The translations under genes were made by a program, and so were the position numbers. Source: Rhodanobacter sp. FW104-R8 (GTDB lineage Bacteria > Pseudomonadota > Gammaproteobacteria > Xanthomonadales > Rhodanobacteraceae). From it: a stretch of DNA of 64,000 bases. The stretch spans positions 1 to 64,000 of the forward strand of contig NZ_LVJR01000022.1 of the NCBI RefSeq assembly GCF_001617365.1. Reading direction: 5' to 3'. Shown in pieces: positions 1-64,000 of the stretch; position 1 is the first letter of the stretch, and each line of letters opens with the position of its first letter. The notes beneath the pieces were generated by a model, which saw only the letters and a program-made list of their open reading frames with translations, was not told the DNA's origin and did not search any database.

Positions 1-12
1 TGTCTTCGTCAT
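1..12 (-). CDS. 5' end of an unidentified gene (truncated by window edge)
   Basis: Only the first four codons (Met-Thr-Lys-Thr) lie in the window. The ATG is the complement of the cat at 10-12, and a GGAG ribosome-binding site sits about 6-9 bases upstream (complement of 19-22). The downstream sequence is missing, so the product cannot be named. The M28 peptidase gene upstream is on the same strand, but about 170 bp with a repeat separates them. Confidence 0.45.
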
Positions 13-89
13 GTCGTTCTCCTTGCGTGGATTGAATCACACGGCAAGGGATACGTTTCTCGCGGGCAAGGTCAGGGGTTCGCTCTTGA

Positions 90-178
90 TCTTGCAGCGA
101 AGAGCGACCCCACTCTCCGCAAGGGATTCCCTTCGGTCACAACCCTCCCCTGCATTCGCAGGGGAGGGAGCAAGGCGG
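90..178. repeat. Dispersed palindromic repeat, family A (copy 1)
   Basis: The copy has the family's AGAGCGACCCCA start, followed by a palindrome whose arms read CCCTCCCCTGC and GCAGGGGAGGG around a short loop. Related copies occur near 5295, 9638, 14945, 15446, 26801 and 29563. It ends directly before the stop codon of the M28 peptidase gene, and its hairpin could act as a transcript end. No open reading frame or transposase is associated with it here. Confidence 0.7.
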
Positions 179-180
179 GA

Positions 181-1614
181 TTACTCGCCGGCGCCATCCT
201 TCGCGAACGCACCCGGCGCGGAGCCGAAGTCGCCATTCGCCTGCGCGGCCATGTACGAGAACGCCGCGTACACCGCCACGTTTTGCGCCAGCTCGGCGGG
301 GTCGATCTTGTCCAGCGTGTCGTTCGGGGTGTGGTGCCAGTCGAAGTATTTCGTGCCGTCCTGGGTCAGCGACAGCGCGGCCATGCCCTTGGCGTGCATC
401 TGCGACAGGTCCGAACCGCCGCCGCCGGGACGGGTGGCGTCGTAGGCCACGCCGACCGGTTCCAGCACCTTGGCGATCTGGCCGATCGCATCGCGCGCCT
501 CAGGCTTCACGCTGGCGCTCATGCGCCAGATCTTGCCGGCGCCGAAGTCGGATTCGGTGCCGAGCTGGAACTTCGCCACCTCGGCGCCATGCTTGTCGGC
601 GTAGGCGCGGCCGCCCCACAGGCCCATCTCCTCGTTGGCGAACGCGATCACCCGGATCGTGCGGTCCGGCCGCCGCGGCAGGTCGCGGATCAGCTTGCCG
701 GCCGCCATCGCGATCGCCACGCCGGCGCCGTCGTCGATTGCACCGGTGCCCGGGTCCCACGAGTCGAGGTGGCCGCCGATCGCCACCACCTGGTCGGGAT
801 GCCTGCGGCCGGTGATCTCGCCGATCACGTTGGCGCCGGTGTATTCGCCGGTCACGCCGCAGTCGAGGTCGAGTTTCAAGGTGACCGGCTTGCCGTAGGC
901 CAGCACGCGTTCGAGCTGGTCGGCATCGGGATTGGTCAGCGCGGCGGCGGGGATCGCTTTGGCCGGGTCGCGGAAGCCGGTGACGCCGGTATGCGCGGCG
1001 CGCTGGTGCTCGTCGGTACCGGCCGAGCGCAGCAGGTAGCCGGCGGCGCCCTTGGCCTGGGCGATCACGGCGCCCATCGTGCGCACGGCCGAGCCCATGC
1101 CGTAGCCGTGGCCGTCCTTCGCGCGTTCCATGCGGTAGCCGACGTAGACGATCTTGCCCTTGATGCCGGCCGGGTCGGCTGCCTTCAGCGCGTCCAGCGT
1201 GTCGAACTTCACCACCTCGGCGGTCAGTCCGCCCTTCGGCGTGCCGGCCGAATAACCCAGAGCGGTCAGCGTCAGCGGCTGCGGGAACGGCGACACGATC
1301 GCGGCGTGCTCGCTGCGGCGCTCCCACAACGGGTAGGTCACCGCTTCGGTGTAGACCTTGTCGTAGCCGAGCTCCTTGAACTTCGCCACGGCCCAGTCGC
1401 GTGCGCGCTGGTCGTTCGGGCTGCCGGCCAGGCGGGCGCCGACTTCGGTGGTCAGCGAGGCGGTGACCTTGTACGCGGTGTCGTCGTGCAGCGCCTTGTC
1501 GCGCAGCTGTTCGGCCGTCTTTACGGCCGTGGCGGGAATCGTGGTGTTGGCGGCGCTGGCGATGCCGCTGGCCAGCAGGCCGGCAGCAAGCAGGGTGAGG
1601 GGAAGACGGCGCAT
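181..1614 (-). CDS. Secreted M28-family zinc aminopeptidase/carboxypeptidase
   Basis: A 477-residue metallopeptidase predicted to act in the periplasm or outside the cell. Residues 1-21 form a Sec signal peptide ending Ala-Ser-Ala. A protease-associated (PA) insert spans roughly residues 120-260, and the M28 catalytic domain follows. Zinc ligands and catalytic residues are recognisable: GGHLDSWD (about 281-288), IDDGAG (293-298), the Glu-Glu pair of NEEMGL (about 328-329), an Asp in TESD, and the final His in DWHHTPND. Length and order fit bacterial M28 peptidases of the PA-containing type. The substrate cannot be read from sequence. Family repeats flank the gene on both sides, so it is probably transcribed alone. 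Confidence 0.9.
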   Translation of the reverse strand: MRRLPLTLLAAGLLASGIASAANTTIPATAVKTAEQLRDKALHDDTAYKVTASLTTEVGARLAGSPNDQRARDWAVAKFKELGYDKVYTEAVTYPLWERRSEHAAIVSPFPQPLTLTALGYSAGTPKGGLTAEVVKFDTLDALKAADPAGIKGKIVYVGYRMERAKDGHGYGMGSAVRTMGAVIAQAKGAAGYLLRSAGTDEHQRAAHTGVTGFRDPAKAIPAAALTNPDADQLERVLAYGKPVTLKLDLDCGVTGEYTGANVIGEITGRRHPDQVVAIGGHLDSWDPGTGAIDDGAGVAIAMAAGKLIRDLPRRPDRTIRVIAFANEEMGLWGGRAYADKHGAEVAKFQLGTESDFGAGKIWRMSASVKPEARDAIGQIAKVLEPVGVAYDATRPGGGGSDLSQMHAKGMAALSLTQDGTKYFDWHHTPNDTLDKIDPAELAQNVAVYAAFSYMAAQANGDFGSAPGAFAKDGAGE

Positions 1615-1698
1615 CGGGGGACTCCGCGGAGGAAACCCCGATTATGGCGTTGTTGCCCGTTCCCGCTTAGGCCAGAAGTCATGGATGGCCGAGTGCCG

Positions 1699-1778
1699 CT
1701 TCGTAGCGGCGGGCAGTGCCCGCCGCTCTTGCCTGGTTGTGCCGCAAAGAGCCGGCGGGCAGTGCCCGCCCTACGAAG
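1699..1778. repeat. Dispersed palindromic repeat, family B (copy 1)
   Basis: Outer arms CTTCGTAG and CTACGAAG enclose two inner GGCGGGCAGTGCCCGCC palindromes. The sequence can fold into a long hairpin with two subsidiary stems. Similar copies lie at 8026-8101 and near 34135. It is located between the convergent ends or starts of chromosomal genes and does not encode protein. Confidence 0.7.
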
Positions 1779-1793
1779 CCATGGTTTCTCTCG

Positions 1794-2204
1794 TTATGGC
1801 TTGTTCTTCAGCAAATCGCGGATCTCGGTCAGCAAGGCCACGTCGGCCGGCGGCGCGGCGGGTGCCGCCTCTTCCTTGCGGCTGAGCTTGTTGATCGCCT
1901 TGACCACCATGAAGATCGCGAACGCGATGATGATGAACTGGATCAGCGTGTTGATGAAGGCGCCGTACTGGACCGCCACCTCGGCGATCTTGTGCTTCGG
2001 ATCGCTGTCGTCGCCGGGCTTGAGCACCCACTTCATGGCAGAGAAGTCGATGCCGCCGGTGAGCCAGCCGATCGGCGGCATGATGATCTGGTCGACCAGG
2101 GAGGTGACGATCTTGCCGAACGCGCCACCGATGACCACGCCGACCGCCAGGTCGATGACGTTGCCACGCATGGCAAAGGCCTTGAACTCGCTGATCATGC
2201 TCAT
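1794..2204 (-). CDS. mscL: Large-conductance mechanosensitive channel MscL
   Basis: A 136-residue inner-membrane channel that opens under membrane tension and releases solutes during hypo-osmotic shock. The N-terminal amphipathic start ([20 protein letters not shown]) and the pore-lining helix rich in Gly/Ala/Val are the hallmark of MscL. A second membrane helix ([19 protein letters not shown]) and a charged C-terminal bundle follow. Length matches the family. A GGAG lies about 11 bases upstream of the chosen ATG, and a second in-frame ATG two codons on is also possible. It appears to be monocistronic. Confidence 0.97.
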
Positions 2205-2294
2205 GCTGCGGGTACTCCCTCTGGTTGGGCCGGATGGCGGGACGACTTTAGCGCGACAACCTAGGTGCGCACAGATGAAGGCGGCGTGGAAGCG

Positions 2295-2981
2295 TCAGAC
2301 GACGCGTCCGTCCAGTTCGGCCACGCCGACCAGTTCGGCGTGGAAGCGGTCGCCGCGCCGCAGCGCGGCCACGCCGGCCGGGGTGCCGGTGAAGACCAGG
2401 TCGCCGGCTTGCAGCTCGAACAGCGTGGACAGCGCCGTAAGGATGTGCGGTACGTCATGCACCATCTCGCCCAGCGTGGCCTGTTGGCGCAGCTCGCCGT
2501 TCACGCTGAGCCGCAGCACGGTCCGCGCATCCACGGCGACTTCGCCGGCCGGGCGCAGCGCGGAGACCGGGGCGGAGTGGTCGAAGCCCTTGCCCACGTC
2601 CCACGGGTGGCCTTTCGCCTTGGCCTGTGCCTGCAGGTCGCGGCGGGTCAGGTCCAGCCCCACGCCATAGCCCCAGACCAGGGCGGCGGCTTCGCCCGGG
2701 GCGAGGTCACGGCCGCCGGCGCCCAGCGCCACCACCATCTCCACCTCGTGATGCAGGTCGGCAGTGGCCTGCGGATACGGCACGTCGGCGCCGTCGGCGA
2801 CCACCGCGTCGGCCGGCTTGCAGAAGAACATCGGCGCGGACCGGTCCACCGTGGCGCCCATCTCGCGCGCGTGCTCGGCGTAGTTGCGGCCGATGCAGAA
2901 CACCCGGCGGATCGGGAAACGCCGGTCGGAGCCGATGATCGGCAGGCTGGGGATGGCGGGCGGGGCGATGGCGTAGTTCAT
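2295..2981 (-). CDS. Fumarylacetoacetate hydrolase (FAH) family protein
   Basis: A 228-residue protein of the FAH superfamily, similar in size to acylpyruvate/fumarylpyruvate hydrolases (YcgM type). These are metal-dependent enzymes that cleave or decarboxylate C-C bonds in keto acids. Visible family features are the RVFCIGRNYAEHARE segment, the HHEVEMVVAL acidic metal-binding motif, GLDLTRRDLQ, and the C-terminal VFTGTPAGVAAL loop. The ATG at 2981 was chosen because the domain begins immediately after it. Further upstream in-frame residues are low-complexity and unlike the family. No strong Shine-Dalgarno is visible. Substrate is unknown, and the neighbours do not suggest an aromatic degradation pathway. 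Confidence 0.88.
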   Translation of the reverse strand: MNYAIAPPAIPSLPIIGSDRRFPIRRVFCIGRNYAEHAREMGATVDRSAPMFFCKPADAVVADGADVPYPQATADLHHEVEMVVALGAGGRDLAPGEAAALVWGYGVGLDLTRRDLQAQAKAKGHPWDVGKGFDHSAPVSALRPAGEVAVDARTVLRLSVNGELRQQATLGEMVHDVPHILTALSTLFELQAGDLVFTGTPAGVAALRRGDRFHAELVGVAELDGRVV

Positions 2982-3213
2982 GGCCGCAAGCGTAGCAAAG
3001 CCTGGCCGGGCGTGGCCGGAACAAGACGTCGAACGGCGGCGTGCCGCGACGTGTCGATCCCGCGTGTTCCCGTTCGTCATCCATGGGGTGGCGACGGGAT
3101 GCGGATGACAGCTGTCACCGCCGGTGGTTGATGTCATGCTCTGGCCGCGCGCCGGCTGGGCGTCCATGATGCCCCCTGTCACCTTGAACATGGCCGTTTG
3201 AGCAGGAGTGGAT

Positions 3214-4449
3214 GTGGGCAACGCCGAACTGTTGAAGGAATTGCGCATCGAGCGCCACCAGCGCGAAGACCACGGCCGCCATCCGGGTCGCTGGCCGTGG
3301 ATCGCCGTCGCCGTGGGGGTGGTGCTGTTGGCGCTCGGCGGTGCCGCATGGCTGTTCGTCGGCCATCGCGTGGTGGCCGTGCAGACGGCCCTCGCGGTGG
3401 CGCCCGGTGCCGGCAGCGAGGCGGGCGCGGTGTTGCAGGCGACCGGTTACGTCACCGCGCGGCGCCGGGCCACGGTGTCGGCGCAGATCACCGGCACGCT
3501 CACCGCGGTGCTGATCGAGGAGGGCGACCACGTCACCCAGGGCCAGGTGCTGGCGCGGCTGGACGACAGCGGCTTCAAGGCCGGCCTGGCCGCGGCGAAG
3601 GCGCAGGCCGATTCGGCACAGGCGCAGGTGGCACAGATCCAGGCGCAACTGGCACAGGGCATCCACGACGCCGCGCGGCTGGAGTCGCTGGCCGCCCGCG
3701 GGCTGGTGTCGAAGCAGGCCGCCGAACAGGCGCGCACCCAGGTCGACAGCCTGCGCGCGCAGCTCAATGCGCAGCAGCAACAGGCCAGGGCCGCCGTCGC
3801 CCAGGCGGCGGTGGCGCAGGTCAACTTCGACTACTGCGTGGTGCGCGCGCCGTTCAGCGGCGTGGTCACCACCAAGGATGCCCAGGTCGGCGAGATCATC
3901 TCGCCGCTGTCCGCCGGCGGCGGCTTCACCCGCACCGGCGTGGGCACCATCGTCGACATGGATTCGCTGGAGATCGACGTCGACGTCAACGAGGCCTACA
4001 TCGGCCGGATCAAGCCCGGCATGCCGGCCGAGGCGGTCCTCGACGCCTACCCGGACTGGAAGATCCCTGCCCACGTGGTCGCCATCGTGCCCACCGCCGA
4101 CCGCGGCAAGGCCACTATCAAGGTGCGCGTGGCGCTGGAAAAGAAAGACGCCCGCGTAGTGCCCGACATGGGCGCGCGGGTGTCGTTCCTGGAAGAAAAA
4201 CCGAAAGCCGCCGCCAGCGTGCCGCAAGGTGTGCTGGTGCCGGCCACGGCCATCGTGCAGCGCGACGGCCGCAGCGTGGTGTTCGTGCTCGACGGCAACC
4301 GGGTGCGCCAGCGCGCGGTGAATCCCGCGGCGCAGGCCCATGGCGATTTGCGCCTGCTGCCGGCCGCGGTGAAGCCGGGCGACAGCGTGGTGGTGTCGCC
4401 GCCGGCCGAACTGAAAGATGGTTCGGACGTCCAGATGAAGAAACCGTAG
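3214..4449 (+). CDS. Efflux periplasmic adaptor (HlyD/MacA-like)
   Basis: A membrane-fusion protein of 411 residues, first gene of a four-gene ABC export operon. One N-terminal membrane helix (about residues 28-50) anchors it. A biotinyl-lipoyl-like half domain (VSAQITGTLTAVLIEEGDHV), a long Gln/Ala-rich coiled-coil hairpin (about 115-200) and the second lipoyl half (VRAPFSGVVTTKDAQVGEII) follow, then beta-barrel and membrane-proximal domains. GTG at 3214 was preferred over GTG at 3208 because the AGGAG at 3204-3208 would overlap the latter. By family knowledge it links the inner-membrane transporter to the outer envelope. The exported substrate is unknown. Confidence 0.9.
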   Translation: MGNAELLKELRIERHQREDHGRHPGRWPWIAVAVGVVLLALGGAAWLFVGHRVVAVQTALAVAPGAGSEAGAVLQATGYVTARRRATVSAQITGTLTAVLIEEGDHVTQGQVLARLDDSGFKAGLAAAKAQADSAQAQVAQIQAQLAQGIHDAARLESLAARGLVSKQAAEQARTQVDSLRAQLNAQQQQARAAVAQAAVAQVNFDYCVVRAPFSGVVTTKDAQVGEIISPLSAGGGFTRTGVGTIVDMDSLEIDVDVNEAYIGRIKPGMPAEAVLDAYPDWKIPAHVVAIVPTADRGKATIKVRVALEKKDARVVPDMGARVSFLEEKPKAAASVPQGVLVPATAIVQRDGRSVVFVLDGNRVRQRAVNPAAQAHGDLRLLPAAVKPGDSVVVSPPAELKDGSDVQMKKP

Positions 4450-4468
4450 TTCGCTCCACCCCGTCACG

Positions 4469-4560
4469 CGTAGGAGCCCGCTCGCGGGCGATGCTCCAGC
4501 TCTGGATGCCCTTGGATGGAAGATCAAGGCAAGAGCATCGCCCGCAAGCGGGCTCCTACG
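4469..4560. repeat. Dispersed inverted repeat, family C (copy 1)
   Basis: Arms beginning CGTAGGAGCCCGC and ending GCGGGCTCCTACG bracket a central spacer of about 35 bases, giving a long, nearly perfect hairpin. The arms also contain the GCGATGCTC/GAGCATCGC pair. It lies between the adaptor gene and the ATPase gene of the ABC operon, so any transcript through the operon would carry it. This could change the stability or relative expression of the two parts. A related copy lies at 34204-34280. Confidence 0.75.
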
Positions 4561-4588
4561 GAAAATCCATGTTCATCGGAGAACTGCC

Positions 4589-5275
4589 ATGGGTACGCTG
4601 ATCGAGATCAAGGATCTTGCCAAGACCTACGAGCGCGGCAAGCAGAAAGTCGAAGTGCTGCACCACGTCAACCTGGACATTGCCGAAGGCGATTTCCTGG
4701 CGCTGATGGGGCCGTCCGGCTCCGGCAAGACCACCTTGCTCAACCTGATCGGCGGGCTGGACGCGCCCAGCGCCGGCAGCATCAGCGTGGGCGGCCAGCG
4801 CATCGACCAGCTGGGCGGCGGCGCGCTGGCGAAGTGGCGCGCGTCGAACGTGGGCTTCGTGTTCCAGTTCTACAACCTGATGCCGATGCTGTCGGCGCAG
4901 CGCAACGTGGAACTGCCGCTGCTGCTGACCAAGCTGTCGGCGGCGCAGCGCAGGAAAAATGCGGCCATCGCGCTGCAACTGGTCGGCCTGGCCGATCGCG
5001 GCAGCCACAAGCCGGGCGAACTGTCCGGCGGCCAGCAGCAGCGCGTGGCGATCGCCCGCGCGATCGTCTCCGACCCGGAGCTGCTGGTCTGCGACGAACC
5101 CACCGGCGACCTCGATCGCCAGTCCGCCGAAGACGTACTCGGCCTGCTGCAGCAACTCAACCGCGAGCACGGCAAGACCATCGTGATGGTCACCCACGAT
5201 CCGAAGGCCGCCGAGTACGCCAGCCACACGCTGCATCTGGACAAGGGCACCCTCGTCGAACAGGCGCTGGCGTGA
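4589..5275 (+). CDS. ABC transporter ATP-binding protein (MacB/LolD type)
   Basis: A 228-residue nucleotide-binding subunit that powers the FtsX-type permeases encoded downstream. It has a Walker [10 protein letters not shown] (about 41-49), a Q-loop in VFQFYNLMP, the ABC signature LSGGQQQR (145-152), Walker [11 protein letters not shown] (165-174), and the H-loop histidine in MVTHDPKAA. This sequence pattern belongs to the MacB/LolD/FtsE branch of stand-alone ATPases. The gene follows the adaptor after a family C hairpin, and the permeases follow after a family A repeat. The subunits are therefore probably one system in spite of the two insertions. Confidence 0.95.
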
Positions 5276-5294
5276 TGGAGACGCTCGGCTTCCT

Positions 5295-5425
5295 GGCTCC
5301 TTCCCCTGCGTGCAGGGGGAGGTTGGGAGGGGGTAAGGCTTTTGACCTTGCGGCAAAGAGCGACCCCACCCCGGCCCTCCCTGCGACCGAAGGAAGTCCC
5401 TTTAGGGGCGTGCAGGGGAGGGAGT
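5295..5425. repeat. Dispersed palindromic repeat, family A (copy 2)
   Basis: Two palindromes are joined by the family's two signature ends. The first is CCCCTGC/GCAGGGG followed by GGTTGGGAGGGGGTAAGGCTT. The second begins AAAGAGCGACCCCACCCC and finishes GCAGGGGAGGGAG. It fills most of the 214-bp gap between the ATPase and first permease genes, a gap with no other visible content. Confidence 0.7.
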
Positions 5426-5489
5426 ACATCCCCGGCTTCTGCGCCATCGTGCAGCGGAGCGGGCCTCGTGATCCCCAGAGGATTCCGTC

Positions 5490-6656
5490 ATGAAATACCT
5501 CCACCTGATCTGGGCCGCGCTGTTCCGGCGCAAGACCCGCACCATCCTCACCCTGGTGTCGATCGCCGCCGCATTCCTGCTGTTCGGCATGCTCGATGGC
5601 GTACGCACCAGCTTCGCCAATGCCGGCAAGAGCGCGGCCGGTGCCGAACGCCTGCAGACCGGCTCGAAGCTGTCGTTCATCCAGCCCTTGCCGTCGGCGT
5701 TGCAGGCGAAGATCGCGAACGTGCCCGGCGTGAAGGACGTGGCCTCCGCCAACTGGTTCGGCGGCGCCTACCAGGACTCGCACAACCAGATCTTCACCTT
5801 CGCGGTCAGCCCGAACTACATCGACATGTACCCGGAGATCACCATCACGCCGGCCGAGCGCAAGGCCTTCGAAAGCACCCGCACCGGCGTGCTGGTCGGC
5901 GACGTGCTGGCGAAGAAGTACCACTGGAAGGTCGGCGACAAGATTCCGCTGATGTCGAACATTTTCCCCAATCGCGACGGCAGCAAGAACTGGACCTTCG
6001 ACATTGCCGGCATCATGCACGCCAGGGATCCGGATCACGGCGAGTTCCTGCAGGGCGGCATCCTGATGCACTGGAAGTACTTCGACGAGTCCAACCCCTA
6101 TAACCAGGGGCAGGTGGGCTGGTACGTCAGCCGCGTCGCCGACCCCGCCCAGGCTGACCAGGTGGCCCGGGCCATCGATGCGCTGTCGGCCAATTCCGAC
6201 CATGAGACCAAGACGCAGACCGAGCAGGCTGCGATGGCATCGTGGATCAAGCAGATGGCGAACATCGGCCTGATCGTGTTCTCGATCATGGGCGCGGTGT
6301 TCTTCACGCTGGTGTTCCTGACCGGCAACACGATGGCGCAGGCAGTGCGCGAACGCACCTCGGAGCTGGGGGTGATGAAGACCATCGGCTTCTCCAGTAC
6401 CAGCGTGCTGATGATCGTGCTGGCCGAATCGGTGCTGCTGGTGCTGCTCGGCGGCGTGCTGGGGCTCGGCCTGGCGGCGGTGCTGGGGCCGGTCGCCAGC
6501 GCCGGCAGCGGCGGCGTGATCAACATGCCGCCGGTGCACGCGGGCAGCTGGCTGCTGGGTGTGGGCCTGATGGTCGCCATCGGCCTGCTGGTGGGAGCAC
6601 TGCCTGCGCTGCGGGCGATGCGCCTGAACATCGTCGATGCGCTGGCCGGCCGCTGA
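5490..6656 (+). CDS. ABC transporter permease, FtsX/MacB type (first)
   Basis: A 388-residue inner-membrane permease. One membrane helix lies at the N-terminus (about 17-35). A large periplasmic domain (about 40-255) follows, then three C-terminal helices in the FtsX fold (about 260-285, 310-345 and 350-375), ending ALRAMRLNIVDALAGR. This four-helix topology with a large extracytoplasmic domain is the MacB/FtsX type of mechanotransmission permease, which couples ATP hydrolysis to periplasmic conformational work and does not move solute through a classical pore. It is spaced 12 bp from the second permease gene. A GAGG lies shortly upstream of the start. Confidence 0.93.
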   Translation: MKYLHLIWAALFRRKTRTILTLVSIAAAFLLFGMLDGVRTSFANAGKSAAGAERLQTGSKLSFIQPLPSALQAKIANVPGVKDVASANWFGGAYQDSHNQIFTFAVSPNYIDMYPEITITPAERKAFESTRTGVLVGDVLAKKYHWKVGDKIPLMSNIFPNRDGSKNWTFDIAGIMHARDPDHGEFLQGGILMHWKYFDESNPYNQGQVGWYVSRVADPAQADQVARAIDALSANSDHETKTQTEQAAMASWIKQMANIGLIVFSIMGAVFFTLVFLTGNTMAQAVRERTSELGVMKTIGFSSTSVLMIVLAESVLLVLLGGVLGLGLAAVLGPVASAGSGGVINMPPVHAGSWLLGVGLMVAIGLLVGALPALRAMRLNIVDALAGR

Positions 6657-6668
6657 GGAGAATCCGTC

Positions 6669-7994
6669 ATGGGCAAGTTGAAATCGTTTCTGCGCGGCCT
6701 CGGCCTGTGCCTGATCGTCGTCGTCGGCATCGCCGCATGGACCGTGCTGCCGTGGCCGGCGCTGCTGGCGCTGGCCGTGCTGTTTGCGCTGTGGATGCTG
6801 CTGGCGCGCACCGGCCGGCAGGCCGGCTCGGTCACCCGCGTCGGCGTCAGCACCCTGCCGCAGCGCATCGGCACCTCGTCGGTCGTGGTCATCGGCATCG
6901 CCGGTGTGGTCGCCGTGCTGGTGTCGCTGCTGGCGATGGGCGTGGGCTACCGCGAGACGTTGGACAGGAGCGGCAGCGCCGACACCGCCATCGTCCTGCG
7001 CGGTGGCTCGGCCTCGGAGGTGTCCTCGGTTCTCGATCATGCGAGCACCACGGTGATCGAACAGGCACCGGGCATCGCCCGCGATGCCGCCGGCAAGCCG
7101 ATCGCCTCGCCGGAGCTGGTGGTGGCAGCGAACCTGCCGCTCAACGACGGCAGCGGCGACGAGGGCAGCGTGCAGGTGCGCGGCATCGGCGACGAAGCCT
7201 GGACGCTGCGCCCGGAGGTGAAGATCATCGCCGGGCGCAAGTTCACGCCGGGTCTGCGCGAACTGGTGGTGGGCAAGGGTGCGCAGCATCAGTTTGCCGG
7301 GCTGACGCCGGGTCGTGAAATCAAGCTGGGCAGCCAGGCCTGGACCGTGGCCGGCGTGTTCGAGTCGGGCAACGCGATGGACTCGGAACTGTGGGGCGAC
7401 GCCAACGTGGTCGCCGATACCTACCGCCGCGGCAGCAGCCGCACTTCGGTGTTCGTGCGCCTGACCAGCCCCGCCGCCTTCGACGCGTTCAAGGCGGCGC
7501 TCGCCGGCGACCCGCGCCTGCAGGCGGACACCAGCACCACGCTGGACTACTTCCGCAAGCAATCCGAGGGCGTCACCAAGGCGATCACCATCATCGGCAT
7601 CGTGGTCGGCGTGATCATGGGCATCGGCGCGGTATTCGGCGCACTCAATACCATGTTCGCGACCGTCGCCGCGCGAGCGCGCGAGATCGCCACGCTGCGC
7701 GCCATCGGCTTCCGCGGCCTGCCGGTGGTGGTGGCGGTGATGCTGGAGACCATGCTGCTGGCGCTGCTCGGCGGCGTCATCGGCGGCCTGCTGGCATGGC
7801 TGGTGTTCAACGGCTACAGCGCATCGACCCTGGCCCAGGGTACGGTCGGCACGCTCAGCTTCAAGCTCGCGGTAACGCCGGCGCTGTTCTGGACCGGACT
7901 CAAGTGGGCGCTGGCGATCGGCTTCATCGGCGGCCTGTTCCCCGCCGTGCGTGCGGCGCGGCTGCCGGTGACCACGGCGCTGCGCGAGCTGTAA
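6669..7994 (+). CDS. ABC transporter permease, FtsX/MacB type (second)
   Basis: A 441-residue partner of the preceding permease. Two closely spaced helices lie near the N-terminus (about 10-50), followed by a helix at about 75-95, a long periplasmic domain, and three C-terminal FtsX helices (about 300-325, 350-385 and 400-425). The C-terminal motif GGLFPAVRAARLPVTTALREL is typical. Two non-identical permease genes beside one ATPase gene suggest a heterodimeric transporter, unlike the homodimeric MacB with fused ATPase. A GAGGAG ribosome-binding site precedes the ATG. It is the last gene of the operon, followed by a family B repeat. Confidence 0.93.
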   Translation: MGKLKSFLRGLGLCLIVVVGIAAWTVLPWPALLALAVLFALWMLLARTGRQAGSVTRVGVSTLPQRIGTSSVVVIGIAGVVAVLVSLLAMGVGYRETLDRSGSADTAIVLRGGSASEVSSVLDHASTTVIEQAPGIARDAAGKPIASPELVVAANLPLNDGSGDEGSVQVRGIGDEAWTLRPEVKIIAGRKFTPGLRELVVGKGAQHQFAGLTPGREIKLGSQAWTVAGVFESGNAMDSELWGDANVVADTYRRGSSRTSVFVRLTSPAAFDAFKAALAGDPRLQADTSTTLDYFRKQSEGVTKAITIIGIVVGVIMGIGAVFGALNTMFATVAARAREIATLRAIGFRGLPVVVAVMLETMLLALLGGVIGGLLAWLVFNGYSASTLAQGTVGTLSFKLAVTPALFWTGLKWALAIGFIGGLFPAVRAARLPVTTALREL

Positions 7995-8025
7995 CGCCGG
8001 CGGCGAGGTGGTTCGGGGCGTCCGG

Positions 8026-8101
8026 CTTCGTAGGGCGGGCACCGCCCGCCGCTCTTCATCAAATTGGATGCAGAAGCTGGCGGGCATTGCCCGCCCTACG
8101 T
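8026..8101. repeat. Dispersed palindromic repeat, family B (copy 2)
   Basis: Outer arms CTTCGTAGGGCGGGC and GCCCGCCCTACG enclose inner CGGGC/GCCCG palindromes. It lies between the convergent ABC operon and the fatty acid transporter gene, where it may serve as a bidirectional transcript end. Confidence 0.7.
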
Positions 8102-8107
8102 CTGCTC

Positions 8108-9520
8108 TCAGGGCATCACCGGCGGCACGTAGGTCAGGGTCAGCCCCAATAGCCACAGCATGCCCAGCACCAGCGGCACGTGCACCACCAGCTGCACGAA
8201 CGTGTAGCCCACCACGTCGCGCGCCTTCAACCCCAGCACGCCGAGCAGCGGCAGCATCCAGAACGGGTTGATCAGGTTCGGCAGCGCCTCGGCCGCGTTG
8301 TACACCTGCACCGCCCAGCCCAGGTGCACGTGCAGGTCGTTCGCCGCCTGCATCACGTACGGTGCCTCGACCAGCCACTTGCCGCCGCCGGACGGCACGA
8401 AGAAGCCGAGGATGGCCGAGTACGCGCCCATTACCGCGGGGAAGCTCTCGGTGCCGGCGACGTGCACGAACAGGTTCGACAGCCGGTGCGCCAGGGTGGC
8501 GCCGTCGGCGCCGGGCACGTGGGTGAGCAGCGCGGCGATGCCGCCGTACAGCGGGAACTGGATCAGCACGCCGGACGTGCTCGGCACCGCGCGGCCCACC
8601 GCATCGAGGAAGCTGCGCGGGCGCCAGTGCAGCAGGATGCCGAGGGTGAGGAACAGGAAATTGTAGGTGTTGAGGTTGGCGATCGCGGTGACCGCCGGCT
8701 TGCTGGCGAACTCGTGGCCCAGCCAGCCCAGCCCCAGCAGGCCGATCGCCAGCGCCAGCAGCGGGCTGTACTCCAGCCACTCGCCCGGCCGCGTGCGCGG
8801 CGGCAGCGCCGGCGTCGAGCTTTCCACCACGTCGAAATCCTGCGCAGTGCGCGCATTCGCGTCCGACGGCGCGGTGTACCAGCAGATCAGCAGCGACACC
8901 ACGATCAGCACCGCGGTCAGCACGATCGACTGCCACAGGAAGATCGTCTGGCTGAACGGCAATACGCCGGTGATCGCCAGCAGGCCCGGCGGCATGCTGG
9001 CCGGGTTCGCCTGCAACTGCGCCGCCGACGAGGACAGGCCCATCGCCCAGATCGCGCCCAGGCCGAGGTAGGCCGCCGCACCGGCGGCACGGTAATCCAT
9101 GCGCAGATCCTCGCGCCGCGCCAGCGCACGCACCAGCAGGCCGCCGAACACCAGCGAGAAGCCCCAGCTCAGCAGCGAGGCCAGCATGCTGACCAGCGCG
9201 ATGTACACGATCGCGCCGCGACCCGTGCGCGGCGCCCGCGCCAGGACGTCGATGAAGCGCGCCACCACCGGTGCGGTGGCCAGCACGTAGCCGCCGATCA
9301 CCACGAACGCCATCTGCATGGTGAACGGGATCAGGCTCCAGAAGCCGTCGCCGAATGCATTGACCGTCGCCGTTGGTGTGGCGCCGAAACCGAGGGCGGC
9401 CAGTGCCACCACCACCACGCCCAGCGCGGCGAACACCCAGGCATCCGGAAACCAGCGCTCCGACCATGCCGCGCTGCGCAATGCCACTCGCGCCATCCAG
9501 CCGTCCTGTCTCGCGTTCAT
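8108..9520 (-). CDS. Short-chain fatty acid transporter (AtoE family)
   Basis: A 470-residue polytopic inner-membrane protein with about 12 hydrophobic segments. Family-specific stretches include the N-terminal FGDGFWSLIPFTMQMAFVVI, the SGGGKWLVEAPYVMQAA motif and VQVYNAAEALPNLINPFWML near the C-terminus. These identify the AtoE/short-chain fatty acid transporter family, which imports acetoacetate or short-chain fatty acids in E. coli. The ATG at 9520 was chosen because GGAG is placed 6 bases before it. Longer in-frame upstream sequence is repeat-derived. No ato degradation genes are adjacent, so the physiological substrate is inferred only from the family. Confidence 0.9.
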   Translation of the reverse strand: MNARQDGWMARVALRSAAWSERWFPDAWVFAALGVVVVALAALGFGATPTATVNAFGDGFWSLIPFTMQMAFVVIGGYVLATAPVVARFIDVLARAPRTGRGAIVYIALVSMLASLLSWGFSLVFGGLLVRALARREDLRMDYRAAGAAAYLGLGAIWAMGLSSSAAQLQANPASMPPGLLAITGVLPFSQTIFLWQSIVLTAVLIVVSLLICWYTAPSDANARTAQDFDVVESSTPALPPRTRPGEWLEYSPLLALAIGLLGLGWLGHEFASKPAVTAIANLNTYNFLFLTLGILLHWRPRSFLDAVGRAVPSTSGVLIQFPLYGGIAALLTHVPGADGATLAHRLSNLFVHVAGTESFPAVMGAYSAILGFFVPSGGGKWLVEAPYVMQAANDLHVHLGWAVQVYNAAEALPNLINPFWMLPLLGVLGLKARDVVGYTFVQLVVHVPLVLGMLWLLGLTLTYVPPVMP

Positions 9521-9637
9521 GCTGCTCTCCGCCGGTGAATCACGACATCGTCGCGCCGCGGCGGCGGGGCGGGCAAGCCGACCATGGTCTAGCTTCAATG
9601 AAGCGAAACCAGCGCCGCCGCCAGGCGGCGCCACGTT

Positions 9638-9840
9638 GCCCCTCTCCCTGCAAAGCGGGGGGAGGTTGGCGACCGCAGGGAGTCCTTCGGGTGAGGGGGT
9701 AAAGCTTTTGACTTTGACTTTACGGCGAAGAGCAACCCCGCCCCGACCCTCCCCTGCGACCGAAGGAAGTCCCTTTGGGGCAAGCAGGGGAGGGAGTAAA
9801 AGCTGCGCCGCTCTGCTCCTTTCCCTGCTTTCGGGGGGCA
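9638..9840. repeat. Dispersed palindromic repeat, family A (copy 3)
   Basis: A roughly 200-bp cassette of CCCTCTCCCTGC-type and CCCTCCCCTGC-type palindromes. The internal junction reads GGGGGTAAAGCTTTTGAC and is followed by GAAGAGCAACCCCGCCCC. It separates two minus-strand transporter genes. It has no coding potential beyond chance frames. Confidence 0.7.
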
Positions 9841-9851
9841 AGGCTTCTGAC

Positions 9852-10763
9852 CTACCGCTTCTGCTTCGCCAGCGTGATCACCGCCACGCCAGCCAGGATG
9901 ATCGCCATGCCGGCCAGGTCGAACGTGCCTACGTGCTCGCCGGCCAGCAACACGCCGAACAGCACCGCCACCGGCGGGTTCACGTAGGCATAGCTGGTGG
10001 CCAGTGCCGGGCGGGTGTGTTTCAGCACATACAGGAACGCGCTGAACGCGATGATCGAACCGAACACCGCCAGATAGGCCAGCGCCAGCGTGGCGCGCAT
10101 GGTCGGGTGCGCGGGTAGGTGTTCGCCGCTGGCGAAGCCCACGGCCAGCAGGGCGACGCTGGCGCACAGCATCTGCGCGGCGGTGTTCATCGGGCCCGGC
10201 GGCATCACCCGGCGCCGGCTCCACACCGCGCCGAACGCCCAGGCTGCGGCCGCCGTCAGCAGGGCGGCCGCGCCCAGCGTCGAGCCGGCCAGGCTGCTGC
10301 CCAGGTTCAGCACGATCACGCCGGCGAAGCCGATCGCCAGGCCGATCGTCTCGCGCCGGTGCGGCCACTCGCCGTACATGCCGGAAAACAGCGCCGCGAA
10401 CAGCGGCATGCTGGCCACCGCCACGGCGGCGATGCCCGAACTCACCCTTTCCTCGGCGAAACACACCAGCCCGTTGCCCATGCCGAGCAGCAGCAGGCCG
10501 GTGATTGCCGCGTTGCGCCATTGCTCGCGTGTCGGCGGCGCCATGCCGCGCCAGCGCAGGAAGCCGTACAGCAGCACGCCCGCGCACAGGAAGCGCACGC
10601 CGGCGAGCAGGAACGGCGGCCAGCTTTCCAGCGCGAAGCGAATGCCCAGGTAGGTCGAACCCCAGATCACGTAGAGCGCCAGCAACGCCAGCGGAATCAG
10701 GACGCGGGAATCAGTCGGGCTGCGCGGCGTTTCCACCGCGACGGAGGCAGGCGTGTCGGACAT
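9852..10763 (-). CDS. EamA-family drug/metabolite exporter (YedA-like)
   Basis: A 303-residue inner-membrane protein with ten predicted helices arranged as two EamA repeats (about 22-150 and 165-300). ALYVIWGSTYLGIRFALE near the N-terminus and YAYVNPPVAVLFGVLLAGE near the C-terminus are classic for the YedA/RhaT-like branch of the drug/metabolite transporter superfamily. These proteins export amino acids or other metabolites. The substrate here is not evident. It ends directly after a family A repeat and is preceded by a divergent AT-poor spacer. Confidence 0.92.
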   Translation of the reverse strand: MSDTPASVAVETPRSPTDSRVLIPLALLALYVIWGSTYLGIRFALESWPPFLLAGVRFLCAGVLLYGFLRWRGMAPPTREQWRNAAITGLLLLGMGNGLVCFAEERVSSGIAAVAVASMPLFAALFSGMYGEWPHRRETIGLAIGFAGVIVLNLGSSLAGSTLGAAALLTAAAAWAFGAVWSRRRVMPPGPMNTAAQMLCASVALLAVGFASGEHLPAHPTMRATLALAYLAVFGSIIAFSAFLYVLKHTRPALATSYAYVNPPVAVLFGVLLAGEHVGTFDLAGMAIILAGVAVITLAKQKR

Positions 10764-10841
10764 GGGGGCGGATCGTGTGGGGACGGCGCATTATCCGCGC
10801 GTCCGTGCCGGCTGTCCGCAGCAGGTTGTCGAAAAACGCGA

Positions 10842-11117
10842 TCAGTGCGCGACCGGCCGCCCCTGGCGAATCACCACAAACTCGCCTTCCAGCACGGCCG
10901 GCTGCGCGTGCGCGTTGGATGCCGCCAGCTTTGCCGGGGCGCGGCCCTGCCTCCACTGGTGCACGGCCAGCAGCACCAGGCCGCCGACCAGCAGCACACC
11001 GGCCACCACCAGCCCGAACACCAGCAGCACGCCAAGCACCACCACGCCCAGCAGCAGCGACAGGGCACGGGCCAGCGGGTGGCGGGAGCGACGCAGGGAA
11101 GGCATGGCGAAGTACAT
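10842..11117 (-). CDS. Small membrane protein of unknown function
   Basis: A 91-residue protein with a basic N-terminus (MPSLRRSRHPLARAL) and two back-to-back hydrophobic helices (about residues 17-55), then a short soluble tail ending VLEGEFVVIRQGRPVAH. A second ATG five codons in is equally possible as the start. Codon use is like that of its neighbours and the frame is uninterrupted over its whole length, which supports a real gene. I do not recognise a family. It is divergent from the Rieske gene, with 78 bp between the starts. Confidence 0.6.
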   Translation of the reverse strand: MYFAMPSLRRSRHPLARALSLLLGVVVLGVLLVFGLVVAGVLLVGGLVLLAVHQWRQGRAPAKLAASNAHAQPAVLEGEFVVIRQGRPVAH

Positions 11118-11195
11118 GTGTTAAAAATCCGTGTGGTAAAATCAACGACTTACGCGTACAACCATGGGGCCATCCGGCCCGCGAGGCAAGTGCCG

Positions 11196-11564
11196 ATGGA
11201 TACATCCTTTCCCGTCGAATCGTCCAGCCGCCCGCTGCTGTGCCGGCTGGACGAGATCCCCGACGGCGGCGCCACCGCGGTCGATGCCGTGCTGGCCGAT
11301 GGCGAGGAAAACCTGATCCTGCTGCGCCGCGGCGCCGAAGTGCGCGGTTACCTCAACATATGCCCCCACGCCGGCCGCCGCCTCGATTACGCCCCCGGCA
11401 AGTTCCTGCTGAAGAACGACACCCTGATCTGCGCCGTGCATGGCGCCACCTTCGACCGGGCCGACGGCCTGTGCATCGCCGGCCCGTGCCGCGGCGAGCA
11501 CCTGCGCGTGGTGGCGGTAAGGGTGGAGGCGGGCGAGGTGAGGCTGGCGCAAGACACCGCCTGA
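11196..11564 (+). CDS. Rieske [2Fe-2S] domain protein
   Basis: A 122-residue soluble protein consisting of one Rieske domain. The two cluster motifs are visible: CPHAGRRLDY (Cys-x-His) at about residue 51 and CAVHGATFDRADGLC (Cys-x2-His) at about residue 72. They are separated by the usual length of about 18 residues. It resembles stand-alone ferredoxin components of the NirD/BphF-like type, with no signal peptide and no disulfide-forming cysteine pattern of the bc1 type. It likely passes electrons to an unidentified oxidoreductase encoded elsewhere. The ATG at 11196 is the first in frame after the divergent promoter region. Confidence 0.88.
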   Translation: MDTSFPVESSSRPLLCRLDEIPDGGATAVDAVLADGEENLILLRRGAEVRGYLNICPHAGRRLDYAPGKFLLKNDTLICAVHGATFDRADGLCIAGPCRGEHLRVVAVRVEAGEVRLAQDTA

Positions 11565-11604
11565 TCAGGCACGGTCGGCGGCCGGCCGCCGATGCGGACA
11601 GAGA

Positions 11605-12873
11605 CTACAGCCGGCCGTCGACCATGGCGGCCGGAAGCAGGCTCTTGATATCGAACAGGGCGCAGTGCTCGCGGCCGAAGCGGCGGATGCCCTCGCTGCC
11701 CAGGTCGAGGAAGGTCTGGTGCGCCACGGCCAGCACGATGGCATCGTAACTGCCGGCAGTGGGGGCATCGACCGGGTGGATGCCGAGTTTCTCCTTGGCC
11801 TCGGCGGGATCGGCCCAGGGGTCGTACACGTCCACCCGGGCATGCGCGGTTTCGAGTTCGCGCACGATTTCCACCACGCGGGTATTGCGCAGGTCCGGGC
11901 AGTTCTCCTTGAAGGTCAGGCCCAGCACCAGGATGCGCGAGTCGACCACGTGGATGCGCTTGTTCGCCATCAGGCGCATCACCCGGTGCGCCACGTGAAG
12001 GCCCATGCGGCTGTTGATGCGGCGGGCGGTGAGGATCAGCTCGGCGTTGTAGCCGAGGATGGTGGCCTTGTGGGTGAGGTAGTACGGGTCCACGCCGATG
12101 CAGTGGCCGCCGACCAGGCCGGGCTTGAACGGCAGGAAATTCCACTTGGTGCCGGCGGCGTCGAGCACGTCCTGGGTGTCGATGCCCATGGTGTTGAAGA
12201 TCATCGCCAGCTCGTTGACCAGTGCGATGTTGACGTCGCGCTGGGTGTTCTCGATGACCTTGGCCGCCTCGGCCACCTTGATGCTGGACGCCTTGTGCGT
12301 GCCGGCGGTGATGATGCGCCGGTACAGCGCGTCGACGAAGTCGGCCGTCTCCGCGGTGGAGCCGGAGGTGATCTTGGTGATCGTGGGCAGCCGGTGCAGC
12401 TTGTCGCCGGGGTTGATCCGCTCGGGGCTGTAGCCGCAGGTGAAGTCGTGGTTGAAACGCAGTCCCGAGACCCGCTCCAGCACCGGCACGCAGATCTCCT
12501 CGGTGGTGCCGGGGTAGACGGTGGACTCGTAAATCACGATGTCGCCGCGCTTGAGCACGCTGCCGATGCTGGCGCTGGCGCTTTCCAGCGGGCGCATGTC
12601 CGGCCGGTTCGCCTCGTCGACCGGGGTGGGCACGGTGACGATGAACACGTTGCACCCCGCGATGTCCCGCACGTCGGTGGTGAAGCTGAGCCGGCCGGCC
12701 GCGGCGAGCTCTTCGGCCGAGGTCTCGAGCGTGTGGTCGCGGCCTTGGCGCAGTTCGTCGACCCGGCTGGCACTGGTGTCGAAGCCGACGGTGTCCAACT
12801 GGCGGCCGAACTCCACTGCAAGCGGCAGCCCGACGTAGCCGAGCCCGACGAGGGCAATCCTGGGTTCGTTCAC
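11605..12873 (-). CDS. UDP-sugar 6-dehydrogenase, TviB/WbpA type
   Basis: A 422-residue nucleotide-sugar dehydrogenase. It has an N-terminal NAD-binding motif GLGYVGLPLA (about 11-20), a central helix with KVIENTQRDVNIALVNELAM, the catalytic cysteine in GGHCIGVDPYYL, and a C-terminal UDP-binding domain starting ILVLGLTFKENCPD. CGYSPERINPGDKLH is characteristic of the TviB/WbpA/CapL branch, which oxidises UDP-N-acetyl-hexosamines to the uronic acid. That suggests a role in capsule, O-antigen or exopolysaccharide precursor supply. The start is GTG, with GGGGA about 8 bases before it. No glycosyltransferases are adjacent, which is unusual. Confidence 0.92.
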   Translation of the reverse strand: MNEPRIALVGLGYVGLPLAVEFGRQLDTVGFDTSASRVDELRQGRDHTLETSAEELAAAGRLSFTTDVRDIAGCNVFIVTVPTPVDEANRPDMRPLESASASIGSVLKRGDIVIYESTVYPGTTEEICVPVLERVSGLRFNHDFTCGYSPERINPGDKLHRLPTITKITSGSTAETADFVDALYRRIITAGTHKASSIKVAEAAKVIENTQRDVNIALVNELAMIFNTMGIDTQDVLDAAGTKWNFLPFKPGLVGGHCIGVDPYYLTHKATILGYNAELILTARRINSRMGLHVAHRVMRLMANKRIHVVDSRILVLGLTFKENCPDLRNTRVVEIVRELETAHARVDVYDPWADPAEAKEKLGIHPVDAPTAGSYDAIVLAVAHQTFLDLGSEGIRRFGREHCALFDIKSLLPAAMVDGRL

Positions 12874-12974
12874 GCGATTTCCCCTGTTTGCGGAAGGCGA
12901 CGCATCATGCGGCGCGCGGTCTGGCGGCGAAAATACCAGCGATGCGGGCCGCTGTCGCTTGCCCGGCGCGTATT

Positions 12975-14816
12975 TCAGCGGAACAGCAGGTTGATCGCGA
13001 GCAGGGTGACGACGAGGACCAGGAAGGTCAGCGGCAGGCCCACGCGCAGGAAATCCTTGCCCTTGTAGCCGCCGGGGCCGGTGACCATCATCAGCGCGGG
13101 ATGGCCGGAGCTGAGCAGGAAGGTGTTGGAGGAGGACACCGCCACGATCAGCGCGTAGGCCGAGGGGTTGCCGCCGGTGGCGACGGCCACGCTGATCGCG
13201 ATCGGCACCATCATCACGGTGGCGCCGACGTTGGACATCACCTGCGAGAACAGCAGGGTTAGCACGGCCAGGCACAGCTGCAGCAGCCACGGCGACGCGC
13301 TGCCCAGATGCTCCAGCACCACCTGGGCGATCCACGCGGCGGTGCCGGTGGCGTCCATCGACCAGCCCAGCGGGATCAGGCAGGCGGTGACGAAGATCGT
13401 CTTCCAGTTGATCGCCTTGTACGCCTCGTCCATGTTCAGCACGCCGGTGAGCAGCATGCCGATCGCGCCGGTCATCATCGCCACCGACAGGTCGAGGTTG
13501 GTGAACAGCGCCAGGCACTTCGCCAGCACGAAGAAGCCCACCGCCTGCCAGATCTTGCCGGGGCGCTGCTGCTCCTTGGGGATGTCGGTGACGACGACCA
13601 GGTCGCGGTCTTCCGCGGCCAGCGACAGGTCGCGCCAGTTGCTGTGCAGCACCACGGTGTCGCCGGCGCGCAGGCTGACCGAGCGCACGTCGTCGCGCAG
13701 TACCTGGTCGCCGCGGTTCACCGCCAGCACCGAGATGCCGAAGCGCTTGCGCAGGCGCAGCTCGCCCACGGTGTGCCTGATGAAGCGCGATACCGGCGGA
13801 ATCACCACTTCGGAAATGCCGGCGCGGGTCGGGTTGAACAACTCGCCGAGCTGGCGCATGCGGGTGGACAGCCGGCACAGCTGGTTGTTGGCGAACTGGT
13901 TCAGCTGCTCGCGCGGGCCGAGCACGCCGAGTACCGAGCCGACCCAGATCACAAGGTCGGCCGGCGGCGCCATACGCGCCTCGTTGCCGCTCTTGATCGC
14001 CAGGATCAGCGGGGCGCCGTGCAGTTGCTCCACCTCGCCGATGCTCATGCCGACGAGCGGGCTTTCCGCGGTGACGGTGAGCTCGGCGGTTTCGCCGACG
14101 ATGCCGTAGGTCTCGGCGAAGTAGCTCTCGGTGCGCCCGGGCGTCACCTTCAGCCGCTCGTCCTCGTGCCCGGGCAGCAGCCTGTGGCCGAAGAAGTAGA
14201 AATAACCCACGCCCAGCAGCGCCAGCGCCAGGCCGATCGGGGTGACGCTGAACAGGCCGAACTTCGGGATGGTGTGCGCGCCCGGCGGCAGGTTCACGTT
14301 GGCGCTGGCGATCAGGTCGTTCAGCACGATCAGCGGCGAATTCGCGATCAGCGTGGTGTTGGTGGCGGTGAGGATGCAGAACGCCATCGGCAGCAGCAGC
14401 CGCGACAACGGCACGCCGGTGCGCGCCGCCAGCCGGCTGCTGACCGGGATCATCAGCGCCGCCAGCGCCTGGCTGGGGATCACCGCGCTGAACAGGCTGG
14501 CAACCAGGTTGATCACCATGCCGAGGCGCGATTCCACGCCACGCGCCATGCGCATCACGAAGTTCGCGGTGAGGCTGAGCACGCCGGCGCGGTCGAGCCC
14601 CTCGCCCATGATCATGATCGCGATGATCGCGATCACCGCGTTGCCGGCGAAGCCGTTGAAAACGCGGTCGGATGGGATCAACCCGGTCAGCCCGATCACC
14701 ACCACCACCAGCAGCGCCACCATGTCGGCGCGGATCCACTCCAGTACCAGCATCAGCATGGTGAAGCCCACCAGCCCGAGTACCAGGACCATTTCGGGGG
14801 TGAGCGAGAGTGCCAC
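12975..14816 (-). CDS. SLC13-family transporter with RCK_C domains
   Basis: A 613-residue inner-membrane protein. Five to six helices (about 8-190) come first. A cytoplasmic insert of about 200 residues with two RCK/TrkA-C-like subdomains (about 215-385) follows, then a second membrane half (about 400-612). Family features include NTTLIANSPLIVLNDL in the first half and a matching TGGNPSAYALIVAVSSSNTFLL segment in the second, the paired Asn/Thr signatures of the divalent anion:sodium symporter fold. Such proteins carry sulfate, dicarboxylates or related anions. The exact substrate is not evident. It is on the same strand as the dehydrogenase, about 100 bp upstream of it. Confidence 0.9.
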   Translation of the reverse strand: MALSLTPEMVLVLGLVGFTMLMLVLEWIRADMVALLVVVVIGLTGLIPSDRVFNGFAGNAVIAIIAIMIMGEGLDRAGVLSLTANFVMRMARGVESRLGMVINLVASLFSAVIPSQALAALMIPVSSRLAARTGVPLSRLLLPMAFCILTATNTTLIANSPLIVLNDLIASANVNLPPGAHTIPKFGLFSVTPIGLALALLGVGYFYFFGHRLLPGHEDERLKVTPGRTESYFAETYGIVGETAELTVTAESPLVGMSIGEVEQLHGAPLILAIKSGNEARMAPPADLVIWVGSVLGVLGPREQLNQFANNQLCRLSTRMRQLGELFNPTRAGISEVVIPPVSRFIRHTVGELRLRKRFGISVLAVNRGDQVLRDDVRSVSLRAGDTVVLHSNWRDLSLAAEDRDLVVVTDIPKEQQRPGKIWQAVGFFVLAKCLALFTNLDLSVAMMTGAIGMLLTGVLNMDEAYKAINWKTIFVTACLIPLGWSMDATGTAAWIAQVVLEHLGSASPWLLQLCLAVLTLLFSQVMSNVGATVMMVPIAISVAVATGGNPSAYALIVAVSSSNTFLLSSGHPALMMVTGPGGYKGKDFLRVGLPLTFLVLVVTLLAINLLFR

Positions 14817-14944
14817 TAGCCGACGTCCCGGAAGGGCAGCGGGCTACGGCGGATACGGCGGGGCAGTGGAAGCTTCACGCTGCTGTCGATTCGTCCCTGG
14901 GCGGATGACCGTGAGTATAAGCGGGGTGGTGCGCTAGCTGGTGA

Positions 14945-15083
14945 ACCCAAGGCCAAGAGCGAACCCCTCCCCGACCCTCCCCTGCCTTGCAGGGGAGGGA
15001 GCACAACACAGTGGCGTGAGAGTACTGATTTTTGCTCCTCCCCCTGCCTGCAGGGGGAGGTTGGGAGGGGGTTAGGCTTTTCC
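14945..15083. repeat. Family A repeat cassette, left flank of DUF559 gene
   Basis: The cassette starts with AGAGCGAACCCC, includes CCCTCCCCTGC/GCAGGGGAGGG and CTCCCCCTGC/GCAGGGGGAG palindromes, and finishes with GGGGGTTAGGCTTTT 28 bases before the DUF559 start. Read in reverse complement, its two ends match the ends of the cassette on the other side of the gene. Confidence 0.7.
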
Positions 15084-15110
15084 GCATTCAACCCCAGCGA
15101 AGGACTCGCC

Positions 15111-15458
15111 ATGCAGCGCATATGGATCAATGCCCGCCGCCTGCGCAACGACAGCACCGATGCCGAGCGTCGTCTGTGGTACTTCCTGCGCCGACAGCAG
15201 CTGGGCGGGCACAAGTTCCGCCGCCAGTATCCGCTGGCTGGCTACATCGCGGACTTCGTCTGCGTGTCGGCGAGGCTGGTGGTCGAGCTGGATGGCGGGC
15301 AGCATCTCGATGCGCTGGCGTACGACCAGCGACGCACCGCGGCCTTGCGGCGCGAAGGTTATCGCGTGCTGCGCTTCTGGAACGACGACGTGCTGCTGCG
15401 CACGGAGGATGTGGTGGCGGAGATTTTTCGGGTGCTGGAGGAAAGGTCAAAAGCTTGA
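15111..15458 (+). CDS. DUF559 (VSR-like endonuclease fold) protein
   Basis: A 115-residue single-domain protein of the DUF559 family, related in fold to very-short-patch-repair endonucleases. It opens with the family pattern of NARRLRNDSTDAERRLWYFL. The core FRRQYPLAGYIADFVCVSARLVVELDGGQH gives the Asp and Glu-x-Asp residues expected of a PD-(D/E)xK-like site, and the closing YRVLRFWNDDVL is also conserved. Function is not established for the family. The gene lies between inverted copies of a genome-dispersed repeat, and its last codons (Ser-Lys-Ala-stop) fall inside the right-hand copy. Confidence 0.85.
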   Translation: MQRIWINARRLRNDSTDAERRLWYFLRRQQLGGHKFRRQYPLAGYIADFVCVSARLVVELDGGQHLDALAYDQRRTAALRREGYRVLRFWNDDVLLRTEDVVAEIFRVLEERSKA

Positions 15459-15630
15459 CCCCACCCCAACCCTCCCCTACTGCGTAGGGGAGGGAGAACA
15501 GCTGGCATCGCTTCCTCCCCAGCTTGCCGGGAGAACAGCTGGCATCGCTTCCTCCCCTGCTTGCAGGGAGAAAAACTGGCATTGCTCCCTCCCCTGCGCA
15601 GTAGGGGAGGGCCGGGGTGGGGTCGCTCTT
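15446..15630. repeat. Family A repeat cassette with 37-bp tandem units, right flank of DUF559 gene
   Basis: The cassette starts AAAAGCTTGACCCCACCCC and ends GGGGTGGGGTCGCTCTTC, the reverse-complement order of the left-flank cassette. Internally, GGGAGA followed by AACAGCTGGCATCGCTT-like sequence recurs at 15492, 15529 and 15566, a 37-bp period in three units. The first two units are nearly identical and the third is diverged. The convergent trmB gene ends just beyond it. Confidence 0.7.
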
Positions 15631-15633
15631 CGC

Positions 15634-16338
15634 TCAAACCTTCCGGTACAACAAATCCCACACCCCATGCCCCAGCTTCAGTCCGCGCCGCTCGAAGTGG
15701 GTTTCGATGCGCCATTCCGGCTTTTCGGCGTACTGGCCCGGGCCGGTGGCGTTGCGCCAGCCCGGGGCGGCTTCCATCACCTCGAGCATGTGCTCGGCGT
15801 AGGGCTGCCAGTCGGTGGCCAGGTGCAGCAGGCCGCCGGGGGCCATGCGCGAGGCGAGCAGGGCGACGAAGGCCGGCTGGATGATGCGGCGCTTGTTGTG
15901 GCGCTTCTTGTGCCATGGGTCGGGGAACCAGATGCGCGCCTCGGCCAGGCTGTCGGCGGCGATCTCGTGTTCCAGCACCTCGACCGCGTCGTGCTTGTAC
16001 AGCCGCACGTTGGCGGCGCCGCGCGCGGCCAGCGCATTCATCAGCCGGCCCACGCCGGGGCCGTGCACCTCGACGCCGATGAAGTCGCGCGACAGGTCGT
16101 GCTCGCTGGCCCAGGCCAGCGCCTCGCCGTTGCCGAAACCGATCTCCAGCACCAGCGGTGCCCGCCGGCCGAAACTGGCGGCGAAATCGTGCGCCGCGCC
16201 GCGGTAGTCGATACCGTAGCGCGACCACAGCGTGTCGAACGCGCGTTGTTGCGCCGGCGTCATGCGCCCCTCGCGCAGCACGAAACTGCGGATGCGGCGC
16301 AGGTGTTCGGGAGCCTCGTGGTGGGGCGTGTCGGTCAT
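15634..16338 (-). CDS. trmB: tRNA (guanine-N7-)-methyltransferase TrmB
   Basis: A 234-residue enzyme that uses S-adenosylmethionine to make m7G46 in tRNA variable loops. The SAM-binding motif [11 protein letters not shown] (about 67-77) and the signature [18 protein letters not shown] (about 137-154) are both clear, as is the [10 protein letters not shown] segment near the C-terminus. Size matches proteobacterial TrmB. The ATG at 16338 gives the family's usual N-terminal extension ([17 protein letters not shown]). It is 53 bp downstream of thiG on the same strand, consistent with a thiS-thiG-trmB transcript. Confidence 0.96.
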
Positions 16339-16391
16339 GCGGGGTCCGGGGAGGGCGGCTTCCAGCACCTCCCGTGCAGAGGAGCCTGGGC

Positions 16392-17192
16392 TCAGCCGAT
16401 GGTGCCGTCGATCGGGCTGGAGGCGGAGGCGTAGCGCTTGCGCGGGATGCGCCCGGCCCTGAACGCGGCGCGGCCGGCCTGGATCGCCAGCTTCATCGCA
16501 TGCGCCATCAGCACCGGGTCGCGCGCGCCGGCGATCGCGGTGTTCATCAGCACGCCGTCGCAGCCCAGCTCCATCGCGATCGCCGCGTCGGAGGCGGTGC
16601 CCACGCCGGCGTCGACGATGATCGGCACCTTCGCGTTCTCGATGATCTCCAGCAGGTTGTAGCGGTTCTGGATGCCCAGGCCCGAACCGATCGGCGCGGC
16701 CAGCGGCATCACCGCGACGCAGCCGATCTGCTCCAGCCGCTTGGCGAGGATCGGGTCGTCGCTGGTGTAGACCATCACCTCGAAACCGTCGGCGACCAGT
16801 TCCTCGGCGGCCTTCAGCGTCTCCACCACGTCGGGGAACAGCGTCTTCTGGTCGCCGAGCACTTCCAGCTTCACCAGCCGGTGGCCGTCCAGCAGCTCGC
16901 GCGCCAGCTTGCACGTGCGCACCGCATCGGCCGCGTTGTAGCAGCCGGCGGTGTTCGGCAGCAGGGTGAATTCGCCCGGCGGCAACGCATCGATCAGGCT
17001 GGGCGCGGAGGGATCCTGGCCGATGTTCACGCGGCGGATCGCCACCGTGACGATCTCCGCGCCGGCAGCCAGCGAGGCGGCGCGCGTCTCGTCGAAGTCC
17101 CGGTATTTGCCGGTGCCGGTGAGCAGGCGCGAGCCGTAGCTTTTCCCGGCGATGATCAGCGGGTCGGTCGGAGCGGTGGTCTTGAGGTTCAT
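16392..17192 (-). CDS. thiG: Thiazole synthase ThiG
   Basis: A 266-residue TIM-barrel enzyme that forms the thiazole phosphate moiety of thiamine from 1-deoxy-D-xylulose 5-phosphate, dehydroglycine and ThiS thiocarboxylate. Diagnostic segments are [13 protein letters not shown] near the N-terminus, the Schiff-base lysine in VKLEVLGD (about 100-107), [14 protein letters not shown], and [18 protein letters not shown]. The ATG at 17192 was chosen over one seven codons upstream because family alignments begin close to [15 protein letters not shown]. It lies 33 bp downstream of thiS, as in many proteobacteria. Confidence 0.97.
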
Positions 17193-17225
17193 GCGGGACT
17201 CTGGGGTGCGCAAAACGGGGCGGAT

Positions 17226-17426
17226 TCAGCCGCCGCCGATGGCGTGGACGATTTCCAGCCGGTCGCCGTCGGCCAGCAACTGGCTGTCATGCCGGCTGCG
17301 CGGCACGATTTCCTGGTTCAGTTCCACGGCCACGCGGCGACCGGCGTAGCCGGCCTGTTCCAGCAGCCGGGCGACGCTGGTGGCGGAGTCGCAGTCGCGC
17401 GGCTGGCCATTGAGGATGATCTGCAT
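17226..17426 (-). CDS. thiS: Sulfur carrier protein ThiS
   Basis: A 66-residue ubiquitin-fold carrier. The beta-grasp start [13 protein letters not shown], the helix [21 protein letters not shown] and the C-terminal Gly-Gly required for adenylation and thiocarboxylation are present (tail AIGGG). The protein donates sulfur to ThiG, encoded directly downstream. No TPP-riboswitch-like sequence was recognisable in the 136 bp between this start and the next gene. Confidence 0.93.
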
Positions 17427-17562
17427 GCGGACATTGTAGCGGCTGGCGTCGCGCTTTACCGGCGGCGGCCTCGAAAGCCGCGCCCGATGCCGCATCCCGG
17501 CCGCCACCGGGACGACGGCCATCGCGGGCGGGACTCCTGCGCCCCGCACGAGCGAGACGATG

Positions 17563-19842
17563 TCAGTTCTGCTGCCGGTCCTCGCTCTCGCGTGGCGCGG
17601 ATTTGCGCGGCGGTTGCCGCGGCTCACCGCGTGGCGGCTGCGGCGCTTCCTGGACGCGTGGCGGCGGGTCGAAGCGCGGCGGTGCGGGCTGGTAGGACGG
17701 CGGCGGTCGCGGCGGCTGCATCATTTCGCGCGGTGGCGCGGCCGCAGCCGGCAGTGCTTCCTCGCGGACATAGCCGCGGGGTGTCGGCTCCTGGCGTTGG
17801 AAGCGCGGTGCCGGTTCGGAGCGCTGGAAGCGGGGCTCCTCGGCAGCGCGCGCACGCATGGGGTCGCGTTGCATCGTGCGGTCTGCCGGCGGCTCGTAGC
17901 GAGGGGTGCGTTCGGTGGTCGCCGGCACCATCTCCCGGTCGGCCAGGGGCGCGCGCCGGATCTGCGGCATCGGCGGCAGCGCGGGGCCGCCGGTGGTCGC
18001 CGGGCCGGCCCGGTCCGCAGGGGCGATGTAGCTGACGCCCGGCCGCGGACGATCGGCGATATCACCGCCACGCGGGTGGGCGAAGCGCGCGGAGCGCAGT
18101 TCGGCACCCTCGCGCGGCGCGGGCGGGTTGTCCTGCGCCGCGGCCGGACTGATCCGGTTGACCTCGGGGAGCGTCGCGGCGGGAGCCGTCGGCTGCCGGA
18201 ACCCGTTACCGTCGCGTCCCGCGAACTCCGGGCGCGACGCGGCCGGGCGCGTCGCGCGATCGGCATTGCCGTGCGCGTTCAGCATGCGCACGTTCGGGCG
18301 GAAGGCGTCGTCATGCTCCCCGTCGGCCACCTGGGCGGCCCGGCCGCGGGCGACAGCTTCCGGCGTCATGCCGGGCGGGGCATGGCGCGCCACCACCTCC
18401 CGCTCGAAGCCGCCGGCCGGCAGGTCGCGCACGTGCGCGCTGCGCGGCGGCATCGCGCTGCCGGCGACCACCGGGGGCGGCCGGTCGGCGCCGCGCACCA
18501 GCACCGGGGCATCGGCCAGCTTGCGCGGGTCGACACGGATCCGGTCGCGCTGTACGCGGCTGCCGTCGGCGAAGGCATTGCCCGGCATGGCGGTGAAGCC
18601 GCGCGGCGCCATGCGGTTGGCGTAGCCGGCCTCGCGGAACGGGCGGCCCGCGCGGTAGTAGTTGTACTGGTTGTCGATGTTGTTGATGACCGTGGTGCGG
18701 TTGATGGTGTTGTGCACGTAGATGTTGGTGACGTTGACCCGCGTGTAGTAGTTGCGGTCGCAGTGGTACCACGGGTTGTAGACCTCGCCCGGGCCGAGCG
18801 GGAACCAGCCCACCGGCGCGCTGCCGATGCCGATCGACCAGCTGCCGCCGCCGACGAACGCAACCAGCGCCGGCGCGTAGATCGGGCGCACGCTGACCGG
18901 GCCGGGGATCCAGCCCCAGTCGCCACGCACGTAAGCCCAGCGCCCGTAGTGGTAGGGCGCGAAGCCCCACGGCGCGTCGTCCACCCAGGTCCAGCCCCAC
19001 GGCGCGATCCAGGCCCAATGGCCGGTGCGGTACGGCGCCCAGTCGGGGTCGACATGGCTCGGGAACCACACCGCGCCGTATTCGCCGGTGTCCCGCCAGC
19101 TGCCGTACTGGTCGAGATCCTGGTAGCCCACCACGTCTTCCGATACGTAGCGGCGGCTTTCCGACCGCACGTAGCGCCGGTCGCGCCCGTTGACCCAGTC
19201 GTCGAACGTATCGCCGTCGTCGATGTCGGTGATCGTCACCGTCGCCAGGCTGGCGTCGGTGAAGCGGTAGCTTCGGCCGGGGTTGATCGTGCGCTGCGCG
19301 TTGTTCTCGCCGAACACGGTGGCGTCGCCGTCGAATGCGGTGACCCGGGTGCCGCCGTTGCGGTCGTCGATGTCGACGCGGAAGGTGCCGGGCCGGTCGA
19401 CCACCAGCGCCACCGTCGGCGTGTCGATCTCGTAGCTCTGGCCATTGCCCAGCCGGCGCACGGTGAGGCTGAGCGTGCCGCGGGTCAGTTCGAGCTGGGC
19501 CAGCTTGTCATTGAGGTCGAGCAGGCCGACGTCCGTCCGGTCGTCCATGCGCAGCGTGCCGCCGCCGAATTCCAGTTCCGCGCGCGCGTTCCGTGCGGTG
19601 GACAGCTTGTCGCCGGTGGTCAGCGGACGGTTGAGGTTGGCGTCGCTCCAGCCCTTCGCGCCGGCCGGCAGGAACCCGAGGTCGCCGGCGATGTACGACA
19701 GCCGCGCCACCCGGCTCGGCGGATCGATGCCGTCCGGGCGGGATTGCGCCTGGACCAGTCCCGCCGCCGCGCACAGCAGCACGATCGCCAGCGCTCGCCA
19801 GTGACGGCGCCACGGGGCGGACAACTCGGCAAACCTGGGCAT
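17563..19842 (-). CDS. DUF6600/FecR-domain proline- and arginine-rich envelope protein
   Basis: A 759-residue secreted protein. A signal peptide (about residues 14-34, ending LVQA) leads into a FecR-like beta region (about 40-215). An aromatic-rich block of repeated Trp-Gly-Trp/Trp-Ala-Pro elements (about 245-365; WIAPWGWTWVDDAPWGFAPY) is the DUF6600 signature. The remaining half is low complexity, rich in Pro, Arg, Ala and Glu. The ATG at 19842 has AGGAG suitably placed, while a start 12 codons upstream does not. The family's function is unknown, and envelope location is inferred from the signal peptide. Confidence 0.88.
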   Translation of the reverse strand: MPRFAELSAPWRRHWRALAIVLLCAAAGLVQAQSRPDGIDPPSRVARLSYIAGDLGFLPAGAKGWSDANLNRPLTTGDKLSTARNARAELEFGGGTLRMDDRTDVGLLDLNDKLAQLELTRGTLSLTVRRLGNGQSYEIDTPTVALVVDRPGTFRVDIDDRNGGTRVTAFDGDATVFGENNAQRTINPGRSYRFTDASLATVTITDIDDGDTFDDWVNGRDRRYVRSESRRYVSEDVVGYQDLDQYGSWRDTGEYGAVWFPSHVDPDWAPYRTGHWAWIAPWGWTWVDDAPWGFAPYHYGRWAYVRGDWGWIPGPVSVRPIYAPALVAFVGGGSWSIGIGSAPVGWFPLGPGEVYNPWYHCDRNYYTRVNVTNIYVHNTINRTTVINNIDNQYNYYRAGRPFREAGYANRMAPRGFTAMPGNAFADGSRVQRDRIRVDPRKLADAPVLVRGADRPPPVVAGSAMPPRSAHVRDLPAGGFEREVVARHAPPGMTPEAVARGRAAQVADGEHDDAFRPNVRMLNAHGNADRATRPAASRPEFAGRDGNGFRQPTAPAATLPEVNRISPAAAQDNPPAPREGAELRSARFAHPRGGDIADRPRPGVSYIAPADRAGPATTGGPALPPMPQIRRAPLADREMVPATTERTPRYEPPADRTMQRDPMRARAAEEPRFQRSEPAPRFQRQEPTPRGYVREEALPAAAAPPREMMQPPRPPPSYQPAPPRFDPPPRVQEAPQPPRGEPRQPPRKSAPRESEDRQQN

Positions 19843-20049
19843 GGATGCTCTCCTCGCGAGCGAAGGCGGGTGCGGCACGGGGTTCCGTCCGACACACCCG
19901 CCTCAACGTGCATTGGAGTACAGGTGATGACCGCGTGGGAGATCCCCGCCCGCCGCCGTTCAGCACGCGTTGGCCCGGCAGGCGCCGGCAAGGAGGGGCG
20001 CGCGCGCTTTCCAACTGTGCGAATCCCGGGTTAACATCCGCCGGCCAAG

Positions 20050-20123
20050 GCGGGTGTAGCTCAATGGTAGAGCTGTAGCTTCCCAAGCTACTGACGAGGG
20101 TTCGATTCCCTTCACCCGCTCCA
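20050..20123 (+). tRNA. tRNA-Gly (anticodon CCC)
   Basis: A complete cloverleaf is visible. The 7-bp acceptor stem GCGGGTG/CACCCGC, D-arm with GCTC..GAGC, anticodon stem GTAGC/GCTAC around loop TTCCCAA (anticodon CCC), and T-arm GAGGG-TTCGATT-CCCTT all fold without mismatch except one G-T pair. The 3' CCA is encoded (20121-20123). It reads GGG codons. It lies 33 bp upstream of the peptidase/rimK pair on the same strand. Confidence 0.96.
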
Positions 20124-20156
20124 CTCCCCGATCCCCGAACGACTCCCCGAACCCAC

Positions 20157-20612
20157 ATGGCGGATCTGATCACACTCGGCTGGCGGGAGCGGCTGGCGTT
20201 GCCGCAGCTGGGCATCGGCGTGCTCAAGGCGAAGCTCGATACCGGGGCGCGCAGCAGTTCGCTGCATGTGGACACCCTGGAAACCTTCCTGCGCGACGGC
20301 GCAACCTGGCTGTGCTTCACCATCCATGCCGGTCGCCGCCAACCGCTGGAGATCCGCTGCGAGGCGCCGGCGCTGGATCGCCGCGCGGTGACCGACACCG
20401 GCGGGCGGCGCACCGAGCGCTGGTTCATCCGCAGCGAAGTGCAACTGGCCGGGCAGCGGTTCGACGTCGACATCAACCTGACCGATCGCCGGCATATGCT
20501 GTTTCCGATGCTGCTGGGCCGCAGCGCGCTGAGCGGGCGTTTTGCGGTGGACCCGGCGCGTTCCTACACCCAGTCACGGCCGCCCCGGGTGGCCACGGAT
20601 CTTTCTGCATGA
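20157..20612 (+). CDS. RimK-associated retropepsin-like peptidase (ATP-dependent zinc protease family, RloA2-type)
   Basis: A 151-residue protein of the family labelled ATP-dependent zinc protease in databases. The [13 protein letters not shown] motif (about 26-38) has the Asp-Thr-Gly-Ala active-site pattern of single-domain retropepsins, and [12 protein letters not shown] corresponds to the conserved hydrophobic-Gly segment after it. Such genes regularly accompany rimK, and a role in trimming or handling poly-glutamate additions has been proposed for the family. Its TGA overlaps the rimK ATG (ATGA), which implies translational coupling. Confidence 0.85.
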
Positions 20613-21532
20613 AGATTGCGATCCTGTCGCGCAATACCCGCCTCTATTCGACCAAGCGGCTGGTCGAGGCCGCCCGCGTGCGCGGCCATGTGGTGCGCGT
20701 GCTCGATCCGCTGCGCTGCTACGTGCGCATCGCGCCGGGCGCGTCATCGATCCGCTACAAGGGCCGGGAGGTGCGCGACATCGATGCGGTGATCCCGCGC
20801 ATCGGCACGACCAGCACGTTCTACGGCACCGCCGTGCTGCGCCAGCTGGAGATGATGGGCGTGTACACGCCGAACCCGTCCGATGCGGTGCTGCGTGCGC
20901 GCGACAAGCTGCGATGCCTGCAGATCCTGGCGGCGCAGGGCATCGACATGCCGGTGACCGTGTTCGGCGACAACCCGGACGATGCCGACGACGTGCTCGC
21001 CCTGCTCGGCGATCCGCCGCATGTGATCAAGCTCAACGAAGGCAGCCAGGGCACCGGCGTGGTGCTGGCCGAGAAGCATGCCGCGTCGCAGAGCGTGATC
21101 GAGGCGTTCCGCGGCCTGTACGCGAATTTCCTGGTGCAGGAGTTCATCGCCGAGGCGCAGGGCAGTGACCTGCGCTGCTTCGTGGTCGGCAAGAAGGTGG
21201 TGGCGGCGATGCAGCGCGACTCCAGCCCCGGCGATTTCCGCGCGAACCTGCACCGCGGCGGCAGCGCGACCGCCGCCACGCTGAGCGCGGAGGAAAAACG
21301 CATCGCGGTGCGCGCGGCCGGCGCGCTCGGGCTGGGTATCGCCGGCGTCGACCTGCTGCGCTCCAGGCGGGGTCCGCTGCTGCTGGAAGTGAACGCCTCG
21401 CCCGGTCTGGAGGGCATCGAGGCCGCCACCGGCGTCGATGTGGCCGGTGCGGTGGTGGAGCTGCTGGAGGCCCAGGCCGGTGGTGCGCGCACCGATGACA
21501 AGGTGCATCGTGGCAGTCTGCGGAAAGCCTAG
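20609..21532 (+). CDS. rimK: Ribosomal protein S6-L-glutamate ligase RimK
   Basis: A 307-residue ATP-grasp ligase that adds glutamate residues to the C-terminus of ribosomal protein S6. The N-terminal domain begins [22 protein letters not shown]. The ATP-grasp lid and nucleotide site show [17 protein letters not shown] (about 142-158), [20 protein letters not shown] and the metal-binding [15 protein letters not shown] (about 264-278). Length is close to E. coli RimK (300). Start by ATGA overlap with the upstream peptidase gene. This pair follows tRNA-Gly without an obvious terminator. Confidence 0.95.
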
Positions 21533-21715
21533 CCGCGAACGCGTTCGTTGAACGCGTCTGGAGCCATCGCACGGTTGGCCCCGTACCTGTCCGTGGACGC
21601 CCGCATCGGGGCGTGGTCCGGCGCGAAAGGCGGAAATGCAAGCCCGGATGCCGTTTTTCGTACGATCACGGGCTGCATTGTTGCCGTGTGCCTGCCCCGA
21701 GTGGGCTCTACGAAG

Positions 21716-21766
21716 GTACTAGTACGATAGTCTTCGTTGACTTTTTCTCGAAAGGCGCCATACGAT
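21716..21766 (+). promoter_or_regulatory. Sigma-70-like promoter with palindromic operator candidate
   Basis: A TTGACT -35 hexamer (21737-21742) and a TACGAT -10 hexamer (21761-21766) are separated by 18 bases. Eleven bases before the -35 box lies the 10-bp perfect palindrome GTACTAGTAC (21716-21725). BlaI/MecI repressors recognise TACnnnnGTA-like dyads, and a BlaI-type repressor is encoded 600 bp downstream, so this could be its operator. The remaining sequence between rimK and the -35 box holds nothing else recognisable. Confidence 0.55.
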
Positions 21767-21836
21767 CGGTGCGCGTGGAATCCTGCGCCAGCTGTTCCGG
21801 TCCGGGACACGGCAGGATTTGGGAGGGACGCGGTGC

Positions 21837-22322
21837 ATGAAACTGAAGATATGGCTGATCGGCATGGTGGTGGGCATGACGCTGCTGCCGCTGGGGGGCG
21901 TCTATGCCGCCAAGACGGAAGTGGTGGTCAAGGCTGAAAACAAGGACGACTTCGCGGCAGTGGTCGCTGCCGTGCGCCAGCAAATGGCTCCCGGAGGACG
22001 CTACGAGTTTGTCGACAGCTCCGAGCGGAAAACCGTCGACACCAGTCTGGGCAAGATGCAGTCGCTATTCGACCAATACGGCACTGTTGCCCAGATGACG
22101 GTGGAAGCGAAGACGCAGCTGTTCAACCATCAGGAAACCGTCAACGCAATCCTGAACCATCGCGACGACAAGAGGCAGGTGTGCGAGTCGGAGCGCCCTC
22201 TGGGATCGCTTTTCCCCAGGTCGGTCTGTCGCACTTACGGTGACATCGAAAGAGAACGGCGAAGCAGCCAGCACTTCATGCAAGACCACCCCAAGGCTCC
22301 GCAGCGGCAGCCAGGTGGTTGA
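21837..22322 (+). CDS. Secreted protein of unknown function, BlaI/M56 operon leader
   Basis: A 161-residue protein with a signal peptide (about 1-23, MKLKIWLIGMVVGMTLLPLG, cleaved after VYA) and a helical mature part. Two cysteines (in RQVCESE and SVCRTYGD, about residues 117 and 132) could form a disulfide in the periplasm. I do not recognise a named family, although the arrangement YEFVDSSERKTVDTSLGKMQ looks like a conserved xanthomonad hypothetical. GGGAGGG lies about 9 bases before the ATG. It is followed after 57 bp by the repressor gene and probably shares the transcript started at the TTGACT promoter. Confidence 0.75.
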   Translation: MKLKIWLIGMVVGMTLLPLGGVYAAKTEVVVKAENKDDFAAVVAAVRQQMAPGGRYEFVDSSERKTVDTSLGKMQSLFDQYGTVAQMTVEAKTQLFNHQETVNAILNHRDDKRQVCESERPLGSLFPRSVCRTYGDIERERRSSQHFMQDHPKAPQRQPGG

Positions 22323-22379
22323 GACCCTTGCCCGGGAAGTGCTGCATGAGCTGATCGCGGGGGCGGTGGAAGAACCGAC

Positions 22380-22775
22380 ATGAAAGCGCAATCTTCCGTT
22401 GTGCCGAAGCCCACCGAGGCGGAGCTGCAGATCCTGCACGTCCTGTGGGCACGCGGTGCGTGCACCGTGCGCGATGTGCATGAGGTGCTCCGTCTGGGGG
22501 ATGGCACCGGTTACACCACGGCGCTGAAACTGCTGCAGGTGATGCATGCCAAGGGCCTGGTCGAGCGCGACGACTCACAGCGCGCGCATGTATATCGTGC
22601 TGCAGTGAGCAAGGAGCGCACGCAGAAGCGCTTTCTGCTCGACATGGTGCAGCGGGTGTTCGACGGTTCGTCCTCGCAACTGGTGCTGCATGCGCTGGGC
22701 AGCCAGCGGGCCAGCCGCGAGGAGCTGCGTGAGATCCGCAACCTGCTGAACAAGCTGGACAAGGACGCACCCTGA
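22380..22775 (+). CDS. BlaI/MecI/CopY-family transcriptional repressor
   Basis: A 131-residue winged-helix repressor. PTEAELQILHVLWARGACTVRDVHEVL forms the first helices and GTGYTTALKLLQVMHAKGLVERD the recognition helix and wing, as in BlaI. The C-terminal helices serve for dimerisation. In beta-lactam-responsive systems such a repressor is removed by proteolysis when the partner M56 protease senses signal. Here the M56 gene overlaps directly downstream (TGATG), so the same logic is likely. The inducer is not known, and no beta-lactamase gene lies in the window. Confidence 0.93.
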   Translation: MKAQSSVVPKPTEAELQILHVLWARGACTVRDVHEVLRLGDGTGYTTALKLLQVMHAKGLVERDDSQRAHVYRAAVSKERTQKRFLLDMVQRVFDGSSSQLVLHALGSQRASREELREIRNLLNKLDKDAP

Positions 22776-24511
22776 TGGACACGCTGCCGTTGTTGCTCGA
22801 AAGCGCTCGGGTGATCGGCTGGGCCTTGGTGCATTTCATCTGGCAGGGTGCCTTGCTGGGTCTGGTATATGCCGCCGTTCGGGTGGCGCTGCCGCGTGGC
22901 GAAGCCCGCTATCGCTTCGGGCTGGGCGTGCTGGTGGTACTCGCCGTGTGCCCTTTGCTGACGGCGTGGCGTTTGCTGCAAGCCGCACCGCCGCTCGTCC
23001 CGTTGGCCGCCGACATGGTGGCTGCAACTGCCGGTGGCCCTGACGTGACGGTGGCTGCTGCGTGGGCGTCTGGCAGCGGTTTCAATGCCCTGTTGCCGTG
23101 GCTGGTACTGGCCTGGTTGCTGGGCGTGCTGCTGTTGTCGCTGCGCGCGTGGCGGCAGTGGCGCACCTTGAAGGCGCTGGTGCGCGTGGCCGAGTCGATG
23201 CCGCGATGGCAGGCGCAGGTCACTCATATGGCGCAGCGCTTTGGCTTGCGCCGACATGTCACGGTACTGTGCAGCAAGGTCATTGCGACGCCGGCGCTGG
23301 TGGGCTGGATACGACCGGTGATCCTGTTGCCGATGGCGGTCGCATGCCGTTTCCCGTGTACTCAGATCGAGCTGATCCTCGCCCACGAGCTGGCGCATCT
23401 GCAGCGCTGGGATCCGCTCGTCAACCTGTTCCAGGTCATCCTGGAGACCTTGCATTTCTATCATCCGGTAGTGCACTGGATTTCACGCGACGTGCGCAAC
23501 GAGCGTGAAATTTGCTGCGACGAACTGGCACTGTCGGCCAGCGGCGGCAGCCGGCATGTGTTTGTGACGGCACTTGCCGAACTGGGCGAGTTGCGGGAGC
23601 GGCATGGCTCGCTGTTGCTCGCTGCCAGTGGGGGCGTCTTGCTGGATCGCGTACAACACATGATCGCGCCGGCAAGCAGGGCTCCACGCCTGCACACGTC
23701 GGCACGTTTCGTTGCCCTGCTGGTTGGGGCCGTGCTGGCGGCACTTGCATTGAGGCTGGAGTCGGGCAGGATGCAGCTGCAACGCGGCCTGGATGAGTCC
23801 ATCATGCAGGTGCAGTCGATACTGGCGCCGTCCTGGCTGCCATTGTCGCGATCCCGTGCAATGTGGCTTTTGCCGGATCTGGCGCCGGCGCACGCTGCCG
23901 TGATAAGGCCGGTGGTGGAGGCCGCTGCGGTCCCCACGGATAATTCCGCGCTTCCGCCGGAGGCGATCGACACGGCCTTGGTAGTGACAGATCCATTGCC
24001 ACGGCGGGCATTCGCCCTGGCGCCGATCCAGGGCGGCGAACCTGCCCGCATCGGCGGGCAAGTGGAGCACCGTGTCGCATCGATGGCGGCTGTTTCCGGG
24101 CCTTTACCGGTGCATATCCGCCAGCCGGTATATCCGCCGACGGCGCTGGCGCGGGGCATCGAAGGCCAGGTCGTGGTCGAGTTCGGTCTTGCCCCCGATG
24201 GCCGTGTGCAGGACTTGCGGGTGATCAGTGCCGAACCCGCCGGCGTGTTTGAGCAGGCGGCGCTGCAGGCCGTGCACGGCTGGTTGTATTCCGCGAATGC
24301 GGGCGCGATGCCGCAGCGACGCTATCGCCAGACCATGGTGTTCACCCTGAACGCCGACGCCGCCAGGAACGTTCCATCCGGCGCATCCGTCAACGAGGAG
24401 CTCCGGGCGCGGATCGACTGTCGAGTGGTGATCGGTACCCACATCTGCCGCTGGCCCGACGCTGCCGGCCCCCAAGCAAACGACGCTGCCATGCGGGCCG
24501 GTCGGCAATGA
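22775..24511 (+). CDS. M56 (BlaR1-type) membrane metallopeptidase fused to a TonB C-terminal domain
   Basis: A 578-residue inner-membrane protein. Helices at about 14-36, 48-66 and 105-122 precede a cytoplasmic zinc protease domain with HELAH (204-208) and the third ligand region NEREICCDE (242-250). A fourth helix lies at about 310-325. A long periplasmic linker leads to a TonB C-terminal-like domain (about 445-540; PVYPPTALARGIEGQVVVEF). BlaR1 has a penicillin-binding sensor in this position, so the sensory input must differ. It is cotranscribed with the repressor upstream. The C-terminal tail (about 545-578) looks unstructured. Confidence 0.92.
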   Translation: MDTLPLLLESARVIGWALVHFIWQGALLGLVYAAVRVALPRGEARYRFGLGVLVVLAVCPLLTAWRLLQAAPPLVPLAADMVAATAGGPDVTVAAAWASGSGFNALLPWLVLAWLLGVLLLSLRAWRQWRTLKALVRVAESMPRWQAQVTHMAQRFGLRRHVTVLCSKVIATPALVGWIRPVILLPMAVACRFPCTQIELILAHELAHLQRWDPLVNLFQVILETLHFYHPVVHWISRDVRNEREICCDELALSASGGSRHVFVTALAELGELRERHGSLLLAASGGVLLDRVQHMIAPASRAPRLHTSARFVALLVGAVLAALALRLESGRMQLQRGLDESIMQVQSILAPSWLPLSRSRAMWLLPDLAPAHAAVIRPVVEAAAVPTDNSALPPEAIDTALVVTDPLPRRAFALAPIQGGEPARIGGQVEHRVASMAAVSGPLPVHIRQPVYPPTALARGIEGQVVVEFGLAPDGRVQDLRVISAEPAGVFEQAALQAVHGWLYSANAGAMPQRRYRQTMVFTLNADAARNVPSGASVNEELRARIDCRVVIGTHICRWPDAAGPQANDAAMRAGRQ

Positions 24512-24678
24512 ACCGCCGCAGCTGGTGGGTGGACGCCCGGTGGTTTAACGCGCGGGCGGACGCCGGTTAACTCCACCGTAACCATGCTCGCCCTATAAAG
24601 CAGTCACTGTTGATTTGTCCGGCGCTTGCACAGCAAGATCTGGTCGCGGCAGACGATGGTATCGGGGCAGTAGTTCGG

Positions 24679-24721
24679 GCCCAGGCGTGGCGACGGCGAG
24701 TCGCTCGTCTGGGCTTTTTTC
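24679..24721 (+). terminator. Rho-independent terminator without an obvious upstream gene
   Basis: GCCCAGGCG (24679-24687) pairs with CGTCTGGGC (24706-24714) with one mismatch and an 18-base loop, and six Ts follow. It lies 170 bp after the M56 gene and 115 bp before the response regulator gene. A TATAAA hexamer occurs at 24594-24599. It may end the BlaI/M56 transcript, or mark the 3' end of a small RNA of about 115 nt, or attenuate the downstream operon. Confidence 0.65.
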
Positions 24722-24775
24722 TTGCCTGCGCGTCACCCGTTCAGTTTCGCGGCGCGCCGGGTGCGCCGCGTTCAC

Positions 24776-24794
24776 GCAAGCTTGTTAAGCTTGC
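24776..24794. promoter_or_regulatory. Perfect 8-bp palindrome before the two-component operon
   Basis: GCAAGCTT (24776-24783) and AAGCTTGC (24787-24794) flank a 3-base centre, 42 bp upstream of the response regulator ATG. OmpR-family regulators often bind repeats ahead of their own operon, so autoregulation is possible. This is inferred only from position and symmetry. Confidence 0.4.
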
Positions 24795-24835
24795 CACTCC
24801 AGCGGGTCCGTTCGCCGGCTGTGCAGGAGCGACAC

Positions 24836-25522
24836 ATGCGTGTTCTGGTGATCGAAGACAACAGCGATATCGCAACCAACATCGGCGACTATCTGGAAGA
24901 TCGTGGCCATGTGGTGGATTTCGCGGGCGACGGCGTGACCGGCCTGCACCTGGCGGTGGTGCACGATTTCGACGTGATCGTGCTCGATCTCACCCTGCCC
25001 GGGATGGACGGCCTGGAGGTCGCCCGCAAGCTGCGCCACGAGGCGCACAAGCAGACGCCGATCCTGATGCTTACCGCGCGCGATGCGCTGGAGCAGAAGC
25101 TGACCGGCTTCGAGTCCGGTGCCGACGACTACATGACCAAGCCGTTTGCGCTGCAGGAACTGGCCGCGCGGCTGGAAGTGCTGGCACGTCGCGGCAAGGG
25201 GCCGCAGAGCCGCGTGCTGAAGGTGGCCGACCTCACCTTCAACCTCGACACGCTCACGGTGAACCGCGAGGGCAAGTCGATCCAGTTGAACCCGATCGGC
25301 CTGAAGCTGCTGCAGGCGCTGATGGAAGCGAGCCCGTCGGTGGTCACCCGGCAGGATCTGGAGCAGCGCGTGTGGGGCGAAGAGCTGCCGGACAGCGACT
25401 CCCTGCGCGTGCACATCCATGGCCTGCGCGCGGCGATCGACAAACCGTTCGACAAGCCGTTGATCCACACGCGGCACGGCATTGGCTATCGGATGGTCGA
25501 GCCGGATGCAGTCCAGGCGTAA
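24836..25522 (+). CDS. OmpR/PhoP-family response regulator (ColR-like)
   Basis: A 228-residue DNA-binding regulator. The receiver domain (1-118) carries the acidic pocket (Glu7/Asp8), phospho-acceptor Asp51 in VIVLDLTLPGMDG, the Thr in MLTARD and the lysine in MTKPFA. The C-terminal winged-helix OmpR domain (about 125-222) ends with HTRHGIGYRMVEP. CAGGAG is properly spaced before the ATG at 24836. Longer in-frame starts upstream would run through the palindrome and terminator and are unlikely. Its reading frame overlaps the kinase gene by 17 bp. The receiver resembles the ColR/PhoP branch, but the signal is not deducible. Confidence 0.93.
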   Translation: MRVLVIEDNSDIATNIGDYLEDRGHVVDFAGDGVTGLHLAVVHDFDVIVLDLTLPGMDGLEVARKLRHEAHKQTPILMLTARDALEQKLTGFESGADDYMTKPFALQELAARLEVLARRGKGPQSRVLKVADLTFNLDTLTVNREGKSIQLNPIGLKLLQALMEASPSVVTRQDLEQRVWGEELPDSDSLRVHIHGLRAAIDKPFDKPLIHTRHGIGYRMVEPDAVQA

Positions 25523-26789
25523 GCTGCGGTTCCGCCTCATCGTCTCGTTCGCGCTGTTCGGCTTCGGCCTCAGCGCGCTGTTCGCCGTGGCCGCGCTGTA
25601 CGTTCGCGCCAAGGTGGAGGAGCAACTGGTGGCCTCGGCGCTGCAGCAGGATGCCGACAGCTACGTGCAGCAGATGCACGAGTCGCCGGGGCAGCCGTTC
25701 TATTCCAAGCTGATGACCGGCTGGGGCTGGAGCGACCGCACCCTCTACAAGGCGCCGCTGGCATGGCAGCCGTTGCCCAGCGGCGTGCACGACATCTACG
25801 AGACCGACACGGACGGCCGCCAGCGGCACTACAAGCTGGCGGTAAGCCGCAAGTACGGCCTGATCGCCTTCGTCAAGTACGACGTCAGCCGCGACGACCT
25901 CGGCAAGCGGCAGCTGCTGATCAGCGTGATCGGCGCGGTGTTCCTGTTCGGCCTGCTGTCGCTGGTGCTGGGCCTGTGGCTGTCGCGCAAGGTGCTCAAG
26001 CCGGTCAGCGAGCTGGCCAATCGCCTGCGCGACTTCCGCAAGGCCGGCAAGGCCGAACCGCTGGCTCCGCATTTCGCCGACGACGAGGTGGGCGAACTGG
26101 CGCATGCGCTGGACGAGTACTCGGCGCGGCTCACCGCGATGGTCGAGCGCGACCGCGAGTTCAATTCCGACGTGAGCCACGAGCTGCGCACGCCGCTGGC
26201 GGTGATCGCCTCCACCACCGAGCTGCTGCAGGGTTCGCCCGACCTCACCGAGAAGCTGAGCGAGCGACTCAAGCGTATCGAGCGTGCCTCGCGCCAGGCC
26301 ACCGAGCTGATCGAGGCGCTGCTGCTGCTGTCGCGCGCCGAGCGGCGCGGCCCCACCCGCGGCGAGACCACCGAGGTCGGCAAGGTTGCCGCCGACGTGA
26401 TCGAGAGCCAGCGCCCGCAGATGCGCGGCAAGCCGCTGACCATCGACCTTGCCGTCAACGAACCGGTCAACGTCAACGCGCCGGCCTCGGTGTTGTCGGT
26501 AGCGCTGACCAACCTGGTCGGCAACGCGATCAAGTACACGCTCGAAGGCAGCGTGCGGGTGGTGGTGGAGAACGGCTCCATCGAGGTGATCGACACCGGC
26601 CCCGGGATCAAGCCCGAGGATGCCGAACGCCTGTTCCAGCGCGGCGTGCGCGGCGAAGGTGCCGGCGGCAGCGGCGCCGGCCTCGGCCTGGCGATCGTGC
26701 GCCGGCTGTGCGAGCTCTACGGCTGGGACGTCTCGATGCGCCCGCGCAGCGACGCGAACGGCGCGATCGCCAGCATCAGGTTCGCCTGA
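25506..26789 (+). CDS. Sensor histidine kinase
   Basis: A 427-residue inner-membrane kinase, partner of the preceding regulator. Two membrane helices (about 12-32 and 138-160) bracket a small periplasmic sensor of about 100 residues. A HAMP linker (about 162-214) leads to the HisKA phospho-acceptor in FNSDVSHELRTPLAVIAS (about 217-234) and a HATPase_c domain with the N box NLVGNAIKYT, G1 box VIDTGPGI and G2 box GSGAGLGLAIV. The ATG at 25506 was chosen because it directly precedes the basic MQSRRKLRFRL membrane anchor. Translational coupling by overlap is likely. Confidence 0.93.
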   Translation: MQSRRKLRFRLIVSFALFGFGLSALFAVAALYVRAKVEEQLVASALQQDADSYVQQMHESPGQPFYSKLMTGWGWSDRTLYKAPLAWQPLPSGVHDIYETDTDGRQRHYKLAVSRKYGLIAFVKYDVSRDDLGKRQLLISVIGAVFLFGLLSLVLGLWLSRKVLKPVSELANRLRDFRKAGKAEPLAPHFADDEVGELAHALDEYSARLTAMVERDREFNSDVSHELRTPLAVIASTTELLQGSPDLTEKLSERLKRIERASRQATELIEALLLLSRAERRGPTRGETTEVGKVAADVIESQRPQMRGKPLTIDLAVNEPVNVNAPASVLSVALTNLVGNAIKYTLEGSVRVVVENGSIEVIDTGPGIKPEDAERLFQRGVRGEGAGGSGAGLGLAIVRRLCELYGWDVSMRPRSDANGAIASIRFA

Positions 26790-26800
26790 CGCCTTTGGTT

Positions 26801-26957
26801 CCTCCCCCTGCTTGCTCCCAAGGGACTTCCTTCGGTCGCAGGGAGGAGGTTAGCGACCGCAGGGAGTCCTTCAGGTGAGGGGTTGTTCGGGCTTGCGGAG
26901 GAGATCAAGAGCTGACCCCACCCCAACCCTCCCCCTGCGCAGCAGGGGAGGGAGCAA
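26801..26957. repeat. Dispersed palindromic repeat, family A (copy 6)
   Basis: CTCCCCCTGC and related arms, with the inserted GAAGGAAGTCCCTT-like segment shared with copies 1-3 in either orientation. The junction GATCAAGAGCTGACCCCACCCC leads to a final palindrome (CCTCCCCCTGC/GCAGGGGAGGG). It lies directly after the histidine kinase gene, between convergent transcription units. Confidence 0.7.
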
Positions 26958-26972
26958 AGCAGAGAGGAAACG

Positions 26973-27000
26973 AAAACGCCCCGCATCGCGGGGCGTTTTT
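26973..27000. terminator. Bidirectional intrinsic terminator
   Basis: A perfect GC-rich stem ACGCCCCGC/GCGGGGCGT with a 3-base loop (ATC), preceded by AAA and followed by TTTT. The A-run on one side and T-run on the other let it work for the histidine kinase operon on the plus strand and for ilvE on the minus strand. Confidence 0.9.
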
Positions 27001-27065
27001 GGTGGGCGGTCAGGTCGAGGCCCTCTCGTTTCCCGCTGCTCGTACTTGACCCGCTTCCCCAGCCC

Positions 27066-27983
27066 TCACACCTGCTCCAGCCAGCCCCACTTGTCGTGGG
27101 TGCGGCCGTCGAACAGGCCGAAGAACAGCTCCTGCAGGCGCAGGGTGACGCGGCCGGCCTTGCCGGCGCCGATCTGCTTGCCGTCGACCGAGCGGATCGG
27201 GGTGATCTCGGCGGCGGTGCCGCACATCAGCACTTCCTCGGCGAGGTACAGGTATTCGCGCGGGATGTCGCGCTCGACCACCTCGATGCCGTCCTCGCGG
27301 GCCAGCGTCATCAGCGTGTTGCGGGTGATGCCGGTGAGCAGCGAGGCGCTGGCCGGCGGGGTGTGCAGCACGCCGTCGAAGACCAGGAACAGGTTCTCGC
27401 CGGCGCCTTCGCTGAGCAGGCCGGTGGAGGCCAGCGCGATGCCTTCGCCGAAGCCCAGGCGGCGCGCCTCGCGCGCGATCAGCTGGCCCGAGAGGTAGTT
27501 GCCGCCGGCCTTGGCGCCGGCCGGGATGGTGTTCGGCGCGAAGCGCTGCCAGCTCGACACGCAGGCATCGATGCCGTTCTGCAGCGCCTCGGCGCCGAGG
27601 TACGGGCCCATCGGCCACGCGGCCACGGCCATGTCGATCGGCGTTTCGGCGGAGAGGCCGAAACCGCCCAGGCCGCGCCAGGCGACCGGGCGCAGGTAGG
27701 CGGCGCCGAGGCCGTTCCGGCGGATCACCTCGCGGCAGGCCGCGGCCAGCTCGTCGGCGGTGTACGGCAGCGCCATGTCATAGATCCTGGCCGACTGGTA
27801 CAGCCGGTTCAGGTGGTCGGTGAGGCGGAAGATCGCTGCGCCATCGGGCGTGGCATAGCTGCGGATGCCCTCGAACACCGACGAGCCGTAGTGCAGCGCA
27901 TGCGACATCACGTGGGTGGTCGCCTCGGCCCAGGGCTTGATGCTGCCGTTCTGCCAGATCCATTCGGGGTATTGCTGCGCCAT
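27066..27983 (-). CDS. ilvE: Branched-chain amino acid aminotransferase IlvE
   Basis: A 305-residue PLP-dependent class IV aminotransferase interconverting Leu/Ile/Val and their 2-oxo acids with glutamate. Visible features are HALHYGSSVFEGIRSY near the N-terminus, the PLP lysine in PAGAKAGGNYLSGQLIAREA (about K158), and STGLLSEGAGENLFLV and LMCGTAAEITPIRSVDG, typical of IlvE and distinct from D-amino-acid transaminases. GGAG lies 7 bases before the ATG. It is followed by a bidirectional terminator and appears to be transcribed alone. Confidence 0.95.
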   Translation of the reverse strand: MAQQYPEWIWQNGSIKPWAEATTHVMSHALHYGSSVFEGIRSYATPDGAAIFRLTDHLNRLYQSARIYDMALPYTADELAAACREVIRRNGLGAAYLRPVAWRGLGGFGLSAETPIDMAVAAWPMGPYLGAEALQNGIDACVSSWQRFAPNTIPAGAKAGGNYLSGQLIAREARRLGFGEGIALASTGLLSEGAGENLFLVFDGVLHTPPASASLLTGITRNTLMTLAREDGIEVVERDIPREYLYLAEEVLMCGTAAEITPIRSVDGKQIGAGKAGRVTLRLQELFFGLFDGRTHDKWGWLEQV

Positions 27984-28036
27984 GTCGGTTCTCCAAAGGT
28001 GACCGCCCATGATAACTGCTGGGCGTCGGGCCGGCG

Positions 28037-28615
28037 TCAATCCGCGTTGCGCAGCCACAGGCAGCCGGCCTGGCGCACGATGTCGAAGCGCAGTTCGCGC
28101 GGGCCGCCGCTGCCGTCGTTGCCGGCGGTGTGCAGCAGCAGCCGGTCGTCGGCCGGCGGCGGCGCGCGCGGGTTGTCGGCGGTGAGCGGGGCGTCGGTAC
28201 TGGCGGCTGCGGCCGGCACGGCGCCATCAGGAATGTCCACGTCCAGCAGCGGCTGCTTCATCAACCCGGCCAGCGAGTGGATGTCCGCGATCGCCGTGCC
28301 GCGGCCATAGCCGTTCCACAGCATCAGGCCAGCCAGGCGGTTCGCATCGCGGCTGGCGAACGCGTCGATCACGCTCTGGCGCAGTTCGTGGCGGCTGGCC
28401 GCGCACAGGATCGGCGGCGGTGCGGCGGCCGCCGCTGCGGCGTTGCCGGGTCTGGCGGCGGGGGCGACCGGAGTGGCCTGCAGCGCCGCGCAGGGCTGGT
28501 CGGTGAACACCGCGCCGCCGTTCGCGCCGATGCAACGATGGATCGGCGCCTGCGCCGCGGCAGGCGCGGTGCAGGCCAGCAGGATCAGGCGGAGCAGGGT
28601 GGCCAGCCGGTGCAT
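28037..28615 (-). CDS. DUF4124-domain secreted protein
   Basis: A 192-residue protein with a signal peptide (about 1-21, ending AAA-QA) and an N-terminal DUF4124 domain recognisable from the IHRCIGANGGAVFTDQPC element (about 25-42). A low-complexity Ala/Pro linker (about 46-70) separates it from a C-terminal region with conserved-looking Trp and Cys (AGCLWLRNAD at the end). DUF4124 proteins are common and uncharacterised envelope proteins in proteobacteria. It sits 25 bp upstream of metF... but both read leftward, so its stop faces the ilvE start region and expression is probably independent. Confidence 0.75.
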   Translation of the reverse strand: MHRLATLLRLILLACTAPAAAQAPIHRCIGANGGAVFTDQPCAALQATPVAPAARPGNAAAAAAAPPPILCAASRHELRQSVIDAFASRDANRLAGLMLWNGYGRGTAIADIHSLAGLMKQPLLDVDIPDGAVPAAAASTDAPLTADNPRAPPPADDRLLLHTAGNDGSGGPRELRFDIVRQAGCLWLRNAD

Positions 28616-28640
28616 CGCGCCAGCATACCGGCCTCGCGGA

Positions 28641-29465
28641 TCATGAAAGTTGCTGCAGTACCGCTTGCGTGGCGCGGGCCCGGTTCAGCGTGTAGAAGTG
28701 CAGCCCCGGCGCGCCGCCGTCGAGCAGGCGCCGGCACAGCTGCGCCACCACCTCGGCGCCGAGCGCGCGTACCGATTCGGCGTCGTCGCCGTGGGCCTGC
28801 ATGCGCTTGGCGATCCAGCGCGGGATCTCGGCGCCGCACAGGTCGGAGAAGCGCTTCAGCTGGCTGTAGTTCGCGATCGGCATGATCCCCGGCACGATCG
28901 GCACGCTGACGCCGAGCCGGTGCACGTCGTCCACGAAGCGGAAATACGCGTCGGGGTTGAAGAAGTACTGGGTGATCGCGCCGTTTGCGCCGGCATCGAT
29001 CTTCGCCTTGAAATGCTGCAGGTCGCGCAGCGCGTCGTCGGCCTGCGGATGGGTTTCCGGATACGCCGCCACCTCGATGTGGAAGTGGTTGCCGCAGTGC
29101 TCGCGGATGAAGCCCACCAGTTCGGCGGCATAACGGAAGTCGCCCGCACTGGCCATACCCGAGGGCATGTCGCCGCGCAGCGCCACGAGGCGCCGGTAGC
29201 CCGCGGCGCGATAGCTGTCCAGCAGCGCGCCGATCTCGGCCCGGGTGCCGCCCATGCACGACAGGTGCGGCGCCACCTCCAGGCCGTGCTCGTGATACAG
29301 CCGCGCCACCGTATCGCCGGTGTAGCTGAGCGTGGAGCCGCCGGCGCCGAAGGTGACCGAGGCGTATTCCGGCTGGTGCGCCTTCAGCACCTGCGCCGCC
29401 CGGTCCAGCTGTGTGCGCTGTTCTTCGGTCTTGGGCGGGAAGAATTCGAAGCTGATCGAAGGCAT
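28641..29465 (-). CDS. metF: Methylenetetrahydrofolate reductase MetF
   Basis: A 274-residue FAD-dependent TIM-barrel enzyme that reduces 5,10-methylene-THF to 5-methyl-THF, the methyl donor for methionine synthesis. The N-terminal SFEFFPPKTEEQ (with the catalytic Glu), VTFGAGGSTLS, LVALRGDMPSG, AAYPETHPQ, and ITQYFFNPDAYFRFVDD are all conserved MetF segments. Size fits bacterial MetF. It lies downstream of ahcY on the same strand, separated by a terminator and a family A repeat, so it may depend partly on readthrough from the riboswitch-controlled ahcY promoter. Confidence 0.96.
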   Translation of the reverse strand: MPSISFEFFPPKTEEQRTQLDRAAQVLKAHQPEYASVTFGAGGSTLSYTGDTVARLYHEHGLEVAPHLSCMGGTRAEIGALLDSYRAAGYRRLVALRGDMPSGMASAGDFRYAAELVGFIREHCGNHFHIEVAAYPETHPQADDALRDLQHFKAKIDAGANGAITQYFFNPDAYFRFVDDVHRLGVSVPIVPGIMPIANYSQLKRFSDLCGAEIPRWIAKRMQAHGDDAESVRALGAEVVAQLCRRLLDGGAPGLHFYTLNRARATQAVLQQLS

Positions 29466-29562
29466 CGCACGGGTTCCTGGTCGCGGTACCGGCGAGTATA
29501 TATCTTTGTGTCGCGATGGAGCGATAGATGGCGGAATCAAGAATCGAAGCCGGGAATGGTTG

Positions 29563-29614
29563 AGAGCGAAGAGCGACCCCACCCCGACCCTCCCCTGCGT
29601 GCAGGGGAGGGAGC
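29563..29614. repeat. Dispersed palindromic repeat, family A (copy 7, short)
   Basis: The short form consists only of the AGAGCGACCCCACCCC end and one palindrome CCCTCCCCTGC-GT-GCAGGGGAGGG. It lies in the 248-bp gap between ahcY and metF. The rest of that gap holds the ahcY terminator and the metF leader, which contains no recognised motif. Confidence 0.7.
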
Positions 29615-29627
29615 AGGCCGGACGCAT

Positions 29628-29657
29628 AAAAAAACGGGGCGCATCGCTGCGCCCCGT
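29628..29657 (-). terminator. Intrinsic terminator after ahcY
   Basis: On the minus strand, ACGGGGCGCA pairs with TGCGCCCCGT around a 4-base loop and is followed by seven Ts (complement of the A-run at 29628-29634). The stem is perfect. It ends the ahcY transcript before metF. Confidence 0.9.
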
Positions 29658-29713
29658 CATGCGGGGGAACCGGGCCCTGATTCCCGATTCCCATTCCCGA
29701 TTCCCGGCAACAA

Positions 29714-31150
<1,437 letters not shown>

Positions 31151-31233
31151 CGGGGATCTCCGGTTAGCGCAAGGCTCTCGTGAAGAGTCCGGCCAAGGAA
31201 GGCCGGTCTATCGCGAAGGGACTCGCGTAAAGC

Positions 31234-31322
31234 AACCGGGCGCCGTTGTGGAACGTGCCGCGCCGAGCCTGGCCGGCTCCCGTGAAGCTCGTGCACGGGA
31301 ACGGTCGCAGCGCCCCTCGACG
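31234..31322 (-). promoter_or_regulatory. S-adenosylhomocysteine (SAH) riboswitch in the ahcY leader
   Basis: Read on the minus strand, the leader contains the conserved blocks of this RNA class in the right order: GAGGGGCGCTGCGACCG (complement of 31302-31318), CCAGGCTCGG (complement near 31263-31272) and CAACGGCGCCCGG (complement of 31236-31248). The GGGCGC/GCGCCC and CGAG/CTCGG pairings fit the pseudoknotted fold. A TAGAAT -10 hexamer lies just upstream (complement of 31340-31345), putting the RNA start near 31333. SAH riboswitches of this type turn on ahcY when SAH accumulates. Confidence 0.87.
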
Positions 31323-31419
31323 GGCAGTACAAGCTACCTATTCTAGCGGCAGAAGCGGGCAGATGCTTCTACCGGGCCAATTCGTTTAGGCTGGCCGTTC
31401 ACCCAGTCCGGAGCCCCGC

Positions 31420-34125
31420 ATGGAATCCAGCCGCGAACCCGAGTTCCTGCCGCCCGACGGCCCGCTGCGCGAGGACGTCAGCCGGCTCGGCGCGATGGTC
31501 GGGCGGATGCTGGCCGAACAGGGCGGCGACGTGTTCTTCGAGCGGGTCGAACAGGTGCGCACCGCGGCGATCCGCCGCCGCCGCGAGGGCGCCTCGGTGG
31601 AGGAACTGGCCGCTTCGCTGGCTGGTCTCGACGCCCACGACGCCGAAGCGCTGGCGCGTGCGTTCGCCACCTATTTCCAGGCGGTGAACACGGCCGAGCG
31701 GGTGCACCGCATCCGCCGCCGCCGCGACTACCAGCGCGAGGGCAGCACGCCGCAGCCGGAATCGCTGCTCGACGTGCTGGGCCGGCTGAAGGCCGAAGGC
31801 GTGGGCGCCGACGAACTGGTCGGCTGGCTCGAACGGCTGTGGATCGAGCCGGTGTTCACCGCACACCCGACCGAGGCGGTGCGCCGCTCGCTGCTGGAGA
31901 AGGAGCAGGCGATCGTCGCTTCGCTGATCGACGGCTTCGACCAGCAGCGCACGCCGCAGGAGCGCCGGGAGGACGACGACCGCATCTACATGGCGCTGTC
32001 CGCCGGTTGGCAGACCGCCGAGGCTTCGCCGGTGCGGCCCAGCGTGCAGGACGAGCGCGAGCACGTGGATTTCTACCTGGCCAACCCGCTGTACCGGATC
32101 GTGCCGGCGCTGTACGAATCGTTGGCGCAGGCGCTGCAGCGCACCTATGGCGTGGCGATCCGGCTGCCGCGGCTGCTGCGTTTCGCCAGCTGGGTCGGCG
32201 GCGACATGGACGGCAACCCTAACGTGGGCGCCGACACCATCGCCGCCTGCCTCGACTCGCAGCGCGCGCTGGTGCTGGAACGCTACCGCGAGGACGTGGC
32301 CGCGCTGGCGCGGCTGCTCAGCCAGACCGAGGGACGGGTTGCCGTGTCCGCGGCGCTGCGCGCGCGGCTGGCGGACTACCGTGAGCGCTTTCCCGCGGCC
32401 GCAGCGCTGATCCGGCCGCGCCACGCCGACATGCCGTACCGCTGCCTGCTGCAGCTGGTCGGCGCGCGGCTGGCGCTGACCCGGGACGATGGCCCGGACG
32501 GCTATGCGTCCAGCAGTGGATTGCTGGACGATCTGCAACTGATCGCCGACAGCTTGTTCCAGCATCACGGCGTGCACGCCGGCGCCTACGCTGTGGAGCG
32601 GCTGCTGTGCCGCGTGCGCAGCTTCGGCTTCCACCTGGCGCGGCTCGACGTGCGGCAGGATTCACGCGTGCACGACGACGCGCTGGCAGCGCTGCTCGCC
32701 GATCCGGACTGGGCCATGCGCGACGGCGCCGCGCGTGCCGATCGACTGCGCCCGTATGCCTGCGGCGAGGCGGCGTTCCCGCACAGCAGCGACGCGAATG
32801 CCGCATCGCTGCAGGCGGTGTTCGCCACCCTGCGCGACAGCCGCGCCAGCCACGGCGAGGACGCCACCGGCCTGTACATCATCAGCATGGCGCGTTCGGC
32901 CGCCGATGTGCTGGCGGTGCTGGCGCTGGCGCGGCGTGGCGGGCTGGTCGACCAGGCGAACGACGTGCCGCTCAACATCGCGCCGCTGTTCGAGACCGTG
33001 GACGACCTGAATAACGCGCCGGCGACCTTGCGTGCCCTGCTCGACGACCCGGTCTACCGCCGTCACCTCGCCGCGCGCGGCGACCAGCAGTGGGTGATGC
33101 TGGGCTACTCCGACAGCGGCAAGGACGGCGGCACGCTGGCCTCGCGCTGGGGCCTGCAGCGCGCCCAGGCGGCACTGCTGGAAGTGGCGCACGCCGCTGG
33201 CATCCAGCTGGCGTTCTTCCATGGCCGCGGCGGCTCGGCCAGCCGCGGCGGTGCGCGCATCACGCCGGCGCTGATGTCCGCGCCGCGCGGCGCGGTGGCC
33301 GGCGTGCTGCGGGTGACCGAGCAGGGCGAGGTGATCCATCGCAAGTACGGCATCCGCGCGCTGGCGCTGCGCAACCTGGAGCAGACCGTGGGCGCGGTGC
33401 TGCGCGCCTCGCTGCGCCCGCCCGGGGGCGAACCGCGCGTGGAGCGCTGGTGCACCTTGATGGACGCGCTGTCGGCGACCAGTCGGCGGCACTATCGTGC
33501 CTTCGTCGAACGCGAACGCTTCGTGGACTATTTTCGCAGCGCCACGCCGGTCGACGTGATCGAGCGGATGACCCTGGGCTCGCGTCCGGCCAGCCGCCGC
33601 AGCATGCGCGGCGTGCAGGACCTGCGGGCGATCCCGTGGGTGTTCGCCTGGACCCAGTGCCGCACGATCCTGCCCGGCTGGTACGGCCTGGGCAGCGCGC
33701 TGGAGCAGGGCGTACAGCAGTTCGGTGAAGCGGCGCTGGCGGAGATGGCACGCGACTGGCCGTTCTTCTGCAACTTGCTGGACGACGTCGAGATGGTGCT
33801 GGCGAAGTGCGACCTGCACATCGCCGAGGCGTTCTCGAAACTGTCCGGCCCGCTGCACGACGAATTCTTCGGGCTGATCCGCGCCGAATTCGCGCGTACC
33901 CGCCACTGGCTGCTGCGGCTGAAGGGCAGCGAGGTGCTGCTGCGCGGCGAGCCGCGCCTGGCCGCCTCGATCCGCCTGCGCAATCCCTACGTCGACCCGA
34001 TGAGCCTGCTGCAGGTCGATCTGCTGCAGCGCTGGCGCGCCAGCGACCGCCAGGACGATGCCGTGCTGCAGGCGCTGGTCGCCTGCGTCAACGGCGTCTC
34101 GCAGGGCCTGCAGAACACCGGCTGA
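31420..34125 (+). CDS. ppc: Phosphoenolpyruvate carboxylase
   Basis: A 901-residue anaplerotic enzyme converting phosphoenolpyruvate and bicarbonate to oxaloacetate. The catalytic histidine is in [13 protein letters not shown] (His149). [26 protein letters not shown]-like ([12 protein letters not shown], with the catalytic Lys) and [14 protein letters not shown] follow in the usual order, and the C-terminus ends Gln-Asn-Thr-Gly as in most bacterial PEPCs. [12 protein letters not shown] deviates slightly from the more common FHGRGGTVGRGG. Length is normal. It is divergent from ahcY, with the riboswitch promoter between, and is followed by family B and C repeats. Confidence 0.97.
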
Positions 34126-34134
34126 CCACGGCCC

Positions 34135-34164
34135 TTCGTAGGGCGGGCACGGCCCGCCGCTCTC
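34135..34164. repeat. Dispersed palindromic repeat, family B (copy 3, half unit)
   Basis: A single palindrome, TTCGTAGGGCGGGC followed by GGCCCGCCGCTC, without the second arm pair seen in the copies at 1699 and 8026. It lies 10 bases after the ppc stop. Confidence 0.6.
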
Positions 34165-34203
34165 GATGGGGACATGCCGCGAAAAGCTGACCGCGGCGGG
34201 GAC

Positions 34204-34280
34204 CCGTAGGAGCGCACCCTGTGCGCGATGGCTTTTCGTGACATGACGAAGAGCATCGCGCACAGGGTGCGCTCCTACGG
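34204..34280. repeat. Dispersed inverted repeat, family C (copy 2)
   Basis: Two perfect 27-bp arms (34204-34230 and 34254-34280, starting CCGTAGGAGCGCACC) flank a 23-base loop. The stop codon of the minus-strand GIY-YIG gene (34275-34277) lies in the right arm. The structure is convergent-intergenic between ppc and that gene and could terminate or protect both transcripts. Confidence 0.85.
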
Positions 34281-34544
34281 TTTGAGGCTTGCCTGCAGGG
34301 CCGCGATGCGCTGGTCGCGCGGCAGCCGCTTCCAGGCGATCTCCAGCTGCAGCGCCTCGCTGCGGCTGGCGACCCAGACCCAGCCGAGCAACCGTTTCGG
34401 TGGGTTGGCGCGGGTGAAGCGGGCGCCCTTGCCGCTGAGGTGTTTCGCGTAGCGCTGCTCGGGATCGCGCGCGATGCCGGTGTAGACGCGACCGTCGGCG
34501 CATTCCAGCAGGTAGACGGCCCAGCTGTCAGCGCCGTCGTTCAT
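34275..34544 (-). CDS. GIY-YIG nuclease-superfamily protein (UPF0213/YhbQ-like)
   Basis: An 89-residue single-domain protein. WAVYLLECADGRVYTGIARDP (about 8-28) holds the YxL...YxG version of the GIY-YIG motif, and RYAKHLSGKGARFTRANPPK carries the conserved Arg and His. The Glu of SEALQLEIAWKRLP (about residue 68) completes the metal site. Function of this small family is not settled. It is 4 bp downstream of the glutathione transferase gene, suggesting one transcript. Its final codons lie in a family C repeat. Confidence 0.88.
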   Translation of the reverse strand: MNDGADSWAVYLLECADGRVYTGIARDPEQRYAKHLSGKGARFTRANPPKRLLGWVWVASRSEALQLEIAWKRLPRDQRIAALQASLKP

Positions 34545-34548
34545 GCGT

Positions 34549-35178
34549 TCAGGCCCACTCGACCAGGCCCTCGGCCTCGCACACCTGCTTCCACGATGGC
34601 CGTGCCTTCAGTCGCGCGGCCAGCGCGGCCAGCTGCGGCCATGCCGTCGCCGGGCGCGGCATGTTGCGCGACCAGCGCATCAGCATCAGTGCGTACAGGT
34701 CGACCAGGCTGAAGCGGTCGCCGAGCATGTACGGGCCGTGGGCGTCGAGGTGGGCGTCGATGTGCGACCAGCTCTTCTCGATGCCGGTGCGGGCGGCTTC
34801 CTTGACCGTGTCGGCGCCGGCGGGCAGGTGGTCGGCTGGGTAGAACCACTGGCGGAATAGCGGCTGCAGGGTGTTGGCCAAGTACAGCATCCATTGCAGG
34901 TAGTCGGCACGCTGCGCGCTGCCGGTGGCCGGCGTCAGCGCGGCCTCGGGGTGCCGCTCGGCCAGCAGCATGGCGAGCGCCGCGGCCTCGCCGTGCGGCA
35001 CGCCGTCGACCAGCAAGGTCGGCACCACGCCGTTCGGATTGATCGCCAGGTATTCGGCGCTGCGCTGCTCGCCCTTCTCGATGTCGATGCGCTTGAGCTC
35101 GTGCGGTGCGCCGATTTCCAGCAGCGCGAGGTGGACGACGAGGTTGGCCGAGCCGGGGGCGTAGTAGAGCGTGTACAT
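34549..35178 (-). CDS. Glutathione S-transferase family protein
   Basis: A 209-residue two-domain protein. The thioredoxin-like N-terminal domain starts MYTLYYAPGSANLVVHLALLE and contains the cis-Pro region NPNGVVPTLLVDG and the glutathione-binding HGEAAALAMLLAE. The all-helical C-terminal domain has LGDRFSLVDLYALMLMRW. It resembles bacterial beta/nu-like GSTs. The substrate is unknown. ATG at 35178 or three codons upstream (35187) are both possible. Neither has a strong ribosome-binding site, and the shorter form matches family starts better. Confidence 0.88.
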   Translation of the reverse strand: MYTLYYAPGSANLVVHLALLEIGAPHELKRIDIEKGEQRSAEYLAINPNGVVPTLLVDGVPHGEAAALAMLLAERHPEAALTPATGSAQRADYLQWMLYLANTLQPLFRQWFYPADHLPAGADTVKEAARTGIEKSWSHIDAHLDAHGPYMLGDRFSLVDLYALMLMRWSRNMPRPATAWPQLAALAARLKARPSWKQVCEAEGLVEWA

Positions 35179-35245
35179 GGCGATCATCCGCAGGGGCAAT
35201 CCGCGAATGATACGCCGGACCGGAGCGCCGCCTGCGGCGCGCCGC

Positions 35246-35322
35246 GGGAAAGCCGAGGAGTGAGGAGTGCGAACAAGCCTCAAGCGTGGCGCGTCCCGCT
35301 TTCCCTCGCCCCTCACTCCTCT
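35246..35322. repeat. Inverted repeat, family D (copy 1)
   Basis: GAGGAGTGAGG (35255-35265) is mirrored by CCTCACTCCTC (35311-35321), with outer GGGAAAGCC and GCTTTCCC elements nearby giving an imperfect longer hairpin. A related element follows rsmI at 53506-53590. It occupies the spacer between uup and the GST gene. Confidence 0.55.
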
Positions 35323-35338
35323 CCACCCACTCCTGGAA

Positions 35339-37201
35339 TCAGCTGTCCAGCTCCGTCCAGCGCGCGTAGGCCGCGTCAAGCTCGGCCTGCAGTGCCGCCA
35401 GTGCCTCGTTCGCCTTGACGATGGCGGCGCTGTCCTGCTGGAAGAAAGTTGGCTCGTTCATCGCGGCGGTGCGCGCGGCGATGTCGCCTTCCAGTTGCTC
35501 GATGCGCTTGGGCAGTTGCTCTAGCTCGTGCTGCTCCTTGAAGCTGCGCTTGCGCTTTGCCGCGACGGGGGCCGCAGGCGCCGGGGCCGGCGTGGCGGAT
35601 TTGCCGGTGGCGGGCGTGCTGCGCGCGGCGGGCCGCTGGCGCAGCCAGTCCGTATAGCCGCCCACGTATTCGCCGACCCGGCCCTCGCCTTCCAGCACCA
35701 GGGTGCTGGATACCACGTTGTCGAGGAAGGCGCGGTCGTGCGAGACCAGCAGCAGGGTGCCCTGGTAGTCGGTGAGCAGCTCTTCCAGCAGTTCGAGCGT
35801 TTCGACGTCGAGGTCGTTGGTGGGCTCGTCCATCACCAGCAGGTTGGACGGCTGCGCGAACAGCTTGGCCAGCAGCAGGCGGTTGCGCTCGCCGCCGGAC
35901 AGGCGGGTGATCGGCGCGCGCGCGCGCTCGGGCGAGAACAGGAAATCCTGCAGGTAGCCGATGATGTGCTTGCGCTGGCCGTTGAGCTCGATGTACTCGC
36001 GGCCCTCGGCCACGTTGTCCAGCGCGTTGAGCTGGTCGTTGAGCTGCAGCCGGTGCTGGTCGAAGTAGGCGATCTGGATGCCGGTGCCCAGCTCCGCGGT
36101 GCCGCGTTGCGGCTTGAGCTCGCCCAGCATGATCTTCAGCAGGGTGCTCTTGCCGGCGCCGTTCGGGCCGATGATGCCGATGCGGTCGCCGCGCATCACC
36201 GTGGTGGTGAGGTTCTCGATCAGCACGCGACCGCCGTAGGCCTGGCGCACGTGATCGAGATCGATCACCTTCTTGCCCGAGGCCTGCGCGTTGGCCGCGG
36301 TCATCTTCACGTTGCCGCCCAGCTCGCGGCGTTGCGCGCGCTCGTTGCGCAGCGCCTTCAGCGCGCGCACGCGGCCTTCATTGCGCGTGCGCCGGGCCTT
36401 GATGCCCTGGCGGATCCACACTTCCTCCTGCGCCAGCTTCTTGTCGAACAGTGCATTAGCCTGTGCCTCGGCGTGCAGGCGCTCCTCACGCCGGCGCAGG
36501 TAGTTGTCGTAGTCGCCGGGCCAGTCGGTGAGCGCGCCGCGGTCGATCTCCACGATGCGCGTGGCCAGCGCACGCAGGAAGCTGCGGTCGTGGGTGACGA
36601 AGATGATGCTGCCGGCGAACTGCTTGAGGAAGGTCTCCAGCCAGCCGATCGCCTCGATGTCGAGGTGATTGGTCGGCTCGTCCAGCAGCAGCACGTCGGG
36701 CTTGCGCACCAGCGCCTGGGCCAGCAGCACGCGGCGCTTCATGCCGCCGGACAGCGCGGCGAAGTCGGTGTCGCCGGGCAGCTCCAGCTGGGTCAGCACG
36801 TCGCTGACGCGGCGGTCCAGGTCCCAGCCGTGCTGCGCCTCGATCTGGTGCTGCACGTCGCCGAGCGCATCGAAGTCGCCTTCCGCCAGCAGGTGGTGGT
36901 AGCGCGCCAGCAGATGGCCGAGATCGCCCAGCCCCTCGGCGACCACGTCGAACACGCTGCCGGCGGTGCCTTGCGGCACTTCCTGCGCCATCCGCGCGAC
37001 CACCACGCCGTTCTGGATGCGCACCTCGCCGTCGTCGGCCTGCAGCTCGCCGGCGATCAGCTTCATCAGGGTGGATTTGCCTTCGCCGTTGCGGCCGACG
37101 ATGCACACACGCTCGTTCGCCTCGATCGACAGATCGACGTGCTCGAGCAGGAGCGGGCCGCCGATGCTGAAGTCGACGCATTGCAATTGGATAAGAGACA
37201 T
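35339..37201 (-). CDS. uup: ABC-F ATPase Uup
   Basis: A 620-residue cytoplasmic ABC-F protein with two ATPase modules and no membrane segment. Walker A motifs are GRNGEGKST (about 37-45) and GPNGAGKST (about 344-352). Signatures are LSGGMKRRVLLAQAL and LSGGERNRLLLAKLF, and both Walker B motifs are followed by DEPTNHLD/DEPTNDLD. The inter-module linker is rich in Arg/Lys. After an Ala/Pro-rich stretch (about 525-550), a C-terminal coiled coil (about 555-618) is the DNA-binding domain typical of Uup and absent from EttA. ABC-F proteins act on ribosomes, and Uup also affects transposon excision. Confidence 0.95.
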   Translation of the reverse strand: MSLIQLQCVDFSIGGPLLLEHVDLSIEANERVCIVGRNGEGKSTLMKLIAGELQADDGEVRIQNGVVVARMAQEVPQGTAGSVFDVVAEGLGDLGHLLARYHHLLAEGDFDALGDVQHQIEAQHGWDLDRRVSDVLTQLELPGDTDFAALSGGMKRRVLLAQALVRKPDVLLLDEPTNHLDIEAIGWLETFLKQFAGSIIFVTHDRSFLRALATRIVEIDRGALTDWPGDYDNYLRRREERLHAEAQANALFDKKLAQEEVWIRQGIKARRTRNEGRVRALKALRNERAQRRELGGNVKMTAANAQASGKKVIDLDHVRQAYGGRVLIENLTTTVMRGDRIGIIGPNGAGKSTLLKIMLGELKPQRGTAELGTGIQIAYFDQHRLQLNDQLNALDNVAEGREYIELNGQRKHIIGYLQDFLFSPERARAPITRLSGGERNRLLLAKLFAQPSNLLVMDEPTNDLDVETLELLEELLTDYQGTLLLVSHDRAFLDNVVSSTLVLEGEGRVGEYVGGYTDWLRQRPAARSTPATGKSATPAPAPAAPVAAKRKRSFKEQHELEQLPKRIEQLEGDIAARTAAMNEPTFFQQDSAAIVKANEALAALQAELDAAYARWTELDS

Positions 37202-37281
37202 CCGCCCATTGTACGTGGACGCGCGATCGCTGGCGTGTCGGCGGCTCTGGAATCGGTCGCTGGTCAGTTCGCAGCGCTGAC

Positions 37282-37830
37282 TCAGTGCAGGTCGCGGGTG
37301 GGATGAAGCGGGATGATCTTCGCCGAGGGCATCAGTCTGGCGCGCAGCAGATCAGCCGCGAAGTGGAAGTCGCGACCCAGATCCTTGCGTGAGAACGGCG
37401 TCTCCAGCATGCGCAGCGCCACCTCGAACGCCGTGAGGCGACCATGGGCGAATTGCGACCACGCCTCGTACTTGCGCTGGTTCATCGATGAAACCAGGCT
37501 GCGATTGCCGTTGCGGGCGAATGCCGGTGGCGATCGCCAGGCATCCAATTCGCCTTCGGCCAGCGCACCACCGATCCCGCAGGCGGCCAACAGGAACCGC
37601 AGCTGCTCTGCCGCCATCTCGTACAGGCGTTTCAAATCGACGGCGCGGCCAGGCACGACCAGCACCGTTCCCGTGGCGGCGTTCATAAGCAGCACGAACG
37701 GCTGGCGGTCGATGAAGTCGATGTCAGCGCACCACTCGCCCAGTGGGTTGTCCGACGGTGCCGGTTCAGCCAGCGCGGGCGGCACACGCAAGCGCTTGAG
37801 CAGCTTTTGCGAGCAGCGGACGACGGTCAC
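37282..37830 (-). CDS. DUF6933-domain protein
   Basis: A 182-residue protein that starts SQKLLKRLRVPPAL and contains NPLGEWCADIDFIDRQPFVL, which match the DUF6933 pattern. No catalytic motif is recognisable. The start is a GTG whose GTGA overlaps the TGA closing the interrupted specificity-subunit frame. This overlap shows that the gene was coupled to that frame before the amber codon appeared. Family members are frequently found beside mobile or defence genes, but their function is unknown. It is the last gene of the restriction-modification operon. Confidence 0.72.
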   Translation of the reverse strand: MTVVRCSQKLLKRLRVPPALAEPAPSDNPLGEWCADIDFIDRQPFVLLMNAATGTVLVVPGRAVDLKRLYEMAAEQLRFLLAACGIGGALAEGELDAWRSPPAFARNGNRSLVSSMNQRKYEAWSQFAHGRLTAFEVALRMLETPFSRKDLGRDFHFAADLLRARLMPSAKIIPLHPTRDLH

Positions 37831-37991
37831 GGTGCACCGCTGGCGGGCAGTTCGAATGAAGCGAGGTGCCGCAAGGCGGCGGCCTCGGAGTCCTCAATGG
37901 CGAGTTCGACGGCGCGCTTGGCCGCATTGAGAAGCTCGGCGGCGCGCTCGCGGCTGCCCTGCGCGGCGCGCACGTTCGTTACGATCTGGGT
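37827..37991 (-). pseudogene. Cut-off 3' end of the specificity-subunit gene (in-frame after amber stop)
   Basis: After the TAG at 37992-37994 the same frame stays open for 54 codons and closes with TGA at 37827-37829. The peptide runs through VRAAQGSRERAAELLNAAKR and AVELAIEDSEAAALRHL, a charged helical stretch of the type that forms the C-terminal coiled coil of restriction S subunits. It is far too protein-like to be chance. It therefore looks like the detached end of the upstream coding frame. Confidence 0.8.
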
Positions 37992-39281
37992 CTATACGCT
38001 TGCCTCGATGCGGGGGAACGGCAGTGCCAGCAGATCCGCTTCGGCTATAGCCGGATACAGGCTGGCGCTGGTGTGCAGATCCATCAGTTCGCACACCGGC
38101 AGCAGGCGCAGGTAGGCCAGCAGCACCTCGGGTGCGACAGTTTCCGGCTCAAGCACCACGAAGCCGGATGAGCACACACTGCCGTCCTGCTCCGGGGCGA
38201 TCAGGGCTGAGAGTCGGCGAATCGGCCGTACCATCGAGGTAACTACGTCGCCCGCGTGCACATGCCAGGTCGCGCGACTGGGCGCGTCGGACTGCTCCGT
38301 CTGCACTGCCATTGCGGTGCCGTCGGCGCGCAGGTTGCCGATCTCGATGTAGTCGAACGTGCCGATGGCCGATGCGACGAAGCGTTCGTGCCGCGCCGGC
38401 GCCACATCGCGGATGCGTTGGCCATGCTGGCCGAGCCGGCCAAGCAGTTCGGCGACGCGCGGTGCGAAGTACTCCGCATCCAGTCGTCCAGCGGCGAAGG
38501 CATCGCGGCTGCTGCGGGCGTAGCTTAGCGGCTCCGGTGGTTGCCAATTCTCCAGCCCCAAAGCGGATAGGAGTCCGTGCTCTGCTTCGTGCTGCGCCGC
38601 AATCGCAGCGGCGCGTGCTTTGTAGGAAGCCTGAACAAGCCGAAGACAATGCTCCTTCAATTCCTTGTTTGCGCGAAAAATCGGCAATTCGCGGACAAGA
38701 GTTATTGTCAGATGCGGCTGTGCCGTTTGCGAGCTCGAGCGTATCAAGGCGCGGTTGAAGAAGCCTGTTTGGAAGTAGAGATAGAGAAATACTCGGTCAA
38801 CTTCCTGCAACTTTGAACTATTTAGAAAAATGAGGTCGCGGCTAACCGCTGCTTCAGCAGTTACCAAGCCAACACGTGCGACGCTTCCGCCTTTCGTAAA
38901 TACAATGTCCCCTGGTGCCACCTTGGAGAGTGTGGGGAATTGATCGCACAAGCTCGCTGGGATTCGAGTACAGGTCTCGAAGTCGATAACCGAATCTACG
39001 TCCGCGACACGAAGAAACGGCAAATCGCCTTGATCGTAGTAGGCTTCTATCGAGGGATAGAAGGCGCTCGCATCAACTGAAACACAGAGCTGCCTGAACT
39101 TGCAGAATACCGAAGCCTTCTCGACGACGTGCATTGCATCGAGTAAATGTTGTCGCTGGAAATACTCGGGATCGAATCGAGTTGTCGAGGCACTGCGGAG
39201 CACATCCGAGAGCCGAACTTCTGAAATTTCCAGCCCCTCCAACAAGCCCACATAGCGGGCCGCGTCAAAGGGGCGATTCAA
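37992..39281 (-). CDS. Restriction-modification specificity (S) subunit, interrupted by an amber codon
   Basis: A 429-residue S-like protein with two target-recognition domains (about 15-210 and 255-425) joined by a helical spacer rich in Ala/Glu (about 215-250). Such a subunit chooses the DNA site for the methylase-nuclease encoded upstream. The start is TTG, overlapping the upstream gene's stop (TTGA). An in-frame TAG at 37992 ends it 54 codons before the natural TGA, removing the second coiled-coil helix. The first half of the gene is visibly richer in A/T than the second, which suggests a domain acquired by recombination. Whether the shortened protein works is unknown. Confidence 0.82.
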   Translation of the reverse strand: MNRPFDAARYVGLLEGLEISEVRLSDVLRSASTTRFDPEYFQRQHLLDAMHVVEKASVFCKFRQLCVSVDASAFYPSIEAYYDQGDLPFLRVADVDSVIDFETCTRIPASLCDQFPTLSKVAPGDIVFTKGGSVARVGLVTAEAAVSRDLIFLNSSKLQEVDRVFLYLYFQTGFFNRALIRSSSQTAQPHLTITLVRELPIFRANKELKEHCLRLVQASYKARAAAIAAQHEAEHGLLSALGLENWQPPEPLSYARSSRDAFAAGRLDAEYFAPRVAELLGRLGQHGQRIRDVAPARHERFVASAIGTFDYIEIGNLRADGTAMAVQTEQSDAPSRATWHVHAGDVVTSMVRPIRRLSALIAPEQDGSVCSSGFVVLEPETVAPEVLLAYLRLLPVCELMDLHTSASLYPAIAEADLLALPFPRIEASV

Positions 39282-41521
39282 AAAAAACCGAGTTTCTCCT
39301 TCGCGGCGAACTCGGCAAAGGCCTCGGCGATACCGTCCTGGGTCAGGCCGTCGTGGTTGAACAGGTCGTGCTGGATCACCCAGTGCCCGTGGCTGTCGCG
39401 CAAAGGTTTGCGGTAGGTCTCGACCTCGCGCAGGCGCTGCAACTGATAGCCATCCTCCTTGCGAATCGCCTCCAGGCTGCCGTGTTGCTGGATCAGGGCC
39501 AGTCCCGATTCGACCCCTTGCTTGCCATCCGGATAATTGACTCGATACAGGCTGGCGGCTTCCGCCACCGCGAAGCGCTGTTTCAACTCACCTTCTGAGA
39601 GGTCTTCCAGCGTTGGCTTGTCGCTCTTTGTCCAGTCGAACAGACGATGGCGTGGCTGCGATAAGGCAATGATTTTCTCGCCGCTGTTGTCCTTGCTGGC
39701 CAGTTGCTGGGTGGCGAAGAAGATCGGGTAGTCGTCGGTGCGCGGGCAGTGGTAGCGCGGATCGCTGGCGTCGTCGTTCCACTTCTGCACGAACAGCACG
39801 CTGGTCTTGGTGCCGGTGTGCGGCTTGAAGGTGTTGGGGTGCAGGCCGACCACGGCGAGGATGCGGCAGCGTTCGGCGATGAACTCACGTACGCGCTGGT
39901 CGCTGGCGTTGTTGAAGCGGCCTTGCGGCAGCACCACGGCCATACGCCCGCCGGGGCGCAGGAAGTCCAGGTTGCGCTCGATGAACAACAGGTCGCGGCC
40001 GACCTTGCCTTCCAGTTTGCCGTTGGCCTTGTGGCCCAGCTCGTAGGGAGAGAGCATATCGCTCTGCTTGATGTCGCCGGCGAACGGTGGATTGGCCATC
40101 AATACGTCGAAGCCGAACGTGCGGTTCTGGTTCTTCGGATGTCGGAGCTTCTTGAGCTTGGCCCAGCCGGGGCCGTAGGTTTCCTGCCAGTCTTCGTCCT
40201 GCCGGATGCGCTCGTCCCATTTGGTCCAGTCCAGCGTGTTCATGTGCAACACGTTGGTCTGACCGTCGCCGGCAATCAGGTTGAGGCAGCGTGCCACGCG
40301 CACGGACTTCTCGTCGAAGTCGATGGCAAATACCTTGTTGCGCACGTAGTCGCGGCAGCGCTGCGGCTTGTCTTCCATGGTGAACAGGTGCGATACCGGC
40401 AGGCCTTCGTCAGCCAGGATCTGCCTCCATACATGGAAGATCGAATGCACGGTGAATCCGGCGCTACCAGCGGCGGTGTCGATCACGGTTTCCGATTCGT
40501 GCGGATTCATCATGCGCACGCACATGTCGATCACCCAGCGCGGCGTGAAGTACTGGCCCTTCTCGCCCTTGGACGACTTGCCGACCAGGTATTCGAAGGC
40601 GTCGTCCACCACGTCGAGGTTGGAGTTGAACAGCTTCCATTCCTCCAGCGAACCGACACAGACTTGCAGGTGCTCCGGACCGAGCTTGATCTTGTCATCC
40701 TCGGCGAACACCCCGGGCCATTCCTTCTTGGCGTCGTCGAACAAGGACTGGATGCTGACCTTGAGCTGCGCGGCGGTGTTGCTGTTGCGGAAGCGCAGAT
40801 ACTTGTGGCGGCCGCGATAGCAGTACATCTCGTCGTAGAGCTTGCTGAAGATCAGCTTGAACACTTCCTCGAACACGTCCACACCGGCATTGGCAAGGAC
40901 TTCGTTCTCCATTTCCTCGATCAACTGCTTGAGGCTGCGCGTGCGCTTGCCCTCGATTTCGCGGCGCTGCTCAACCTCGATCAGCGTCTGCATCGTCCAC
41001 GGCTGGCCGGCGATGTCATCGATGGTCTGGCCGACGTTGGGAACGTCGGGAATCTCGACGAAGTAGTTGGGATTCTTGCGGTGCCACGCGACCGATTCCA
41101 TGCCGTTGCACCACATTGCCAGCGGCGCGCCGGTGGCGTGGGTGTACGAGCGAAGTTGTTCCTTGCCGTCCTTGAGCTTGCCTTGCTTCACTTCGACGAT
41201 GAGGTAGGGCACGGTGGGGCGGTCGGCATCCATCACCACGATGTCGGCGCGCTTGGAGGTATCGCGGCCGAAGGTGACCGGATATTCCACGCCAAGTCGC
41301 GATGCCGGGTACCCGTAGTACAGCGTCAGTCGTTGCAGCCACAGTTGCCGCACCAGTTCCTCGCGCTTGGCCTGCACAGGTTTGTCGCGCACCAGGCAAT
41401 GCACGTAGGCCTTGCCATTCTTTTCCGTCAGGCTGGCTTCGACCGCTGCGAGCGCGGCCCCGCCGAAGAGCTCGGTCAGGGAATCTCGGTCGATGTCGTT
41501 GAGCAACTGGTCAAGGTGCAT
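39278..41521 (-). CDS. Nuclease-methylase fusion: HSDR_N-like domain plus N6-adenine DNA methylase
   Basis: A 747-residue protein. The N-terminal domain (about 20-135) has a PD-(D/E)xK-like set: Asp93 in RADIVVMDAD and Glu110/Lys112 in LIVEVKQGK, as in the N-terminal domain of type I R subunits. A helical region follows, then an HsdM-type methylase (about 300-690) with SAM motif I DTAAGSAGF (348-356) and catalytic motif IV NPPF (477-480). With a separate S subunit this resembles BcgI-like type IIB or compact type I systems. The ATG at 41521 precedes MHLDQLLNDIDRD. In-frame sequence upstream is the operator repeat. The 3' end is a run of eight Ts on the coding strand. Confidence 0.85.
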   Translation of the reverse strand: MHLDQLLNDIDRDSLTELFGGAALAAVEASLTEKNGKAYVHCLVRDKPVQAKREELVRQLWLQRLTLYYGYPASRLGVEYPVTFGRDTSKRADIVVMDADRPTVPYLIVEVKQGKLKDGKEQLRSYTHATGAPLAMWCNGMESVAWHRKNPNYFVEIPDVPNVGQTIDDIAGQPWTMQTLIEVEQRREIEGKRTRSLKQLIEEMENEVLANAGVDVFEEVFKLIFSKLYDEMYCYRGRHKYLRFRNSNTAAQLKVSIQSLFDDAKKEWPGVFAEDDKIKLGPEHLQVCVGSLEEWKLFNSNLDVVDDAFEYLVGKSSKGEKGQYFTPRWVIDMCVRMMNPHESETVIDTAAGSAGFTVHSIFHVWRQILADEGLPVSHLFTMEDKPQRCRDYVRNKVFAIDFDEKSVRVARCLNLIAGDGQTNVLHMNTLDWTKWDERIRQDEDWQETYGPGWAKLKKLRHPKNQNRTFGFDVLMANPPFAGDIKQSDMLSPYELGHKANGKLEGKVGRDLLFIERNLDFLRPGGRMAVVLPQGRFNNASDQRVREFIAERCRILAVVGLHPNTFKPHTGTKTSVLFVQKWNDDASDPRYHCPRTDDYPIFFATQQLASKDNSGEKIIALSQPRHRLFDWTKSDKPTLEDLSEGELKQRFAVAEAASLYRVNYPDGKQGVESGLALIQQHGSLEAIRKEDGYQLQRLREVETYRKPLRDSHGHWVIQHDLFNHDGLTQDGIAEAFAEFAAKEKLGFF

Positions 41522-41548
41522 GGGGCGGCCGTTCGTGCGAATGAAAAA

Positions 41549-41599
41549 GATACCGTGGTTATACCACTCATTCTTTGTGAGTGGTATAACCACGGTATC
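41549..41599. promoter_or_regulatory. 22-bp perfect inverted repeat in the divergent promoter region
   Basis: Arms 41549-41570 and 41578-41599 are perfect reverse complements around a 7-base centre. Each arm contains a smaller dyad GTGGTTATACCAC or its complement (centres at 41561 and 41587, 26 bp apart). Each arm also contains an outward-facing TATAAC that could serve as a -10 box for the methylase gene (minus) and the nucleotidyltransferase gene (plus). The -35 hexamers are poor. The layout suggests a shared operator controlling both directions. It could alternatively form an RNA hairpin. Confidence 0.75.
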
Positions 41600-41612
41600 C
41601 GCCGGAGCCCTG

Positions 41613-42677
41613 ATGATGGCCTTGTACCGCGAACTTCCCGTTGCCGCCCAGACCGCCTACGCCGAACTGCAGGAGCTGGTTCAAGTGGCTGAGACCATGC
41701 GTTCGCCGGCGTCGCTGACCGGGACGGTGGGCTGGAAGACAATCAAGGGACGCCGCTACGCGTATTGGCAGTTCAAGGAGATCGACGGACGCAAGCGCGA
41801 GTATTACCTGGGGCCGGAGGGACCGCCGATCGAGGCGATCGAAAATGCACGCGACAAACCGGTACCGGCATTTGAAGCGGTGGCGCGACAGGCCAGTGCG
41901 GCATTCGCCCAGGGCAATGCGCTTACGCCGGCAAAGCACTTTCGCATCGTCAAGCGATTCGCCGATTACCAGTTCTTTCGTGCCGGCGGATTGCTGGTGG
42001 GCACGCAGGCGTTCCTCGCCATGGGCAACCAGCTGGGAGTGGTGTGGAGCGAGGGCGCGCGCACTCTCGATCTTGATTTTGCGCATGCGGGAGCAGGCGG
42101 CAACGTGGAGGTGGCGTTGCCGGCCAATATGCATGCGGATGTGGACGATGCGCTGAAGTCACTGGAGATGGGATTCCTGCCGGCACTTGGCGGCAGTCGC
42201 GGCTTCGCCAGCAACTATGTCAGCGAGAAGGAACCCGATTTGCGTATCGACTTTCTGACCGTGATGCGCCGTGGCGGCAAGGATGTGTCGATGCCGGATA
42301 TCGGCGTGGCGCTGACGCCGCTGAAGTTTCTGGATTATTTGTTGGAGCGGCCTGGGCAGGCCGTGCTGCTGGACCGGGCCGACGCTTGCCTGGTGAATTT
42401 GCCCGACCCAGCGCGCTACGGCTTGCACAAACTGCTGGTGGCCGCCGAGCGTGGACCGCGGCATGCGAAATACGCCAAGGATATTTTCCAGGCTTTGAGC
42501 CTGATCGACTGGCATCTGCAGCGTGCGCCCAGTGTGCTGGTGGAAGCGTGGGACGACCTGGCCGCTCGGGGTGCGGGCTGGGTCAGGCGCGCACGGCAGT
42601 CGTTGCAGGCCGCACCTGCGGTACAACATGAACTGGTGTTGCGCTTCGGAAAGGCTGTTGGTCTGAAACTGAAATAG
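41613..42677 (+). CDS. GSU2403-type nucleotidyltransferase-fold protein
   Basis: A 354-residue protein with a polymerase-beta-like nucleotidyltransferase core. LLVGTQAFLAMGNQLG (about 127-142) carries the Gly-Thr helix start. TLDLDFAHAG gives the Asp-x-Asp metal pair (153 and 155), and DLRIDFLTVM offers a third Asp (213). The N-terminal 100 residues hold WKTIKGRRYAYWQFKEIDG, a basic beta-hairpin, and the C-terminal part is helical. This fits the family named after GSU2403. Biochemical function is unproven, and related minimal nucleotidyltransferases modify proteins or tRNAs in toxin-antitoxin and defence systems. Two adjacent ATGs share GGAG at 41604-41607. Confidence 0.8.
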   Translation: MMALYRELPVAAQTAYAELQELVQVAETMRSPASLTGTVGWKTIKGRRYAYWQFKEIDGRKREYYLGPEGPPIEAIENARDKPVPAFEAVARQASAAFAQGNALTPAKHFRIVKRFADYQFFRAGGLLVGTQAFLAMGNQLGVVWSEGARTLDLDFAHAGAGGNVEVALPANMHADVDDALKSLEMGFLPALGGSRGFASNYVSEKEPDLRIDFLTVMRRGGKDVSMPDIGVALTPLKFLDYLLERPGQAVLLDRADACLVNLPDPARYGLHKLLVAAERGPRHAKYAKDIFQALSLIDWHLQRAPSVLVEAWDDLAARGAGWVRRARQSLQAAPAVQHELVLRFGKAVGLKLK

Positions 42678-42678
42678 A

Positions 42679-42704
42679 AACGGGCCGCACGAAGGCGGCC
42701 CGTT
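42679..42704. terminator. Convergent intrinsic terminator
   Basis: AACGGGCCGC (42679-42688) and GCGGCCCGTT (42695-42704) form a perfect 10-bp stem with a 6-base loop. On the minus strand it is followed by TTTCTATTTC, making it the better terminator for metK. On the plus strand only two Ts follow immediately. Confidence 0.8.
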
Positions 42705-42727
42705 CGTTCCAATGTGCAGCGCCGGCC

Positions 42728-43927
42728 TTACTTCAGCTTGGCATCCTTGCGCAGCGCCTCGGCGCGGTCGGTCTTTTCCCACGAGAACGCGGTGAAGGCC
42801 TTGCCGTCCGGACCCTTCATCTGGTGCGGGGTGCGGCCGAAGTGGCCGTAGCTGGCGGTCTGCTGGTACATCGGGTGGATCAGGTCGAGCATCTGCAAGA
42901 TGCCGTACGGGCGCAGGTCGAAGTGCTTGCGGATCAGCTTCTCGATCTTCTCGTCGCTGATCTTGCCGGTGCCGAAGGTGGTGACCGAGATCGAGGTGGG
43001 GTGGGCCACGCCGATCGCGTAGCTGACCTGCACTTCGCAGCGGTCGGCGATGCCGGCGGCCACGATGTTCTTGGCCACGTAGCGTGCGGCGTAGGCGGCC
43101 GAGCGGTCGACCTTGGACGGGTCCTTGCCCGAGAACGCGCCACCGCCGTGACGGGCCCAGCCGCCGTAGGTGTCCACGATGATCTTGCGGCCGGTCAGGC
43201 CGCAGTCGCCCACCGGGCCGCCGATCTCGAACTTGCCGGTCGGGTTGATGTGGAACTTGGTTCCCTTGTGCAGCAGCTTGGCGGGCAGCACCGGCTTCAG
43301 GATGTGCTCGCGCACGGCCTCGATCAGGTCCTTCTGCTTCACGCCCGGGTCGTGCTGGGTCGACAGCACCACGGCGTCGATCGCGGTGGCCACGCCATGC
43401 TCGTAGCGCAGGGTGACCTGGCTCTTGGCGTCCGGGCGCAGCCACGGCAGCGGCGAATTCTTCTTCTTGCGCACCTTCGCCTGCTGCTCGACCAGGCGGT
43501 GCGAGTAGTAGATCGCCGCCGGCATCATGTCCTTCGTCTCGTTCGTCGCGTAGCCGAACATCAGGCCCTGGTCGCCGGCGCCCTGGTCTTCCGGGTTCTT
43601 GCGGTCCACGCCCTGGTTGATGTCCGGCGACTGCTTGCCGATCAGGTTGATCACGCCGCAGGTGGCGCCGTCGAAGCCGACGTTGCTGGAGTCGTAGCCG
43701 ATGTCGACGATCACCTTGCGGGTGATCGCTTCGAGGTCGATCCACGCGCTGGTGGTGATTTCGCCGGCGACGATCGCCACGCCGGTCTTGACCATGGTTT
43801 CGCAGGCCACGCGGGCGCGCGGATCCTGCGCGATGATTGCGTCGAGCACGGCGTCGGAGATCTGGTCGGCGACTTTGTCCGGATGGCCTTCGGAGACCGA
43901 TTCGGAGGTGAACAGGTAGTTGGACAT
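42728..43927 (-). CDS. metK: S-adenosylmethionine synthase MetK
   Basis: A 399-residue cytosolic enzyme making S-adenosylmethionine from methionine and ATP. The opening [36 protein letters not shown], the phosphate loop [18 protein letters not shown] and the C-terminal YGHFGR are all diagnostic. Length is slightly above the E. coli enzyme (384) because of the [19 protein letters not shown] segment, which is common in this group. The minus-strand leader of about 50 bp carries AAGGGA 12 bases before the ATG and a possible TATCAT -10 box (complement of 43976-43981). No SAM riboswitch was recognised. Confidence 0.98.
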
Positions 43928-44126
43928 CGCGGTTTATATCCCTTCGTGCGGATAGAAAGATAAAAGAAGTCCGGCATGATACATCGCTGCCCCCGGTTTT
44001 GCAGCCCGCCGGGATTCTGGGGGCCGGTGGGTTAGGCGGATGTTCAGCCGTTTGGACGGCTTTACGGCCTGCGACGGCGGGCTCGGCCGGGCGTGGCCTG
44101 GGGGACGAGGATGGTCCGCCTATGGC

Positions 44127-44999
44127 TCAGTAGGGGGTGGCGCGGGCCTGCACGAACGCAAAGAAGAACACCGCATCGGGGTCGTTGCGGACCGCCTGCA
44201 GCTCCATGCGCATGCCTTCGACCGTGGCGGCATCGACCTTTCCGGCGAGCACCAGCTGCTCGGCCGCCGACACCAGCAGTTCTTCCCAGAATTCGATCAT
44301 GCGCTTGCGTCGCGCCGGCTGACGGTTGTCCAGGTGGATGCTCTTCACTTCCGTCTGCACGTCGCGGTAGCCGCCGGCCAGCAGCAGGTTGCCCAGCTTG
44401 GCGCCAATGAACGGGTCGCCGCCGGTGTCGTACTGGTAATCGTTGAACGCCATCCAGTAGCGCAGCAGGTTCGGCGAATAGGGGTCGAGGAAGAAGGAGG
44501 AGTTGAGCACCTCGGTGACGTAGACAGCGGCGCCGGGGCTGAGCACGCGGCGTACCTCGCTGAGTACGCGCGAAGGGCTGGGCATGTGTTCCAGCACCCA
44601 GCACAGGTAGGCTGCATCGAAACTGCGTTCGGCGAAGGGAAGGTCCGTGGCGTCGGCCTGGCGCAGGGTATAGCGCGTCGCGCACCAGGTGGTTTCGGCC
44701 AGGTTGTGTTCGGCGGCGGCCAGTTGCGCAGCGGAGCGGTCGATGCCGGTGACATGCAATTGCGGAAACCGTCGCAGCAGGATCTCGGTCTGTGCGCCGA
44801 CCCCGCAGCCGACTTCCAGCAGGCGGGTCGCGTCGCTGTAGTCGATGTGGTTGAACAGGCTGGTTTCGAACATGCGGGCCTGCCGCACCAGCCGCGACTG
44901 CTCCTCCGCGGAAAATCCGTGGATATAGGGGAATTCGCCTGTGGCCGTGCTGTTCATCGTCGTGGCAGGGGATGCGAGGGAGCCGCCGCTGCTTGCCAC
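44127..44999 (-). CDS. Class I SAM-dependent methyltransferase
   Basis: A 290-residue methyltransferase of unknown substrate. Motif I LLEVGCGVGAQTE (about 60-72), GIDRSAAQLAAAEHN (motif II), and the acidic AYLCWVLEHMPSPSRVLSEVRRVLSPG region (motifs IV-V) are clear. The GTG at 44999 was chosen because GGAGGAG lies 4 bases before it. An ATG 14 codons downstream has no ribosome-binding site. It resembles small-molecule or lipid/ubiquinone-type methyltransferases. It stands alone between metK and dusB on the same strand. Confidence 0.88.
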   Translation of the reverse strand: MASSGGSLASPATTMNSTATGEFPYIHGFSAEEQSRLVRQARMFETSLFNHIDYSDATRLLEVGCGVGAQTEILLRRFPQLHVTGIDRSAAQLAAAEHNLAETTWCATRYTLRQADATDLPFAERSFDAAYLCWVLEHMPSPSRVLSEVRRVLSPGAAVYVTEVLNSSFFLDPYSPNLLRYWMAFNDYQYDTGGDPFIGAKLGNLLLAGGYRDVQTEVKSIHLDNRQPARRKRMIEFWEELLVSAAEQLVLAGKVDAATVEGMRMELQAVRNDPDAVFFFAFVQARATPY

Positions 45000-45060
45000 G
45001 GTACTCCTCCGCCATGGCAGCGGGGGGAGTGCGCTCGGCGGTTTTCCGCGGAGCGTTCGC

Positions 45061-46047
45061 TCAGGCCGCCAGGCGCGCCTCGTCCTGCAGCGCCGCGAAA
45101 TACTCGCGGGTCAGGCGCAGCTGCTCGCCGGCGGTTTCCGCGCGGTTGGCCACCTGGCGGAAGGCGGCGTTCTCGGGGCGGTCCTTCGCGTACCAGCCCA
45201 GGTGCTTGCGCGCGATGCGCACGCCGGCCGGTTCACCGTAGAACGCGTGCAGGTGCTCGAGATGGCCGAGCAGGATCGCGGCGACCTCGGCCGGTTCGGG
45301 TTCGGCCAGCAGTTCGCCGGTGGCGAGGTAGTGGGCGATCTCGCGGAAGATCCACGGCCGGCCCTGCGCGCCGCGGCCGACCATCACCGCGTCGGCGCCG
45401 GTGAGATCGAGCACGTGCTTCGCCTGCTGCGGCGTGCAGACGTCGCCGTTGGCCAGCACCGGGATGCGCACGGCGGCCTTCACCGCGGCGATGGTGGCGT
45501 ACTCGGCCTCTCCCTCGTACTTGTCGGCGCGGGTGCGGCCGTGCACGGCCAGCGCGGCGATGCCGGCATCCTCGGCGATGCGCGCGATGTTCAGCGCGTT
45601 GCGGTTCTGCCGATCCCAGCCGGTGCGGATCTTCAAGGTCACCGGCACGTCGACCGCGTCCACCACCGCCTTCACGATGCGCGCCACCAGCGGCTCATCC
45701 TGCAGCAACGCGGAACCCGACCACACGTTGCACACCTTCTTCGCCGGGCAGCCCATGTTGATGTCGATGATCTGCGCGCCGTTGGCCACGTTGAAGCGCG
45801 CCGCCTCGGCCAGCATCGCCGGGTCGTAGCCGGCGATCTGCACGCTGACCGGCTCGGGTTCGCCAGCGTGGTCCATCCGGTGCAGCGACTTGCGCGTGTG
45901 CCACAGCTTCGGGTCGGCGTTGGTCATTTCGGACACGGCCAGGCCCGCGCCGAGCCGTTTGCACAGCAGGCGGAACGGCTTGTCGGTGACGCCCGCCATC
46001 GGGGCGAGCACCACCGGCGGGTCGATGAGGTAGGGGCCGATGCGCAT
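45061..46047 (-). CDS. dusB: tRNA-dihydrouridine synthase DusB
   Basis: A 328-residue FMN-dependent TIM-barrel enzyme that reduces uridines in the D-loop of tRNA. PPVVLAPMAGVTDKPFR, QIAGYDPAMLAEAARF, the catalytic Cys in INMGCPAKKVC, the FMN/tRNA-contacting LKIRTGWD and VHGRTRADKYEG, and VMVGRGAQGRPWIF are conserved Dus segments and fit the DusB branch. The ATG at 46047 (MRIGPYLI) was preferred over one three codons upstream because DusB proteins start there. Unlike in enteric bacteria, fis does not follow. Confidence 0.95.
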   Translation of the reverse strand: MRIGPYLIDPPVVLAPMAGVTDKPFRLLCKRLGAGLAVSEMTNADPKLWHTRKSLHRMDHAGEPEPVSVQIAGYDPAMLAEAARFNVANGAQIIDINMGCPAKKVCNVWSGSALLQDEPLVARIVKAVVDAVDVPVTLKIRTGWDRQNRNALNIARIAEDAGIAALAVHGRTRADKYEGEAEYATIAAVKAAVRIPVLANGDVCTPQQAKHVLDLTGADAVMVGRGAQGRPWIFREIAHYLATGELLAEPEPAEVAAILLGHLEHLHAFYGEPAGVRIARKHLGWYAKDRPENAAFRQVANRAETAGEQLRLTREYFAALQDEARLAA

Positions 46048-46086
46048 GCCGCGCATTCTACCGGGCCGCAGGCGCGGGCACCCGGA

Positions 46087-46776
46087 TCAGGTTTCGCGGC
46101 GCAGGCACAGCCACGCCACGGTGGCGCCGAAGATGACGTAGACCAGCGGCAGGTAAAGGACGGAATAGAGTGTGTCGAATCGCGTCCCGAGGACGTATAC
46201 GTCCAGCGAACGCAGCAGCAGGCGCGCGGCGTTCAGGCCGAACGCGAGCCTCGCCAGCCAGTCGAAGCGATGGCCTCCAAGGGCCGCGCACAACGCAATG
46301 CTTCCCAGTGCCTGCGCCAGCCCCAGGGGGAAGTACAGCGCATGCTGCACTGCCTGGAACACCGACTGGATCTCCAGCACACGTACCTGCCCGGCAGCTG
46401 TCGCCGCCTGATAGAGCTTTGGCAGTTCGAGGTACACGTAGAACAGTTCGACCGAACGAAGCTGCAATTCCAGCAGGCAGAAGGCGAAGAACCCAAGAAA
46501 CGCCGCGACGGCGGCCAGCGGCTTGCGCCGGAAGGCCAATCCGCAGGCGACGAGGTAGAGATACGCCAGCCCGAAAAAAGAGAGCAGCATCAACGTGGCG
46601 CGTGCCAGGTTCAGCGGCAGCGGTCCCTGCAGCAGGGCCTGCACTGTACCTTCGGCCTCCGGCAACCGGGTGAAGACGAACGACTGGAACGACTGGATCG
46701 CGATGTAGAGCACGGCCACCGCGGCAGCTGCAAGGCGATGCGTCCTGGTTTCGAACATGCCTGTTTCCGTTGTCAT
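46087..46776 (-). CDS. Polytopic membrane protein of unknown function
   Basis: A 229-residue protein with about six hydrophobic helices (near 14-34, 57-80, 86-108, 136-160, 165-180 and 200-225) and no soluble domain. No catalytic or transport motif was recognised and the family is unknown to me. Translation may start at ATG 46776 or at ATG 46758, the latter having a GGAAA upstream. It reads toward dusB with 39 bp between. Codon use matches the surroundings. Confidence 0.7.
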   Translation of the reverse strand: MTTETGMFETRTHRLAAAAVAVLYIAIQSFQSFVFTRLPEAEGTVQALLQGPLPLNLARATLMLLSFFGLAYLYLVACGLAFRRKPLAAVAAFLGFFAFCLLELQLRSVELFYVYLELPKLYQAATAAGQVRVLEIQSVFQAVQHALYFPLGLAQALGSIALCAALGGHRFDWLARLAFGLNAARLLLRSLDVYVLGTRFDTLYSVLYLPLVYVIFGATVAWLCLRRET

Positions 46777-46871
46777 CGAAAATACTCGGGGAACCGGGAG
46801 GCCGCGTCGGCAGCCACGCCGTGGCAGGTGTTGAACGCCCCGGTCTCCACCGTCCCGCCGGCGGCCGCCGT

Positions 46872-48149
46872 TCAGGGGTGGTTGACGTCGGCGGCGCCGT
46901 GCACCAGGGCTATTCCGTTGCGCACGTGCTTGTGCCGGAACAGGATCGCGAACAGCACCGCCACCACCAGCGAGTAAGCCGCGAAGGTGGTCCAGATGCC
47001 ATGCCAGTCCTTGCTGCCGTCGGCGTGGGTGAACCAGAGGTCGATGATCACGCCGCTGATCGAACTGCCCAGGATCGCGCCGATGCCGTTGGTCATCAGC
47101 ATGAACAGGCCCTGCGCGCTGGCGCGGATCGCCGGGTCGCTCTGCTCTTCGACGAAGAGCGAGCCGGAGATGTTGAAGAAGTCGAACGCCATGCCGTACA
47201 CGATGCACGACAGCACGATCATCCACAGGCCTGGGCCCGGGTCGCCGTAGGCGAACAGGCCGAAGCGCAGCACCCAGGCGACCATGCTGATCAGCATCAC
47301 CGTCTTGATGCCGAAGCGCTTGAAGAAGAACGGGATAGCCAGGATGAACAGCGTTTCGGAAACCTGCGAGATCGACATGATGATCGCCGGGTAGCGCACC
47401 GCGAGCAGGCCCTGGTACGCGTCGACCTTGGCGAAGTCGTGCAGGAAGGTGTCGCCGTAGGCGTTGGTGAGCTGCAGCGCCGCGCCCAGCATCATTGCGA
47501 ACAGGAAGAAGATCGCCATCTTGGCGTGCCGGAACAGCGCGAAGGAGGTCAGCCCCAGCGTATCCAGCCATGATTTGTGCGCCTGGCCGCGCAGTCGCGG
47601 CGGGCACGGCGGCAGGGTGAACGCGTACAGGCCCAGCAGCAGCGCCGCGGCGGCGGCCACGTAGAACTGGCCGCCCGAGGTTTCCAGGTGCAGCAGGCTC
47701 ACCGTCCACATCGCCGCGATGAAGCCCACCGTGCCCCATACGCGGATCGGCGGGAATACCAGCACCACGTCCGCGCCGTCGCTCTTCAGCGCGTTGTAGG
47801 CCACCGCGATCGCCAGCGAGATCGTCGGCATGTAGCACATCATGTTGAGCAGCATCACCCAGAACAGGGTGGCCGGGTTGTCGATCATCGGCACGATGAA
47901 CAGCACGATCGCGCCGCCGATGTGCAGCAGGCCGTAGAGCTTCTCCGCGTTGAGCCACTTGTCCGCGATCACGCCCATCAGCGAGGGCATGAACAGCGAG
48001 GCGATGCCCATGGTCGAGAAGATCGCGCCGAACTGCGCGCCGGACCAGTGCCGGTACTGGAACCAGTACGCGCCGATGGTGATCAGCCACGCCCCCCACA
48101 CGAAAAACTGCAGAAAATTCATCACCACGAGGCGGAGCTTGATGCTCAT
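46872..48149 (-). CDS. MFS transporter, nucleoside:H+ symporter (NupG-like) type
   Basis: A 425-residue inner-membrane permease with 12 predicted helices. The N-terminal MNFLQFFVWGAWLITIGAYW, the loop FMPSLMGVIADKW, FPPIRVWGTVGFI and the central KRFGIKTVMLISMVAWVLRF are typical of the nucleoside:proton symporter branch of the major facilitator superfamily. YGMAFDFFNISGSLFVE in helix 10 is also characteristic. Substrate specificity (nucleoside or sugar-like) cannot be settled from sequence. It is preceded by about 120 bp without other features. Confidence 0.9.
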   Translation of the reverse strand: MSIKLRLVVMNFLQFFVWGAWLITIGAYWFQYRHWSGAQFGAIFSTMGIASLFMPSLMGVIADKWLNAEKLYGLLHIGGAIVLFIVPMIDNPATLFWVMLLNMMCYMPTISLAIAVAYNALKSDGADVVLVFPPIRVWGTVGFIAAMWTVSLLHLETSGGQFYVAAAAALLLGLYAFTLPPCPPRLRGQAHKSWLDTLGLTSFALFRHAKMAIFFLFAMMLGAALQLTNAYGDTFLHDFAKVDAYQGLLAVRYPAIIMSISQVSETLFILAIPFFFKRFGIKTVMLISMVAWVLRFGLFAYGDPGPGLWMIVLSCIVYGMAFDFFNISGSLFVEEQSDPAIRASAQGLFMLMTNGIGAILGSSISGVIIDLWFTHADGSKDWHGIWTTFAAYSLVVAVLFAILFRHKHVRNGIALVHGAADVNHP

Positions 48150-48268
48150 CGGCCGTTATCCAGCATATTGGTTTCCCCAGACGAGGCCGAGGGAAAGCCC
48201 CGTGGCCATGAAGCCCGGGCAGGTTAGATGAATCCGCGGGCGGGCGGCAAGGCGCGCCGCGGCGTGAT

Positions 48269-48877
48269 TCAGTCGTCGCCGCGCAGCGCCGCGGCCACGC
48301 GTTCGCGCAGCACCGGCAGCAGTTCCGCCTCGAACCACCGGTTGCGCGTGAGCCACAGCCGGTTGCGCGGGCTGGGGTGCGGCAGCGGCAGCACGCCGCG
48401 TTCGAGATGCGTGCGCCAGTCGCCCACGGTATCGGTGAGCGTGGCCCCACGCACATCGCCCAGCAGGCCAGCCTGCGCGTACTGGCCGATGGCGAGGGTC
48501 AGCCGCACCTGGGTGAGCAGCGGGAGCAGCCGCGGATGCCAGATCGCGGCACACGCCGGCCGGGGTGGCAGGTCACCGCTTTTGCCCTTGCCGGGATAGC
48601 AAAAGTCCATCGGCACGATCGCCACCTTGTCGGCGTCGTAGAACGCGGCGCGGTCGATGCGCAGCCAGTCGCGCAGCCGCTCGCCGCTGACGTCGTTGAA
48701 CGGGATGCCGGTCTCCTCCACCTTGCGCCCCGGTGCCTGGCTGACGATCAGCAATCGCGAGCGCGTGGACGCCTGCAGCACCGGGCGCAACCCCGGCGGT
48801 TGCTGGAGCGCGCAGGTCCGGCAGGAGCGGATGTCCGCCAGCAGGGCGTCCAGCGTATGCACTTGCCGCGCGGTCAC
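48269..48877 (-). CDS. Uracil-DNA glycosylase family protein
   Basis: A 202-residue protein of the UDG-like superfamily. RLLIVSQAPGRKVEETGIPF (with the Gln-Ala-Pro-Gly loop), FNDVSGERLRDWL, the second loop VPMDFCYPGKG and the late LPHPSPRNRLWL (His-Pro-Ser-Pro) are the standard elements. Only part of the cysteine set of iron-sulfur UDGs is visible (CRTC near the N-terminus, Cys in FCYPG). The GTG at 48877, preceded by GGAAAAG, is the most probable start, and a second GTG five codons on is possible. It lies 41 bp from the FAD-oxidase gene on the same strand. Confidence 0.85.
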   Translation of the reverse strand: MTARQVHTLDALLADIRSCRTCALQQPPGLRPVLQASTRSRLLIVSQAPGRKVEETGIPFNDVSGERLRDWLRIDRAAFYDADKVAIVPMDFCYPGKGKSGDLPPRPACAAIWHPRLLPLLTQVRLTLAIGQYAQAGLLGDVRGATLTDTVGDWRTHLERGVLPLPHPSPRNRLWLTRNRWFEAELLPVLRERVAAALRGDD

Positions 48878-48918
48878 CGGGCTTTTCCGATTCCCCGTTC
48901 CCGAATCCCGATTCCCGT

Positions 48919-50292
48919 TCAAGGCAGCAGCTTCCCCGGATTGAGGATGCCATCCGGGTCGAACGCGGCCTTGATGTTGCGCATCAGCTCCAGCGTGGCC
49001 GGTTCCAGCGCCAGCGGCATGAACTCGCGCTTGACCACGCCGATGCCGTGCTCGCCCGAGATGGTGCCATCCAGCGCGAGCACCAGCGCGAACAGTTCGG
49101 GCAGCGCCGCGTAGGCACGCTCGATCTCGTCCACGTCGCGCGGCAGCAGGTTCACGTGCAGGTTGCCGTTGCCGGCATGGCCGAAGCTCACGATGGGCAC
49201 GGCGTGCTTTTCGGAAAGTGCACGCACGCCGTCCACCAGTTCGGGCAGGCGGCTCACCGGCACCACCACGTCCTCGTTGATCTTGTGCTGCGTGACGCTG
49301 CGCTGGGCCAGCGACAGCGCCTTGCGCGCGGCCCACAACGCACGGGTCTGCGCCTCGTCGCGCGCCACTTCCAGCTGCACCAGCCCGTCCACGCGGGCGG
49401 CGGCCTCGATGGCGGCGGTGGCACCGTCCAGGGTATCCGGCGCGCCATCCAGCTCAATCATCAGCAGCGCCTCGGCCGCCGGCACGCCGGCCTCGGGCTG
49501 GTGGTCGCGGGCCAGCTTCAGCGCCAGCGCATCCATGAACTCCAGCGCGCAGGGCGTGGCCGGCTGCGCCATGATGCGCGTCACCGCCCGCGCGGCGCTG
49601 GCCACGTCGCGGTAGGTGGCGCGCAGGGTGCGCACGGCGGCGGGTCGGGGAGTGAGTTTCAACGTGGCTTCGGTGATCACGGCCAGCGTGCCTTCCGAGC
49701 CGACCACGAGGCGGGTGAGGTCGTAGCCGATCGCGCTCTTGGTGGTGTGCGTGCCGCAGCGGAAGCTCTTGCCGCTGCCGGCCACGGCGGCGAGGCCCAG
49801 CACGTTGTCGCGCGTCGAGCCGTATTTCACCGCGTGCGGCCCGGAGGCGTTGCAGGCGAGGTTGCCGCCCACCGTGCACCACGGCGCCGAACCCGGGTCG
49901 GGCGCCCAGAAGAAACCGTATGGCGCCAGCGCCTGTTGCAGCGCCTCGTTGCTCACGCCCGGCTCGACCACCGCGAGGCGGTTGTCGGGGTCGATGCGCA
50001 GGATGCGGTTCATGCGCATGAAGTTCGCCACCACGCCGCCCGCCATCGGCACCGAGGCACCGGTGGAGCTGGTGCCGCCGCCGCGCGCGGTGAGCGGCAC
50101 GCGGTGTTCGCGGCAGGCGCGCACCAGGGCTTCCACCTGGTCGTGCCCGGTGGGGAATACTACAAGCTCGGGCAGGGCGCGGTAGCGCGAGTTGTCGTGC
50201 GCGCACTCGTTACGCACGGCGTCAGAGGTGGAGAGTTCGCCGCCGGGAAAGATCGCGCGCAGGCGGTCGAGCAAGGTGGCGGGCAGGGTCAT
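48919..50292 (-). CDS. FAD-linked oxidase (GlcD/D-lactate dehydrogenase type)
   Basis: A 457-residue flavoprotein. The PCMH FAD-binding domain (about 38-215) shows VPLTARGGGTSSTGASVP, WAPDPGSAPWCTVGGNLACN and VVGSEGTLAVITEATLKL. The C-terminal FAD-oxidase domain includes SFGHAGNGNLHVNLL with its conserved His and Asn and the final SGEHGIGVVKREFM. These are features of glycolate oxidase subunit GlcD and D-lactate/D-2-hydroxyglutarate dehydrogenases. The exact 2-hydroxy acid is not determined. It has no GlcE/GlcF neighbours, which favours a stand-alone dehydrogenase. Confidence 0.92.
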   Translation of the reverse strand: MTLPATLLDRLRAIFPGGELSTSDAVRNECAHDNSRYRALPELVVFPTGHDQVEALVRACREHRVPLTARGGGTSSTGASVPMAGGVVANFMRMNRILRIDPDNRLAVVEPGVSNEALQQALAPYGFFWAPDPGSAPWCTVGGNLACNASGPHAVKYGSTRDNVLGLAAVAGSGKSFRCGTHTTKSAIGYDLTRLVVGSEGTLAVITEATLKLTPRPAAVRTLRATYRDVASAARAVTRIMAQPATPCALEFMDALALKLARDHQPEAGVPAAEALLMIELDGAPDTLDGATAAIEAAARVDGLVQLEVARDEAQTRALWAARKALSLAQRSVTQHKINEDVVVPVSRLPELVDGVRALSEKHAVPIVSFGHAGNGNLHVNLLPRDVDEIERAYAALPELFALVLALDGTISGEHGIGVVKREFMPLALEPATLELMRNIKAAFDPDGILNPGKLLP

Positions 50293-50319
50293 GCCGGGGA
50301 TTATCGCACCGGCGGGTAT

Positions 50320-50676
50320 TCAGCACGCCTCGAATGCGCCACGCAGCCACTGCATGCGCACCGCGGCGGCCGGTCCGTCGTAGCTGACCACGTCGAAGCG
50401 ACAGGCTCGCCGCGCGTGCTGCGGGTGCGCGGCGAGCCAGTGTTGCGCGGCAAGGATCAGTTTGGCCTGCTTGGCCGGGGTGACCGAGCTGGCGGCGTCG
50501 CCGTGGCTGGCGCTCTTGCGGTAGCGCACTTCGACGAATACCACGGCATCGCCGTCGCGCATCACCAGGTCCAGCTCGCCGTGGCGGGTGGTGTAGTTGC
50601 GCGCCAGCAGCGTCAGGCCGGCGCGTTCCAGTTCGGCGCAGGCGCGCTGCTCGAAATCGTCGCCGGCGGCGCGCAT
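50320..50676 (-). CDS. YraN family protein (UPF0102)
   Basis: A 118-residue protein with an endonuclease-like fold. GDDFEQRACAELERAGLTLLARNY, the GELDLVMRDGDAVVFVEVRYRKS core (Asp and Glu-x-x of a PD-(D/E)xK-like site) and KQAKLILAAQHWLA are diagnostic of UPF0102. Cellular function is not established. The gene's ATG overlaps the stop of the lpoA-like gene (TGATG). Next to LpoA and opposite RsmI it forms a conserved gammaproteobacterial arrangement. Confidence 0.93.
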   Translation of the reverse strand: MRAAGDDFEQRACAELERAGLTLLARNYTTRHGELDLVMRDGDAVVFVEVRYRKSASHGDAASSVTPAKQAKLILAAQHWLAAHPQHARRACRFDVVSYDGPAAAVRMQWLRGAFEAC

Positions 50677-52598
50677 CAGCCCGGGACGGACTGGAAGCTG
50701 CCGCCGCTGGATGACGGGCTGGCCGGCGCGGGCGAGGCGGCGGGCGGCGCGTTCGACGGCACGTCGTCCAGTTGCAGGCTGCCGCCCAGCGGACGGGCCA
50801 GGCCGTCCTGGAACTGGGCCCAGATCAGCACGCGGCGTACCCGGCCGAACTGGTCGGCGGTGAGCTGGCCGCTGGCGCCAGGCACGTAACTGCCCGGGTG
50901 GGCGCGCAGCCATTCCAGGTACGGCACCAGGTTCCAGGCGTCCATGCCGAATGCGAACAGCCGCGCGGCGCCGCCGTGGGCGGCGGGCAGGCGGGCGGCG
51001 ATCTCGTCGCGGTTCGGCAGGCCCGGCTGGGCGTTGAACAGCCACGGCGCGTCGCAGAATTCCACGCCGTCCAGGTCGCGGTTGGACGAAGCGTCGTCGC
51101 TGCCTTCGTAGACGTGCGAGGTGGCGATCACCGGCAGCTCGACCCGCGCGATGCGCAACTGCGGCAGCAGCAGGCGCGCCTGGGCCGGGCGCATGCTGAT
51201 GAAGATGCCGCTGTCGCCCGTTGCGCCGCCCGTGGCCGGGGCGCTGGCCGCCGCAGGCTCGGCGGGAGCGGCCGGGGCGGGTGCGCCGGCGGGAAGGTGC
51301 AGGTCGGCGATGAGGCTGGCGTAGTTGGTGGCGCCCGGCGGCAGGGTGATCGTGCCGGCGAGTTCGCCGCCGCGGGCGGCCAGCTCGGCCTTGAAGGCGC
51401 TGGCCGCACGCTGCGCGAAATCGTCGGTGGAAATCACCGCGTAGACCCGGCGCAGGCCGCGCTCGACCATGTGGTCGGCGGCCTGGGCGCCCTCGCTTTC
51501 CGGCAGCAGGCCGAACTCGCTGGCCTCGCCGCTGGGCAGCTGCTTGTCGTCGGGGTGGTTCAGCGCGAGCAGCGGCACCGGCAGGGTCGGCTGGCTGAAG
51601 ATGGCCGCGACCTCGCCGCGGGTCAGCGGGCCGACCACCAGCCTGGCGCCATCGCTGGCCGCCTGGCGGTAGGCTCTGACCGCGCCGTCGGCGGTGCCCT
51701 GGCTGTCGTAGACGCGCACCGACGGGCGCGGCGCACGGTTGCGCCCGGCGTCGATGTAGGCCGCGAAGAAACCTTCGCGGATCGCCGTGCTGGCGGCCGC
51801 GTAGCTGCCGTCGTTGGGCAGCAGCAGGGCGATCTGGGCGGGTACCTTGTAGCCTTCGCGCACGTTCGCATCGGCGCCGGGCAGCAGGGTGCCGACCGGC
51901 TGCTGCAGTTCCGGCGGCGGCTGGGCCACGGCGATGCCGAGCCGGCTCAGCGCCTCGTTGACCCACGGCAGCATGCGGTCGCCGCGATGCATGGCGGCGG
52001 CGCGCTGCTTGAGCGGGTCGACGCCGACCTGGCCGAGCAGTGCGAGAATCTGCTGGCGGTTCTGCGCGTGGTCGAAGCCGCTCAGCTGGTCATCCATCTG
52101 CACGCGGGTGCGGGCGGCGCCCCAGGGGTCGCCGCTGGCCGCCATCGCGCGGGCGCGCCACTCCAGCAGGCGCAGCTGCAGCGGGGCGGGCACCGCCACG
52201 TTCGGCTGGGTGGTGAGGCGCAGCGCGGTGGCCGTGTCGTGCCGGTCGAGCGCCAGCTCGGCGCGCAGCAGGTCCAGCCGCAACGGTTCATCGCCGCTCA
52301 GGCGCTGGCGCTTGATGCCGTCCAGTACCGGGGCGGCGCGGGCAAGCTGGCCTTCCTCGCGCCATGCCTCGGCGGCCAGCAGGCGGTAGCTGTCGGCGTG
52401 CCCGCCCGATTGCGTGGCCAGGTTGAGGTAGGCCTGTGCGGCCTGGTCGTACTGTCCCTGCCGGGCCAGCGCCTCGGCACCCTGCGCGGCGGCCATCTCG
52501 GCCGGCGAGCGCGGCGCGTTTGCGGGCACGCAGGCGGCCAGTACCAGCGAAAACAGCAGTCCGGTCGCGACGGCGCGCGAGTGGCGCATGAAGCGCAT
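50676..52598 (-). CDS. Penicillin-binding protein activator LpoA-like lipoprotein
   Basis: A 640-residue outer-membrane lipoprotein. The lipobox SLVLAAC places the acylated cysteine at residue 23. An N-terminal helical TPR-like domain (about 30-250) is followed by a periplasmic-binding-protein fold (about 255-600; IALLLPNDGSYAAASTAIRE, VVGPLTRGEVAAIF, FGMDAWNLVPYL). An Ala/Pro-rich insert (about 435-465) interrupts the second domain. LpoA stimulates the transpeptidase PBP1A in gammaproteobacteria. The ATG at 52598 was selected because AGGGA is placed before it, rather than two upstream ATGs. It is divergent from rsmI, as in E. coli. Confidence 0.88.
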   Translation of the reverse strand: MRFMRHSRAVATGLLFSLVLAACVPANAPRSPAEMAAAQGAEALARQGQYDQAAQAYLNLATQSGGHADSYRLLAAEAWREEGQLARAAPVLDGIKRQRLSGDEPLRLDLLRAELALDRHDTATALRLTTQPNVAVPAPLQLRLLEWRARAMAASGDPWGAARTRVQMDDQLSGFDHAQNRQQILALLGQVGVDPLKQRAAAMHRGDRMLPWVNEALSRLGIAVAQPPPELQQPVGTLLPGADANVREGYKVPAQIALLLPNDGSYAAASTAIREGFFAAYIDAGRNRAPRPSVRVYDSQGTADGAVRAYRQAASDGARLVVGPLTRGEVAAIFSQPTLPVPLLALNHPDDKQLPSGEASEFGLLPESEGAQAADHMVERGLRRVYAVISTDDFAQRAASAFKAELAARGGELAGTITLPPGATNYASLIADLHLPAGAPAPAAPAEPAAASAPATGGATGDSGIFISMRPAQARLLLPQLRIARVELPVIATSHVYEGSDDASSNRDLDGVEFCDAPWLFNAQPGLPNRDEIAARLPAAHGGAARLFAFGMDAWNLVPYLEWLRAHPGSYVPGASGQLTADQFGRVRRVLIWAQFQDGLARPLGGSLQLDDVPSNAPPAASPAPASPSSSGGSFQSVPG

Positions 52599-52679
52599 GG
52601 GAAATCCCTTGTTCGTCATGGTCGTCAATGCGCGATCATAGCGGATCGATTTGCCGGCTTACGGCGCAGGAGTTCTCAG

Positions 52680-53516
52680 ATGTCATCAGGGTCCGTTCAG
52701 CCCGGTTCCTTGTGGGTGGTGGCCACGCCGATCGGCCACCGCGACGACCTTTCCGCCCGCGCGATCGAGACCCTGCGCGCGGTGGCCGTGATCGCCGCCG
52801 AGGACACCCGCCACAGCCGGCCGCTGCTGGTGCATCACAACATCGACACGCCGCTGGTCGCGCTGCACGAGCACAACGAGCGCGATGCGGTGGAGGCGAT
52901 CGTGCGCCGGATGCAGGGCGGCAACGCGGTGGCGCTGATCTCCGATGCGGGCACGCCGCTGATCAGCGATCCGGGTTTCCGGCTGGTGCGCGCCGCGCGC
53001 GCGGCGGGCATCCGCTGCATTCCGGTGCCGGGCGCCTGCGCGGCGATCGCGGCGCTGTCGGTGGCCGGCCTGCCCAGCGACCGTTTCGTGTTCGAGGGCT
53101 TCCTGCCGCCGAAGGCGGCGGCACGGCGCAGCCGGCTGCAGGAGCTGGCGGGCGACGCGCGCACCGTCATCTTCTATGAGTCGTCGCACCGCGTCGCCGA
53201 GAGCCTGGCCGACATGCGCGACGTGTTCGGCGCCGACCGCGAGGCGGTGCTGGCGCGCGAGTTGACCAAGCTGTTCGAGACCGTGCTGGGCGAGCCGTTG
53301 GGGTTGCTGGCGGCGCGGGTCGCCGCCGATCCCGACCAGCAGCGCGGCGAATGCGTGGTCCTGGTCGCCGGCCGCGGCGAGGAGGCCGACGCGAAGCTGG
53401 CCGAGGGCCGGCGCGTGTTCGCGATCCTGCGCGAGGAACTGCCGCCGGCGAAGGCGGCGAAGCTGGCGGCGGCGATCAGCGGCGCGCCGCGCAAGGATCT
53501 TTATAGAAGTGAGTGA
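52680..53516 (+). CDS. rsmI: 16S rRNA (cytidine-1402-2'-O)-methyltransferase RsmI
   Basis: A 278-residue SAM-dependent enzyme of the tetrapyrrole-methylase fold that methylates the ribose of C1402 in the decoding centre. LWVVATPIGHRDDLSARAIE, IAAEDTRHSRPLL, VALISDAGTPLISDPGFRLV and FYESSHRVAESL are all family hallmarks. CAGGAG is spaced 7 bases from the ATG. The last codons (Arg-Ser-Glu-stop) fall inside a family D inverted repeat. Confidence 0.96.
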   Translation: MSSGSVQPGSLWVVATPIGHRDDLSARAIETLRAVAVIAAEDTRHSRPLLVHHNIDTPLVALHEHNERDAVEAIVRRMQGGNAVALISDAGTPLISDPGFRLVRAARAAGIRCIPVPGACAAIAALSVAGLPSDRFVFEGFLPPKAAARRSRLQELAGDARTVIFYESSHRVAESLADMRDVFGADREAVLARELTKLFETVLGEPLGLLAARVAADPDQQRGECVVLVAGRGEEADAKLAEGRRVFAILREELPPAKAAKLAAAISGAPRKDLYRSE

Positions 53517-53590
53517 AGAGGAGCGAGAAGCGAGAGAAAAGCCGCTAAAGACGCTCGCTCGGCTTTCTCTCACTTCTCACTCCTCGCTCC
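53506..53590. repeat. Inverted repeat, family D (copy 2)
   Basis: GGAGCGAGAAGCGAGAGAAA and its imperfect mirror TTTCTCTCACTTCTCACTCC, with AAGCCG/CGGCTT inside, form a long hairpin between rsmI and rnpB. The RNase P RNA starts 13 bases later, so the promoter of rnpB must lie within or upstream of this repeat. Confidence 0.6.
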
Positions 53591-53602
53591 TGTATCCTTG
53601 CC

Positions 53603-53971
<369 letters not shown>

Positions 53972-53978
53972 TCTTCTT

Positions 53979-54025
53979 CGCCTTCATCACCACTGCGATC
54001 CGTCGTCGCGGTGGTGATGAAGGCG
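53979..54025. repeat. 15-bp perfect inverted repeat after rnpB
   Basis: CGCCTTCATCACCAC (53979-53993) and its complement (54011-54025) frame a 17-base loop, starting 8 bases after the mature RNase P RNA. No T-run follows, so it is not a classical terminator. It may be the 3' processing or termination structure of the precursor. The next 200 bp up to the mraZ promoter contain no other feature I can identify. Confidence 0.6.
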
Positions 54026-54223
54026 CCTGCGTGAACGGCGGTTCATGCCGGCGTGGCATCGTGGCGCCGATCCGGTGGGATTTCCCCCGGTTCGGGGCCA
54101 AGTCGGCGTGTTTGTATTTATAAAAAATTCCCTGCTTTCAAACACCTTGCCGGCGTTTCTCAGAAAATGCTGCACGTGTGGCCAGCATTCCGCCTTTACT
54201 CCTTGATTCACAAGCGATTTCCC

Positions 54224-54252
54224 TTGACAGTCTCATGGGGCGAGATTATCGT
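54224..54252 (+). promoter_or_regulatory. Promoter of the division/cell-wall cluster
   Basis: A perfect -35 hexamer TTGACA (54224-54229), a 17-base spacer and TATCGT (54247-54252) as -10. The transcript would start close to 54259, inside the MraZ-box array, and have a leader of about 40 bases before the GTG of mraZ. Confidence 0.7.
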
Positions 54253-54286
54253 GGGCTCCAGTGTGAAATTGTGGGTTTTAGTGGAG
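54252..54286 (+). promoter_or_regulatory. MraZ-box operator (four repeats)
   Basis: Four repeats at 10-bp period: TGGGC (54252), TGTGA (54262), TGGGT (54272) and TGGAG (54282). Two are full TGGGN boxes and two are degenerate. MraZ is known to bind three or four TGGGN repeats spaced by five bases and to repress its own operon, so this array matches both in sequence and place. Confidence 0.85.
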
Positions 54287-54296
54287 TCTGCTGACC

Positions 54297-54743
54297 GTGT
54301 TCCAGGGCGAAACCGCCATCACCATCGACGACAAGGGCCGCCTGACCATCCCGACCGCCTATCGGGAGCAGGTGGCGGGCGAGTGCGCCAATCGCCTGGT
54401 GATCACCTACAACCCGTTCGAGCCGGGCTGCCTGTGGCTGTTCCCGCATGCGGCGTGGGAGCTGGTGCGCGATCAGGTCAACGCGCTTTCCAAGGTGGTC
54501 AAGGCGCATCGCGACATGCAGATGAAGCTGGTCGGTGCGGCCGCCGTGGTCGAGCCCGACAGCGCGGCACGCATCCTGCTGCCGGCCAGCCAGCGCGCCA
54601 CCACCGGTATCGAGAAGAGGGCGGTGCTGCTGGGCATGGGCGACAAGTTCGAGCTGTGGAGCGAACAGGAGCACCTCAAGAAGATCCGCCAGACCATCGG
54701 CGAAAGCGAGATCACACAGGCAATGGCGGAATTGCGCCTGTAA
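54297..54743 (+). CDS. mraZ: Transcriptional regulator MraZ
   Basis: A 148-residue AbrB-like DNA-binding protein with two MraZ repeats. FQGETAITIDDKGRLTIPTAYRE and PDSAARILLPASQRATTGIE each hold the conserved Asp-x-x-Gly/Ala-Arg-x-x-Leu/Ile-Pro signature. It forms a ring-shaped oligomer and controls the division and cell-wall genes downstream through the repeats before its GTG start. The start codon was chosen as the first residue of the family domain. Confidence 0.96.
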   Translation: MFQGETAITIDDKGRLTIPTAYREQVAGECANRLVITYNPFEPGCLWLFPHAAWELVRDQVNALSKVVKAHRDMQMKLVGAAAVVEPDSAARILLPASQRATTGIEKRAVLLGMGDKFELWSEQEHLKKIRQTIGESEITQAMAELRL

Positions 54744-54785
54744 GGCGCGATCGGCATGTGGGCGGGACGGGAGCGGGAGTGCGGC

Positions 54786-55727
54786 ATGGCCGAGCAAGTT
54801 TTGCGGCACATCCCGGTGATGCTGGGTGAAGCAGTGGAGGGACTCGCCGTGCAGGCTGGCGGGCGCTATCTCGATGGAACCTTCGGTCGCGGCGGTCACG
54901 CCCGCGCGGTGCTGTCGCGCCTCGGCCCCGGCGGCCGCCTACTGCTGATGGACCGCGATCCGGCGGCGATCGCCGCCGCGCGGGCCGAGTTCGCCGGCGA
55001 TCCGCGCGTGGCGATCCGCCACGCGAACTTCTCCAGCCTGGCCGAGTGGGACGAAACCGCGGCCGGCCTCGACGGCGTGCTGCTCGACCTGGGCGTGTCC
55101 TCGCCGCAACTGGACGAGGCCGCGCGCGGCTTCAGCTTCATGGCCGATGCGCCGCTGGACATGCGCATGGACCCCAGCCAGGGCGAGAGCGCCGCGGATT
55201 TCCTGGCCCGGGCCGGCGAGCGCGAGATCGCCGACGTGCTGTGGCACTACGGCGAGGAGCGCCACAGCCGGCGCATCGCCCGCGCCATCGTGGCCGACCG
55301 CGATGCCACCCCGTTCACCCGCACCGGCCAGCTGGCCGCGCTGATCGAACGCGTGGTCGGCCGGCGCGAGCCGGGCAAGCACCCGGCCACGCGCAGCTTC
55401 CAGGCGCTGCGCATTCGCGTGAACGGCGAGCTGGATGCCCTGCAGCAGGGGCTGGACGCGGCGCTGGAACGGCTCAAGCCCGGCGGCCGGCTGGCGGTGA
55501 TCAGCTTCCATTCGCTGGAAGACCGCGCGGTGAAGCTGTTCATCCGCGACCACTCCGGCCGCGTGCAGAACAGCCGCCGCGGGCCGCCGGTGCCGGCCGC
55601 GCCGGCGCGGCTGGCGGCGGTCGGCAAGGCGCAGTTCCCGTCCGCGGCCGAGCAGGCGGCGAACCCGCGTTCGCGTTCGGCCGTGCTGCGCGTGGCGGAG
55701 AAGCTTGCCGAGGGAGCGCGCGCATGA
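54786..55727 (+). CDS. rsmH: 16S rRNA (cytosine-1402-N4)-methyltransferase RsmH
   Basis: A 313-residue SAM-dependent enzyme that modifies the base of C1402, the same residue as RsmI encoded nearby. [64 protein letters not shown] and [15 protein letters not shown] are conserved. The ATG at 54786 was chosen since GGGAG lies 7 bases before it and alignments start at [13 protein letters not shown]. An ATG ten codons upstream gives an atypical extension. The stop overlaps ftsL by ATGA. Confidence 0.96.
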
Positions 55728-55993
55728 AGGCGATCGGCGCCCTCTGCCTGATGCTGCTGCTGGTCGCGGTGCTGGCCAGCGCGCTCGGCGTGGTGTGGAC
55801 GCGCCACGAGAGCCGCGTGCTGTTCGTCAACCTGACCGCGCTGCAGAACCAGCGCGACGAGCTGAACATCGAATACGGCAAGCTCGAACTGGAGCAGGCC
55901 ACCTACGCCGAACCGCGGCGCATCGACGACGAGGCCCGGCAGAAGCTGGGCATGATCGATCCGCGTCCGCAAGACATCCGGTTGCTGCGCTGA
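55724..55993 (+). CDS. ftsL: Cell division protein FtsL
   Basis: An 89-residue single-pass membrane protein. A short cytoplasmic start, one helix (about 4-24) and a periplasmic coiled coil (about 28-65; [20 protein letters not shown]) match FtsL, which forms the FtsQLB complex that activates septal wall synthesis. The closing [14 protein letters not shown] is the typical end. Both junctions overlap (ATGA with rsmH, TGATG with ftsI). Confidence 0.92.
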
Positions 55994-57807
55994 TGAGCTG
56001 GCGCAACCGCATCGCACCCGCCCAGCCCGGCCGCCGCCGCGGCGCCGGCCCCAGCGCGCGCCGGCGCATGGTGGTGGTGGTCGGCCTGCTCGGCCTGGTC
56101 TCGGTCGCGCTGATCGCGCGGGCGTTCGACCTGCAGGTGGTGCGCAAGCAGTTCTACCAGAAGCAGGGCGACGCCCGCTTCCTGCGCGAGGTGCCGATCC
56201 CGGTGTCGCGCGGCACCATCTTCGACCGCAACGGCGAGCCGCTGGCGGTATCGACCCCGATGATGTCGATCTGGGCCAACCCGGCCGAGGTGCTGGACAG
56301 CGACGAGCACATCCCGGCGCTGGCGCAGGCGCTGGGCGTGGATGCGGACGGCCTGAAGGCGCAGCTGGCGCAGCGCTCCGACCGCGAGTTCGTCTACCTG
56401 CGCCGGCAGATGGCGCCGGCCGCGGCGCAGGCCGTGCTGGACCTGGGCATTCCCGGCATCAACGGCCAGCGCGAGTTCAAGCGCTACTACCCGTCCGGCG
56501 AAGTGACCGCGCACGTGCTTGGCTTCACCAACATCGACGACCGCGGCCAGGAAGGCCTGGAATTGGCCTACGACGACTGGCTGGCCGGCAAGCCGGGCGC
56601 GAAGCGGGTGATCCGCGACCGCATGGGCCGCGTGGTCGAGGACATCGAGCAGGTGCGCGCGCCGAAGCCGGGGCAGAACCTCACGCTCAGCATCGACCGC
56701 CGCATCCAGTTCCTGGCCTACAGCGAGCTGAAGAACGCGCTGGAAAAATCGCAGGCCAGCTCCGGCTCGATGGTGGTGCTCGACGTCAGGACCGGCGAAG
56801 TGCTGGCGATGGCCAACCTGCCGACCTACAACCCGAACGCGATCGGCGGCAGCCGGCCGGACCAGCGCCGCAACCGGGCGATGACCGACGTGCTCGAGCC
56901 GGGCTCCACGGTGAAGCCCATCCTGATGGCGGCGGCGCTGTCCAGCGGCAGGTTCACGCCGACCAGCCCGATCATCGACACCACCGGCGGCCACTGGTAC
57001 TTCCAGGGCCACGACATCCACGACACGCACAACTACGGCCTGCTGACGCCGACCGGGGTGATCACCAAGTCCAGCAACGTGGGCGCCGCGCGCATCGCCA
57101 TGCAGCTCGACACCTCGCTGATGTACGACACCTATCGCGCGTTCGGCCTGGGCAACAGCACCGAGAGCGGCTTTCCCGGCGAGGCGTCCGGCCACCTGCG
57201 GATCGGCCGCGACTGGCGGCCGCTGGAGAAGGCCATCCTCGGCTACGGCTACGGCCTCAACGTGACCGTGCTGCAGCTGGCCAATGCCTACGCTACCATC
57301 GCCGACGGCGGCGTGATGCACAGCCCCACCTTCATCAAGGGCGGCGAGAGCGAGGCCAGGCAGATCATCTCGGCGGAAGTGGCGAACCAGCTGATCCGCA
57401 TGATGGAGACGGTGACCGGCCCCGGCAGCACGGGCACGCTGGCGCGCATCGCCAACTACAGCGTGGCCGGCAAGACCGGCACGGCGCACAAGGCCAGCGT
57501 CGGCGGCTACGCCAAGAGCAATTACACCTCGGCCTTCGCCGGCATCGTGCCGGCGTCGAATCCGCGCCTGGTCGGCGTGGTGGTGATCGACGATCCGCAG
57601 AAGGGCAGCTACTACGGCGGCACGGTGTCCGGGCCGGTGTTCTCCAAGGTGATGGAGGGCGCGCTGCGCCTGCTCGACGTGCCGCCGGACAATATCGGCC
57701 GCTGGTACGTGGGCGGCCCGCTGCAGAACGTCGACGGACTGGTCGGCAGCAAGCCGCCGGCGGATGCGCCGCTCGACGACGCGCCGCTCGACGGGGGTAC
57801 GCCATGA
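55993..57807 (+). CDS. ftsI: Septal peptidoglycan transpeptidase FtsI (PBP3)
   Basis: A 604-residue class B penicillin-binding protein. An N-terminal membrane helix (about 26-44) precedes the pedestal domain with RGTIFDRNGEPLAVST. The catalytic motifs are EPGSTVKP (Ser305, Lys308), KSSN (359-362) and GKTGTAH (493-499). A C-terminal Asp/Pro-rich tail ends the protein. It cross-links the septal wall together with FtsW, encoded in the same cluster. The coding end overlaps murE. Confidence 0.97.
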   Translation: MSWRNRIAPAQPGRRRGAGPSARRRMVVVVGLLGLVSVALIARAFDLQVVRKQFYQKQGDARFLREVPIPVSRGTIFDRNGEPLAVSTPMMSIWANPAEVLDSDEHIPALAQALGVDADGLKAQLAQRSDREFVYLRRQMAPAAAQAVLDLGIPGINGQREFKRYYPSGEVTAHVLGFTNIDDRGQEGLELAYDDWLAGKPGAKRVIRDRMGRVVEDIEQVRAPKPGQNLTLSIDRRIQFLAYSELKNALEKSQASSGSMVVLDVRTGEVLAMANLPTYNPNAIGGSRPDQRRNRAMTDVLEPGSTVKPILMAAALSSGRFTPTSPIIDTTGGHWYFQGHDIHDTHNYGLLTPTGVITKSSNVGAARIAMQLDTSLMYDTYRAFGLGNSTESGFPGEASGHLRIGRDWRPLEKAILGYGYGLNVTVLQLANAYATIADGGVMHSPTFIKGGESEARQIISAEVANQLIRMMETVTGPGSTGTLARIANYSVAGKTGTAHKASVGGYAKSNYTSAFAGIVPASNPRLVGVVVIDDPQKGSYYGGTVSGPVFSKVMEGALRLLDVPPDNIGRWYVGGPLQNVDGLVGSKPPADAPLDDAPLDGGTP

Positions 57808-59312
57808 GCACCGGTCACCTCGACCAGCTGCTGCTCGGCATCGCCGACGCGCAGGTCGCCGCCGTGCCGGGCGCCGGCCGCATCGTGGTTTCCGGGTTGG
57901 CGCTGGATTCGCGCCGGGTGCAGCGCGGCGATGCGTTCTTCGCCCTGCGCGGCACCCGGGACCATGGCATCACGTTCGCCCCGGGCGCGGTGCAGCGCGG
58001 CGCGCGGGTGGTGCTGGCCGAGGCGCCGGTGGCCGGCGACGTCGCCGCGCTGGAAGTGCCGGTGCTGTGGATCGATGGCCTGCACGGCCAGGTCGGCGAG
58101 ATCGCCGCACGCTTCTACGAGCGTCCCAGCGAGTCGATGCGGATGGTCGGCGTCACCGGCACCAACGGCAAGACTTCGTGCGTGCAGCTGCTGGCGCAGG
58201 CGCTGACCCTGCTCGGCCATCGCGCGGCCTCGATCGGCACGCTCGGCGCCGGCGTGCACGGCCGCTTGCGCGAAGGCGAGCGCACCACGCCCGACGCGAT
58301 CAGCGTGCAGGCGCTGCTGGCGGAGTTCCGCGACGCCGGCGCCAGCCACGTGGCGATGGAGGTGTCCTCGCACGCGCTGGAGCAGGGCCGCGTGGCGGCG
58401 GTGGATTTCGAGGTGGCAGTGTTCACCAACCTCACCCGCGACCACCTGGACTACCACGGCAGCATGGAGGCTTACGGCGCGGCGAAGGCGAAGCTGTTCG
58501 CCTGGCCGGGCCTGCGCAGCGCAGTGGTCAACATCGACGATGCGTTCGGCCGCGAACTGGCCGGGCAACTGCCGCCCGGCGTGCAGCGGCTGCGCTTCAG
58601 CATGGCCGGCGACGGCGAGGCGGAAGTCGCCGCCGGCGCGATCGCCACCTCGGCCGAAGGGCTGTCGTTCACGCTGCGCACGCCGTGGGGCACGCGGGCG
58701 GTGCGCAGCCACCTGATCGGCCGCTTCAACGTGGCCAACCTGCTGGCCGTGGCGGCCTGCCTCGGCGCGCTGGGCGAGCCGTTCGCGCGCATCGTCGAGG
58801 CGGTTGGGCAACTGCAGCCGGTGAACGGCCGCATGAGCCGGCTTGGCGGCCTGCATGGCCAGCCGCTGGTGGTGGTCGACTACGCGCACACGCCGGATGC
58901 GCTGGAGCAGGCGCTGGCCGCGGTGCGCGCGCATTGCGCCGGCAAGCTGATCTGCGTGTTCGGCTGCGGCGGCGAGCGCGACGCGGGCAAGCGTCCGCTG
59001 ATGGGCGAGATTGCGGCGCGGCTGGCCGACGTGGCGATCGTTACCGACGACAACCCGCGCGGCGAGGACGGCGACGCGATCGTGGCGCAGATCGTCGCCG
59101 GCATGGCCGCGGCGCGCGCGATGGCGGTCGAGCGCGACCGCGCGACGGCGATCGCCGATGCGCTGCAGCTGGCGCGTTCCGGCGACGTGGTGCTGATCGC
59201 CGGCAAGGGCCACGAAACCTACCAGGAGGGTGCCACCGGCAAGCATCCGTTCGACGATCTGGCGGTGGCGCGTGCCGTGCTGGAACGGATCGGCGGGGAG
59301 GCGCGCCCATGA
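57804..59312 (+). CDS. murE: UDP-MurNAc-tripeptide synthetase MurE (meso-DAP adding)
   Basis: A 502-residue ATP-dependent ligase. The P-loop GVTGTNGKTSCVQLLAQAL (about 113-131), the carbamylated-lysine region VFTNLTRDHLDYHGSMEAYGAAK, and the substrate motif DDNPRGEDGDAIVAQI (about 413-428) are present. DNPR is the known signature for meso-diaminopimelate, so the wall peptide carries DAP, as expected for a Gram-negative organism. ATGA overlap with ftsI and with murF. Confidence 0.96.
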   Translation: MSTGHLDQLLLGIADAQVAAVPGAGRIVVSGLALDSRRVQRGDAFFALRGTRDHGITFAPGAVQRGARVVLAEAPVAGDVAALEVPVLWIDGLHGQVGEIAARFYERPSESMRMVGVTGTNGKTSCVQLLAQALTLLGHRAASIGTLGAGVHGRLREGERTTPDAISVQALLAEFRDAGASHVAMEVSSHALEQGRVAAVDFEVAVFTNLTRDHLDYHGSMEAYGAAKAKLFAWPGLRSAVVNIDDAFGRELAGQLPPGVQRLRFSMAGDGEAEVAAGAIATSAEGLSFTLRTPWGTRAVRSHLIGRFNVANLLAVAACLGALGEPFARIVEAVGQLQPVNGRMSRLGGLHGQPLVVVDYAHTPDALEQALAAVRAHCAGKLICVFGCGGERDAGKRPLMGEIAARLADVAIVTDDNPRGEDGDAIVAQIVAGMAAARAMAVERDRATAIADALQLARSGDVVLIAGKGHETYQEGATGKHPFDDLAVARAVLERIGGEARP

Positions 59313-60682
59313 TGCAGCTCGCCGCCATCGCGCTGTGGACCCACGGCCGCCTGCTCGGCAGCGACGTCGAGGTGACCGGCGTCGCCATCGACACGCGCAA
59401 GCTGCAGCCGGGCGACCTGTTCGTGGCGATCAGGGGCGAGCGCGTCGACGGCCACGACTACCTGGCCGAGGCGGCGGCGCGCGGCGCGGTCGCTGCGCTG
59501 GTCACGCGCAAGGTCGACAGCGTGCTGCCGCAGGTGCTGGTGGACAACACCGAGCTGGCGCTGGGCGACCTGGCCAGCGCGGTGCGCGCGCAGCGCAACG
59601 TGCGCGTGGTCGGCATCACCGGCTCCAACGGCAAGACCACGGTGAAGACGCTGGTTGCCTCGATCCTGGTGCGGCACGGCCGCACCCATGTCAGCGCGGG
59701 CAACTTCAACAACGAGCTGGGCTTGCCGCTGAGCCTGCTCGCGATGCCGCAGGACACCGAATACGCGGTGTTCGAGATGGGTGCCGGCAAGCCGGGCGAC
59801 ATCGCCTACCTGGCTGCCATCGCACGGCCAGATATCGGCCTCGTCACGCTCATCGCGCCGGCGCATCTTGCGCGCATGGGCAGCATCGAGGGCGTGGCCG
59901 AGACCAAGGGCGCGCTGTACCAGGCCTTGCCGGCCGACGGCATCGCGATCATCAACGCCGACGACGCGTTCGCCAGCTTCTTCACCGGCCTGGCCGGCGC
60001 GCGCAAGGTGCTGCGCTTCGGCCTCGACCGGCCTGCCGACGTCGGTGCCGACATCGTCGAGCAGCGCGTGGACGGCTCGCGCTTCGTGCTGAGCACGCCG
60101 CAAGGCGACGCCGAGGTGGCGCTGCCGCTGCCCGGCCGCCACAACATCGCCAACGCGCTGGCCGCGACGGCGGTGGCGCTGGCGCTGGCGGTGCCGCTGG
60201 ACACCATCGTGGCCGGGCTGGAGCAGGTGCCCGGCGTGGCCGGCCGGCTGCGCCGCGAGGTGACGGCCGGCGGCTGGACGCTGATCGACGACAGCTACAA
60301 CGCGAACCCCAGTTCGATGGCGGCGGCGATCGACACCCTGCTGCTGGCCGGCGGCGAACGCTGGCTGGTGCTGGGCGACATGGCCGAGCTGGGCGCGGAG
60401 GCGCGCGCGCTGCATGCCGGCATCGGCGCACGGGCGCGCGAGCGCGGGGTCGACCGGCTGTTCGCGGTGGGTCCGCTCGGCGCGGCCACGGTCGAGGCGT
60501 TCGGCGCGGGCGGCGAGCATTTCGACGACAAGGCCGCGCTGATCGCCTCGTTGCGGGCGCAACTGCACGCGGGCGTCACCTGCCTGGTGAAGGGCTCGCG
60601 CTCGGCCGGCATGGAGCAGGTGGTGGAAGCGCTCGGTGGCCATACCGGCAAGAACAAGGGGGGTGCATCCGATGCTGCTTGA
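59309..60682 (+). CDS. murF: UDP-MurNAc-pentapeptide synthetase MurF
   Basis: A 457-residue ligase adding D-Ala-D-Ala to the UDP-MurNAc-tripeptide. Key parts are [17 protein letters not shown], the P-loop [33 protein letters not shown]-like [30 protein letters not shown] and [16 protein letters not shown]. Two consecutive ATGs start it, and the first overlaps the murE stop. Its end overlaps mraY by 11 bp. Confidence 0.96.
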
Positions 60683-61775
60683 ACTGGCCGACTGGATGGC
60701 ACGGCATTTCACCGCGCTGCATCTGTTCCAGTACATCACCTTCCGCACGATCATGGCCGCGCTCACCGCGCTGGCGATGTCGCTGCTGTGCGGGCCGTGG
60801 CTGATCAACCGGCTGGCCGCGCTGAAGGCCGGCCAGGTGGTGCGCAGCGACGGCCCGCAGACGCACCTGGTCAAGGCCGGCACGCCGACCATGGGCGGCG
60901 TGATGATCCTGCTCTCGGTCACCGTCGCCACCTTGCTGTGGGCCGACCTGCACAACCGCTACGTGTGGGTGGTGCTGGCGGTGCTGCTGAGCTTCGGCGC
61001 GATCGGCTTCTACGACGACTACCGCAAGCTGGTGCTGAAGGACAGCCGCGGCCTGGCCAGCCGCTGGAAGTATTTCTGGCAGTCGGTGTTCGGCCTCGGC
61101 GCGGCGCTGTTCCTGTACTACAGCGCGCCGCACGCGGGCATCGCCGGCCTGCCGGTGGCGGAGACCGCGCTGTACGTGCCGCTGTTCAAGCACGTGGTGC
61201 TGCCGCTGGGGCTGTTCTTCGTGGTGGTCACCTATTTCATGATCGTGGGCTTCTCCAACGCGGTGAACCTCACCGACGGCCTGGACGGCCTGGCGATCAT
61301 GCCCACCGTGCTGGTCTCCGGCGCGCTCGGCGTGTTCGCCTACCTGGCCGGCAACAAGGTGTTCTCCGAATACCTGGGCATCCCCTCGATCCCCGGCGCG
61401 GGCGAGCTGGCGATCTTCACCGGCGCGCTGGCCGGGGCGGGGCTCGGCTTCCTGTGGTTCAACACGTATCCGGCGCAGGTGTTCATGGGCGACGTCGGCG
61501 CGCTGGCGATGGGCGCGGCGCTGGGCTGCGTGGCGGTGATCGTGCGCCAGGAAGTCGTGCTGCTGGTGATGGGCGGCGTGTTCGTGATGGAAACCGCGTC
61601 GGTGATGATCCAGGTGGCGAGCTTCAAGCTCACCGGCAAGCGGGTGTTCCGCATGGCGCCGATCCACCACCACTTCGAACTGAAGGGCTGGCCGGAGCCG
61701 CGGGTGATCGTGCGCTTCTGGATCATCAGCGTGGTGCTGGTGCTGATCGGTCTTGCCACGTTGAAGGTGCGCTGA
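60672..61775 (+). CDS. mraY: Phospho-MurNAc-pentapeptide translocase MraY
   Basis: A 367-residue inner-membrane enzyme with ten helices forming lipid I from UDP-MurNAc-pentapeptide and undecaprenyl phosphate. The Asp-Asp pair in [40 protein letters not shown] and the His cluster [21 protein letters not shown] are all in place. The TGA overlaps the ftsW ATG (TGATG). In most gammaproteobacteria murD would come next, but here ftsW follows without any gap. Confidence 0.97.
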
Positions 61776-63016
61776 TGCCGATCTTCGACGCCACCACCCA
61801 GGCCAAACGCCGTAGCGGACCACGCGGCAGCTTCGACCTGTGGCTGCTGGTCGGGCTGGTCGGGCTGGCCAGCGTGGGCGTGGTGATGGTGACGTCCAGC
61901 TCGATCGCGGTGGCCGACAGCCAGCACATCGGCGCGTTCTACTTCCTGAAGAAGCACCTGCTGTTCCTCGGCCTGGGCCTGTTCGCGGCCGGTTTGGCCA
62001 TGCGCACCGAACTGAAGCTGCTGGAGAAGTTCGCGTTCCCGCTGCTGGCGCTGGCGTTCCTGATGCTGCTGGCGGTGTTCGTGCCGCACCTGGGCATGCG
62101 CATCAACGGCGCGCGGCGCTGGCTGAACCTGCTGGTCACCACGTTCCAGCCGGTCGAGGCGGTAAAACTCATTCTGGTGATCTACGTGGCCAGCTACCTG
62201 GTGCGCCATCGCGAAAGCGTGGAGACCCGGTTCCTCGGCCTGTTCAAGCCGCTGCTGGTGGCCGGCGTGATCGTGCTGCTGCTGCTGGCGCAGCCGGACT
62301 TCGGCTCGGCCACGCTGGTGATCGCGGTGACCATCGCGATGGTCTGGCTGGGCGGCGCGCGACCGATCTTCCTGTTCCTGATGGGCCTGCCGCTGATGCC
62401 GCTGCTGTACGTGGCGGCGACCGGTGAGAGCTACCGCATGAAGCGGCTGACCTCGTTCATGGACCCGTGGAAGGATCCGTTCAACGACGGCTTCCAGCTG
62501 ACCCAGTCGCTGATGGCGATCGGCCGCGGCGAGTGGACCGGGGTGGGCCTGGGTTCCAGCGTGCTGAAACTGTCCTACCTGCCGGAGGCGCACACCGATT
62601 TCATCTTCGCGGTAATCGGCGAGGAGCTGGGCCTGGCCGGCGTGGTGCTGGTGATCGGCCTGTTCGGCCTGGCGGTGGGGCGCGGCCTGTACCTGGGCCT
62701 GAAGGGCGTCGAGGTGGGCCAGCGTTTCGCCGGCTACGTCGCGTTCGGCGTCTCGCTGATGCTGGCGATGCAGGCGTTCGTGTCGGTCGGCGTGAACCTC
62801 GGCGCGCTGCCGACCAAGGGGCTGACCTTGCCGCTGATCAGCTATGGCGGCTCGTCGATGGTGCTGACCTGCGCGATGGCCGGCGTGCTGCTGCGTGCCA
62901 CTTACGAGATCAATCGCGCGCTGGACGCGCGGCAGATGGCCACGCGGATGCCGGCGGCGGTGGCCGTGGCCGATGCGAACGTCGCGGCGAAGCCGCGCGA
63001 GGCGGTGGCTGCATGA
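61775..63016 (+). CDS. ftsW: Septal peptidoglycan polymerase FtsW
   Basis: A 413-residue SEDS-family glycosyltransferase with ten helices, partner of FtsI. NGARRWLNLLVTTFQPVEAVKLILVIYVA, QPDFGSATLVIAVTIAM, PEAHTDFIFAVIGEELGL (conserved Asp in the cavity) and KGLTLPLISYGGSSMV are diagnostic. The C-terminal cytoplasmic tail is Ala-rich. ATGA overlap with murG. Confidence 0.97.
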   Translation: MPIFDATTQAKRRSGPRGSFDLWLLVGLVGLASVGVVMVTSSSIAVADSQHIGAFYFLKKHLLFLGLGLFAAGLAMRTELKLLEKFAFPLLALAFLMLLAVFVPHLGMRINGARRWLNLLVTTFQPVEAVKLILVIYVASYLVRHRESVETRFLGLFKPLLVAGVIVLLLLAQPDFGSATLVIAVTIAMVWLGGARPIFLFLMGLPLMPLLYVAATGESYRMKRLTSFMDPWKDPFNDGFQLTQSLMAIGRGEWTGVGLGSSVLKLSYLPEAHTDFIFAVIGEELGLAGVVLVIGLFGLAVGRGLYLGLKGVEVGQRFAGYVAFGVSLMLAMQAFVSVGVNLGALPTKGLTLPLISYGGSSMVLTCAMAGVLLRATYEINRALDARQMATRMPAAVAVADANVAAKPREAVAA

Positions 63017-64000
63017 GCACGCAAGCGCCCGTGCTGATCATGGCCGGCGGCACCGGCGGGCACATCTTCCCCGGCCTGGCCGTGGCCGAGTGCCTGCGCG
63101 CGCAGGGCGTGCCGGTGGTGTGGCTGGGCGCGGTCGGCGGGATGGAAACGAAGGTGGTGCCGGCGCAACGAATCGAGCTGCACACGGTGGCGGTCGGCGG
63201 CTTGCGCGGCAAGGGCATTAAGACCCGGCTGCTGGCGCCGCTGATGCTGCTGCGTGCGCTGTTCGCCTCGCTGGCCGTGCTGCGCAAGGTGCAGCCGCGC
63301 AGCGTGCTGTCGATGGGCGGCTACGTGGCCGGCCCCGGCGGACTCGCCGCGTGGCTGCTGCGTCGGCCGTTGCTGGTGCACGAACAGAATCGGGTGGCCG
63401 GCTTCACCAACCGCAAGCTGGCCGGGCTGGCGAAGCGCGTGCTGGCCGGTTTCGCCGATGCCTTGCCACGGGCCGAGTGGGTCGGCAACCCGGTGCGCGA
63501 GGCGATCGCGGCGCTGCCGCCGCCGGCCGAGCGCATGGCCGGGCGCGACGGCAGGCCGCGCCTGCTGGTGCTGGGCGGCAGCCTGGGCGCGCGCGCGCTG
63601 AACTTGGCGCTGCCGCCGGCGCTGGCCCAACTGACCCCGGCGCAGCGTCCCGAGGTGCTGCACCAGTGCGGCAGCCGCGGTCTCGACGAAGCGCGCGAGG
63701 CGTATGCGAAGGCCGGCGTCGAGGCGCAGGTGGTGGCGTTCATCGACGACATGGCCGGCACGTATGGATGGGCCGACCTGGCGGTCTGCCGCGCCGGTGC
63801 GCTGACCCTGGCCGAGCTGGCCGCGGCCGGGTTGGGCGCCGTACTGGTGCCGTTCCCGTACGCGGTGGACGACCACCAGACGCGCAACGCCGAAGTACTG
63901 ATGGCGGCCGGAGCCGCCGAACTGATGCAGGAGAACGAGCTGGACGTACAGATACTGGCGCAGCGGCTGGAGTCGCTGCTGGGTGACCGCAACCGCCTGC
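63013..64000 (+). CDS. murG: Lipid II synthase MurG (3' end outside window)
   Basis: The first 329 residues of the membrane-associated glycosyltransferase that adds GlcNAc to lipid I. LIMAGGTGGHIFPGLAVAECL (first glycine-rich loop), MGGYVAGPGGLAAWLL (second), HEQNRVAGFTNRKLA and LGGSLGARALN (third) are visible, plus the UDP-GlcNAc site CRAGALTLAELAAAGLGAVLVPFPYAVDDHQ. The family is about 355-360 residues, so some 30 residues are missing at the edge. The start overlaps the ftsW stop. Confidence 0.97.
   Translation, partial: MSTQAPVLIMAGGTGGHIFPGLAVAECLRAQGVPVVWLGAVGGMETKVVPAQRIELHTVAVGGLRGKGIKTRLLAPLMLLRALFASLAVLRKVQPRSVLSMGGYVAGPGGLAAWLLRRPLLVHEQNRVAGFTNRKLAGLAKRVLAGFADALPRAEWVGNPVREAIAALPPPAERMAGRDGRPRLLVLGGSLGARALNLALPPALAQLTPAQRPEVLHQCGSRGLDEAREAYAKAGVEAQVVAFIDDMAGTYGWADLAVCRAGALTLAELAAAGLGAVLVPFPYAVDDHQTRNAEVLMAAGAAELMQENELDVQILAQRLESLLGDRNRL

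Follow-up and report, generated by a model that had tools for sequence, protein, structure and literature searches.

In the 64,000-nucleotide stretch of Rhodanobacter sp. FW104-R8 DNA that we analyzed (the window), the genes lying between metK and uup are probably best explained as two neighboring units: a restriction-modification (R-M) operon with an accessory gene, inserted beside an autonomous and probably self-regulated nucleotidyltransferase gene. The first unit would be a type IIB-like R-M operon with a DUF6933 gene at its end; judging from its family, an (RM)2S complex would modify a bipartite site by adenine methylation and, where the DNA is unmethylated, cleave to both sides of it. 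DUF6933 would be an accessory under selection of its own, found with several R-M types and able to persist after they are lost. The second unit would be the nucleotidyltransferase gene together with a 33-34-bp palindrome of its own at the promoter, most likely an operator to which the N-terminal domain of the nucleotidyltransferase would bind, repressing its own gene. The original prediction had proposed a single combined defence system; from this, the DUF6933-restriction link was retained, whereas the analysis did not support one system of nucleotidyltransferase, DUF6933 and the R-M type of the window tied together by a shared site.

Insertion site and the R-M pair

The cassette is flanked, as predicted, by uup (ABC-F ATPase, named as in the original prediction; 35339-37201) and metK (42728-43927), both on the minus strand. 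Because the metK-uup gap is only 121-140 bp in six of nine other Rhodanobacter, we read it as an insertion site; the GC fraction per kilobase is 0.59-0.63 across 38-43 kb versus 0.65-0.69 in the adjoining kilobases. The genes of the cassette are real, with profile scores above chance.

The RM subunit (M; 39278-41521, minus strand, 747 aa) combines a nuclease domain and an N6-adenine methylase on one chain, as had been claimed, matching HSDR_N_2 (E = 1.7e-25) and N6_Mtase (E = 1.1e-28). Its start lies at 41521; an alternative GTG at 41593 falls within the symmetric site upstream. Residues D93, E110, K112 and Q122 and the NPPF motif at 477-480, which we take to be the catalytic motifs, are invariant in the window's M and four relatives. 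The specificity subunit S (37992-39281, minus strand, 429 aa) occupies its own frame and matches PADLOC Specificity_I (E = 3.5e-17) and, in a single stretch under the curated cut-off, Methylase_S (E = 5.5e-4). The expected lack of an HsdR helicase was borne out, with two HsdR reference proteins giving no match in the window or in eight loci of M relatives; hsdR, which a type I R-M system requires, is thus absent from the operon. The suggested likeness to BcgI and type IIB enzymes is further supported by RM.BsaXI being the nearest solved chain and by plasmid relatives that are either M-S pairs or one RMS chain; Picosynechococcus holds such a single-chain RMS relative. Judged by sequence, M and S are a type IIB-like R-M pair. 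Membership in MADS (MAD2/MAD5) was rejected, since M scored 298.7 against 720 bits and S 43.9 against 400, below the NCBIfam cut-offs. Of 147 genomes from the host's bacterial family, 65 contain M-like matches, and neither DUF6933 nor the nucleotidyltransferase was found at the eight loci of M relatives.

The S gene ends at an in-frame TAG (37992-37994) that precedes its last conserved helix, leaving the second helix behind the stop. Beyond the TAG, the frame continues with a conserved C-terminal tail (37827-37991, minus strand; 67% identical over 40 aa to S from locus L062 when this piece was searched by itself) and overlaps the GTG start of DUF6933 by 4 bp. The proposed translational coupling of DUF6933 to S therefore involves a frame that a stop codon now breaks: the 4-bp overlap exists with the continued frame, but S as listed ends earlier without overlap. 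A sequencing error may account for the TAG.

DUF6933 accompanies several R-M types

The DUF6933 protein of the window (37282-37830, minus strand, 182 aa, GTG start) matches PF22016 (E = 7e-24; 84.9 bits versus a gathering score of 27) and PADLOC PDC-S63 (E = 9.7e-7), the latter matched by all 34 members of the DUF6933 alignment. Its predicted fold is probably RNase H-like (retroviral integrase-like). The acidic catalytic triad is not conserved among the 34 members, in which E94 is the sole (near-)invariant acidic column. No credible match was returned by a PDB sequence search with DUF6933 or the nucleotidyltransferase.

DUF6933 recurs as the final, often overlapping gene of R-M operons of type I, type III, ISP, MmeI-like and, in the window, type IIB-like kinds. 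R-M genes or their stubs were located within 5 kb upstream on the same strand at 22 of 43 DUF6933 loci (searched at E 1e-3) versus one of 40 control regions (metK regions of family genomes without the cassette, both strands, E 1e-4), giving a Fisher P of 1.7e-11 with each control region counted twice, as 80 windows. The 43 loci are not all independent, as six repeat family-scan loci and L074 and L075 are near-identical; five of the 22 were found by queries from the same loci, and their R-M nature rests on Pfam. The 22 include L081, L082 and L101, whose R-M genes run into contig ends and which were excluded as deletion stubs, and L095 on a weak M-start match (Rhodanobacter sp. B05, L045/L095; E = 0.026 once the palindrome is excluded). 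L107 was left out, its distant HsdR-like match lying mostly beyond 5 kb, and L068 would join by a finer search. Gene neighborhoods came from a home-made ORF caller, with R-M labels Pfam-checked in part. The association with restriction is strong within the host's family and spans several R-M types; beyond that family it is weaker (4 of 11 DUF6933 loci, judged by eye).

DUF6933 is intact at all eight R-M deletion stubs (L055, L068, L072, L074, L075, L084, L099 and L100), and its dN/dS is 0.13-0.34, with or without R-M genes, in the 18 pairs (of 19) for which a value is defined, indicating at the sequence level that it is under purifying selection, also after R-M loss. Broken copies are seen in L094 and L104, and internal stops in three class or phylum genomes. 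The family occurs in 10 of the 147 family genomes and in 15 genomes of the phylum scan; no plasmid homologue was found at E 1e-5 and none on viral contigs.

The palindrome accompanies the nucleotidyltransferase

The nucleotidyltransferase (41613-42677 or from 41616, plus strand, 354 aa) is a long-form member of PF12281 (NTP_transf_8, GSU2403 family; E = 4e-40, 138.5 bits versus a cut-off of 26.3); 41613 or 41616 is a likelier start than 41412. Residues D153, D155 and D213, presumably the catalytic aspartates, are invariant in nine sequences, while the N-terminal part matched no Pfam family above cut-off. The predicted structure is poor (pLDDT 47.8), and PADLOC gave no match among nine members. 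In genome G001 a frame-shift separates the two parts of the gene. The family is present on 421 of the 72,556 plasmid records, chiefly from rhizobia and relatives of these, and at one viral-contig locus (L179), which served as an alignment row only.

Between this gene and M lies a perfect inverted repeat (41549-41599; 22 bp, 7-nt loop) with a conserved 33-bp core, GTTATAC...GTATAAC (41558-41590). The pattern GTTATAC-N-GTATAAC was found in 9 of the 147 family genomes, one site each, and these are the same nine that have the long PF12281 form. A reversed control pattern likewise matched 9 of 147, so that the count alone is not above background; the position is, the palindrome always lying within ~100 nt upstream of the long PF12281 gene whether or not R-M genes are beside it. 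All 16 distinct palindromes measure 33-34 bp with constant outer GTTAT/ATAAC, and their free inner positions 8-10 are paired in 46 of 48 cells (~23 expected by shuffling). Among 12 plasmid copies of the gene, GTTATAC...GTATAAC precedes four and a variant a fifth, a sixth has GTTATAATG...CATTATAAC as its second-best repeat, and the GTTATA-type palindrome is absent at six. A similar palindrome precedes three (L148, L149 and L150) of six further gammaproteobacterial copies; the remaining three are without the GTTATA type. A promoter scan of the window gave no sigma-70-type match.

The symmetric site described in the original prediction as shared by the divergent genes is a genuine perfect repeat, but it tracks the nucleotidyltransferase, preceding its long form in nine of nine genomes whatever the neighbors. 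Ownership by the R-M genes was rejected: the palindrome is present in G088, G109 and G030 with no R-M seen alongside, and in G001 and G140 it is not upstream of the R-M genes.

Co-occurrence and competing explanations

The neighborhood count suggested with the original prediction went against it, as the exact trio occurs in one of the 147 family genomes; with the palindrome tracking the nucleotidyltransferase, we discarded a three-part single system as the main reading. In three of the 147, at most 4 kb separates DUF6933 from the nucleotidyltransferase (hypergeometric P = 0.016, kinship ignored), and the two adjoin in eight genomes seen, in two gene orders and with differing or no R-M types: type III genes (L103=G001 and L098), the type IIB-like pair of the window, remnants of a type III system (L099), of an S tail (L068) and, doubtfully, of an M start (L095=G080), the 3' portion of an ISP gene that reaches a contig end (L101), and none (L069). 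This adjacency, commoner than independence would give, and the several R-M types beside it leave room for a functional tie between the two. No R-M genes were annotated near the 12 plasmid nucleotidyltransferase copies (2.5-4 kb each side, incomplete gene tables), and an ISP remnant seen by eye beside the G082 nucleotidyltransferase was not reached at E 1e-3 and is uncounted.

Such pairs beside type III, ISP and type IIB-like genes or remnants would be expected from a modular defence in which any interchangeable R-M system restricts first, with DUF6933 and the nucleotidyltransferase as joint backup or controller. We consider this unlikely, since every pair whose flank is known sits at metK (L098 runs into the end of its contig), which is the address of the nucleotidyltransferase in seven of the nine family genomes with the long form anyway; the shared address thus explains the pairing, and each gene is also found without the other (DUF6933 in 7 of 10 genomes, the nucleotidyltransferase in 6 of 9). 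The palindrome might instead act as an RNA hairpin, a terminator or leader, given that on the minus strand of the window a T run comes after it and the score is terminator-like. The fixed length and constant outer bases across the 16 sites make this very unlikely, as does the second arm ending 4-7 nt upstream of the assumed start codon in L047, L048, L069, L098 and L099, where it would be the -10 box; a DNA operator therefore remains our preferred reading of the palindrome.

For DUF6933, one alternative draws on PrrC, which guards a type I enzyme: by analogy, DUF6933 would be a toxin or nuclease silenced by the R-M complex and freed when a phage blocks restriction. Its terminal, often overlapping position in R-M operons and its predicted fold would suit such a role, but the acidic triad is not conserved and intact copies persist under purifying selection where the R-M enzyme is reduced to a stub, which disfavors this reading and leaves it highly unlikely. 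DUF6933 could also temper restriction (antirestriction or alleviation), being kept as protection from a lost or incoming R-M system. Its linkage to unrelated R-M types that have only restriction in common, and its survival of R-M loss, accord with this; the need after loss should be brief, yet selection persists in locus pairs where no R-M trace was found (L069/L070, L069/L071 and L088/L089), and we regard it as clearly unlikely. Given that intact copies remain where the R-M enzyme has been lost, we favor a self-standing antiphage or restriction-tuning function for DUF6933 over a toxin held down by R-M.

Implications and comparison with known systems

If the two-unit reading is right, DUF6933 becomes a concrete restriction-linked accessory family, of worth independent of any single R-M type, through which the reasons why genes of this sort accompany restriction and survive its loss can be cleanly tested. 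The uncharacterized nucleotidyltransferase family likewise becomes testable, its palindrome marking that gene alone in the host's bacterial family. Distinctly doubtful is a more far-reaching scheme, a nucleotidyltransferase-gated R-M island, in which DUF6933 would be a general restriction partner of RNase H fold without a canonical active site, attaching to unrelated R-M types and surviving them, and the nucleotidyltransferase would represent a new self-repressing class; with the R-M promoter captured by its palindrome in the window, this one enzyme would sense infection and set restriction free.

The R-M pair resembles the type IIB enzymes BcgI and BsaXI in having one RM chain with nuclease and N6-adenine methylase, S apart and no helicase subunit; it differs from BsaXI in that the sequence match is confined to the methylase part (residues 300-582) and that S is interrupted in the window. 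DUF6933 is the same family as PADLOC PDC-S63, one of the candidates (PDCs) that, according to PMC12988326, were proposed by guilt-by-embedding; to this our analysis adds the range of R-M types, persistence once the R-M genes are lost, a probable RNase H-like fold and two fusions. The nucleotidyltransferase recalls AbiE type IV toxin-antitoxin systems, in which, according to PMC7319586 and PMC3985639, expression of a nucleotidyltransferase-like gene is governed at inverted repeats. Unlike AbiE, it belongs to PF12281 rather than DUF1814 and has no constant AbiEi-like partner gene, none being found beside it in the nine family genomes and 12 plasmids (incomplete gene tables). A palindrome at a candidate self-regulated gene near R-M genes is also reminiscent of RptR of type I R-M islands, presented in PMC12255303 as a helical, 9-kDa, self-regulated repressor encoded near R-M genes, with palindromic TAGCTA sites at the -10 box; here, in contrast, a 354-aa nucleotidyltransferase is the candidate regulator and the palindrome spans 33-34 bp.

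The metK–uup junction holds a restriction cassette

Four genes lie between uup and metK: DUF6933 (PF22016, PADLOC candidate PDC-S63; 37282-37830), the specificity gene S (37992-39281) and the nuclease-methylase gene M (39278-41521), all on the minus strand, and a long-form PF12281 nucleotidyltransferase (GSU2403 family; 41613-42677, plus strand). The GC content of this stretch is below that of both flanks. In 35 of the 40 family genomes examined uup lies within 12 kb of metK, and the gap is empty or holds a dacC-like gene or other genes, ordinary-looking by eye; six out of nine other Rhodanobacter have a gap of only 121-140 bp. Because metK and uup are mostly close in relatives, with the gap empty or otherwise filled, the cassette has been inserted at a junction that varies in content but can still be recognised. 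A Fic family gene (Pfam-checked for L044 only) repeatedly adjoins restriction-modification (R-M)/DUF6933 cassettes at metK and one other locus (fetched loci L044, L055, L059, L068, L099 and L100).

In M, an HSDR_N_2 nuclease domain is fused to an N6-adenine methylase. M and four relatives (39-74% identity) all share residues D93, E110, K112 and Q122 and the methylase motif NPPF; among solved structures, BsaXI, a type IIB enzyme, matches best. Plasmid relatives form M–S pairs in Klebsiella and Trichormus and a single RMS chain in Picosynechococcus; with two reference HsdR proteins as queries, no match was found in the window, the plasmid relatives or five further M loci. The proposed likeness to BcgI-type enzymes is thus supported, and the R-M counts as a new type IIB-like member. 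Published descriptions of type IIB enzymes give 2:1 complexes of RM and S subunits that cut on either side of a bipartite site (PMC3874165, PMC11997821). In the window the S gene has an in-frame TAG, beyond which the conserved last helix continues in the same frame, reflecting either a decaying enzyme or a sequencing error. Beside the Klebsiella pair, a 263-aa gene without Pfam match (L189:8389-9180) overlaps the S end, the place of DUF6933 in the window.

The nucleotidyltransferase gene carries its own palindrome

PF12281 is present in 12 of the 147 family genomes, nine of which have the long form (225-788 bits). The pattern GTTATAC-N8-30-GTATAAC occurs once each in exactly these nine, always upstream of the gene and no more than about 100 nt from it. 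Nine genomes also match the reversed control pattern, only G140 being common to both sets, so the evidence is the coincidence of palindrome and gene, not the number of sites; the chance of drawing the same nine is ~1e-14, kinship ignored. Although the search patterns permitted spans of 22-44 and 29-36, each of the 16 distinct sites is 33-34 bp long. At the free positions 8-10, 46 of the 48 cells are complementary, and the bases there vary by protein group (CCAC, GCAA, TAG or TAA; GTAA in the gammaproteobacterial L150). Six other gammaproteobacterial copies were divided: a palindrome lies 37-55 nt upstream in L148, L149 and L150 but not in L146, L151 and L152. Among 12 plasmid copies, four have GTTATAC...GTATAAC over 29 bp, one more has a variant, and one has GTTATAATG...CATTATAAC at a second repeat; the remainder have short repeats of 8-10 pairs, inside the control-gene range (12 of 570 control upstream regions score at least 12, one being another copy of the nucleotidyltransferase). 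As far as searched, the palindrome is new. One gene has a tandem pair upstream (L101:1139-1211).

The start codon taken follows the end of the second arm by 4-7 nt in five loci, a position that fits a -10 box and operator better than an RNA hairpin. For such an operator, the N-terminal ~105 residues of the nucleotidyltransferase are the natural candidate for binding; they gave no Pfam match and no usable structure model in support.

metK stands tail to tail with the gene in seven of nine family copies, and the G001 copy (L044:8755-9892) is frame-shifted in that assembly between N-terminal part and catalytic domain. Within 2.5-4 kb of the 12 plasmid copies inspected, the incomplete gene tables list no R-M gene, and no neighbour is constant; an HNH endonuclease lies at the edge of one stretch. 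No functional paper on the family was found among the matches listed, GSU2403 being named once, in one paper. A shorter PF12281 form (269-271 aa; L052, L053, L054) is found where the genome lacks the palindrome. The copies in L053 and L054 overlap an upstream gene, the products sharing a similar C-terminus, and may belong to a two-gene unit.

Probably two units rather than a combined system

DUF6933 and the nucleotidyltransferase are both present in three of 147 genomes against 0.6 expected (P 0.016), directly adjoining in G001 and in G080, which is of the same genus as the window; in the window itself only M–S intervenes. The pair was seen in eight genomes (the window, G001=L103, G080=L095, L068, L069, L098, L099 and L101), with a IIB-like, type III or ISP system, remnants of these, or nothing. 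Every pair with known flank is at metK, and either gene is also found on its own. We conclude that a restriction operon, its DUF6933 accessory included, was inserted next to a self-contained nucleotidyltransferase already resident there, and that Rhodanobacter tends to lose the R-M part and keep the other two. The combined defence system of the original prediction was not shown. Its shared symmetric site does lie in M's divergent promoter region, so restriction in the window may have come under the nucleotidyltransferase's control by position; across the family genomes the site goes with the nucleotidyltransferase (9/9).

DUF6933 is already listed among defence candidates, and we found no test of it in the literature; to this we add its breadth across R-M types, its retention after R-M loss and its likely fold. 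It is fused to UPF0149 and SEC-C in L096:10001-11317 and to HAD_SAK_2, the HAD domain of RNA repair proteins, in L108:7097-8041. Outside the family (L160:3226-4442, L161:9455-10655), its neighbours are a small helix-turn-helix-like gene and a nucleotidyltransferase-like gene, both labelled by eye and neither with a Pfam match; this may be another pairing with a nucleotidyltransferase, independent of the first. A RelBE-like toxin-antitoxin-like pair (by eye) sits between hsdR and hsdM in type I operons ending in DUF6933 (L057, L058, L076, L079, L083) and persists beside DUF6933 in remnants (L074, L075, L084). A second hotspot, just upstream of a prpF-like gene (by eye), holds DUF6933 with or without R-M (L073, L076, L077, L078, L080, L081, L090, L092, L094, L104; broken in L094 and L104).

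Comparison with known systems

The outcome is two clean, cheap hypotheses rather than a combined system, and AbiE and RptR offer precedents for control by repeats or palindromes. In AbiE, repeats control a nucleotidyltransferase-like gene (PMC7319586, PMC3985639), as the upstream palindrome might here; in RptR, palindromes control an R-M island (PMC12255303), and in the window the palindrome lies beside R-M genes.
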